Below, piece by piece: positions 1 to 35,530 of a stretch of 35,530 nucleotides of DNA. How positions within the stretch are numbered: the first letter of the stretch is position 1; each line of letters begins with the position of its first letter. Made by a program: the position numbers and the translations under genes. The notes under the pieces were generated by a model. That model was not told the DNA's origin. It made no database searches and was given only the letters and a program-made list of their open reading frames with translations. Where the stretch lies: contig JAFWIM010000163.1 of assembly GCA_017514845.1 (NCBI GenBank), positions 1 to 35,530 of the forward strand. The letters are read 5' to 3'. The stretch is from Lachnospiraceae bacterium. GTDB taxonomy: Bacteria > Bacillota > Clostridia > Lachnospirales > Lachnospiraceae.

Positions 1-10
1 AGAGATTAAA

Positions 11-148
11 TGCCTCAGCTGCACAATGCTCCACTGGAGCATTGTTACGCATGCTTAGGCACGGCGGATCGCAGCCGCGCAATGATGAAGGTGCTTCGCA
101 CTTTGCGCGGCGCGGCAAGAACGCCGAGGCGTTCTTGATTAATCATCT
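11..148. repeat. Structured intergenic repeat, family 2, copy 1
   Basis: A block at 11-74 is nearly identical to 12858-12920, including the perfect hairpin at 23-45 (11-bp arms, ACAATGCTCCA and its complement). Two more hairpins follow: GCCGCGCAA (74-82) pairs with 103-111, and CAAGAACGCC (116-125) pairs with 128-137. The second copy keeps the first hairpin exactly. It replaces the other two with different sequences that still pair, so structure rather than sequence seems conserved. The left end may be cut by the window edge. Function unknown. Confidence 0.75.
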
Positions 149-159
149 CAAAACGGGTA

Positions 160-204
160 TTGTGATAGAAACTGAAACGTGCTACAATGCCAATGTAGGA
201 CATT
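160..204 (+). promoter_or_regulatory. Promoter of the GntR regulator with its own operator
   Basis: TTGTGA at 160-165, a 17-bp spacer and TACAAT at 183-188 form a good sigma-A promoter. Just downstream, covering the expected start point, is AATGTAGGACATT (192-204). It differs from a perfect palindrome only in the central region and matches three other sites in this window. The position suggests autorepression by the regulator starting at 235. Ownership of the site is inferred. Confidence 0.75.
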
Positions 205-234
205 GAAACTGTAGTATGTTATGAGGGGTGAAGT

Positions 235-951
235 ATGGCAAAGAGTATCCTTTTTGAACAGATGCCCAAAGGCTCAATATCAGAAATAATCATAGATCGA
301 ATTACGCAGGCCCTGGTTTCCGGTGAACTTAAACCAGGAGACAAAATTCCAACTGAGACAGAGTTCTCGGAGCGCCTGGGAGTAGGCAGAAATGCGGTTC
401 GCGAAGCCATCAAGGTACTGGTTGCTTTTGGAGTGCTGGAGATCAGAAGAGCAGAGGGGACATTTGTTGTAAGTGAGTATAACAGGAATCTTCTCAATCC
501 CATGATTTACGGTCTGATTCTCTCGGAACACAATATGGAAGAGCTGCTTAATGTTAAATTAGCGCTTTCCTCGTCAATCATGTATATTGCGATGAAAGAG
601 GCAACAGATGCTGAATTGACACACCTTCGTGTACTTGGACAGAGGTTCAGCGATCTAATGAAAGATCCTGCCTCCAACCACGACGATTGTTACCACGCGA
701 GTATGGAGTTCAACGTCTTCCTCAGCGAGATCACACATAACAGAATGCTTGATCAGCTGGATGCCATCATTCATAAGGTAGCCAAGTTTACCAGAAATAA
801 AGCGATTGAGAGATCGAAAGAGTTGGGAGAGCCCATGCTTCTGCCCGACAATTACATGAAAGAAGTAGATATACTGGAAAGACGTTCCGAGGCGGAGGTT
901 CTGCCATTTATGGATGAACGTCTGGAGATATGGAAAAAGCTGCTTCTGTAA
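235..951 (+). CDS. GntR-family (FadR subfamily) transcriptional regulator
   Basis: A 238-residue regulator. The N-terminal winged helix-turn-helix spans about residues 10-80 and has the typical GntR run from the ISEIIIDRI start through the recognition helix GRNAVREAIKVL to a wing ending GTFVV. The C-terminal 140 residues are all-helical and fit an FCD-type effector domain, although the usual metal-binding 'FH' is 'FN' here (EFNVFLSE), so the ligand mode may differ. FadR-type GntR proteins usually bind an organic acid or acyl-CoA and are released from DNA. It is the first gene of the region, is followed by a terminator, and its promoter carries the same palindrome as three neighbouring catabolic promoters. 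This makes it the likely local repressor of the GRE pathway. The start is set by AGGGGTG before ATG at 235. Confidence 0.9.
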   Translation: MAKSILFEQMPKGSISEIIIDRITQALVSGELKPGDKIPTETEFSERLGVGRNAVREAIKVLVAFGVLEIRRAEGTFVVSEYNRNLLNPMIYGLILSEHNMEELLNVKLALSSSIMYIAMKEATDAELTHLRVLGQRFSDLMKDPASNHDDCYHASMEFNVFLSEITHNRMLDQLDAIIHKVAKFTRNKAIERSKELGEPMLLPDNYMKEVDILERRSEAEVLPFMDERLEIWKKLLL

Positions 952-971
952 TTGTGAAAATGTATAATGCG

Positions 972-1004
972 CGCCGGTACCGCAAAGGTAACCGGCGTAT
1001 TTTT
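972..1004 (+). terminator. Rho-independent terminator after the regulator
   Basis: CGCCGGTACC (972-981) pairs with GGT plus ACCGGCG (87-97 of the same block, 987-997) with a single bulged A, followed by TATTTTT. It separates the regulator from the downstream operon. Confidence 0.75.
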
Positions 1005-1098
1005 ATGCGATTGTCCAGAAAGCAGTATTTTATTCTTTGAATATCGATTCGTCAGTTTTCCACAAATTGAGAGGTACTTTTTTGTGCGCAAAGAGCTA

Positions 1099-1127
1099 TT
1101 GACATATATTATAGAATGTAGTACATT
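1099..1127 (+). promoter_or_regulatory. Promoter and operator of the dehydrogenase operon
   Basis: TTGACA (1099-1104), a 17-bp spacer and TACATT (1122-1127). The palindrome AATGTAGTACATT (1115-1127) covers the -10 exactly. This is the most symmetric of the four copies. A bound repressor here would block RNA polymerase. Confidence 0.8.
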
Positions 1128-1197
1128 GAACATACAACAAATTACGTTAAACAAATGACACAGTTCAATCAACATCATAAAACAAGGAGGAAATACC

Positions 1198-2565
1198 ATG
1201 GAACCAAGAGAATATGTACAGTCTTATATTGACAGAGCACGCGTCGCTCAGGCAGAATTCGAGAATTATTCTCAGGAACAGGTCGACAAAGCTGTCCGCG
1301 CAATCGGCAAGGCAGTTTTTGATGCAGCTGAGCCGCTGGCCAGACTTGCGGTAGACGAGACAAGAATGGGCAAGTATGAGGATAAGATCGCTAAGAACGC
1401 CGGCAAGACCAAAATTACCTGGTACAGACTGAAAGGTGTCAAGTCCCGTGGTATCATCGCTCGTCATGATGAGATCGGCATTATTGAAGTTGCTAAGCCG
1501 ATCGGCGTTATCGGATGCATTCCTCCGACAACAAACCCGACCATGACTCCGGTCCACAACGCTATGTGCGCGCTGAAGGGCGGAAACGCACTTCTTATCA
1601 GCCCGCATCCGCGTGCTAAGAAGACAGGTGTCGAAACTGTACGCCTTATGCGTGAGGCTCTTCAGGCAGTCGGAGCACCGGTCGATCTGATTCAGATCAT
1701 CCCGGACCCGACAGTTGAGATCTCCGGTCTGGTCATGTCAATGTGTGATGCAACAATCGCGACCGGCGGTCCGGGCATGGTCAAGGCAGCATATTCATCC
1801 GGCAAGCCGTCCTACGGTGTAGGCGCGGGAAATGTTCAGACTCTGGTAGACCTTGACGCAGATCTCGAGTTATCTGCAAAGCAGATCGCAAAGAGCCGTA
1901 CCTACGATAACGGTGTTCTCTGCACATGCGAACAGTGTGTACATGTACATAAGACACAGTATGACAAGATGGTGGAGCTGCTCAAGGCAGAGGGGGCTGC
2001 TTATATCAGCAAACCTGAAGAAGTTGACGCAATGCGCGCGGCTCTGTTCCCGAACGGCATGATCAATAAGGTCTGTGTAGGTGCAAGCGCTCACTTCATT
2101 GCAGCCCAGGCAGGTATCGAAGTTCCGGAAGATGCCAAATTTCTTATGATCCGCATTGAGAAGTACGGCAAGGAAGAGTTTCTCGCTAAAGAAAAGCTTT
2201 GCCCGGTCATCTGCATCACAGAGTATGAGACCTGGGAGGAGGCAGTTGCAAATGCAAAGACGAATCTGCTGAACGAAGGCGCAGGCCACAGCACGGTCGT
2301 CCGTTCCTTTAACAAAGAGCACATCGACTATGCCGGCGAACAGCTTCCGGTATCCCGTATCGGCGTCAATATGATCGGTTCCTCCGGACTTGGCGGCAGC
2401 TATGACAACGGACTCAACCCCACAGCTACACTTGGCTGCGGCAGCTGGGGCAACAACTCTATCAGTGAGAACCTCTGGTGGCATCATCTTGTAAACATCG
2501 CACGTATCGCGATCACGATCCCGGAGACGAAGATTCCGACGGATGAGGAAGTTTGGGGAGAATAA
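1198..2565 (+). CDS. CoA-acylating aldehyde dehydrogenase
   Basis: 455 residues, in the short acylating aldehyde dehydrogenase group (related to the AdhE N-terminal domain and sulfoacetaldehyde dehydrogenase). Predicted reaction: aldehyde + CoA + NAD(P)+ to acyl-CoA. The nucleotide-binding and substrate core is clear (PIGVIGCIPPTTNPT, then GGPGMVKAAYSSGKP and GVGAGN). The catalytic cysteine is Cys242 in DNGVLCTCEQ, at the place of the FDNGxxCxSEQ cysteine of AdhE. The C terminus ends soon after the catalytic domain, and I see no microcompartment-targeting extension. A strong AAGGAGG (1184-1190) precedes the ATG. It is the first gene of an operon with a phosphotransacylase and a kinase, so its acyl-CoA should feed substrate-level ATP formation. 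The true aldehyde is unknown. Confidence 0.9.
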   Translation: MEPREYVQSYIDRARVAQAEFENYSQEQVDKAVRAIGKAVFDAAEPLARLAVDETRMGKYEDKIAKNAGKTKITWYRLKGVKSRGIIARHDEIGIIEVAKPIGVIGCIPPTTNPTMTPVHNAMCALKGGNALLISPHPRAKKTGVETVRLMREALQAVGAPVDLIQIIPDPTVEISGLVMSMCDATIATGGPGMVKAAYSSGKPSYGVGAGNVQTLVDLDADLELSAKQIAKSRTYDNGVLCTCEQCVHVHKTQYDKMVELLKAEGAAYISKPEEVDAMRAALFPNGMINKVCVGASAHFIAAQAGIEVPEDAKFLMIRIEKYGKEEFLAKEKLCPVICITEYETWEEAVANAKTNLLNEGAGHSTVVRSFNKEHIDYAGEQLPVSRIGVNMIGSSGLGGSYDNGLNPTATLGCGSWGNNSISENLWWHHLVNIARIAITIPETKIPTDEEVWGE

Positions 2566-2566
2566 T

Positions 2567-3475
2567 ATGATTAATTCAATGCAGGACCTCCTTAAGGAGG
2601 CAGCGAAAGGTACACCGGGCAGACTGGCAGTCGCATGCGCGCAGGATGAATATGTGCTTGGAGCGGTCGTCAAAGCCAGCGAGCTTGGCATAATAACACC
2701 GATTCTTGTGGGAAACAAGACTGAAATTGTAAAAATACTCGAAGATCTCCACTGTGACGGGAATGCCTTCGAAATTGTCGATGTAGAGGACAAAACGGAG
2801 GCCTGCATGAAAGCGGCAGCCCTTGTGCGTGACGGCAAGGCAGATTTTCTGATGAAAGGATTCGTAGATACCGCAGTTATCATGAGAGCGGTACTGAACC
2901 GTGAGAACGGACTTCGAACAGGAAGAAGAATTACTCATGATCTGGTACTGGAAGTTCCTGGATATGACAAGCTCTTTCACGTAACAGACTCAGCAATGAG
3001 CGTTGCACCGACATTGGAAGAGAAGGCGGATATTATACGAAATGCCGTGACGGTCGCTCATGCGCTCGGAAATGAAAATCCGAAAGTCGCTGTCTGCTGC
3101 GCAGTAGAGAAGGTAAATCCGAAAATGCAGTGCACTGTCGACGCCGCAGAGCTTGCGGAGATGAACAAACGCGGTGAAATTACAGGCTGCATAGTGGAAG
3201 GACCGTTTGCCCTTGACAATGCGATATCACCTGAAGCTGCAGCTCACAAAGGTGTTAAGGGGGAAGTTGCGGGTAAGGCTGATATCATCATGGTTCCCGA
3301 CATCGAGGCCGGAAATCTTCTCATCAAGTCTATGGAGTATTTCGCTCATGCCAAAAAGGCCGGAGTTATCCTGGGTGCCAAGACACCTATAGCCCTGACA
3401 TCAAGAGCAAGTACTGCAGAATCCAAATTGTACACAATAGCAGTGGCCAGACTTGCTGCACGTATGCAGCAGTGA
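2567..3475 (+). CDS. ptb: Phosphate acyltransferase (phosphate butyryltransferase family)
   Basis: 302 residues when started at ATG 2567, which has GGGGAG six bases upstream and follows the dehydrogenase stop by one base. A longer in-frame start at 2543 would overlap the previous gene and lacks a better site. Family marks are the C-terminal run around ITGCIVEGPFALDNAIS, then VAGKADIIMVPDIEAGN, as in Ptb and Pta enzymes. Reaction: acyl-CoA + phosphate to acyl phosphate + CoA. Pairing with the next gene is the classical ptb-buk arrangement, but here the pair follows an acylating aldehyde dehydrogenase rather than a butyryl-CoA pathway. The acyl group may therefore be propionyl, butyryl or branched. 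Symbol given by family; substrate not proven. Confidence 0.88.
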   Translation: MINSMQDLLKEAAKGTPGRLAVACAQDEYVLGAVVKASELGIITPILVGNKTEIVKILEDLHCDGNAFEIVDVEDKTEACMKAAALVRDGKADFLMKGFVDTAVIMRAVLNRENGLRTGRRITHDLVLEVPGYDKLFHVTDSAMSVAPTLEEKADIIRNAVTVAHALGNENPKVAVCCAVEKVNPKMQCTVDAAELAEMNKRGEITGCIVEGPFALDNAISPEAAAHKGVKGEVAGKADIIMVPDIEAGNLLIKSMEYFAHAKKAGVILGAKTPIALTSRASTAESKLYTIAVARLAARMQQ

Positions 3476-3484
3476 GGAGGATGA

Positions 3485-4606
3485 ATGTACAGAGTAATCG
3501 TGTTGAACCCGGGTTCGACATCGACAAAAGTCGCATTCTATGAGGATGACAGACAGATTTTCTCCGAAAATCTGTCTCATCCTGCAGAAGAACTCGGTAA
3601 ATTTGAAAAAATAGTGGATCAGCTGCCTTACAGAAAAAAAGTCATTCTCGACATGCTTGAGGAAAAAGAGATTGATCTCATGAACGTGGACGCGTTTTCA
3701 GCAATCTGTACAGGGCTTCTTCCGATGCCCGGCGGTGTTTTTGAAGTCAACGAGATCATGTATGAACACGGATCCTATGGACCGGGCAGCCGCCATCCGG
3801 GAAACCTCGGACCGATGCTGGCAAGAGATTTTGCTGAAGAAACCGGCGCAAGGGCATTTGTAGTAGATCCAAGCAGTCTCGATGAGATGATACCGGAAGC
3901 CAGAATGACAGGCTTTGTTGAATTGATTCGAACAGAGAGAGGACATCCTCTTAATCAGAAAGCTGTCGGAAGAAAATATGCATCAGATACAGGCAAAAAG
4001 TATGAGGAGCTGAATCTCGTCATCGCTCATCTGGGAGGCGGTATATCGGTCAGTGCCCACGAGAAGGGAAAAATGATCGATTCTGTTGACAGTACAAGGG
4101 GAGAAGGCCGTATGGCTCCGACCAGGAGCGGTGCAGCACCGCTTGCGGATGTCGTTGAGATGTGCTATTCAGGGCAGTTCACAAAAGATGAAATGCTTGC
4201 CAAAATCATGAAACAGGGCGGCTGGACGGCCCACCTCGGCACTTCGGACGCGAGAGAAGTTGAGAAGAAAATCGCTTCCGGCGACAGCTACGCAGAGATT
4301 GTCTATAATACGACGGTTTTCCAGATCGGCAAAGATATCGCTGCAATGGCAGCTGCCCTGAAAGGCAAAGTTGACGCAGTCCTGATCACCGGTGGAATTG
4401 CCTATTCACGGAAGATGGTCGGAATGCTGGAAGAACAGATCGGATTTATCGCGCCGGTTCATGTATATCCGGGAGAATATGAGATGGACGCTCTGGCAGC
4501 GGGCGCTGTCAGGGTCCTGAGGGGCGAGGAGACTCCGCTTTCCTACAGCGGAAAGCCTGTATTCCCGGGATTCGAAGAACTGAGAAAGCAGAACGGGTAT
4601 GTATGA
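3485..4606 (+). CDS. buk: Butyrate kinase-family acyl kinase
   Basis: 373 residues, slightly longer than typical butyrate kinases (about 355-360). ASKHA-fold motifs are visible: the N-terminal phosphate loop VLNPGSTSTKVAFY, the second phosphate motif HLGGGISVSAHEKG followed by GEGRMAPTRSGAAP, and the adenosine loop VLITGGIAYS. Reaction: acyl phosphate + ADP to carboxylate + ATP, in the cytoplasm. GGAGG lies immediately after the upstream stop codon, four bases before ATG. The 3' end overlaps the next gene by four bases (ATGA), showing translational coupling. With the preceding two genes it forms an aldehyde-to-acid module that conserves one ATP per acyl group. Confidence 0.9.
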   Translation: MYRVIVLNPGSTSTKVAFYEDDRQIFSENLSHPAEELGKFEKIVDQLPYRKKVILDMLEEKEIDLMNVDAFSAICTGLLPMPGGVFEVNEIMYEHGSYGPGSRHPGNLGPMLARDFAEETGARAFVVDPSSLDEMIPEARMTGFVELIRTERGHPLNQKAVGRKYASDTGKKYEELNLVIAHLGGGISVSAHEKGKMIDSVDSTRGEGRMAPTRSGAAPLADVVEMCYSGQFTKDEMLAKIMKQGGWTAHLGTSDAREVEKKIASGDSYAEIVYNTTVFQIGKDIAAMAAALKGKVDAVLITGGIAYSRKMVGMLEEQIGFIAPVHVYPGEYEMDALAAGAVRVLRGEETPLSYSGKPVFPGFEELRKQNGYV

Positions 4607-5445
4607 TGGATACAACATTTTACATGCAGCTTGATGCCCTGATCGGGCACCATGAATATGACAAAGCAGAAGAGTTCCTGCTTAAGGCTTTTCAGGAAGC
4701 CTCAGCGGACGAGCAAAATCATGCGGACAGGATCACGGTATCCAATGAGCTTATGGGCTTCTACCGTGAGAGGAACCGACTGCCGGAGTGCGAGCACTAT
4801 ATGAAGGTGCTCCTTAGGGAAATCAGGCATATACGTCTCAAAGGCGGACTCGAATACGCGACACTCATGCTGAATGTTTCCAATGCCAACCGTGTACTTG
4901 GGAATCTGGATGAGGCAGAAAGGTATTTCCTTATTGTTAAAGACATCTATGAAAAGGAGCTTCCTGCAAATGATTATCGTCTGGCGACCCTGTACAACAA
5001 CCTGAGCCTTGTCTATCGGGAGCGCGGTGAGAACGAGAAGGCTATGCCCCTTATGAAGAAGGCATTGGAAATAGTGCGAGCTCTGCCGGGAGCCGGGAGA
5101 GCGGCAGCAGTCAGCTGCATTAACATTGCCAACCTTCTTGTGACAATGGGCAATGCCGATGAAGCAGATGAATACGCAAAGTCCGCAATGGGACTTCTTG
5201 AGTCGGCCGGCCAGAGTGACGGTATCGATTATGCCGCTGCGCTTGCGGCAGGAGCTAAAGCTGCTTTGCTTCGCAGTGATTATGATACGGCTCTCAGGAA
5301 TTATGAGGATGCCGGAAAACTGATGAAGAATGATAGCGGTCGGACAGACGCGTATCGTGCAATCATCGGAAGGCAGATAGAGATTCTGGAGATGAGCGGA
5401 CGCAAAGAGGAAGCCGAAAGGCTCAGGAAGGAGATTGAACAATGA
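4603..5445 (+). CDS. Tetratricopeptide repeat protein
   Basis: A 280-residue, soluble, all-helical protein with no signal peptide. Repeats of about 40 residues with TPR spacing are visible, for example ATLYNNLSLVYRERGENEKA, followed by AVSCINIANLLVTMGNADEA and the AALRSDYDTAL-type unit near the C terminus. It overlaps the kinase stop and the nitroreductase start by four bases each, so it is firmly part of the operon. TPR proteins are scaffolds, so a role in assembling or chaperoning the pathway enzymes is possible, but nothing in the sequence shows it. No enzymatic motif seen. Confidence 0.85.
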   Translation: MMDTTFYMQLDALIGHHEYDKAEEFLLKAFQEASADEQNHADRITVSNELMGFYRERNRLPECEHYMKVLLREIRHIRLKGGLEYATLMLNVSNANRVLGNLDEAERYFLIVKDIYEKELPANDYRLATLYNNLSLVYRERGENEKAMPLMKKALEIVRALPGAGRAAAVSCINIANLLVTMGNADEADEYAKSAMGLLESAGQSDGIDYAAALAAGAKAALLRSDYDTALRNYEDAGKLMKNDSGRTDAYRAIIGRQIEILEMSGRKEEAERLRKEIEQ

Positions 5446-5951
5446 CAGTAATGGAGGCCATTGAGGCCAGATGGAGTGTCAGGTCATATGCCGACAGACC
5501 GGTGGAACCGGAAAAGCTGGCCCAGATCATGGAAGCCGGCCGCCTGGCCCCGACCGCCAGCAATGAGCAGAAATGGAAGCATATCGCAGTGACGGACCCA
5601 GAGCTCATCAAAAAGATGGTTCCTGCCTGCAAGAATGTCGGATGGGTCGGAACTGCACCGGTCATACTGGTATCCTGCTCGCAGGGAGACCGCACCATGG
5701 TATGCGGCCAGAGCGCGCGAACAGTCGATTGTACGATTGGTATGTCTTATATGACGCTGGAGGCAATTGAGCAGGGACTTGGATTCTGCTGGCTCGGATG
5801 GTTCTATCCGGAAAAGGTGAGGGAAGTCTTGAATATACCGGACGACTATATGGTCGTTGCTGTTGCCACTGTCGGATATCCGGCTCATAGCGGTCACAGA
5901 TCTTCCAAGAAATCCACAGAAGAGGTCATTGTATATAATCGAATGGATTAA
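5442..5951 (+). CDS. Nitroreductase-family flavoprotein
   Basis: 169 residues, the compact nitroreductase fold. The N-terminal FMN-phosphate motif is RWSVRSYADRPV, then RLAPTASNEQKW. The C-terminal half has GMSYMTLEAIEQGLGFCWLGWF and a VGYPA end strand, all typical. Such enzymes use NAD(P)H and FMN to reduce nitro groups, quinones or enones. Many family members do not act on nitro compounds in the cell, so the substrate here cannot be named. The start overlaps the TPR gene stop as ATGA. Being in the same operon as an ene-reductase-type enzyme suggests a shared reductive job, which is inference. Confidence 0.88.
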   Translation: MTVMEAIEARWSVRSYADRPVEPEKLAQIMEAGRLAPTASNEQKWKHIAVTDPELIKKMVPACKNVGWVGTAPVILVSCSQGDRTMVCGQSARTVDCTIGMSYMTLEAIEQGLGFCWLGWFYPEKVREVLNIPDDYMVVAVATVGYPAHSGHRSSKKSTEEVIVYNRMD

Positions 5952-5958
5952 AGGTGAG

Positions 5959-5988
5959 CGGCAAGAACGCAGAGGCGGTCCTTATTGC
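5959..5988. repeat. Remnant of family 2 repeat hairpin
   Basis: CGGCAAGAACGC at 5959-5970 followed by GCGGTCCTTATTGC resembles the third hairpin of the copy at 113-140 with a few changes. Probably a decayed fragment. Confidence 0.45.
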
Positions 5989-5996
5989 TAAGCAGA

Positions 5997-6052
5997 GGAT
6001 GGCGATCAAAGGATAGCGACCAGATAATTGTGACCAGATAATAGATAAGGAG
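5997..6052. repeat. Four imperfect 14-bp tandem units before the reductase gene
   Basis: Units GGATGGCGATCAAA, GGATAGCGACCAGA, TAATTGTGACCAGA and TAATAGATAAGGAG lie end to end. The last contains the ribosome binding site of the gene at 6058. The GACCAGATAAT core is repeated exactly at 6018 and 6032. Confidence 0.6.
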
Positions 6053-6057
6053 AAAGC

Positions 6058-7965
6058 ATGGGATACAGTTTTCTTGAACCGATTAAGGTCGGTCCCCACA
6101 CATTAAGAAATAGGATTATAAAGCCTGCCATGGCTGAGTATATCTGTAATGAAGACGGTACGATCAGTGATCAGTTCGTTGAGTTTTACAGAAGAATAGC
6201 AAAGGGTGGAGCAGCCCTGATTGTTCCGGGCATCTCATTGCTCGATGACACGCAGCACGAACCGCCATTTTTCCGCGGCACGAAGAATCCCCATCTCTAT
6301 GATGAAAAGTTCATCCCGGGACTTCGCCGTGTGATTGACGCAGTCCATGAGGAAGGCTCGCTGATCATGTTCCAGGTATGGCACAGCGGATGCTATGTCA
6401 CTCCCGGCGGACTTGTCTCGATGATCAATGAATTTTCAACAGAACAGATTCATGATCTTGAGAAGAAGTTCCTCAAGGCGACGGAAATTGTCAAGGCAGC
6501 GGGAGCGGATGGTGTTGAATTCCATATGGCTCACACTTATTTTGCGTCTCAGCTCCTCAGCCCGACATTCAACAAGCGAACGGATGAGTATGGCTGCGAT
6601 ACGATTGAGAACGCGACCAGATTTGCGCGGGAAGTAATCGAGCAGATCAATGAGAAATACTGTGATGATACATTTACCTGTATCGTAAAGCTTCAGGGCA
6701 GTGACTTCACAGAAGACGGCATCACTCCCGACCGTGCAGGCCAGGCTGCCGCTATATTGGAGAAGGCCGGTGCCAAAATGTTCACGGTGAACGCAGGCGG
6801 CGCGCTTGTCGGTTACAACTATATGAGTGACAACGGACATCAGCCCGAGGGCTGGAAAGCTGATTTTGCCGCGACTGTAAAGAAATATGTCAGTGTTCCG
6901 GTCGCGGCTACAGGAAACATCCGTCATCCGGATTATATTCATCAGCTGATCAGAGACGGAAGATGCGACGTCGTTGCTATGGGCCGTGAGTTCTACGCGG
7001 ATCCCGACTGGGTCAGGAAGTGCGAGGAAGGAAGAGAACAGGAACTTCGGTATTGTGTCTCCTGCCTGTACTGCTTTACTCAGGTCCCGGATGATGACTC
7101 TGTTCCGGGCTGTACGGTAAATCCGTATTGTAAATGCGAGAGAGCTGTTCCGGAACTTCGTAAGGATGGAGCAGGAAGAACCGTCGCTGTCATAGGTGCA
7201 GGACCTTCAGGCCTTGAGGCAGCCGTTGTACTTGCTGAGAGAGGCTTCAAGCCGGTCATCTTCGAGAGAAAGAACTATCTGGGAGGACTGGTGGATCTTG
7301 CGACAGTACCGCCCCACAAGAGTAAGCTTCGCTGGATCATTGACTACTATGAGAGACAGATCAGACGTCTTAACATAGAGGTGCGTTTGTCCTGTGAGGC
7401 GACAGTAGAAAAGCTGAAGGAAATTGAGCCATACGCCGTATTTGTGGCTACAGGCACGGATGAAGTTGTTCCGGGCAGGATCCCCGGTATTTTCGGTGAT
7501 AATGTCTACCGCGTGCGCGATGTCCTGGAGAAGAAAGTTTCTTTCAGGGGCAAAAAGATTGCAATCATCGGAGGCGGTATGACAGGTATCGAGACGGCAC
7601 ATTTCCTTGCTCTTAAGAATAACGACGTCACGGTCATAGAAATGCTGCCGGAGAAGACATTGCCGATTGCTGATAAGCTGAGCTTCGGAGACGCATTCAC
7701 AGACGGAGTTAAAATACATTATGAACATCAGCTGATGAACATTGAGCCGGATGGGATCAATGTGAAGGATCTTAAGACCGATACAGAAAAGAAGATTGAT
7801 GTCGACGCAGTTATCCTTTCAATGGGAATCCGCCCGAACATGACACTTCCGATCGCGGTCAAAGAAAATTTTGAAAATGTCATTTTCGTAGGCGATGCCA
7901 ATAAGCTTGGTAAGATACCGAACAATATCAGGTCAGGAGCGGACGCTGCGGCGGCACTTAAGTAA
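6058..7965 (+). CDS. NADH:flavin oxidoreductase, 2,4-dienoyl-CoA reductase / 2-enoate reductase type
   Basis: 635 residues in three parts. The N-terminal TIM barrel (about 1-330) is Old Yellow Enzyme-like, with KPAMAEY near the FMN and the VEFHMAHTYFASQLLSP active-site strand followed by NKRTDEYG. A cysteine cluster (CVSCLYC, later GCTVNP and CKCE, near residues 341-360) fits a 4Fe-4S site. The C-terminal FAD/NAD domain has two Rossmann motifs, VAVIGAGPSGLEAA and IAIIGGGMTGIETA. Relatives include 2-enoate reductase, BaiCD/BaiH and FadH, which reduce C=C bonds conjugated to a carbonyl. It is separated from the nitroreductase by 106 bases without a terminator, so it probably belongs to the same transcript. 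This suggests that an unsaturated intermediate occurs in the pathway (inference). Confidence 0.92.
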   Translation: MGYSFLEPIKVGPHTLRNRIIKPAMAEYICNEDGTISDQFVEFYRRIAKGGAALIVPGISLLDDTQHEPPFFRGTKNPHLYDEKFIPGLRRVIDAVHEEGSLIMFQVWHSGCYVTPGGLVSMINEFSTEQIHDLEKKFLKATEIVKAAGADGVEFHMAHTYFASQLLSPTFNKRTDEYGCDTIENATRFAREVIEQINEKYCDDTFTCIVKLQGSDFTEDGITPDRAGQAAAILEKAGAKMFTVNAGGALVGYNYMSDNGHQPEGWKADFAATVKKYVSVPVAATGNIRHPDYIHQLIRDGRCDVVAMGREFYADPDWVRKCEEGREQELRYCVSCLYCFTQVPDDDSVPGCTVNPYCKCERAVPELRKDGAGRTVAVIGAGPSGLEAAVVLAERGFKPVIFERKNYLGGLVDLATVPPHKSKLRWIIDYYERQIRRLNIEVRLSCEATVEKLKEIEPYAVFVATGTDEVVPGRIPGIFGDNVYRVRDVLEKKVSFRGKKIAIIGGGMTGIETAHFLALKNNDVTVIEMLPEKTLPIADKLSFGDAFTDGVKIHYEHQLMNIEPDGINVKDLKTDTEKKIDVDAVILSMGIRPNMTLPIAVKENFENVIFVGDANKLGKIPNNIRSGADAAAALK

Positions 7966-8075
7966 CGCAAGCTTCGAGTATCCTGCGCTTATGAGTGAAA
8001 ACTCTGTGTCGGGAACTGGCCGACGAACATGTGAAACAGCTTGTCTTGTATAAAGATGTGAATAGGAGATAAATT

Positions 8076-8564
8076 ATGAGTTTAAGTTTAAAGAAACAGT
8101 TCGAAGTAAGACTTACAGGATGCACAACAACACTCTGCGGACAGGATTATGAGCACAACGGACGCAGACAGCTGGTTCCCTGCCCCGAAGGTGAGATCAC
8201 AGGCCCGGATTTCCACGGATATATTATGCCGGCCGGTATCGATCATCAGCTTGTCAGAAGCGATGGTGTTGCTGAAATCAATGCTTCTTACGGTTTCCAG
8301 CTTGATGACGGTCGTACACTGTATATCCATGTTGAGGGCATCCGCACTGTTCCTAAGGAATATGCTGAAACCGTAAAGGCAGGCGGCGCTGTTGATCCGA
8401 AGCTTTTCTACTATGTGACTACGCCGAAGTTTGAAGTTTATGATGAGTCGCTCAAGTGGATGACCGAGAAGATCTTCGTGTGCGACGGAACCCGTCTTCC
8501 GGATGCTGTCCTTCTGACATACTACACAGTAGAACAGGTGAATGATCACCCGGCTCTTGGCTGA
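8076..8564 (+). CDS. DUF3237 (UPF0311) family protein
   Basis: 162 residues, cytoplasmic, no signal peptide. It matches the DUF3237 pattern: a beta-rich protein with a GYIMPAGIDHQL strand, then DDGRTLYIHVEGIR, a G-x-V-D-P-x-x-[FY]-YY motif (GGAVDPKLFYYVTTPKFEV) and a W-x-x-x-x-F stretch near the C terminus. The family is a small barrel, and I know of no firm general function. AGGAG precedes the ATG by eight bases. It is the last gene of the operon starting at 1198 and follows the ene-reductase. Co-occurrence with an ene-reductase hints at an isomerase, lyase or binding role for a small carbonyl compound, but this is a guess. Confidence 0.85.
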   Translation: MSLSLKKQFEVRLTGCTTTLCGQDYEHNGRRQLVPCPEGEITGPDFHGYIMPAGIDHQLVRSDGVAEINASYGFQLDDGRTLYIHVEGIRTVPKEYAETVKAGGAVDPKLFYYVTTPKFEVYDESLKWMTEKIFVCDGTRLPDAVLLTYYTVEQVNDHPALG

Positions 8565-8585
8565 TACTGACAGTATTGCAGCAAC

Positions 8586-8647
8586 GGCCGCAGGGATAGA
8601 AGATATGAGATGTTAACGCATCGGCGTATACCGGAATCCCTGCGGCC
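8586..8647. other. Three-way-junction-like inverted repeat after the operon
   Basis: GGCCGCAGGGAT (8586-8597) pairs perfectly with 8636-8647. The 38-base loop can form two small hairpins (GATG/CATC and CGG/CCG). No T-run follows on either strand, so it is not a standard intrinsic terminator. It may be a processed 3' end, a small structured RNA or a repeat. Confidence 0.5.
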
Positions 8648-8746
8648 ATCATCTACCACAGCCCGAAATAAAGGCATGCACCGTGATTCGGCAAATGGCA
8701 CAAGTTCGATATATAATATTTGACTATATTGCCGAGGCCATATACA

Positions 8747-8785
8747 TTGACAAAGTGGAATATCTTATGTATAATGTAGAACATA
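8747..8785 (+). promoter_or_regulatory. Consensus promoter and operator of the GRE operon
   Basis: TTGACA (8747-8752), exactly 17 bases, TATAAT (8770-8775): a perfect sigma-A promoter. The operator copy AATGTAGAACATA (8773-8785) overlaps the end of the -10. A perfect promoter covered by an operator fits strong expression that is tightly repressed until the substrate is present. Confidence 0.82.
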
Positions 8786-8829
8786 GAATAAATAACAAAG
8801 TATGAAGGGCGTGGTAAAGCGACAGGATT

Positions 8830-9348
8830 ATGAGAGGAAAAGCGGGAATTATATCATTTTCAGGTTTCACCAGACGCTATGCGGAATGGATTGCTGAAGA
8901 CACCGGTCTTACAATCTGTGATTTGAAGGAAATCGAAAAGGATGATCTGAAATCAGATTTCCTGCTCATCGGCGTTCCGATCCACAGTCAGGAACTGTGC
9001 GGAATCAAAAAAATACGAAAGATTCTCAGGGAGAAAAGCTCCGACACACGTATCATCCTGTTTGCCACAGGGCTTCGCTGCGGTGATGAAAAAGTAAAAG
9101 AGAGTATCTTGAAATACAATTTCAGGGAACAGCGGCCTGACGCGTTCTTTTACTTTACCGGAGGGCTTGATCAGGACAGGCTCACAGCGAATGACAAAAT
9201 CCTGTTAAAGCTGCAACAAATTATGATCGGCAGGCACCCGGATCGCACGGAAAGTGATCTGGAGCTGCTGAGAAAATTAAGGAGCGGAGGAGATTTTACA
9301 GACAGAGATGAAGTGCAGCCGCTTATTGATTATCTGAAACTGCTGTAA
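8830..9348 (+). CDS. Flavodoxin-like protein, putative reductant for the GRE system
   Basis: 172 residues. The N terminus has a flavodoxin-type strand and phosphate loop (GIISFSGFTRRYAEWIAEDTG), resembling the Flavodoxin_5/HemG-like group, in which 'SKTGFT' is common. The T-G pair is reduced to SGFT here. A central strand DFLLIGVPIHSQELCGIKK and a later RIILFATGLRCG fit the flavodoxin fold. The C terminus is charged and helical. First gene of the operon leading to the GRE; the next gene begins 38 bases on. Radical SAM activases need a low-potential electron donor, commonly flavodoxin, so it may supply that electron. The ribosome binding site is weak (AGG). Electron-donor role is inferred. Confidence 0.72.
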   Translation: MRGKAGIISFSGFTRRYAEWIAEDTGLTICDLKEIEKDDLKSDFLLIGVPIHSQELCGIKKIRKILREKSSDTRIILFATGLRCGDEKVKESILKYNFREQRPDAFFYFTGGLDQDRLTANDKILLKLQQIMIGRHPDRTESDLELLRKLRSGGDFTDRDEVQPLIDYLKLL

Positions 9349-9386
9349 GACGACAAACAAGTACTCATACAAAAAGGAGAAGAAAG

Positions 9387-9992
9387 ATGAACAAAAAAGG
9401 TCTTGTGAACTGGTCCATCTGGATCGGAGTAGTGTCCGGTATTTACTGTGCGATTTACCTTCTGACCGTAGGAGCGTACACGGGAGCCAAGGTGCTGCCC
9501 GGCTGGCAGATTGTGTATGCGACTTTTACAGCGCTTCCTATTTATTTCACTGCAGGTGCAAAGAGATCGGAATTTTTTAATTATATCTGCAGTTATCTCT
9601 GCGGTGTTCTCTGGGCGATGGGTTATCTCTGGATCATGGACAGAATTGCAGTCCTCGGAGTTCCGGCCTGGCTCAATATCGCAGTGGTCGTCGCAATCGT
9701 ATGCGTGATTGAATGCGCAATTCACTTCACCCTCCCGTCTTCACTGCCGTTCAACGTAGTTCCGGCACATTTCGGAGCTATATCGAACTCTTTCTGGTGC
9801 TCCAATATGACTATCGCAATCATGGGACCGGGCAGGACAGCAGTCGGCGGCTTCTACAATTTTAAGGCATATCCGATTCTTGCCATTACACTCTGCGGCG
9901 GTGTGGTCCTTGGCCTCTGCTGCAACGAAGGATTGAATTTTATCGACTCTGAGACCGGCAACTGGAAGTGGCCGGGCAAGAGCTCGAAATAA
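9387..9992 (+). CDS. DUF1097 family integral membrane protein
   Basis: 201 residues with about five hydrophobic segments (near residues 7-30, 38-57, 63-83, 90-115 and 163-186) and no cleavable signal. It resembles the DUF1097 family (E. coli YcdZ is a member). No transport motif is established for the family. Between segments is a conserved-looking loop, PFNVVPAHFGAISNSFW followed by a glycine-rich turn. AAGGAG lies before the ATG, and the GRE gene starts 49 bases after its stop. As the only membrane protein in the GRE regulon here, it is the natural candidate for uptake of the substrate or export of a product. That role is inference from context. Confidence 0.8.
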   Translation: MNKKGLVNWSIWIGVVSGIYCAIYLLTVGAYTGAKVLPGWQIVYATFTALPIYFTAGAKRSEFFNYICSYLCGVLWAMGYLWIMDRIAVLGVPAWLNIAVVVAIVCVIECAIHFTLPSSLPFNVVPAHFGAISNSFWCSNMTIAIMGPGRTAVGGFYNFKAYPILAITLCGGVVLGLCCNEGLNFIDSETGNWKWPGKSSK

Positions 9993-10041
9993 AGATGACA
10001 CTATTACTCAATGACAACACATGTAAGGAGGAAACAAACAA

Positions 10042-12300
10042 ATGAGTGATGCAAAATGTGCCGGCGCCAAGCTTGGAAATGAACTCAGATCCGGTTATGC
10101 AGCGAAGATGGGAAGCACGAAGCGGGTGCAGGAACTGAATGGTATGCTTCATTCCAATCGTCCGAATGTAGATATCACACGCGCAAGAGCTTTCACAAAA
10201 GTTTATCGCGAGACAGAAGGCCTTCCGGCACTTCTTCGCCGCTATAAAGCAATCGCTGAGGTTTATCGTACACTTTCAGATAACGTTTATGATTATGAGC
10301 AGCTTGTCGGATGGCCGACAAAGCGCATCCGCGGTGCAAACTTCGCAGTCGAGCTTCACGCTCACTGGATGAAGGACGATCTCAAGAATCTTCGTGACCG
10401 TACATATGATCCGTTCGAGATTTCGGATGAAGACTACAAGGAACTTGAAGAGGATATTCTTCCGTACTGGCAGGATAAGACGGCAGCTGCCCAGTGGGCA
10501 CATTATGTCACACCGGAAGAGTGGGACAGAGCTCAGTTCGGCGGCGTATCGGATGTCTCTAACTACATCTGCGCGAACGGTTCACATTTCATCCCCGCAT
10601 GGACAGACGTAATTAAGCATGGCTTCCAGAAGTACTACAATGAAGCTAAGGTCCTTCTCGACGAGCTTGATCCGAACGATCCGACCTCTGTCGATAAGAG
10701 ATACTTCTATCAGGGCATCATTGAAGTCTGCGAGGCAATTAAGAACTGGGCAGATCGCCTCTCCGCAGCCTGCCTGAGAAAAGCTGAGACAGAAAAAGAT
10801 CCGGTCCGCAAGAAAGAGCTGGAAGATATGGCGGCCATGATGAGAAGGGTTCCGTGGGGACCGGCAACATCTTTCCATGACGCAGTGGAGACTTCCTGGG
10901 TCGTATGCTTCTTCCTGTTCGTAGAGGGCGCAGGCCCGTCCATTACCTGGGGACGCTGGGATCAGTACATGTATCCGTACTATAAGAGAGACATCGAAGC
11001 CGGTATCATCACACCGGAGAGCGCAATGGAGCTTATTGAGGAAATGTACATCAAGGTTACTTCCAACGTATGGTTCCAGTCCACACAGATGGCTTACATC
11101 TTCGGCGGTTACTATCGCTATCCGCATCTTGATGTCGGCGGTCTCGATGAGAACGGAAGAGACGCAAGCAACGAGCTGTCTTATCTGTGCCTGCGCGCTA
11201 TGCGCTATGTCAAGACAACATCACCGGCGGTCTGCCTGATGCTGCATCAGAAAACTCCGGATTCTCTGCTCCGCGAAGCATGCGAGCTTTCCGTTGACGG
11301 ACACGGACATCCGAGCTTCTTTGACGTAGAAACACTGTACAAGATGCTTGAGAACCGCGGCGCGTGCGCAAACATGCACAGCAATTACACAAGCTATGAT
11401 ATTAAAAAGTACGGAAGCCCGATCGGCTGCGTAGAGCCCGGTGTCGAGGGCATGCAGTACGGTCATACCGATTCAGGTATCATTAATGTTGCGGGCTGCA
11501 TCTATGCTGCAGTATGCGACGGCAAGAAGGCTAAGGGCGTTGATGGAACACGCTGCGGCCAGGTCGTAACTTATGCGAGCGGCGCTCCGGAACTCTTTGA
11601 CACATATGAGAAGTTTGAAAAGGTGTGCCTGGATCAGATTGAATACGCAATCAAAGAGTGCCACTCCAACCTTATTATCGTTGAGAAGCTTCTCGCTGAA
11701 CAGTTCAACCTTCCGACATTTACAATGCTGCTTGACGGTGCCCTTGAAAAAGGTCTTGACGCTACAAACGGCGGCGCGAAAGTCAATATCGGTCCGACAA
11801 TCCAGATGAGCGGTTTCGGAACTGCAGTCGACTCCATGGCAGCTATCAAGAAGGTTGTTTATACAGATCACGAGGCTACTCTTCGCGATGTCGCAAATGC
11901 TATTGAAGCGAACTTCGTAGGCTATGAAGAACTCAGAGCAAAACTGATCGCTGCTCCGAAGTATGGCAATGATGATGATTTCGCGGATGACATCGCTTGC
12001 AGAGTATGGTCATTCTTTGGTGACACGGTCAATCATCTCAAGATGTATCGTGGCAATTATTGCGATGCGGCAATTCAGATGGTACAGTCCAATGTCGGTT
12101 ACGGCGCTATGACAGGTGCGACTCCGAACGGACGTCTTGCAGGTCAGCCGACATCTGATACAATGTCAGCATCTCAGCAGGCAGATACGAATGGACCGCT
12201 GGCAGCGGCAAGAAGCTATGGCAAACTTGATTACACTAAGTACAGCAACGGCACGCTGCTGAACATGTGGATCAGCCAGTCCGAAATGATGGAAGTTTAA
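10042..12300 (+). CDS. Split glycyl radical enzyme, catalytic barrel subunit
   Basis: 752 residues. It has the glycyl radical enzyme (PFL-like) barrel but stops before the glycyl radical domain. Visible landmarks: an N-terminal helical part (residues 35-80, ITRARAFTKVYRETEG), the DASNELSYLCLRAM segment, the active-site loop with Cys463 and Glu465 in GCVEPG, and the late motif ATPNGRLAG, then NGPLAAARS and NGTLLNMW just before the stop. The Cys-X-Glu arrangement is that of GRE eliminases and decarboxylases (choline lyase, diol dehydratases, arylacetate decarboxylase) and not of pyruvate formate-lyase, which has Cys-Cys. Intact relatives are about 790-900 residues, and this protein plus the next (98) gives 850. 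AAGGAGG lies ten bases before the ATG. Substrate unknown; an aldehyde product is suggested by the regulon. Confidence 0.93.
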   Translation: MSDAKCAGAKLGNELRSGYAAKMGSTKRVQELNGMLHSNRPNVDITRARAFTKVYRETEGLPALLRRYKAIAEVYRTLSDNVYDYEQLVGWPTKRIRGANFAVELHAHWMKDDLKNLRDRTYDPFEISDEDYKELEEDILPYWQDKTAAAQWAHYVTPEEWDRAQFGGVSDVSNYICANGSHFIPAWTDVIKHGFQKYYNEAKVLLDELDPNDPTSVDKRYFYQGIIEVCEAIKNWADRLSAACLRKAETEKDPVRKKELEDMAAMMRRVPWGPATSFHDAVETSWVVCFFLFVEGAGPSITWGRWDQYMYPYYKRDIEAGIITPESAMELIEEMYIKVTSNVWFQSTQMAYIFGGYYRYPHLDVGGLDENGRDASNELSYLCLRAMRYVKTTSPAVCLMLHQKTPDSLLREACELSVDGHGHPSFFDVETLYKMLENRGACANMHSNYTSYDIKKYGSPIGCVEPGVEGMQYGHTDSGIINVAGCIYAAVCDGKKAKGVDGTRCGQVVTYASGAPELFDTYEKFEKVCLDQIEYAIKECHSNLIIVEKLLAEQFNLPTFTMLLDGALEKGLDATNGGAKVNIGPTIQMSGFGTAVDSMAAIKKVVYTDHEATLRDVANAIEANFVGYEELRAKLIAAPKYGNDDDFADDIACRVWSFFGDTVNHLKMYRGNYCDAAIQMVQSNVGYGAMTGATPNGRLAGQPTSDTMSASQQADTNGPLAAARSYGKLDYTKYSNGTLLNMWISQSEMMEV

Positions 12301-12325
12301 CTTCTGAAGAAAGGAGGAAATCATT

Positions 12326-12622
12326 ATGCAGACAATTCGAGAGACAGGTCTTAACACACCGGAAGGTACTTATAAAATGCCGACCTACAAAGAGGCTGGC
12401 ATGAGAAACTTCATGAATCTTGTTCGTACAATGGTGAACGACTATGGCGTATACCATGTACAGTTCAATACCATTGACAAGTCTACTCTTGTAGATGCCA
12501 AGAAGCACCCTGAGAAGTATCCTACTCTTATGGTACGTGTTGCTGGCTACAGTGTATACTGGACAGACATCGCTGAGAGAGTGCAGGATGATATTATCCA
12601 CAGAACGGAACATCAGTTTTAA
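12326..12622 (+). CDS. Split glycyl radical enzyme, glycyl radical domain subunit
   Basis: 98 residues, matching only the C-terminal glycyl radical domain of GREs: HVQFNTIDKSTLVDAKKHPE, then RVAGYSVYW with the radical glycine at Gly74, and the closing VQDDIIHRTEH. It begins where intact enzymes continue after the LLN strand of the barrel, so with the previous gene it completes one enzyme. It is in a different frame, with AAGGAGG at 12311-12317 eight bases before the ATG. Both the upstream stop (TAA, 12298) and an in-frame TGA at 12305 rule out simple read-through. Unlike YfiD/GrcA, a spare part for a complete PFL, this seems to be the only radical domain available to its partner. A terminator follows at 12728. 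Confidence 0.93.
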   Translation: MQTIRETGLNTPEGTYKMPTYKEAGMRNFMNLVRTMVNDYGVYHVQFNTIDKSTLVDAKKHPEKYPTLMVRVAGYSVYWTDIAERVQDDIIHRTEHQF

Positions 12623-12727
12623 TCTGTGAGTTGGAGCCTCCGATGGACGGCCTCCTTCTTTCCGATAGACAGATGGGCAGGATGTGAGCTATAGGTTCTG
12701 ACCGTCTGGCCGGCGGGATCATTCGTT

Positions 12728-12761
12728 ATGCTGCAGATGGCTTAGCCGTCTGCAGCATTTT
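12728..12761 (+). terminator. Rho-independent terminator of the GRE operon
   Basis: A 14-bp stem (12728-12741 with 12745-12758, one G-T pair) with a TTA loop, then TTTT. Very stable. It separates the GRE operon from the activase gene, which therefore needs its own promoter. No gene is seen in 12623-13155; the stretch holds this terminator, two repeat elements and the activase promoter. Confidence 0.85.
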
Positions 12762-12762
12762 C

Positions 12763-12856
12763 AATCTTCAACACAGGATTCTCGTGACGTAAGTCTACGA
12801 GGAATGTGCAAAACAAACTTGTCTTCAACATGGGTTTAAAGCCTGTGTTGAAGATT
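12763..12856. repeat. Fold-back element with 15-bp perfect inverted ends
   Basis: AATCTTCAACACAGG (12763-12777) is the exact complement of 12842-12856. The 64 bases between can form CTCGT/ACGAG with inner GAC/GTC, and a weaker AAAC/GTTT arm. It begins two bases after the GRE terminator T-run and abuts the family 2 repeat copy. Confidence 0.65.
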
Positions 12857-12857
12857 G

Positions 12858-12981
12858 AGCCTCAGCTACACAATGCTCCACTGGAGCATTGTTACGCATG
12901 CTTGGCACGGCGGATCGCAGAGCTGCGCAAAGGGAGACGCACAGAGTGCGTCGCGCAGCTCGCGCGCGATCAGAGATCGCG
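12858..12981. repeat. Structured intergenic repeat, family 2, copy 2
   Basis: Same first hairpin as 23-45 (here 12870-12892), and the same order of three hairpins. The second is GAGCTGCGC (12920-12928) with 12953-12961, enclosing GACGCAC/GTGCGTC. The third is CGCGATC (12965-12971) with 12975-12981. Stems 2 and 3 differ in sequence from copy 1 but still pair. Confidence 0.75.
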
Positions 12982-13032
12982 ATTTACTATAATACGTATT
13001 TCAGCGTAGTCACATTCGCTGTGGACGGTTCT

Positions 13033-13060
13033 TTGTTATTTTGTATATGTGACATATAAT
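13033..13060 (+). promoter_or_regulatory. Activase promoter with a different palindrome
   Basis: TTGTTA (13033-13038), a 16-base spacer and TATAAT (13055-13060). A palindrome with 7-bp arms, TATATGT-G-ACATATA (13044-13058), runs into the -10. Its half sites are 1 base apart, against 3 in the WATGTAGNACATW sites, so it may bind another regulator or be a variant. Confidence 0.55.
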
Positions 13061-13155
13061 GGTATTATGGACTGCAGTGAAGAGAAGCAAAACAGGGTCT
13101 TTGGATAACACATTGCGGGCAGGAGGCACTGTGTAAAGAGAGAGGATGGAAAAAA

Positions 13156-14121
13156 ATGGCTGAAAAGAAAGAAGCTATCGTATTCGATTTTGGTCACTTC
13201 AGAAATACGGATGGGTACGGAATACGCACGATGATATTTTTTAAGGGCTGCCCGCTTCGCTGCAAATGGTGCTCGAATCCGTTCGGTCTTTCTGTTGCCC
13301 CGCAGCTTGCTGTCAACAGGGAGCGGTGCGTCGGATGCGGAATGTGCGTAAAACTGTGTTCCAAAGGGGTAAATCGGATCAATCCGGAAGATCATAAAGT
13401 CGAGATGGATTTCGATAAATGTAAAGCCTGCGGACTCTGTGTACAGCTTTGTCCGCAAAAGTGTCGTCAGATCTCAGGTACCAAGTATACGGCTGAGCAG
13501 CTGTATAAGAAAGTGCAGCGGGAACTGACTTTCACGAGGAGAGATCGCGGCGGACTGACTCTTTCCGGCGGAGAAGTCCTGATGCAGCACGAAATCGCTG
13601 CGGAACTGCTGAAGATCTGTAAGAGAGATTATATTGATACCTGCATAGAGACGTCAGCATATGCGAGATGGGAACACCTGGTGGAGGTGGCCCAGTACTG
13701 TGATACAGTCTTTGTTGACATGAAGCATATTGACTCGGATCGGCACAAAGAGATCACCGGAATCCCTAATGAACTTATATTGGAAAACATAAGGAAGCTG
13801 TGTGAATACATGTCAGAGCGCGGTAAGCGGGTGATCATACGCAGGCCGTTTATCCCGGGATATAATGATGAGGAATCCTGCACGATTGGGATTGCGAAGT
13901 TTGTAGCGACGCTTTCGGGCAGACCGGAAATTAACATACTGCCGTACCATAATCTGGGAGAGCTCAAATATAAAATGATAGGCTCGGAGTGCGAAGTACA
14001 GGGCCTCAATATGATGAAAAAGAAGGACGAACCGATCGTGAGGTGCGCAGAGCTCTGCAGGCAGTACGCTCCGGAGAATAGGGTAAGTGTAGGAGGAGAA
14101 GCTATAGAGTATCCTGATTGA
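13156..14121 (+). CDS. Glycyl radical enzyme activating enzyme (radical SAM activase)
   Basis: 321 residues. The radical SAM cluster motif CPLRCKWC places Cys32, Cys36 and Cys39, spaced CX3CX2C as in all GRE activases. A ferredoxin-like insert follows with two cysteine groups (Cys58, 61, 64, 68 and Cys89, 92, 95, 99), fitting two extra 4Fe-4S clusters, as in activases of eliminase-type GREs but not of PFL. LTLSGGEVLMQ is the SAM-binding GGE motif. Role: reductive cleavage of SAM to make the glycyl radical, here presumably on Gly74 of the separate small subunit. It is transcribed apart from the GRE, 533 bases downstream, with its own promoter. A fold-back terminator follows at 14147. Confidence 0.93.
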   Translation: MAEKKEAIVFDFGHFRNTDGYGIRTMIFFKGCPLRCKWCSNPFGLSVAPQLAVNRERCVGCGMCVKLCSKGVNRINPEDHKVEMDFDKCKACGLCVQLCPQKCRQISGTKYTAEQLYKKVQRELTFTRRDRGGLTLSGGEVLMQHEIAAELLKICKRDYIDTCIETSAYARWEHLVEVAQYCDTVFVDMKHIDSDRHKEITGIPNELILENIRKLCEYMSERGKRVIIRRPFIPGYNDEESCTIGIAKFVATLSGRPEINILPYHNLGELKYKMIGSECEVQGLNMMKKKDEPIVRCAELCRQYAPENRVSVGGEAIEYPD

Positions 14122-14146
14122 AGTCATATTTCTCCATAGATGTTTG

Positions 14147-14253
14147 ATTAAGGGGCTGCCGCGTTTAGGCGGGTCGGCACTATATAGCAGACGATATTTG
14201 CAAATGGCTGTTATTTATAGTGCGGACACCGTCTAATGCGGCAGCCCCTTAAT
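14147..14253. terminator. Long fold-back bidirectional terminator, repeat family 3
   Basis: ATTAAGGGGCTGCCGC (14147-14162) pairs perfectly with 14238-14253. The inside continues to pair: TTAG/CTAA, CGG/CCG, GCACTATA/TATAGTGC, CAG/CTG. It lies between two convergent genes. Its outer sequence matches the element at 31882-31953 at most positions. Confidence 0.65.
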
Positions 14254-14269
14254 GATTCGATTCTTTATG

Positions 14270-14311
14270 AAAAAAAGAGCAGCGTTTCGCTGTAGTCAGC
14301 TGACGCTGCTC
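14270..14311 (-). terminator. Rho-independent terminator of the alcohol dehydrogenase
   Basis: On the minus strand GAGCAGCGT (14311-14303) pairs with ACGCTGCTC (14285-14277) and is followed by seven T (14276-14270). Confidence 0.85.
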
Positions 14312-14345
14312 CCGATTCTCAACAGACTGCGTGAGAAATGTGGAT

Positions 14346-15491
14346 TTAAAAGGCTTTCCTATAAAGTTCAATGACGTCTTTCCTGGTCGTCTGCCGCGGA
14401 TTCACCTTTATATTGCCGCTGGCCATCGCGTCATCTGCCATTTTTTCGAACAGGTCCTCTGTCACGCCGACTTCTGAGAGTGAGGCGGGAAGTGAAAGTT
14501 CAGCAAGCAGGCTGCGTGCTTCATCCGCAAGCATCGACGGGACGAAAGGACGGTCCTGTCTGCCCTGGTGGATATAGTTATATATTTTTTCGTAGCGTCC
14601 ATTGTCTGCAAGCGAATTGTATTCTACGATGGTCGGGAGAAGGATTGCATTTGCAACGCCGTGCGGTACGTGGAAATAAGCGCTGACCGGATGAGACATA
14701 GCGTGCACGTTGCCAAGCCTTGCCCAGGCGAAAGCCAGACCGGCAAAATTGCTTCCCGTCATCATGTCACTGGCTGCGTCAAGGTCGCTGCGGTTGGCGA
14801 CAAACCTGCGGATACTTCTGCCGATCAGTTCAAGAGCTTTCTCCGCCATGGCATCGGAAAATGGGTTCGCCCAGAGAGATGTATAGGCTTCCCAGGCATG
14901 GATCATCGCGTCTATCCCGCAGGCGGCGGCAATTCCGGCCGGCGCGGTCATGATAAGCTGCGGATCGAGGATGGCAAAATGGGGGAGAATCTTGTAGCTG
15001 TATACAGTGAGCTTATAATTTCTGGAAGTATCCGTGATGACTGAGAACGGCGTTACTTCACTTCCTGTTCCCGCAGTTGTCGGAATTGCGATAATCGGCA
15101 CAATTTCACCGGGAACTTTATCTGCGCCTTCATATTCGGTGATGGAGCCGCCGTAGCGGGCCTGTACGCCGACAGCCTTAGCCACATCCATTGGTGAGCC
15201 ACCGCCCAAGGCTACAAGCGCCTGGGCTTCGCAATCTTTATAGACTGCTACAGCTGCGTCAACTACTTCCGTGGCAGGATCCGGCAGAACATCAAGGAAT
15301 TCTGTGACACGCACACCTGCGGACATAAGAATGTCGGATACTTTCTTTACAACTCCGATTTTTTCGAGTCCGCGATCTGAAATAAGCATTACGGAATCGA
15401 TGGATTCTTTAGAGAGTATAGACGGTAATTTTTCAAGGCTGTTGTAGCCAAAGATGAGTTCCTGCGGGACTTTGAACATAAAATCAGACAT
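14346..15491 (-). CDS. Iron-type (group III) alcohol dehydrogenase
   Basis: 381 residues from ATG 15491, chosen because GGAGG (15501-15497) lies five bases before it. The longer frame start at 15521 would sit at the predicted transcription start. Family marks: GGGSPMDVAKAV for NAD(P), then TTAGTGSEVTPFSVI, and the metal ligands in CGIDAMIHAWEAY (Asp, His) and GNVHAMSHPVSAYFHVPHG (His, His). Reaction: reversible aldehyde/alcohol conversion with NAD(P)H. The promoter carries the same operator as the GRE and acylating-dehydrogenase operons, which places it in the same pathway. It would reduce part of the aldehyde to an alcohol and regenerate NAD+ used by the acylating branch. Confidence 0.93.
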   Translation of the reverse strand: MSDFMFKVPQELIFGYNSLEKLPSILSKESIDSVMLISDRGLEKIGVVKKVSDILMSAGVRVTEFLDVLPDPATEVVDAAVAVYKDCEAQALVALGGGSPMDVAKAVGVQARYGGSITEYEGADKVPGEIVPIIAIPTTAGTGSEVTPFSVITDTSRNYKLTVYSYKILPHFAILDPQLIMTAPAGIAAACGIDAMIHAWEAYTSLWANPFSDAMAEKALELIGRSIRRFVANRSDLDAASDMMTGSNFAGLAFAWARLGNVHAMSHPVSAYFHVPHGVANAILLPTIVEYNSLADNGRYEKIYNYIHQGRQDRPFVPSMLADEARSLLAELSLPASLSEVGVTEDLFEKMADDAMASGNIKVNPRQTTRKDVIELYRKAF

Positions 15492-15523
15492 ATTGACCTC
15501 CAAATATAAAACGCAGTACATAG

Positions 15524-15567
15524 AATGTTCTACATAATATATTAATAAGAATGTATCGATATGTCAA
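15524..15567 (-). promoter_or_regulatory. Promoter and operator of the alcohol dehydrogenase
   Basis: Minus strand: TTGACA (15567-15562), 17 bases, TAATAT (15544-15539), then the operator TATGTAGAACATT (15536-15524). This is the fourth copy of the shared palindrome, placed just after the -10 as at the regulator gene. Confidence 0.78.
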
Positions 15568-15577
15568 TACCAAATAT

Positions 15578-16717
15578 TTATTTTTCCGGTTCATAGACCG
15601 AATAGGGAATATACAGCTTATGCTCAATTTTGTTCTTGGTATCTCTCGCATAATCTTCTGTTCCGTCAAGGAGATCTTTTCCCTCATTTATATTTGATGT
15701 CAGCAGGCTGATACAGTGTGCCATGCCCTGGGCATCCTGGACGACTGTGCCAGTCATCTTACCTTCAGAAATCAGCTGTCGGCCTGCCGGAGAGGCGTCG
15801 ACGCCGAAGACGGGAATTGTCGTTGATGCTTCGTCCCCGGTGTTATAGCCGAAAGCCTGAAGGGCGCGAATAGCTCCCTCCGCCATGGTATCGCTGTTGC
15901 AGATCACAAGCTCTATCATGTTTTCGCTTGTCTCATTGTACTGGGCGAGGTTCGTCATCATGTAGTCCCGGACTGCGTCCATGGACCATTTGCCAGTCAG
16001 ATCGAGCTGGAACGCGTCTACGCTCGACGGGTTAAAGTAGCTTAGGGCAGGCTTCCCGTTAGCCCTGAGTATGCGGTTGGTATCCTCAGCGGAGTACAGT
16101 GTACGGTAGATAGCCTCGGCGTTCTTGGCTTCGCCCTTAAAGGAGGCGTAGCTGATGACACCGTCCCCGTTGAGATCGCATCTGTCATAGTTTTCTACAA
16201 GGTAATGCCCGATCATCTGTCCCTGTAGGTGTCCTGCCTCCGCAGGGTCGGTCCCGACAAAGGCAACGTTACTGTAGAAGTCGAGGATGACACCTTCGTC
16301 TCCCTCTGCTTCGACAGAACGGTTGAAGAAGACGACCGGAACGTGGGCAACGTATGCCTTGAGGCATATGGAGTCAGCGATATCTGTTGAACCGGAACTG
16401 ACTATATTGACAAGCAGCATGCTTGCGCCGTGGGCTAGGGCATTGTCGATCTGGGAGTTCTGCGTCGCCTGGTTGGAAGCGGCGTCATACTCCGTGTAGG
16501 GTATGCCGCTGTCGGTCAGATCCTTGTTCAGGGCTGTGCGCACCGCGGATATATATGCGTCGGCGTAGTCAAAGTAGAAGACAGCCACATTGAAGTGCTC
16601 TGCCGTGTCCACAGTCGTCGACGGGTCGGAGGTGGGTTCGACCACGCCGGCACAGGCGGACAGGCAGGTCGCCATGATGAGGCACAGGACATATGCGGTA
16701 AGTTTTTTTATTCTCAT
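15578..16717 (-). CDS. MglB-like galactose/glucoside-binding lipoprotein
   Basis: 379 residues from ATG 16717, with GGAG six bases before; the in-frame TTG at 16729 is less likely. The signal peptide ends in the lipobox LSAC (Cys22), so it is membrane-anchored. It is a type I periplasmic binding protein: VAVFYFDYADAYI start, VVFFNRS, and a calcium-loop sequence DLNGDGVISY as in MglB. The C-terminal strand reads VFGVDASPAG. No ABC permease or ATPase gene is nearby, so it either serves a transporter encoded elsewhere or acts as a sensor partner. No terminator is visible before the alcohol dehydrogenase promoter, so read-through into that gene is possible. Confidence 0.85.
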   Translation of the reverse strand: MRIKKLTAYVLCLIMATCLSACAGVVEPTSDPSTTVDTAEHFNVAVFYFDYADAYISAVRTALNKDLTDSGIPYTEYDAASNQATQNSQIDNALAHGASMLLVNIVSSGSTDIADSICLKAYVAHVPVVFFNRSVEAEGDEGVILDFYSNVAFVGTDPAEAGHLQGQMIGHYLVENYDRCDLNGDGVISYASFKGEAKNAEAIYRTLYSAEDTNRILRANGKPALSYFNPSSVDAFQLDLTGKWSMDAVRDYMMTNLAQYNETSENMIELVICNSDTMAEGAIRALQAFGYNTGDEASTTIPVFGVDASPAGRQLISEGKMTGTVVQDAQGMAHCISLLTSNINEGKDLLDGTEDYARDTKNKIEHKLYIPYSVYEPEK

Positions 16718-16846
16718 ATCTGTCTCCAATCTGATTACACAAATTCGGCAATGTTTTCTTCTCTGAAACAGAATTTTCGTAATGTTAGTCTATGAAGATT
16801 TAGTGAGGCTCGTCGCTCACATGGGATACATGGACCCCAGCCGATG

Positions 16847-18430
16847 TCAGCTGTTCTTCGGCAAAGCTTTCGCTGCGAAATAATCCATGAGGACAGGTTC
16901 CAGCTGTCGTGTTTCTTCTTTCGTCAGCTCCCGGATCTGTCCGTTTTTTGTTGTCAGCTGGTAGGTCGCGTCGAAGAAAATGGTGTCGTATTTTCCGGAA
17001 GGCCCGAAGAGAGACGTCCCCAGGAAATAATTCGGGGCACTGACATCCAGATAGTCGAGCAGGGTGGGAACCATGCACAGGGTATTTCGCCCGCATGCAT
17101 CGATGTTTTCAGGACGGACATTTTTGTGGTGGATGAAGAGGGGCATTTCGTCGCAGTCGACATTTGCACGCTTATAATACGGATAAGCTCCGCGATAGAA
17201 AAAGTCGCCGTATGCGCAGTGGTCGCCGGTCATCACGATAATGGTGTCGTCCGCCATATCACTTGCCTCGAAGTTCTCCATGAAACGACCGAACTGTATA
17301 TCAAGATTATACATTTTGTTCAGCGTCGTGTCCCTGCCGTTTCCGTATTTCTCATCCGGCGAGTCAAATGAAATGTGTGAGCCGAATGTGTAGATCACAG
17401 TCAGGTGCGGGGTGCCTTTAGTATGATTTTCCATGGCAGCGTCAAAGAGGAGCTCGTAGGCCTGGCGGTCGGAGAGACTGTGGGCTTCTCCCTGCAGGTC
17501 AGTGATCTCGGCTCCCCTCACCTCATCAAAGCCCATACCGCCGAGATAAGCTGTAAAGAGCTTGTTTCGTGGCTCTGTGTTGATCACGGTCGTGTGATAG
17601 CCGCGGGCTTTTAGGATCCCCTGCAGTGATGTAAGGCTGCTCTGGTCGTAATTGCCTAGCTGATAGCCGCTTGTCAGCTGGCCGATCAGGGCACAGTAGG
17701 TCGCGTAAGTGTGGTTGTAATAGTTCGTAAAGTTCAGTGACTTTTTCTGGTAAGCCTGGAAGTTCGCCATGATGTTCCTTTTGTCTGATATCATGTGCTG
17801 GGAGAGCCCCTCCGTGAAGATCAGAATAATGTTGGGATTCTCGGGCAGACTCTTCGGCTTTTCCCTGTAATCATCGATGCCGTCTCTGGCAAATTTCTCT
17901 TTGGCATCGGGGTGCCTCTGCACAAGCTTTGTGCGGCGTATGTTCAGCACTACAGTGCGGACAAGGTCATAGAGACCGTATGCCGGGGAGTACTGCGCGT
18001 CAAATACGACCAGGAAAACAATATCAGCGGCGATGACCACAGGCAGGATGAATGTCGGGATCCCGGCGACGTGGCTCACCGGCAGGAACGTGAATGCCAG
18101 GACGACTGCGATTGCGATCAGGTACTGAACGAGCTTGCCGAAGAGGTCTTCCAGGGAGTCCAGGTTGGTGAGCATGACCAGCGTGATGTAGACAGCTCCG
18201 AAGGACAGGACCAGCATCTGGGCGTTGAAAAGGAGGCTGAGCAGGTCACTTAAGATGATCACAGGTAGATGCGCGGCGGGCAGGAGAGCATTGACAATGA
18301 GGAAGATGCAGGCGAGCTCAAGCAGCGATGATATAGTATATTTTATATTTTTAGTGCACGCGATCGATATGAAAGTGAGCAGTGCAGAAAACGCGTATTT
18401 TACAAGCGTCAGTATAAGTCCGGTCGACAT
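16847..18430 (-). CDS. LTA synthase-like membrane sulfatase/phosphoglycerol transferase
   Basis: 527 residues. The N-terminal 175 or so residues hold about five membrane helices, followed by an extracellular sulfatase-fold domain. PNIILIFTEGLS supplies the first metal ligand (Glu). The nucleophile threonine is expected in TYATYCALIGQLTSGY. MTGDHCAYGD gives the Asp-His pair, and SHISFDSP a further His. LTA synthase relatives transfer glycerol phosphate from phosphatidylglycerol to teichoic acids or glycans on the outer membrane face. It is shorter than S. aureus LtaS (646), like the many clostridial paralogues. AAGGAG lies five bases before ATG. The gene is divergent from the cobalamin locus, and the binding-protein gene follows on the same strand. 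Confidence 0.85.
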   Translation of the reverse strand: MSTGLILTLVKYAFSALLTFISIACTKNIKYTISSLLELACIFLIVNALLPAAHLPVIILSDLLSLLFNAQMLVLSFGAVYITLVMLTNLDSLEDLFGKLVQYLIAIAVVLAFTFLPVSHVAGIPTFILPVVIAADIVFLVVFDAQYSPAYGLYDLVRTVVLNIRRTKLVQRHPDAKEKFARDGIDDYREKPKSLPENPNIILIFTEGLSQHMISDKRNIMANFQAYQKKSLNFTNYYNHTYATYCALIGQLTSGYQLGNYDQSSLTSLQGILKARGYHTTVINTEPRNKLFTAYLGGMGFDEVRGAEITDLQGEAHSLSDRQAYELLFDAAMENHTKGTPHLTVIYTFGSHISFDSPDEKYGNGRDTTLNKMYNLDIQFGRFMENFEASDMADDTIIVMTGDHCAYGDFFYRGAYPYYKRANVDCDEMPLFIHHKNVRPENIDACGRNTLCMVPTLLDYLDVSAPNYFLGTSLFGPSGKYDTIFFDATYQLTTKNGQIRELTKEETRQLEPVLMDYFAAKALPKNS

Positions 18431-18579
18431 GGGGACTCCTTCCGTTCAATGAGTATGTGCCTGCGGGGCAAAGGTTCGGATTTTGGCCGTTGCCCTCTCG
18501 CAGTTTATAATGTCATTATACGTGGGAAATAGTTCCATTGCAAATCTCATATTTGTGTCTCACAGAGTGATTCATCGGT

Positions 18580-18781
18580 AACAGTTCAGGCGAGCTGCAC
18601 TCACATTACGTTGCCGGCAGTAAAGCATCTATCTTTGTGAGAAAAGCATTGCAGGTCCGACTGAGAGATCAGCAATGCGTATGCATTGCTAAGCTCGGAA
18701 GGTAGGACCTGCGCTTTTCGATGAAGATGGATGCCTAACTGCCGGCTTCCGAGACTCCGGTGCAGCCCGTCTGAACTGTCA
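18580..18781. repeat. Long fold-back repeat, family 1, copy 1
   Basis: Nested pairing arms: ACAGTTCAG (18581) with 18771-18779, GCTGCA (18594) with 18761-18766, GCCGGCAGT (18613-18621) with 18738-18746, GCAGGTCC (18651-18658) with 18705-18712, and AGCAATGC (18671) with 18683-18690. Closely similar to 29317-29501. It contains no gene. The 18431-19197 gap holds this element plus the cobalamin promoter and riboswitch. Confidence 0.8.
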
Positions 18782-18806
18782 CGCTGTCACGTTCCCCACA
18801 GCACCC

Positions 18807-18835
18807 TTTACCACCGGGGCTTTGCGTGGTATACT
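18807..18835 (+). promoter_or_regulatory. Promoter of the cobalamin-controlled locus
   Basis: TTTACC (18807-18812), 17 bases, TATACT (18830-18835), about 35 bases before the riboswitch aptamer. Confidence 0.6.
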
Positions 18836-18870
18836 TTTCGTATCGCGGGGAAGTCCCGCTAAAACTAAAT

Positions 18871-19047
18871 AGGTATACGGTGCCTGCGCGCGGGTTTAGC
18901 GCGGAGGGTAAAAGGGAAACAGGTGCAAATCCTGTACGATCTCGTCACTGTGAAAGGGGAGTGCGGCGCACAAAAATGTCACTGGCGAAAGCCGGGAAGG
19001 CAGCGCGGCGCATGATGATCCAAAGCCAGGAAACCTGCCGTATGCCG
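18871..19047 (+). promoter_or_regulatory. Cobalamin riboswitch
   Basis: Closing stem GGTATACGG (18871-18879) with CCGTATGCC (19038-19046). Hallmarks in order: GGTGCC-type start, TAAAAGGGAA, GGTGCAAATCC, CACTGTG, GCCGGGAAGGC-type turn, and the B12 box AAGCCAGGAAACCTGCC (19024-19040). It senses adenosylcobalamin or a related corrinoid. With the terminator downstream it should switch off the locus when corrinoid is plentiful. Confidence 0.95.
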
Positions 19048-19125
19048 GTACAGGAGCATCCGCTCCGGATCACGAGGCATTGGTCGTACCATCATCCCTG
19101 CGGGGCAGCTGCGGGGATAAGTGCG

Positions 19126-19148
19126 CCCTCCCATGCGGAGGGTTTTTT
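19126..19148 (+). terminator. Riboswitch-controlled terminator
   Basis: CCCTCC, loop CATGC, GGAGGG, then TTTTTT. Lies between the aptamer and the AAAGGAGG of the first gene, as expected for transcription attenuation. Confidence 0.88.
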
Positions 19149-19197
19149 CCTGCATGCCTTTTTTGATCCGCGGCGGGAAAATCAAAGGAGGCACAAC

Positions 19198-20271
19198 ATG
19201 AAAAGAAGAATTGCATCATTATTACTCAGCATAGCCGTGATCGGCACGCTCATCGGATGCGGCGGCGCGTCAGAATCTGCCGCCCTGGCAGGGGAGACTG
19301 CGGATACAGCTGAGTCGTCATCTGCCACAGCAGAGGAATCCGCGCCGGAGTCCTTAGATTCCGCGGCAGAGTCCGCCGAAATCGAGGCTGAGAGCGGAGA
19401 GGCAGAGGAAGCGGACGAAGAGAATTATGAGACGGGCGACGCATCCCTCGATGATCCGGGCAACCAGGATGAGATCGGAGAGAATGAGATTCTCGTTGTG
19501 AGCTTCGGCACGAGCTTCAATGACAGCAGAAGGCTTACGATCGGCAGCATCGAAAACGCGATCCGTGAAGCGTTCCCGGACTGGTCCGTCCGCAGGGCTT
19601 TCACGAGCCAGATCATTATCGATCATGTCAATAAGCGTGACGGCGTCAAGATCGATAATGTGAAAGAAGCTCTTGACCGGGCTGTGGACAATGGAGTAAA
19701 GAACTTGGTCGTGCAGCCGACACACCTCATGGCAGGCTTAGAGTACCATGATCTTGAGGAGGAGGTCATGTCGTACGCGGATGCATTTGAAAGTATCACC
19801 ATGGGTGAGAACCTTCTCGCAGAGGATGGAGATTTCGAGGAAGTTGCGAAAATCATCACAGCGCGGACAGCAGAATATGATGACGGCGAGACCGCCATCT
19901 GCTTCATGGGCCACGGAACAGAGGCGGAATCCAATGCCGTATATGCTAAAATGCAGGAAGTTCTCACGGCTGACGGTTTCGAGAATTACTTTGTAGGAAC
20001 TGTCGAAGCTACTCCGTCCCTTGAAGATGTGATGGCTGCTGTCGGCGAGGGAGAGTACAAGAGAGTAGTCCTCATGCCGCTCATGGTCGTCGCCGGGGAT
20101 CATGCAAATAACGATATGGCGGGCGATGAGGAAGACTCCTGGAAGAGCCAGTTCGAAGCGGAAGGCTACAGCGTGGAGTGTGTGCTGGAAGGCCTTGGCC
20201 AGCAGCCGGAGATTCAGGAGCTGTATGTGGAGCATTTGCAGAAGTTCGTGGAATCCGCTCTCGCTGAATAA
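19198..20271 (+). CDS. CbiK-like cobaltochelatase domain on a secreted lipoprotein
   Basis: 357 residues from ATG 19198 (AAAGGAGG six bases before); the longer frame from 18826 runs through the riboswitch and is not real. Signal peptide with lipobox LIGC (Cys21), then about 65 Ser/Glu/Ala-rich residues as a wall-spanning linker, then a CbiK fold beginning ILVVSFGTSFNDS. The metal site seems intact: Glu182 (LEYHD), His239 (MGHGTEAESN) and His302 (GDHANND). Spacings of 57 and 63 match the Glu/His/His triad known in CbiK. Cytoplasmic CbiK inserts Co2+ into sirohydrochlorin for anaerobic B12 synthesis. An outside location under a cobalamin riboswitch suggests cobalt or tetrapyrrole capture at the surface instead. 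Confidence 0.88.
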   Translation: MKRRIASLLLSIAVIGTLIGCGGASESAALAGETADTAESSSATAEESAPESLDSAAESAEIEAESGEAEEADEENYETGDASLDDPGNQDEIGENEILVVSFGTSFNDSRRLTIGSIENAIREAFPDWSVRRAFTSQIIIDHVNKRDGVKIDNVKEALDRAVDNGVKNLVVQPTHLMAGLEYHDLEEEVMSYADAFESITMGENLLAEDGDFEEVAKIITARTAEYDDGETAICFMGHGTEAESNAVYAKMQEVLTADGFENYFVGTVEATPSLEDVMAAVGEGEYKRVVLMPLMVVAGDHANNDMAGDEEDSWKSQFEAEGYSVECVLEGLGQQPEIQELYVEHLQKFVESALAE

Positions 20272-20325
20272 TCTCCGCATTAGCATATACCTTCGCACGG
20301 GATTCGGTCTGGGTTTGTTGACATG

Positions 20326-20643
20326 TGACAGTTCAGACAGGCTTTAGCGGAGGTTCATGACCCGGCGCAAAGATCATCTTCATCGAAAAGCGCATATCCT
20401 TCCCTGCGAACTTACGTAGGCGACAAGCCAAGGTGCCTGATTCGTGCTCGCGACGCGAAGCTAGTCCTTTAGGGCACGAAAGGAAGGCACTTTGGCGCCC
20501 GCCCGACATCGAGCGTGAAACGCGAGATGAAGGCGGCTTGCCGCCTATGCTGATCTCTCAGTCGGATATGCAATGCTTTTCTCACGAAGATGGATGCTTT
20601 GCTGCCGGAAACGTTACATAAGAACAGCCTGTCTGAACTGTCA
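20326..20643. repeat. Long fold-back repeat, family 1, expanded copy
   Basis: An 18-bp perfect terminal inverted repeat: TGACAGTTCAGACAGGCT (20326-20343) with 20626-20643. Inside, the GAAAAGCGCATATCC side (around 20380) pairs with the GGATATGCAATGCTTTT side (around 20568). There is an extra internal block of about 120 bases with its own hairpins (GGCGGCTTGCCGCC near 20530). It fills the 466-base gap between two lipoprotein genes; I see no gene in it. Confidence 0.8.
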
Positions 20644-20737
20644 CACTGACAACCCGGAGGCTGTTCTTATGCAGTTGATGTTTGACAGCGAGTATTCAGC
20701 TGTAAAGGCGGTAATGAGCAACGTAAGGAGACATACG

Positions 20738-21745
20738 ATGAAAAACAAATTGGCCGCTATACTGTTGGCGGCACTTGTAGCATCAGGTACACTGGCAAGC
20801 TGCGGCAGCAACGTAAGCGACACTGCTCAGAGCGTGGCTGCCAATGAGAGCGCTGCAGTGGCTTCCGCGGACGTGAGCGCCGAGGAAAAAGCCGAATCTT
20901 CTGCAGAAGCCCCGGAGTCAGAGAGCAGTGCGGCAGAAACTGGTAACGAGAAGAGTTCAGAAGGAACGGACTCAAGAATCGCGGACGCCTCAGAGATGAC
21001 TGAAGTGGAGACCGTGGTTGAAGACTGGATGGTGCCCATCGGGTGCGACAGTCTTGTTGAAGGTACCTACCCCGTGACTGTGGCTTCAAGCTCATCCATG
21101 TTCAGCATTGAGTCCGCAGAACTTACCGTAGAAGCGGATCACATGTATGCCACACTGACAATGAAAGGCACCGGTTACCTGTACCTCTTTATGGGTACGC
21201 CGGAGGAGGCGGTGAATGCAGGTGAGAAGGAGTATCTGCCATTTGCAGAAAATGCTGATGGAGTCCACACCTTCACGATTCCGGTCGAAGCTCTAGATAA
21301 AGGCATTGACTGCGCCGCTTTCAGCAAGCGCAAGGAAAAATGGTACGCGAGAACTCTGGTCGCAAGGTCTGATTCGCTGCCGATATCCGCATGGAAAGAT
21401 GAAGCGCTGACAAAAGCAGGAGATCTCGGCCTGACTGACGGAGAATACGAAGTAGAGGTAGCTCTGGCAGGCGGTTCGGGCAGGGCTTCGGTCCAGTCGC
21501 CGGCAAAACTTAAGATTGAGGGAGACGCTGCGACCGCAACGATCATCTGGGGTTCTTCCAATTACGACTATATGATCGTCGACGGGACAAGATACGATCC
21601 GATCACTCTCGAGGGCGGATCGACGTTCGAGATACCGGTCACCGTTTTCGACAGGCCGATGCAGGTCACAGCCGACACAACAGCGATGAGCAAGCCATAT
21701 GAAATTGAATACACACTTACATTTGATTCAAAGACAATTAAATAA
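20738..21745 (+). CDS. Two-domain surface lipoprotein, NEAT-like, cobalamin locus
   Basis: 335 residues from ATG 20738 (AAGGAG seven bases before); the frame is open back to 20573 but that part covers the repeat. Signal peptide with lipobox LASC (Cys22), a Ser/Glu/Ala-rich linker of about 70 residues, then two related beta-sandwich domains. Domain 1 starts near LVEGTYPVTVASSSSMFSIE and domain 2 near LTDGEYEVEVALAGGSG. Both have the 'G-x-Y-x-V' first strand and a late 'F-x-I-P-V' strand. The outline recalls NEAT haem-binding domains, but the signature YxxxY is not clear, so family membership is tentative. Lying between the chelatase and the ABC genes, it probably binds a metal, haem or corrinoid at the surface. 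Confidence 0.7.
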   Translation: MKNKLAAILLAALVASGTLASCGSNVSDTAQSVAANESAAVASADVSAEEKAESSAEAPESESSAAETGNEKSSEGTDSRIADASEMTEVETVVEDWMVPIGCDSLVEGTYPVTVASSSSMFSIESAELTVEADHMYATLTMKGTGYLYLFMGTPEEAVNAGEKEYLPFAENADGVHTFTIPVEALDKGIDCAAFSKRKEKWYARTLVARSDSLPISAWKDEALTKAGDLGLTDGEYEVEVALAGGSGRASVQSPAKLKIEGDAATATIIWGSSNYDYMIVDGTRYDPITLEGGSTFEIPVTVFDRPMQVTADTTAMSKPYEIEYTLTFDSKTIK

Positions 21746-21746
21746 A

Positions 21747-23003
21747 ATGAGATGGACAGCTGCCGCAGTGTTTGCGGCAGTTTGTCTTACAGCATGCGGA
21801 GGGCAGAATAGTTCCGGCGGTCCAAAGACCGATGCAGGGCAGAGCTTGGAAGATAGCGGTATCACAGGGACCGATGCCGGAGTGAGCACTGGTGAGAGGG
21901 ATTCGCAGAGTACTACCGACCGGAGCGAGACGGATACTTCATTAGCCTGGCCTGACATGAAGCCGGACCGAAGCATGGAGCTCGTCTATGCGGACCAGTT
22001 CTCGGTGGACTACTATGGAGACGCCTGTGAGCTCGTTACGATCAAGGGCACCGGGCGATATCTGGTTGTCGAGGAAGGCTATGACGTGCCCTCCGGGCTC
22101 CCGGATGACGTTACTGTGATCCGAAAGCCGCTTGCCAATGTGTATCTGGCGGCCTCATCAGCCATGGATTTCATGGACGAGCTGGATACTATCCCCTGCG
22201 TGACAATGACCAGCACGAAGGAAGAGGACTGGAGCATTGATTCGGCGGCTGAGGCCCTCGGGAGCGGTGATATGACGTATGTAGGCAAGTACAGCGCTCC
22301 CGACTACGAAGCGCTGCTTATGGAGGAGTGTTCTCTTGCAATTGAGTCGACCATGATTTACCACACGCCGGAGGTGAAGGAGAAGATCGAGTCTCTGGGC
22401 ATCCCGGTCATGGTCGAGCACTCAAGTTATGAGTCTCATCCGATCGGCCGCACGGAGTGGATCCGCCTGTACGGTCTTCTTTTTGATCGTGAGGACGAGG
22501 CGGAGAAATTTTTTGATGAGCAAAGGAAGCTCGCGGAGGATGTGATTGGGGAGAGTTCAGATGCGCAGGATGGTAAGACCGTTGGGTTTTTCTACATTAC
22601 GTCAGCAGGTCTTGCAAATGTCCGAAAGTCCGGAGACTATGTCGCTCGTATGATTCGGCTTGCCGGAGGAACCTATGTGCCGGAGCTTCCCGACATGGAG
22701 TCAGAGAACGCTCTTTCTACCATGAATATGCAGATGGAGGATTTCTACGCCGGGTGCGTGGATGCCGATATACTGATTTACAATTCAACTATTGACGGTG
22801 AGATCGGGACAGTGGATGATCTTCTTCAGAAGAGTCCTCTATTTGCGGATTTTAAGGCCGTCAAGTCTGGCAATGTCTGGTGCGCGGAGCAGGATATGTT
22901 CCAACACACGACGTCCTCCGCGGAAATGATCCGCGAGTTACGGCTCGTTATCACAGGCGAAGCGGAGGATGACCTTAAGTACCTGCACAGAGTCGGGACA
23001 TGA
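21747..23003 (+). CDS. ABC transporter substrate-binding lipoprotein (BtuF/FepB-like)
   Basis: 418 residues from ATG 21747, one base after the previous stop (an earlier in-frame ATG at 21699 would add 16 residues). No clear Shine-Dalgarno, so coupling to the upstream gene is likely. Lipobox LTAC (Cys17). The mature protein is a class III binding protein with a long linker helix: LVTIKGTGRYLVVEEG, then a YVGKYSAPDYEALL stretch and the specificity-lobe SSYESHPIGRTEW, where the 'ESHPLGR' type motif is typical. Such proteins carry iron siderophores, haem or cobalamin. The riboswitch at 18871 favours a corrinoid, cobalt or tetrapyrrole ligand. It pairs with the permease and ATPase downstream. Confidence 0.88.
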   Translation: MRWTAAAVFAAVCLTACGGQNSSGGPKTDAGQSLEDSGITGTDAGVSTGERDSQSTTDRSETDTSLAWPDMKPDRSMELVYADQFSVDYYGDACELVTIKGTGRYLVVEEGYDVPSGLPDDVTVIRKPLANVYLAASSAMDFMDELDTIPCVTMTSTKEEDWSIDSAAEALGSGDMTYVGKYSAPDYEALLMEECSLAIESTMIYHTPEVKEKIESLGIPVMVEHSSYESHPIGRTEWIRLYGLLFDREDEAEKFFDEQRKLAEDVIGESSDAQDGKTVGFFYITSAGLANVRKSGDYVARMIRLAGGTYVPELPDMESENALSTMNMQMEDFYAGCVDADILIYNSTIDGEIGTVDDLLQKSPLFADFKAVKSGNVWCAEQDMFQHTTSSAEMIRELRLVITGEAEDDLKYLHRVGT

Positions 23004-23105
23004 AGGAGGCAATTATCTTCCCGGACGGTCTCTAATTCGTACGGCAGGGAACGGTCATTAAGGGGAGAACAGGCAGGGCAGAGGCTCATGATCGGTGTAT
23101 AGGAT

Positions 23106-24107
23106 ATGAGAGAAAATAAAAGGATATTTACAAGTTTTATATTGCTCGCAGTCATGCTCATTCTGCTTTTTGCCCTCAATGTTGTAAATGGCAGCAGGAC
23201 AGTGACCATTTCTGATATTCCGGCTGTTTTGATGGGCAGTGAGGGCGGCACGGCTTACAGCATCATCTGGAATATACGCCTTCCGAGAATCATGATTGCG
23301 ATGATACTCGGCGGAGCCCTGGCAGTGTCCGGTTTTCTGCTTCAGACGTTCTTTAACAATCCGATTGCGGGACCCTTTATTCTTGGTATCTCATCGGGAT
23401 CCAAGCTTGCGGTCGCGCTTGTCATGATTTTTTCACTCGGGGCAGGTCTGCATCTGGGATCGTTTGCCATGGTCCTTGCGGCATTTGCCGGGGCTATGGC
23501 TGTTACCGGTTTTATTCTTGCCGCGTCACAGCAAGTCCATCGCATGAGTGTGCTGATCATATGCGGAGTCATGGTCGGCTATATCTGTTCAGCGATAACG
23601 GAGATTGTCGTTACCTTTGCGGATGATTCCAACATCGTTAATCTCCACAACTGGTCACTGGGAACATTTTCCGGTTCGACCTGGAGTGACGTCATATCAG
23701 CAGGCTCTGTTGTTGTCCTTGTGGTCGCGGCGGCTTTTCTTCTGTCAAAGCCGATCGGAGCTTATCAGCTCGGAGAAGCTGCTGCCGGGAGCCTCGGAGT
23801 CAACGTGCTGAGACTGCGGATCGCGGTAATCCTTCTGTCGAGTATGTTGTCTGCGGTGGTGACTGCATTTGCAGGACCTGTCTCCTTTGTAGGTGTCGCA
23901 GTGCCTCACCTTATCAGAAATCTCATGAAGACTCAGAGACCGATTGTCATGATACCCGCCTGCTTCCTCGGGGGAGCGGTATTCTGCCTCTTTTCGGATC
24001 TCATCGCCCGAACACTTTTTGCACCGACTGAGCTGAGCATCAGCACGGTGACAGCTGTTTTTGGGGCCCCGTGCGTTATCTGGATCATGATGACACGGAA
24101 CAAATGA
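23106..24107 (+). CDS. FecCD-family ABC permease
   Basis: 333 residues, highly hydrophobic, about nine to ten membrane helices. Family motifs: WNIRLPRIMIAMILGGALAVSG near residue 55, then NNPIAGPFILGISSGSKLAV, and GPVSFVGVAVPHLIRNL, the coupling-helix region contacting the ATPase. It is the single permease of the system and would work as a homodimer, as BtuC does. Weak ribosome binding site; it starts 102 bases after the binding protein with no terminator. Substrate class (corrinoid, haem or siderophore) follows from the binding protein and riboswitch, not from this sequence. Confidence 0.93.
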   Translation: MRENKRIFTSFILLAVMLILLFALNVVNGSRTVTISDIPAVLMGSEGGTAYSIIWNIRLPRIMIAMILGGALAVSGFLLQTFFNNPIAGPFILGISSGSKLAVALVMIFSLGAGLHLGSFAMVLAAFAGAMAVTGFILAASQQVHRMSVLIICGVMVGYICSAITEIVVTFADDSNIVNLHNWSLGTFSGSTWSDVISAGSVVVLVVAAAFLLSKPIGAYQLGEAAAGSLGVNVLRLRIAVILLSSMLSAVVTAFAGPVSFVGVAVPHLIRNLMKTQRPIVMIPACFLGGAVFCLFSDLIARTLFAPTELSISTVTAVFGAPCVIWIMMTRNK

Positions 24108-24159
24108 CCAATCTGACGAGTATAGATTCTGCAAGCCTGAATTGGACGGTAAATGACTC

Positions 24160-24918
24160 ATGAATGAAAAAGTAACCCTGTCTGCGCGAGATCTCAGCGC
24201 AGGCTATGGCAGCAAGGTCGTGCTGTCGGATATAAATTTCAATCTTGTTGAGGGGCAGATCATATCTCTGATCGGACCGAACGGCTCCGGAAAGTCTACC
24301 CTCCTTAAGACTCTGATGGGTGATCTTCCGCCTCTTAAAGGGTCTGTTTCTTTGATCGGCAGGGAACTTGGGAATCTGCCGAGGAGCGAGATCGCGAAAG
24401 TCATGGCAGTCATGGTGACCGGGAACATCAGGCCGGAGTGGATGACCTGCCGGGAAATGGCGGCATCAGGCCGCTATCCTTATACGGGGCTTCTGGGAAA
24501 GCTTGGAAAAAAAGATTCTGAAGCAGTTGATGAGGCGATGGAACTGACCGGGACAAGCGATCTGGCCTCTTTATATATAAATGAGATCAGCGACGGTCAG
24601 AGGCAGCGGGTCCTTCTGGCTAAAGCGATTTGCCAGGAACCCAGGATCCTTATACTCGATGAACCGACGACCTTTCTTGATATCCGGTATAAGTTGGAAT
24701 TCCTGGATATTTTGCGCGTGCTTGCGGAAAAGCGCCGCGTGACAATTCTGATGTCCCTCCATGAGTTGGAGCTTGTACGGCTGGTATCGGACCGTGTGAT
24801 CTGCCTGAAGAGCGGCCATGTGGACGCGGATGGAGGAAAAGAGGTTCTTCATGATGGGTATCTGAGAAAGTTGTACAACATTGGGGAAAATGAGTTTTCT
24901 GATTACAGGATTATTTAA
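24160..24918 (+). CDS. ABC transporter ATP-binding protein (FepC/BtuD-like)
   Basis: 252 residues. Walker A GPNGSGKST at 39-47, Q-loop region near MVTGNIRPEW, signature ISDGQRQRVLLAKAI (SDGQ instead of the usual SGGQ, seen in this subfamily), Walker B ILILDEPTTFLD, and the switch histidine in MSLHELEL. Powers uptake through the FecCD permease encoded just before. The start at ATG 24160 has poor Shine-Dalgarno support; the gap of 52 bases has no terminator. Membrane-associated on the inner face. Confidence 0.94.
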   Translation: MNEKVTLSARDLSAGYGSKVVLSDINFNLVEGQIISLIGPNGSGKSTLLKTLMGDLPPLKGSVSLIGRELGNLPRSEIAKVMAVMVTGNIRPEWMTCREMAASGRYPYTGLLGKLGKKDSEAVDEAMELTGTSDLASLYINEISDGQRQRVLLAKAICQEPRILILDEPTTFLDIRYKLEFLDILRVLAEKRRVTILMSLHELELVRLVSDRVICLKSGHVDADGGKEVLHDGYLRKLYNIGENEFSDYRII

Positions 24919-24957
24919 CACTGCGGATGATGTTTGCAACGTATCTCGAACCCGAAG

Positions 24958-24976
24958 CAGCCTGTCTGAACTGTTA
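24958..24976. repeat. Truncated end of a family 1 repeat
   Basis: CAGCCTGTCTGAACTGTTA matches the right terminus of the family 1 elements (18760-18781 and 20624-20643) with one difference. No left partner is nearby, so it is a remnant. Confidence 0.65.
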
Positions 24977-25090
24977 TAATTGCGGACAGACGACTGTCGA
25001 GGAAGCTTATGTGGGTGTGGAAAAGTTCGTGAGCCGGTTGTATAATGCTCATGACGGCGCAAAACATGCCGACATTGGAGGTAAATATCA

Positions 25091-25573
25091 ATGAACTGTT
25101 ATGAACTGTATTTTGAAAAAGAATACCCGGTACCCGCAGAGGATGAGGCTGTACTCGTAAAACTGGCCGAGGCCTTCGAGGATGCGGCGGCAGGCATTCT
25201 TCCCGAAAAATGGATCTCGGACGGGCAGGCGGCAAAAGAAATCAGGGAGAGCCAGCTCGACAAGTATCTGATTGCGTCGGCAGAGGGATGGGATCCCTCA
25301 CATGAATATGTCCGGATCTATTACTGGTACGACACGTATGTGGATTACGATATGTATGAGCATTCTGTCGGCTCCGAGCTGATTCTCTACAGAGACGGCC
25401 GTGTATTTGACCTGGGCGGAAAGTGGTACAATTACCTTCGCGATATAGTGGCCGGCAAGGCTTATCCTGTGGGAACTATCGGCAGGACTGACCTTAACAG
25501 TGAGACCGGGATTGCGGACCTCACAGCTGAAATTATGCACATCGTAAATGATGAAGTTCAGCTGAAGTTCTGA
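25091..25573 (+). CDS. Unknown small acidic protein, cobalamin locus
   Basis: 160 residues, no signal peptide or membrane helix. GGAGG lies nine bases before the ATG, so translation is likely. The sequence is acidic and rich in Tyr and Asp (YYWYDTYVDYDMYEHSVG in the middle), with strands before a closing helix. I do not recognise a family. It follows the ABC ATPase by 172 bases, which include a repeat remnant, on the same strand. It may be a trailing gene of that transcript or an independent one. Confidence 0.65.
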   Translation: MNCYELYFEKEYPVPAEDEAVLVKLAEAFEDAAAGILPEKWISDGQAAKEIRESQLDKYLIASAEGWDPSHEYVRIYYWYDTYVDYDMYEHSVGSELILYRDGRVFDLGGKWYNYLRDIVAGKAYPVGTIGRTDLNSETGIADLTAEIMHIVNDEVQLKF

Positions 25574-25588
25574 AGAATAATTCTTCAG
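25570..25588. other. Palindrome over the stop codon
   Basis: CTGAAGAATAATTCTTCAG: 9-bp arms around a central A, containing the TGA stop of the preceding gene. No T-run follows, so terminator function is doubtful. The rest of 25589-25807 shows GC-rich short inverted repeats but no clear element. Confidence 0.45.
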
Positions 25589-25807
25589 TAGACTATCGGT
25601 GAGGCTGCCTTCGGGCGAATTGGCGGTGGCCGGTGCCTCAAAATTTCAGCGGGAACTTGGGGATTTAAAAAGCAGGTCTCATGATATATAATAAATAAAG
25701 TACTCATGTGCGGGAGGCGTCATTATTCGAACACCGCACGGCACAGCCAATGAGCAACAGCATACAAAACCAAGATGACTATATGTTTTGTAAGGAGGAG
25801 ACACACA

Positions 25808-26266
25808 ATGAGCGAGAGAATTAATCTTTCTGTACCGGCTCGCGGGAAAGCCCATCTGACATTTGACGTTGGGACAGATAAGCCGCTTGACATCACCCTG
25901 ATCTATACGCAGGATATCACAGGAACTTTCCTTCCCCAGTTCCGAGCGTTCACGGAAATCGAGAACCCGGTATGTACGATAGTTCTGCCGATAATTTCTG
26001 AAGATCGTAACTATCTTATCGTCTCTAAGAAAGAGTTAACATACATTATCGATGAGACGACGAAGGAACTCTATGTATGTGAGGACGGAGCGGCAGATCT
26101 CATTCTGACATGCATTGATGATTTCGAAGCGAACGACCATGACTGGGCAAACTTTGATATCGTGGATGATGCCACAAGTATTGGCTATGCGAGGGACGTC
26201 GCGAACAGGATCGCGCTCATTCACTCTTCGGTCACGGATATTCGCCCGTACTTCCTGAGAATTTGA
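25808..26266 (+). CDS. Unknown 152-residue protein
   Basis: Started at ATG 25808, with AAGGAGGAG about seven bases before; an in-frame ATG at 25775 has no such site. No signal peptide or membrane helix. The first 95 residues look beta-rich (LSVPARGKAHLTFDVGT, then LDITLIYTQDI), like a small sandwich domain; the rest is acidic and mixed. I recognise no family. It stands alone between a palindrome-containing gap and a terminator at 26294, so it may be a monocistron. The very good ribosome binding site suggests solid expression. Confidence 0.7.
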   Translation: MSERINLSVPARGKAHLTFDVGTDKPLDITLIYTQDITGTFLPQFRAFTEIENPVCTIVLPIISEDRNYLIVSKKELTYIIDETTKELYVCEDGAADLILTCIDDFEANDHDWANFDIVDDATSIGYARDVANRIALIHSSVTDIRPYFLRI

Positions 26267-26293
26267 CCCTCAGATTTGAATCGATTTTCATGA

Positions 26294-26338
26294 CGGTTCA
26301 GCATTGTGTGACAGACACATAACTGCTGGACCGCTTTT
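26294..26338 (+). terminator. Terminator before the sigma factor operon
   Basis: CGGTTCAGCA (26294-26303) pairs with TGCTGGACCG (26324-26333, one G-T pair), with an inner GTGT/ACAC, then CTTTT. Confidence 0.7.
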
Positions 26339-26395
26339 CTTGATATGAGGGATGCAACATATAAAGATACACAGTTGTATTAAAGAGGAGCAGAT

Positions 26396-26977
26396 ATGAC
26401 ACTGGCCATTCCATGGGATGACAACAGCATAGGAAGGATATACAGGCTGCTCTTTGCCGCTTTCGCGTCCGGGCCGAAGACAAGGTCCGGAGCAGGCGAG
26501 GGAGTCAGTGAGGCAGCTGCCGGACTTATGGACCGGTACGGTGACAGTATTCTCCGGTTCGCTTACTCCTATCTTCACAATATGTCCGATGCGGAGGAGA
26601 TTCTGCAGGATACGCTGCTTGCTTATCTGGTGAATCAGCCGGCATTTGCAAATGAAGCCCACGCCAAAGCCTGGCTCTTCCGCGTTGCCGGAAATCTTAG
26701 CAAGAACAGGATCCGCTACAACAGTTACCGCAACCACGATGAGCTCATGGAGGAGCTGGTCGCCAAGGAGAAGGAAGATCTCAGCTTTGTCTGGGAGGCC
26801 GTCAGTCAGCTTCCGGAAAATTACCGGGAGGTCATCCACCTGTTCTATCAGGAAGGATTCACGACGGCGGAAATTGCCGCCATTCTGGGACGCAGAGAGG
26901 TGACGGTCAGGTCGGATCTTTCCAGAGCGCGAAAGAAGCTGAAAGAAATCCTGAAGGAGGCGTATGACTTTGAGTAG
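26396..26977 (+). CDS. ECF-type RNA polymerase sigma factor
   Basis: 193 residues. Region 2 runs from about 42 to 105 (LMDRYGDSILRFAYSYLHNM, AEEILQDTLLAYL, AKAWLFRVAGNLSKNRIR), and region 4 from about 140 to 188 (LPENYREVIHLFYQEGFTTAEIA, VRSDLSRARKKLKEIL). Regions 1 and 3 are absent, as in ECF factors. The first 35 residues are an unusual leader before region 2. AGAGGAG precedes the ATG. The next gene overlaps by 14 bases and encodes a membrane-anchored partner, the usual sigma/anti-sigma arrangement. Target promoters are not identifiable here. Confidence 0.93.
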   Translation: MTLAIPWDDNSIGRIYRLLFAAFASGPKTRSGAGEGVSEAAAGLMDRYGDSILRFAYSYLHNMSDAEEILQDTLLAYLVNQPAFANEAHAKAWLFRVAGNLSKNRIRYNSYRNHDELMEELVAKEKEDLSFVWEAVSQLPENYREVIHLFYQEGFTTAEIAAILGRREVTVRSDLSRARKKLKEILKEAYDFE

Positions 26978-27695
26978 AAAGTACAATGATATCATGGACA
27001 AAGTCGTCGTCACCGATGAGATGCGGCGGCGCATCCTCGGGGAGATCAGCAGTGCCGATGCGGAGAGGCTTGCGGCTTATAAAATTGACCCGGATGAAGA
27101 TTTGATGAATGCCTTTTCCGGAAGAAAAAGATTTCCTGTGTCAAAAATCCTTGCCGGGCTGGCAGTGGCCTGCGCGATCATCCTGATCGCCGGCGTCATA
27201 AGAATCACTCTGCCGGTCATGAGCCCCCCGACAGGCACTGATACGGCATATGAGGAAGCGGCAGAGTTTTCGGCGGAAGAGGCTGAAGCTGATACAATGG
27301 TTGGGATGCAGGATATGGGAAGTCAGCCGGAGATGCAGGGCGGCGGGAATGCCGGCGCGAAGTCGGAAGCTGCAGATAACGGAAATGTCAGCGCTTCAGC
27401 GGACGAGACAGGCGGTGAAACGGCAGAAGGAATTACAAGCGACAGAGCCGAAACGCAGGTGCGTCTCGGTGAGCCGGAGATACGAAAAGTCGTTGAAAAT
27501 TATATCGGTTCTGAGTACGTGATATCAGACACTGCGACTAAGGAGGATGCTCTAATATATACTGTGTCGGATGTACAGACGGGGAAAGTTTTTTCGTATA
27601 TTCGAATCTACATGAGCGACGGCAGCGTGGAAATTGAGAATGCGGAAACCGGAGAAATCTCAGTGCTTACTTTCCGTGATTTGGCAGAACGGTAA
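26964..27695 (+). CDS. Membrane-anchored putative anti-sigma factor
   Basis: 243 residues. The N-terminal 55 residues are cytoplasmic and helical (RKYNDIMDKVVVTDEMRRRI), with no zinc-binding HxxxCxxC. One membrane helix lies near residues 60-83 (ILAGLAVACAIILIAGVI). The outer part has an acidic, Gly/Met-rich low-complexity linker (about 95-150) and a small C-terminal domain (IRKVVENYIGSEYVISDTA). Overlap with the ECF sigma gene supports an anti-sigma or signal-sensing role; the exact family is not recognised. The 269-base gap after it holds only the hairpins at 27792-27851 and an AT-rich stretch. Confidence 0.75.
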   Translation: MTLSRKYNDIMDKVVVTDEMRRRILGEISSADAERLAAYKIDPDEDLMNAFSGRKRFPVSKILAGLAVACAIILIAGVIRITLPVMSPPTGTDTAYEEAAEFSAEEAEADTMVGMQDMGSQPEMQGGGNAGAKSEAADNGNVSASADETGGETAEGITSDRAETQVRLGEPEIRKVVENYIGSEYVISDTATKEDALIYTVSDVQTGKVFSYIRIYMSDGSVEIENAETGEISVLTFRDLAER

Positions 27696-27791
27696 AACAA
27701 AAAACGTTTTCTGCCTGCGCGTATGATGTAAATCACTCTGAAATATGATACAAATCGCTTGAAAACAGAAATCAGAGTAGTAAAAAATCAT

Positions 27792-27851
27792 AAAAAAAGA
27801 AGGCCGCTATGAGGGGTTGCGGCCTTCCGGGGATGCCGGCGAACCGGCATT
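27792..27851. other. Two hairpins between operons, terminator-like on the minus strand
   Basis: GAAGGCCGC (27799-27807) with GCGGCCTTC (27819-27827), preceded by seven A, gives a hairpin plus T-run only on the minus strand. A second hairpin, ATGCCGG/CCGGCAT, lies at 27833-27850. No minus-strand gene is seen nearby, so the role is unclear. It may still end the sigma operon or form a leader for the next gene. Confidence 0.45.
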
Positions 27852-27964
27852 GAAAAAGTGAGTGCTTCTCAGCACATTTATATGCTAGCATAAAACTATG
27901 AACAAACTATGAACATTAGAGAAAAATTTGAAAAATCGTAAATTATTTTTTCAAGGAGTGAGCC

Positions 27965-29311
27965 ATGAAAGATTCTGCGGTCATAACACTGAGAAAGGGA
28001 GAGGGCAGGCTGATCAAGTCTGGCGGAGCATGGATCTTTGACAATGAAATCGCCGATATAGAGGGAAGCTTTTTTAATGGGGATGTCGTGAGTATCAGAG
28101 ACTTTGACGGTTATCCCATGGGAAAGGGCGTCATCAATATGAACTCGAAGATCCGTGTGCGCATGCTGACCAGAGATAAGGATACTGAGATTGACAGAGA
28201 GTTCCTCGCGAAAAGACTGAGGGCAGCCTGGGATTATCGCAGGAAGACTGTTGACACAAGCAGCTGCCGTATTGTCTTCGGTGACGCGGATTTTCTGCCG
28301 GGAATCACGATTGACAAGTATGAAGACATACTCGTCATAGAATCTTTGTCTCTGGGCATGGACAGGATGAAAGAGCTTATTCTGGAAATCCTGACCGGAA
28401 TCTTAGCCGAAGACGGAATAAAGATCCGCGGGATTTATGAGCGCAGTGACGCAAAGGAGCGGCTGAAGGAGGGAATGGAGAGGAAAAAGGGATTCATCGG
28501 CCAGCCCTTCGACACTCAGGTCCCGATCACAGAGAACGGCGTTCATTATCTTGTCGATGTGGCGGAAGGTCAAAAGACCGGATTTTTCCTCGACCAGAAA
28601 TATAACCGCGCGGCTATCCGTCCTGTGTGCCGCGGGGCTAAGGTGCTGGACTGCTTTACTCACACGGGGTCATTTGCGCTTAATGCCGCTTTGGCGGGTG
28701 CCGAAAGCGTTCTTGCGGTGGATGCGTCGGAGACAGCTCTTCGCCAGGCGATCCGCAATGCGGAGCTTAACGGATTTGCGTATACGACTGAGACGACAGG
28801 GGAAACGCTGGCAGGATGTTACGACGCTGACGGAAGGATAGCGCAGGCTGAAAAATCCGATATGGGAAGAGCGATTCCGGAGGATGCTCTGACAGGACGG
28901 TTCATGACAAATGAAACCGGTACAAAGCTCGGCTTCATGACTGCTGACCTCGTAGAGCTTTTACCCGAGATGGAGCGGGAAGGGCTGCAGTATGATGTCG
29001 TTATATTGGATCCGCCTGCATTTGCAAAATCGAGACAGAATGTAAAGAACGCAGAGAAGGGCTATCGGAAAATTAATCGCGCGGGTATGCGTCTTGTGAA
29101 AGACGGAGGCTTCCTTGCGACCTGTACCTGTTCCCATTTTATGACGAGGGAGCTCTTTGAGAAGATGGTGCACGAGGCGGCCCGGGAAGCCCACGTACGC
29201 CTGCGCCAGGTCGAAGCCAGGACCCAGGCGCCGGACCATCCTATATTATGGTCGGCGGCGGAGAGCTCGTATCTCAAGTTCTATATCTTCCAGGTGGTGA
29301 AAGAAAAATAA
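27965..29311 (+). CDS. RlmI-type 23S rRNA cytosine methyltransferase
   Basis: 448 residues, longer than E. coli RlmI (396). N-terminal PUA domain (about 5-85, RKGEGRLIKSGGAWIFDNEI), a linker domain (GDADFLPGITIDKY), then a class I SAM domain: motif I VLDCFTHTGSFALNAALAGA, motif IV VVILDPPAFAKS, and the catalytic Cys motif LATCTCSHFM. Role: m5C methylation of 23S rRNA (C1962 in E. coli), by family. An extra 45-50 residues lie between NAELNG (265-270) and GFMTADLVELL (323 on), where most relatives go straight from the helix to the strand. AAGGAG precedes ATG by five to six bases. Confidence 0.88.
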   Translation: MKDSAVITLRKGEGRLIKSGGAWIFDNEIADIEGSFFNGDVVSIRDFDGYPMGKGVINMNSKIRVRMLTRDKDTEIDREFLAKRLRAAWDYRRKTVDTSSCRIVFGDADFLPGITIDKYEDILVIESLSLGMDRMKELILEILTGILAEDGIKIRGIYERSDAKERLKEGMERKKGFIGQPFDTQVPITENGVHYLVDVAEGQKTGFFLDQKYNRAAIRPVCRGAKVLDCFTHTGSFALNAALAGAESVLAVDASETALRQAIRNAELNGFAYTTETTGETLAGCYDADGRIAQAEKSDMGRAIPEDALTGRFMTNETGTKLGFMTADLVELLPEMEREGLQYDVVILDPPAFAKSRQNVKNAEKGYRKINRAGMRLVKDGGFLATCTCSHFMTRELFEKMVHEAAREAHVRLRQVEARTQAPDHPILWSAAESSYLKFYIFQVVKEK

Positions 29312-29316
29312 TAGCA

Positions 29317-29501
29317 ATTCAGACGGGCTGCTCCCTGATTTTCGTTTCCGGCAGCAAAGCATCCATCTTCGTGAGAAAAACATTGCAGGTCCGCCCGAGA
29401 GATCAGCAATGCATATGCATTGCTTAGCTCGCAGAGAAGGACCTGCGTTTTTCGATGAAGATGATGTTTGCGCCGGTTATTGATCTACGGCGCAGCCCGT
29501 C
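29317..29501. repeat. Long fold-back repeat, family 1, copy
   Basis: Begins CAATTCAGACGGGCTGC and ends GCAGCCCGTC. The core GCAGGTCC (29385-29392) pairs with 29439-29446 around a CAGCAATGCATATGCATTGC hairpin. Nearly identical to 18640-18720. It fills most of the 343-base gap 29312-29654, which has no gene. Confidence 0.8.
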
Positions 29502-29534
29502 GCAGCTGCTGCCGGATCGTCCGTTTTGTGCATA

Positions 29535-29621
29535 CTTTAGCTTCGCTAAAGGTGGATAAATACGGCTTTATTTGGTAAAATGAGGATGTTGTATATGCGC
29601 AAACGGGCATATGCAGCATCC
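29535..29621 (+). other. Leader hairpins before the nucleotidyltransferase gene
   Basis: CTTTAGC/GCTAAAG (29535-29551) and a larger stem GGATG...ATATGC / GCATAT...CATCC (29584-29621). The tract TTTCGCTAAAG recurs at 29630, just before the ribosome binding site. May be leader structure; no known riboswitch recognised. Confidence 0.4.
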
Positions 29622-29654
29622 GTTTATTGTTTCGCTAAAGTGAGGTAAAGCAGA

Positions 29655-30884
29655 ATGTCTACATATGAAGATGCATACAAAAAACTCGCCGGGTGCGGTC
29701 AGACCCATCTCCTGAAATTTTATGATGAACTCAGCAGTGAAAAGAAAGAAGCTCTGTGCGATCAGATCATGTCAACGGATTTTTCGGTCGTGGACGCACT
29801 ATCCCATGAGGCGGAAAATACTGCCCGGGGCGAGCTTCAGCCTCTTAAGACAATGCAGATCCCGGAAATTGATGAGCGCAGGGATGAGTTTTTCGATTGT
29901 GGAATGGAAGCTATCCGAGCGGGAAAAATGGCCGCCGTTCTCCTTGCGGGCGGCATGGGTACACGCCTTGGGAGCCCCGATCCGAAAGGTATGTATGATA
30001 TCGGCATTTCAAGGCACGTCTATATATTCGAGCGTCTTGTGACCAATCTCCTCACAGTGACAAGAAAAGCGAAACAGTGGATCCATCTTCTCATCATGAC
30101 GAGTGATAAGAATGACAAAAAGACCCGCGAGTTTTTCAAAAAGAACGACTTCTTCGGATATAATCCGGCCTATGTTCAGTTCTTTGTGCAGGACATGGCT
30201 CCGACCGTCGGCTTTGACGGGAAAGTCCTGCTGGAAAGCAAAGACAGAATATCCACGTCACCGAACGGCAACGGCGGCTGGTTCTCTTCAATGGTGCGGT
30301 GCGGGCTGATCGACTACCTGAAGGAGGACGGCGTTGAGTGGCTGAACGTGTTCGGCGTCGACAATGTCCTGCAGTGCATCTGTGACCCGGTCTTCATCGG
30401 CGCAACGATCCGGTCCGGCTGTGCTTCCGGCTCGAAGGTCGTCAGGAAGACGTCGCCGGATGAAAAAGTCGGCGTCATGTGCCTCGAAGACGGCAGGACA
30501 GCTGTCGTAGAATACTCGGAAATGACAGACGAGATGCGGAATGCAAAGGATGAAGACGGAAACTATCAATTCTACTATGGCGTCATTTTGAATTACCTCT
30601 TCCGCGTGGACGCGCTGGAAAAGGTGATGGATGAGAAAATGACCTACCACATCGCGCGGAAAAAAATCAATTGCATCGATGAGGACGGCAATATTGTTGA
30701 GCCGGAAGATGTCAATGGCTGCAAGTTCGAACTCTTCATCTTCGATCTGCTGCGCGATATTCCCGGGTGCCTGCCGTTTGAAGTGGTCCGGGAGAATGAA
30801 TTTGCACCTGTGAAAAATAAGACAGGCGCGGACTCCGTGGAGAGCGCGAGACGGCTGCTTCTCATGAACGGGGTAAAATTATAA
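29655..30884 (+). CDS. UAP1-type UDP-sugar pyrophosphorylase
   Basis: 409 residues, of the eukaryotic-like UDPGP/UAP1 family rather than the bacterial GlmU or GalU families. Motifs: LAGGMGTRLGSPDPKGMYD (about residues 97-115), the sugar-binding GNGGWFSSM, VFGVDNVL, VVEYSEM, and the late CKFELFIFDLL. Reaction by family: UTP + sugar 1-phosphate (GlcNAc-1-P, GalNAc-1-P or Glc-1-P) to UDP-sugar + diphosphate, in the cytoplasm. GAGGTAAAG precedes the ATG. It lies after a repeat-filled gap and 74 bases before the NYN gene on the same strand. Confidence 0.88.
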   Translation: MSTYEDAYKKLAGCGQTHLLKFYDELSSEKKEALCDQIMSTDFSVVDALSHEAENTARGELQPLKTMQIPEIDERRDEFFDCGMEAIRAGKMAAVLLAGGMGTRLGSPDPKGMYDIGISRHVYIFERLVTNLLTVTRKAKQWIHLLIMTSDKNDKKTREFFKKNDFFGYNPAYVQFFVQDMAPTVGFDGKVLLESKDRISTSPNGNGGWFSSMVRCGLIDYLKEDGVEWLNVFGVDNVLQCICDPVFIGATIRSGCASGSKVVRKTSPDEKVGVMCLEDGRTAVVEYSEMTDEMRNAKDEDGNYQFYYGVILNYLFRVDALEKVMDEKMTYHIARKKINCIDEDGNIVEPEDVNGCKFELFIFDLLRDIPGCLPFEVVRENEFAPVKNKTGADSVESARRLLLMNGVKL

Positions 30885-30958
30885 GAACCTAAGGGCAGCA
30901 TAGCAATCGCCGAAGCGGCGGGATGCGGTCCCTGAAATGAGCATTAGAAAGGAACAAT

Positions 30959-31876
30959 ATGGAAACAGAAGATAGAAAACTTGCCCTTCTGATCGATTCG
31001 GACAATGTTTCATCCAAGTATCTGAACGGCATTTTCGATGAGCTGTCCCAGTATGGCATTATCACCTACAGACGTATTTACGGTGACTTCACGTCCCAGC
31101 TCAACGCGCGCTGGAGCGAGAAGCTCCTGGAAAAATCCATCATACCGATCCAGCAGTTCTCCAACACGAGCGGGAAGAACGCAACGGATTCAGCCCTGAT
31201 CATCGACGCGATGGACCTTCTCTATACGTCCAATGTGGACGGCTTCTGCATCGTTTCATCCGACAGTGACTTTACCAGACTGGCAAGCCGTCTGAGGGAG
31301 TCCGGTAAAATCGTCATCGGCATGGGAGAGAAGAAGACGCCGGATTCGTTCCGTGCGGCCTGCACGATTTTCACAGAGCTTGAAAATCTGGTCGAGACCG
31401 AGCAGAATGTCAGCGCGACGGATAAGGAGGCTATTGAGGCCGATATTATCAACATCATCACGATGAATGACAACAAGGGGAAGATCACGGGCTCAGGTGA
31501 GATCGGGAGTAAGCTGCAGAACAAGTATCCGGATTTTGACATCCGTACATTCGGATACAGTCAGCTAAGCAAGTTCCTTGAGGATATGCCGACGATCGAG
31601 GTCACCAAGGCCAACAATCAGGTGACGGTCAGCCTCAGAGAGGAGAAGAACGATGAGGAGATGGTCATCGCGGATATTGTCGAGATCGTGTCAAAGAGGG
31701 CGAAGCCGATTGCCCTGGCGACACTCGGGCAGGAGATCCGGCGGAGGCACAGGGGCTTCAATGTCAAGCTCTACGGCTACAGCCAGCTGTACAAGTTCAT
31801 TGACAGCATACCGGAGCTGCAGGTCAAGGGGGATAAGACGGACCGGAAGGTGAGCCTTCGGAAGACAAGGAAATAA
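30959..31876 (+). CDS. NYN-domain RNase-like protein with tandem LOTUS (OST-HTH) domains
   Basis: 305 residues. The N-terminal NYN/PIN-like domain (about 6-145) has the acidic site: Asp13 and Asp15 in LLIDSDN, the NATDSALIIDAMDLL segment, and VSSDSDFTRLASRLRE. Two LOTUS/OST-HTH domains follow (about 155-228 and 234-303), each ending in the F-G-Y-S-Q-L or Y-G-Y-S-Q-L helix and a basic strand (NNQVTVSLRE, DRKVSLRK). NYN proteins are metal-dependent RNases, and LOTUS domains bind RNA (G-quadruplexes in some reports). The combination resembles eukaryotic MARF1-like proteins. AAAGGA precedes ATG. Followed directly by a fold-back terminator. Cellular target unknown. Confidence 0.9.
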   Translation: METEDRKLALLIDSDNVSSKYLNGIFDELSQYGIITYRRIYGDFTSQLNARWSEKLLEKSIIPIQQFSNTSGKNATDSALIIDAMDLLYTSNVDGFCIVSSDSDFTRLASRLRESGKIVIGMGEKKTPDSFRAACTIFTELENLVETEQNVSATDKEAIEADIINIITMNDNKGKITGSGEIGSKLQNKYPDFDIRTFGYSQLSKFLEDMPTIEVTKANNQVTVSLREEKNDEEMVIADIVEIVSKRAKPIALATLGQEIRRRHRGFNVKLYGYSQLYKFIDSIPELQVKGDKTDRKVSLRKTRK

Positions 31877-31881
31877 AAACT

Positions 31882-31953
31882 AAAAAGGCTGTCGCATTTA
31901 GCTGAGTCATCGCTTAATATTACGGTGACATCAACTTATGCGACAGCCTTTTT
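31882..31953. terminator. Bidirectional terminator, repeat family 3
   Basis: AAAAAGGCTGTCGCAT (31882-31897) is the exact complement of 31938-31953, giving a T-run on both strands. The 40-base loop has an inner GTCATCG/CGGTGAC stem. Lies between the convergent NYN and xpt genes. Shares its outer sequence and spacing with 14147-14253. Confidence 0.85.
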
Positions 31954-31960
31954 TAATTAT

Positions 31961-32019
31961 CGTTATCAATAATTAAGCTCCTCAAACTCGAGTGCTTCAT
32001 CTGACATGGATCTTATTAT
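31961..32019 (-). pseudogene. Duplicated tail of the xpt gene
   Basis: This stretch repeats 32020-32075 with a period of 59 bases. On the minus strand it reads SMSDEALEFEELNY and a stop, against [14 protein letters not shown] and a stop at the end of xpt. It lies after the gene's own stop codon, so it is a non-translated, decayed tandem copy. Confidence 0.8.
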
Positions 32020-32024
32020 CGTTA

Positions 32025-32606
32025 TCAGTAATCAAGCTCCTCGAATTCGAGACCGTCATCTGACATGGATTTAATGATCGCGAGAGACTTCAGATTGATT
32101 CCGCGGGCACGGAGATCCTTGCCGCCCTCCTGGAAGCCCTTCTCAATGACGATGCCGACGCCTTCAAGAATTGCGCCGGATTCTTCGATGATTTCAATGA
32201 GACCGCGGGCGGCGCAGCCATTTGCAAGAAAATCATCGATGATGAGGACATGCTCGCCCTCTGAGAGATATTTCTTTGTGAGGATGACGTCATACGTCTT
32301 ATTGTGGGTGTAGGACTGGACCTTGGCGGTGTACTGATCGCCGTCCAGGTTGATGCTCTGGGCTTTCTTGGCAAATACCACAGGAACGCCGAAGTACTGG
32401 GCGGTTATGCAGGCGATGCCGATGCCGGATGCCTCGATCGTGAGGATCTTATCCACCTGTCTGTCAGCGAACACGCGCTTAAATTCTTTGCCGATCTCGT
32501 TAATGAACGGGATATCCATCTGGTGATTCAGAAAACTGTCTACTTTCAGGATGTGGCCCGGACGTACCTGACCGTCTTTCAGAATTCTCTCTTCGAGTGC
32601 CTTCAT
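32025..32606 (-). CDS. xpt: Xanthine phosphoribosyltransferase
   Basis: 193 residues from ATG 32606 (GGAGGAC at 32617-32611); the frame is open far upstream but only this start gives the family length (about 190-194). Motifs: [18 protein letters not shown] near the N terminus, [13 protein letters not shown], and the PRPP loop [14 protein letters not shown]. Reaction: xanthine + PRPP to XMP + PPi, purine salvage in the cytoplasm. Only 99 bases separate it from the divergent helicase gene, and I see no purine riboswitch there. The 3' end has a duplicated copy of its last codons downstream. Confidence 0.94.
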
Positions 32607-32693
32607 ATAAGTCCTCCATTTCATAAAATGATTCGTATAGGAAAGATATTCCAATATTAACCCCTTGTGCCGTAAAAAACAACTAAAAGATGT

Positions 32694-32699
32694 TATAAT
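32694..32699 (+). promoter_or_regulatory. -10 element next to the helicase start codon
   Basis: TATAAT ends seven bases before ATG 32706, so the expected transcription start coincides with the A of the ATG. No ribosome binding site lies between. No good -35 at 17 bases (CGTAAA). Suggests a leaderless or nearly leaderless message, or a start further in. Confidence 0.4.
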
Positions 32700-32705
32700 A
32701 AGCGC

Positions 32706-35294
32706 ATGAGTGAAAAGAAAGATATTGTGAGTACAGAGCCGGAACTGATCCGGATCTCCGTCCGCTCTCTGGTGGAGTTTATTCTGAGGAGCGGTGACAT
32801 CGATAACCGGACCGGCAGCGGGGTCGATTCGGAGGCCATGCTGGCGGGCGGACGGGTTCACAGGAAGATCCAGAAAGGAAAAGCAGGTGATTACCGTGCC
32901 GAGGTACCGCTCGTTATGGAGACGGACCGCGGCGATTTTGTGCTGCGCGTTGAGGGCAGGGCAGATGGAATTTTTACGGATGTACACCCGACAAAACTCA
33001 ATATATTTGGCAATGATAAGCTTTCTGAAGATTCGGTTCCCGGGGACAGGGAGGTAGAAGGTGATGATGGCGGACCGAGGCTCTGTGATGACGGACCAAG
33101 ACTCTGTGATGAAAGACCGAGACTTTGCGTCGATGAGATAAAAGGCATTTTCATGGATGTCCGGGAAATCACTGGGCCGCAGGAAGTCCATCTGGCACAG
33201 GCAAAGTGTTACGCGGCTATTCTGTTTCTCACGGACTTTGACGCGTGGGATGATTCGCTTCCGGATGATACAGAGCCGGAGCATGACCGTGAACGCATCG
33301 GTGTTCGCATGACCTACGTTGATCTTGAACACGATGACAGAATCAACATGTTTGACTTTGAATATGGCAGGGAAGAGCTGCTTGCCTGGTTCGAGTCTAT
33401 TGTGGAGCGCTACTCTTTATGGTGCCGCCATCACATCGACCACAAGAGAAGGAGAAATGCCTCCATGGGACCTCTCACCTTCCCCTTTGAGTACAGATCC
33501 GGGCAGAAGAACCTCGTATCGTCAGTTTATCGGACAATTCTTGAAAAGCAGGAGCTTTTCCTCATGGCACCTACCGGTGTCGGAAAGACCCTGTCTGTTG
33601 TTTACCCGTCGGTCCGCGCCGTAGGTCAGGGGCATGCGGATATGATTTTCTATCTGACAGCTAAAAACCAGACACTGACAGTAGGGGCGGAGGCATTCCG
33701 GATTCTTGCGGATCGGGGGCTTATTATGAAGACGATCGTGCTCACCTCCAAGGAGAAGATCTGCCCGATGAATGAACCGTCATGCAATCCGGATGACTGC
33801 CCATATGCAAGAGGTCATTTTGACCGTGTAAATGACGCGGTATTCGATCTGCTTGAAAAGAAGGATTATTTTGACCGCGATGTGATTTTGACTCAGGCGA
33901 AAGAGTGGAATGTCTGCCCATTTGAAATGGGTCTCGACGTAGCCAGTTGGTGTGACGCAGTCCTGTGCGATTATAATTACGCATTTGATCCCAAAGCCCA
34001 TCTCCGCCGATTTTTCGGAGAGGGAAAGAAAGGTGATTATATATTTCTTGTCGATGAAGCTCACAATCTGGTCGATCGGGCCAGGGAGATGTATTCTGCC
34101 GGTATCGTGAAGGAGAATGTGCTTGCTGCCAAAAAGATCGTTAAGAATGTCAGCAGGTCGGCAGCGAGAGCACTTGAGAGACTCAACAAGGAGCTTCTGG
34201 CGGTAAAGAAGGAACTCCTCTTAGTGGAAGGCCGAAATCCATATCTTGTCCTCACGGACAGCACAGTTCTTGGTCGTATCCAGAACGAAGCTCTTCGGGC
34301 TTTCGGCGAACTTCAGATCCTGTTCAGGGAGCACAAAGATGCCTCTTTCAGGGAAGAACTTCTGGATTTCTATTTTGAGATATCTGATTTCGTCTCCACT
34401 TTCGAGGGAATGGATGATGATTACGTGGTTTATGCGGACTTCAATGAGGAAGAACATTTATGTGTGAATCTTTTTTGCGTAAACCCGGCAAGAAACCTGC
34501 AGAGTATGATAGACCGGGGCAGGAGCGCGGTCTTTTTCTCCGCGACTTTGCTGCCGGTCGACTACTATAAAAAGCTTTTTACGACCCGGGAGGAGACATA
34601 TGCGGTCTACGCGAGGAGCCCATTTGCAAGCGAACAGAAAGTCGTCATCGTAGGCAGTGATGTCAGTACAGGGTACAGGAGCCGCGGCACTTCCATGTAC
34701 CGGAAGATCGCCAGATATATTCACGATACGGCCATGGCAAGACGGGGGAATTATATGGCTTTCTTCCCTTCATACAAGTTTATGACGGATGTTCTTGCGG
34801 TATATCGAAGTGAGTACGATGAGGCGGATATAAACTGGGTCGCTCAGAGCCGTTACATGAATGAGATGGACAGAGAAATCTTCCTGGAAAACTTTTATGA
34901 GGATCCTGAGATGACCATGGTTGGGTTCTGCGTGATGGGCGGCGTGTTCGCGGAGGGAATCGATCTTGTCGGGTCACGGCTCATCGGCGCGATCGTGGTC
35001 GGATGCGGGCTGCCTCAGGTCGGCACGCGGACGGAGCTCCTTCGAACCTATTATGAGGAGAAGACAGGAGACGGGTTTAACTACGCTTATCTTTACCCCG
35101 GTATGAACAAGGTGCTGCAGTCGGCAGGCCGTGTGATCCGGACCGATCAGGACAGGGGAGCCATCGTGCTCCTCGATGACAGGTTCCTGACTGCGGACTG
35201 CCTTCGCATGTTCCCGCGGGAGTGGACGGAGTATGTGCCGTGCAAGGTGGACCAGGTGAGAGCGGTGCTGGATCGGTTCTGGGAGGGTGTTTGA
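32706..35294 (+). CDS. XPD/DinG-family DNA helicase with N-terminal PD-(D/E)XK-like region
   Basis: 862 residues. The N-terminal part (1-185) starts [19 protein letters not shown] and contains VDEIKG (142-147) after GRADGI, an arrangement like a RecB/Cas4-type nuclease core. The helicase has Walker A APTGVGKT (288-295) and the DEAH box VDEAHNLVD. An iron-sulfur cysteine set lies between them ([23 protein letters not shown]), as in XPD and DinG, and motif VI is [12 protein letters not shown]. Predicted ATP-dependent 5'-3' helicase for DNA repair. Oddity: three tandem 21-base units (33066-33128) encode D-x-x-PRLC repeats directly before VDEIKG, inside an extra 40-50 residue insertion. ATG 32706 is kept since the conserved N terminus begins within 15 residues. 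Confidence 0.9.
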
Positions 35295-35426
35295 TTGGCT
35301 CTGGAGCGGTGTGATTTGGTCCTGGAGTGGTGTGTGGACTTATTCTGGCGATGTGTGGACTTGCCATATAAGGATTTGTCCTTTATACTTGCGCTGGATT
35401 TACACTTGATCTTTGTGAGATTTTGC

Positions 35427-35530
35427 CAGAAGCAGCAAAATCCTGCTTTTGAGGCGAGATTGCTGCCTTAGACCAAAGTGAGTTTCATCGGGGCTCAGGC
35501 AGAAGCAGCAAAATCCTACTTTTGAGGCGA
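35427..35530. repeat. Direct repeat at the right edge, about 73-bp period
   Basis: A 31-base unit starting CAGAAGCAGCAAAATCCT (35427-35457) recurs at 35500-35530 with one difference, and the window ends exactly there. The flanks (CTTTGTGAG and CAAAGTGAG) also resemble each other. The unit holds an AAGCAG/CTGCTT hairpin. The rest of 35295-35426 contains GTGTGGACTT-like repeats and no gene. Confidence 0.65.

Follow-up and report, generated by a model that had tools for sequence, protein, structure and literature searches.

Glycyl radical enzymes (GREs) are oxygen-sensitive enzymes of anaerobic bacteria and are usually single proteins. Can one be built from two genes, with the radical domain on a protein of its own? 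A Lachnospiraceae locus raises this question. In the window, by which we mean the whole 35,530-nucleotide stretch of DNA that was analyzed, a large gene (10042..12300, forward strand) encodes a 752-residue barrel protein (PF02901, 2.2e-160), and a small gene (12326..12622, forward strand) encodes a 98-residue protein. The 106 positions of the Pfam Gly_radical domain are divided between them, with positions 2–45 at the C-terminus of the large protein and positions 48–105 in the small protein (1e-18). A sequence-only reading of this DNA had claimed a two-gene GRE of the Cys-x-Glu type whose barrel lacks a radical domain of its own, and both open reading frames and the divided domain agree with that claim. 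Within the motif IGCVEPG of the large protein, Cys463 (codon 11428–11430) and Glu465 (codon 11434–11436) stand where the reading had put them; its further statement, that this protein ends straight after NGTLLN, has to be corrected, as the chain runs 11 residues beyond. The RVxGY radical motif, C-terminal in the GRE superfamily, is present as RVAGYSVYW, with Gly74 at codon 12545–12547, but it lies on the separate 98-residue protein, as had been described. The locus holds the hallmarks of the superfamily: a barrel like that of pyruvate formate-lyase (PFL) with a thiyl cysteine (PF02901), the RVxGY motif, and a dedicated radical SAM activase.

The two genes are separated by a 25-nucleotide spacer (12301..12325, forward strand) that carries a Shine-Dalgarno sequence, AAGGAGG, eight bases 5′ of the small gene's ATG. 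The large frame is closed by a TAA at 12298 and a TGA at 12305 lies in the small frame, the two being offset by +1. Different frames, both stopped between the genes, and the ribosome-binding site had all been noted before and are read directly from the sequence.

A search for the same arrangement identified 10 pairs, spread over 9 genomes from both Bacillota and Actinomycetota. The cut falls in the same loop every time, the barrels group as a single clade, and a search for fused frames within it found none (0 of 10 pairs). Peptide patterns of the large protein, which detect close relatives only, gave 30 loci in 84,980 species genomes, five of them clade members. Four are Collinsella ihumii (85% identity to the window's large protein), an Atopobiaceae MAG (83%), Clostridium viride (75%) and the Clostridiales MAG SUG277 (74%); the fifth is a Coriobacteriaceae MAG (locus L032) whose large gene is cut at a contig end. 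Identity at the remaining loci drops to about 30–35%, and 16 of these 25 are fused, the other nine being short, cut or with the motif not recovered. Among near relatives of the window, a clade member occurs in 1 of 61 genomes, the window's own, with 15 others at 28–34% among the matches listed; 13 of 14 loci outside the window's genome in this search are fused. Wider sampling gave clade members in 3 of 250 genomes of the C. viride family (C. viride, G197 and G258), 2 of 140 of the family of G064 (both known already), 1 of 43 of the C. ihumii genus (C. ihumii), 1 of 246 of the window's order (its own) and 2 of 398 of its phylum (its own and G1004). G197 carries two pairs in tandem, with barrels 84% and small subunits 96% identical. 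Judged from sequence, the putative two-subunit GRE of the Cys-x-Glu type is conserved and patchily distributed, and because the cut recurs in distant bacteria, it seems to be functional by design and not the result of damage.

The window comes from an 83%-complete draft assembly of 259 contigs, where a mistake in sequencing or assembly, or a gene that has lately become a pseudogene, could mimic a split. The same split in C. viride DSM 6836, in Collinsella ihumii GD8 and in one genome listed as 100% complete speaks against this, as does selection on both genes. Between the window and seven other pairs (a comparison made without L032 and L160), synonymous differences per site are 0.76–0.99, near saturation, while protein identity is 69–87%. 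The corresponding pN/pS values, 0.14–0.26 for the large gene and 0.10–0.23 for the small gene, exclude decay. Error or decay thus has a negligible probability, and the natural design proposed in the earlier reading is upheld, with chance excluded as well, by the repetition of the arrangement in nine further pairs from eight further genomes together with the low pN/pS.

The two genes might also yield a single polypeptide through programmed frameshifting or stop readthrough. Four of the nine measured pairs are in the same frame, and a lone TAA separates the C. viride genes. Across the nine pairs with complete large genes, however, TAA, TAG and TGA are all used as the large-gene stop and all three relative frames occur. 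The gaps range from 17 to 52 nucleotides, an SD-like motif precedes the small start in 9 of 9 pairs examined, and both frames are closed in the window. These readings were rejected together with the pseudogene on the variation in stops, frames and gaps, the SD-like motifs and the purifying selection; we consider a single polypeptide extremely improbable.

The small protein is itself uniform, at exactly 98 residues in 9 of 10 cases. Its first ~21 residues have no counterpart in fused GREs by alignment and are invariant at 9 of 21 positions, compared with 59 of 77 in the remaining domain. This N-terminal extension is a possible docking element, a role that gains no structural support from the fold model described below, in which its first 14 residues are of low confidence. 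Distance matrices of the large and small proteins correlate (r=0.66 over 36 pairs), as shared ancestry alone could produce.

Could the small protein instead be a spare part for a different, complete GRE, with the large protein inactive or decaying? Stand-alone radical domains of the YfiD/GrcA type are known and repair oxygen-cleaved PFL, according to PMC8683613, which names YfiD and Y06I as the only PFL spare parts validated as of 2021. Like the small protein, YfiD/GrcA and Y06I of phage T4 are separate radical domains; they act on a barrel in trans (same source), as the small protein would. They differ in rescuing a complete PFL after oxygen cleavage, whereas the window barrel has no domain of its own. 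Candidate partners exist in two species. C. viride has a further complete GRE that the tree places as PFL-like, and C. ihumii has a fused GRE as well as an NrdD-like protein and a split PFL; a partner could also be missing from the 83%-complete window assembly. Against this, both halves of the pair are the only Gly_radical matches in the window's assembly, where this search returned no second full-length GRE, and in the SUG277 genome (completeness unstated), which argues against a spare part. The third match in G064 is an NrdD-like protein by reading. In all 10 cases the large and small genes are neighbors. Purifying selection acts on the large gene, whose active-site residues are invariant, and the small protein scores far below the family cut-offs (GrcA3, 71.7 against 158 bits; GrcA2, 65.3 against 145; GrcA, 45.1 against 170). 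We regard a spare part as very unlikely, and a two-subunit GRE with a separate radical subunit as the best explanation, one we hold to be highly probable. One published result counts against this explanation: truncation of E. coli PFL at residue 695 prevented rescue by YfiD, with weaker binding and lower activation (PMC8683613), so not every shortened barrel accepts a detached domain. In 118 further genomes of the window's phylum, the search for other stand-alone radical domains gave, among the matches listed, a single case, a 74-residue frame with an internal stop (G859).

A second split GRE emerged in Coriobacteriia. C. ihumii encodes its canonical PFL in two genes. The large one covers positions 1–665 of 744 of TIGR01255 and is above the cut-off of that model (1086.3 against 994.2 bits); the small one exceeds the cut-off of NCBIfam GrcA3 (165.6 against 158). 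If split PFL is counted as the N-terminal part of Gly_radical on a frame of ~690–830 residues with the C-terminal part near it on the same contig, 38 of 42 genomes in the C. ihumii genus have it, the exceptions by this count being G465, G484, G487 and G493. GrcA3 is over its cut-off in 13 of 59 genomes of the class, with a truncated PFL directly upstream in 13 of 13. In the G064 family 51 of 140 genomes exceed the GrcA3 cut-off, and many others have a match of ~102–110 bits in a frame of ~760–850 residues, probably a fused PFL. Altogether, a truncated PFL lies upstream at 36 of the 37 GrcA3 loci read (the 13 included, and L157 excluded by a length filter); at L145 the large gene was not found. 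As in the window clade, barrel and radical-domain genes are separate and the cut falls in the equivalent loop, between residues 680 and 683 of E. coli PFL; in alignments of the window clade with glycerol dehydratase, the large subunit reaches residue 705 and the small subunit begins at 713. In Gly_radical numbering the cuts lie at about 51/49 in split PFL and about 46/48 in the window clade. Split PFL differs in being canonical, with a CCVS active site in place of Cys-x-Glu and a score over the TIGR01255 cut-off, and its large subunit mostly bears a Cys-rich tail. The C. ihumii split PFL groups with fused PFL (SH-aLRT 100), which points to an independent origin of the split.

A structure of this second system may already exist. 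PDB 38lb, a 739-residue entry named 'Formate acetyltransferase', aligns along the C. ihumii split PFL into the tail, and its tail resembles that of GrcA3 locus L137; it is thus probably a solved split PFL large subunit. The earlier statement that stand-alone radical domains are spare parts is, on the evidence of the Coriobacteriia split PFL and this probable structure, incomplete. Fannyhessea vaginae, a possible carrier of the split PFL, offers physiological background: its formate was cut by about 90% with 1 mM hypophosphite (PMC12208373, under the name Atopobium vaginae), and its grcA and pflB stand together in a list of the ten genes most strongly down-regulated in one medium (PMC11979175). 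In titles and abstracts of the open-access literature, with subscription papers little covered, no description of either split was found, and the parts of PMC8473912, PMC13252398 and PMC11528403 available to us contain nothing on split GREs. The PFL version of the split thus exists in databases and appears undescribed in the literature searched.

To which GREs is the window clade related? Its barrels are ~34% identical to the nearest fused GREs. In a quick 38-row tree with several long branches, built without L160 and the cut large gene of L032, a single branch (SH-aLRT 100, stem 2.08) separates the eight clade large proteins from all other rows, and the clade joins a group of 14 fused GREs (SH-aLRT 91). 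Label shuffles were as low in 37 of 500 cases and are uninformative because just 10 rows carried labels.

The active site gives a first indication of the chemistry. Nine of nine large proteins share His182, Pro299, Ser300, Cys463, Glu465 and Asp477. Aligned through fused relatives, all of these but Pro299 match glycerol and propanediol dehydratase sequences, at what we take to be the catalytic positions of glycerol/1,2-propanediol dehydratase. Pro299 aligns to the position of glycerol dehydratase His281, presumably a substrate contact, which suggests that substrate contacts differ from those of known diol dehydratases. The family is distinct from CutC, with a TIGR04394 score of 490.8 against 1050 bits and, by alignment, His182 at the position of an Asp (Asp216, which we take to be the choline-site residue of CutC). 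It is likewise distinct from PFL: TIGR01255 gives 96.4 against 994.2 bits, and the site reads GCVEP, not Cys-Cys. The enzyme is most likely a two-subunit dehydratase-type eliminase, as its residues suggest.

Comparison with solved enzymes places the split in context. Glycerol dehydratase (1r8w), propanediol dehydratase (5i2a) and CutC (5fau) share the fold, the Cys-x-Glu site and the activase type with the window clade, and the diol enzymes also share its His and Asp. All three are one chain with a covalent radical domain, at about 33–35% identity to the model; relative to the diol dehydratases, the window clade has Pro299 in place of a His and an extra insert before the Cys loop. 4-Hydroxyphenylacetate decarboxylase and benzylsuccinate synthase resemble the pair in needing more than one gene product per enzyme. 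In these, the large chain carries the radical domain, and the small subunits are proteins of other kinds.

When the two C. viride proteins were modeled as a single chain, the prediction was a normal closed GRE (pTM 0.89), with pLDDT under 50 for the first 14 residues of the small subunit. Among entries to 2026-04-08, a comparison from which PDB 38la/38lb are absent, its best fold matches include CutC and glycerol dehydratase, with ~785–792 residues superimposed at 1.4–1.6 Å, and the alignments mostly reach the last residue of the radical domain. Because the two proteins were covalently joined in the model and the alignment included fused relatives, docking is favored by construction; the fold is compatible with a docked small subunit.

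The neighboring genes were examined for an activase and a pathway. The radical SAM GRE activase (13156..14121, forward strand; 321 residues; TIGR02494, 279.1 bits against a cut-off of 174.35; Fer4) has 4Fe-4S ferredoxin-type motifs. It is loosely linked to the pair in the window, behind a 533-nucleotide gap (12623..13155) with a possible promoter of its own: pattern matches alone mark inverted repeats at 12728–12758 and 12761–12858 and a promoter-like site at 13033–13060. At the loci measured (L004, L030, L032, L068 and L160) the activase lies ~20–115 nucleotides 3′ of the pair.

On the other side of the pair, all on the forward strand, lie genes for an Old-yellow-enzyme/BaiCD-like flavoenzyme (6058..7965; PF00724, PF07992), a DUF3237 protein (8076..8564; PF11578, 9.9e-33), a flavodoxin-domain protein (8830..9348; PF12724, 6.8e-10) and a DUF1097 membrane protein (9387..9992; PF06496, 6.7e-6). 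The same set is near the pair in L030 and L068 by Pfam or reading, and at least OYE-like and DUF1097-like genes are found in L003; by reading, a DUF1097-like ORF stands next to the pair in L003, L030 and L068. The set was not seen among the listed ORFs of C. viride, SUG277, G258 and G1004, where antisense ORFs hide some genes in GC-rich loci; these lists show large gene, small gene and activase and little else, and the neighbors look unrelated. For one DUF3237 protein, PinX, decarboxylation of a lignan acid has been predicted, and the related proteins PhcF and PhcG are described as decarboxylases (PMC12607616). Naming a substrate from the neighbors was set aside, the DUF3237, lactonase and hydroxyproline leads being weak and not common to all members. 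Carriage on mobile elements was likewise rejected, as no relative was confirmed in IMG/VR and the 10 plasmid records that match are all just ~31–33% identical.

The window also encodes a possible route for an aldehyde. Forward-strand genes specify an aldehyde dehydrogenase, probably CoA-acylating (1198..2565; PF00171, its best NCBIfam matches being CoA-acylating and all under cut-offs), a phosphate butyryltransferase (2543..3475; NF004472, 402.2 bits against 399) and a butyrate kinase family protein (3485..4606; TIGR02707, 428.2 bits against 289.1); an iron-containing alcohol dehydrogenase (PF00465, PF25137) is on the reverse strand at 14346..15521. These pathway genes are not common to all members of the clade.

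We propose the following mechanism. The large protein, with the thiyl residue Cys463 and Glu465 as the base, would form the barrel as far as the loop that precedes the final helix and strand. That helix and strand, together with the loop that bears the glycyl radical (Gly74) and the C-terminal helix, would come from the small protein, docked where other GREs have a covalent radical domain. Gly74 would receive its radical from the nearby radical SAM activase, and the bound small subunit would hand the radical on to Cys463 for a 1,2-elimination of the diol-dehydratase type, a reaction we infer from His182, Ser300, Cys463, Glu465 and Asp477. In the window, the product aldehyde could pass through the aldehyde dehydrogenase, phosphotransbutyrylase and kinase to yield ATP, or go to the alcohol dehydrogenase, so that the eliminase may feed substrate-level phosphorylation. 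Another GRE reaction, such as that of a C-N lyase or a decarboxylase, or one on an ether or lactone-derived substrate, is a serious though lesser possibility. Cys-x-Glu with His182 and Asp477 is the set of the diol dehydratases, and the acylating-type aldehyde dehydrogenase suggests an aldehyde product; both favor diol-type dehydration.

What might a separate radical subunit offer? Activation of a GRE requires the buried glycine to move outward and reach the activase, and oxygen destroys the enzyme through cleavage of the chain at the radical glycine. A dissociable domain could be activated off the barrel without domain opening and then dock; after oxygen cleavage a fresh copy could take its place, and one domain could serve more than one barrel. 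We put this forward tentatively and think it rather unlikely; if it were true, convergence would have brought two unrelated GRE families to an identical cut site for that gain. An adjustable ratio of the two proteins, also raised in the earlier reading, would be a further possible benefit. For common gut Actinomycetota, the annotation 'autonomous glycyl radical cofactor GrcA3' may denote an enzyme subunit, not a repair part. With a radical carrier that is a separate 98-residue protein, one could study and titrate each step, from activation and docking to radical transfer and repair, individually.

Coriobacteriia encode pyruvate formate-lyase (PFL) in two genes, a barrel gene and GrcA3, the NCBIfam name of the small half (L070:3996-6455 on the minus strand; loci L104-L116 and L134-L158). 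A truncated PFL lies directly upstream of GrcA3 in 36 of the 37 loci read. The large PFL genes at L070 and L104-L158 mostly encode a Cys-rich C-terminal tail, with motifs such as CDACN, CDCC, DCGCC and CACEAD, whereas the window's clade lacks such a tail. The tail may form a metal or redox site. Two PDB chains that match PFL, 38lb (739 aa) and 38la (687 aa), also have no radical domain, and 38lb seems to be the large subunit of a split PFL.

Within the window's clade, one genome (G197) carries the barrel/radical pair twice in tandem (L068:8058-15054), the two copies sharing 84% identity between barrels and 96% between small subunits.

In the window itself, nested inverted repeats (12728-12858) lie between the small-subunit gene and the activase. 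They comprise a 15-nt hairpin and a repeat whose 20-nt arms are 95% complementary; the 19-nt core has no second copy elsewhere within the window. Further along, a cobalamin riboswitch (18861-19056, plus strand, 99.9 bits) falls within the beginning of the mechanical ORF 18826-20271, and the true start of the gene is therefore probably further downstream.

Two clade members carry enzyme-like genes directly upstream of the barrel gene: an alpha/beta-hydrolase-like ORF recognized by reading (L160:7810-8727) and an MBL-fold lactonase-like gene (L005:9156-9932). These neighbours may hint at an ester or lactone precursor.
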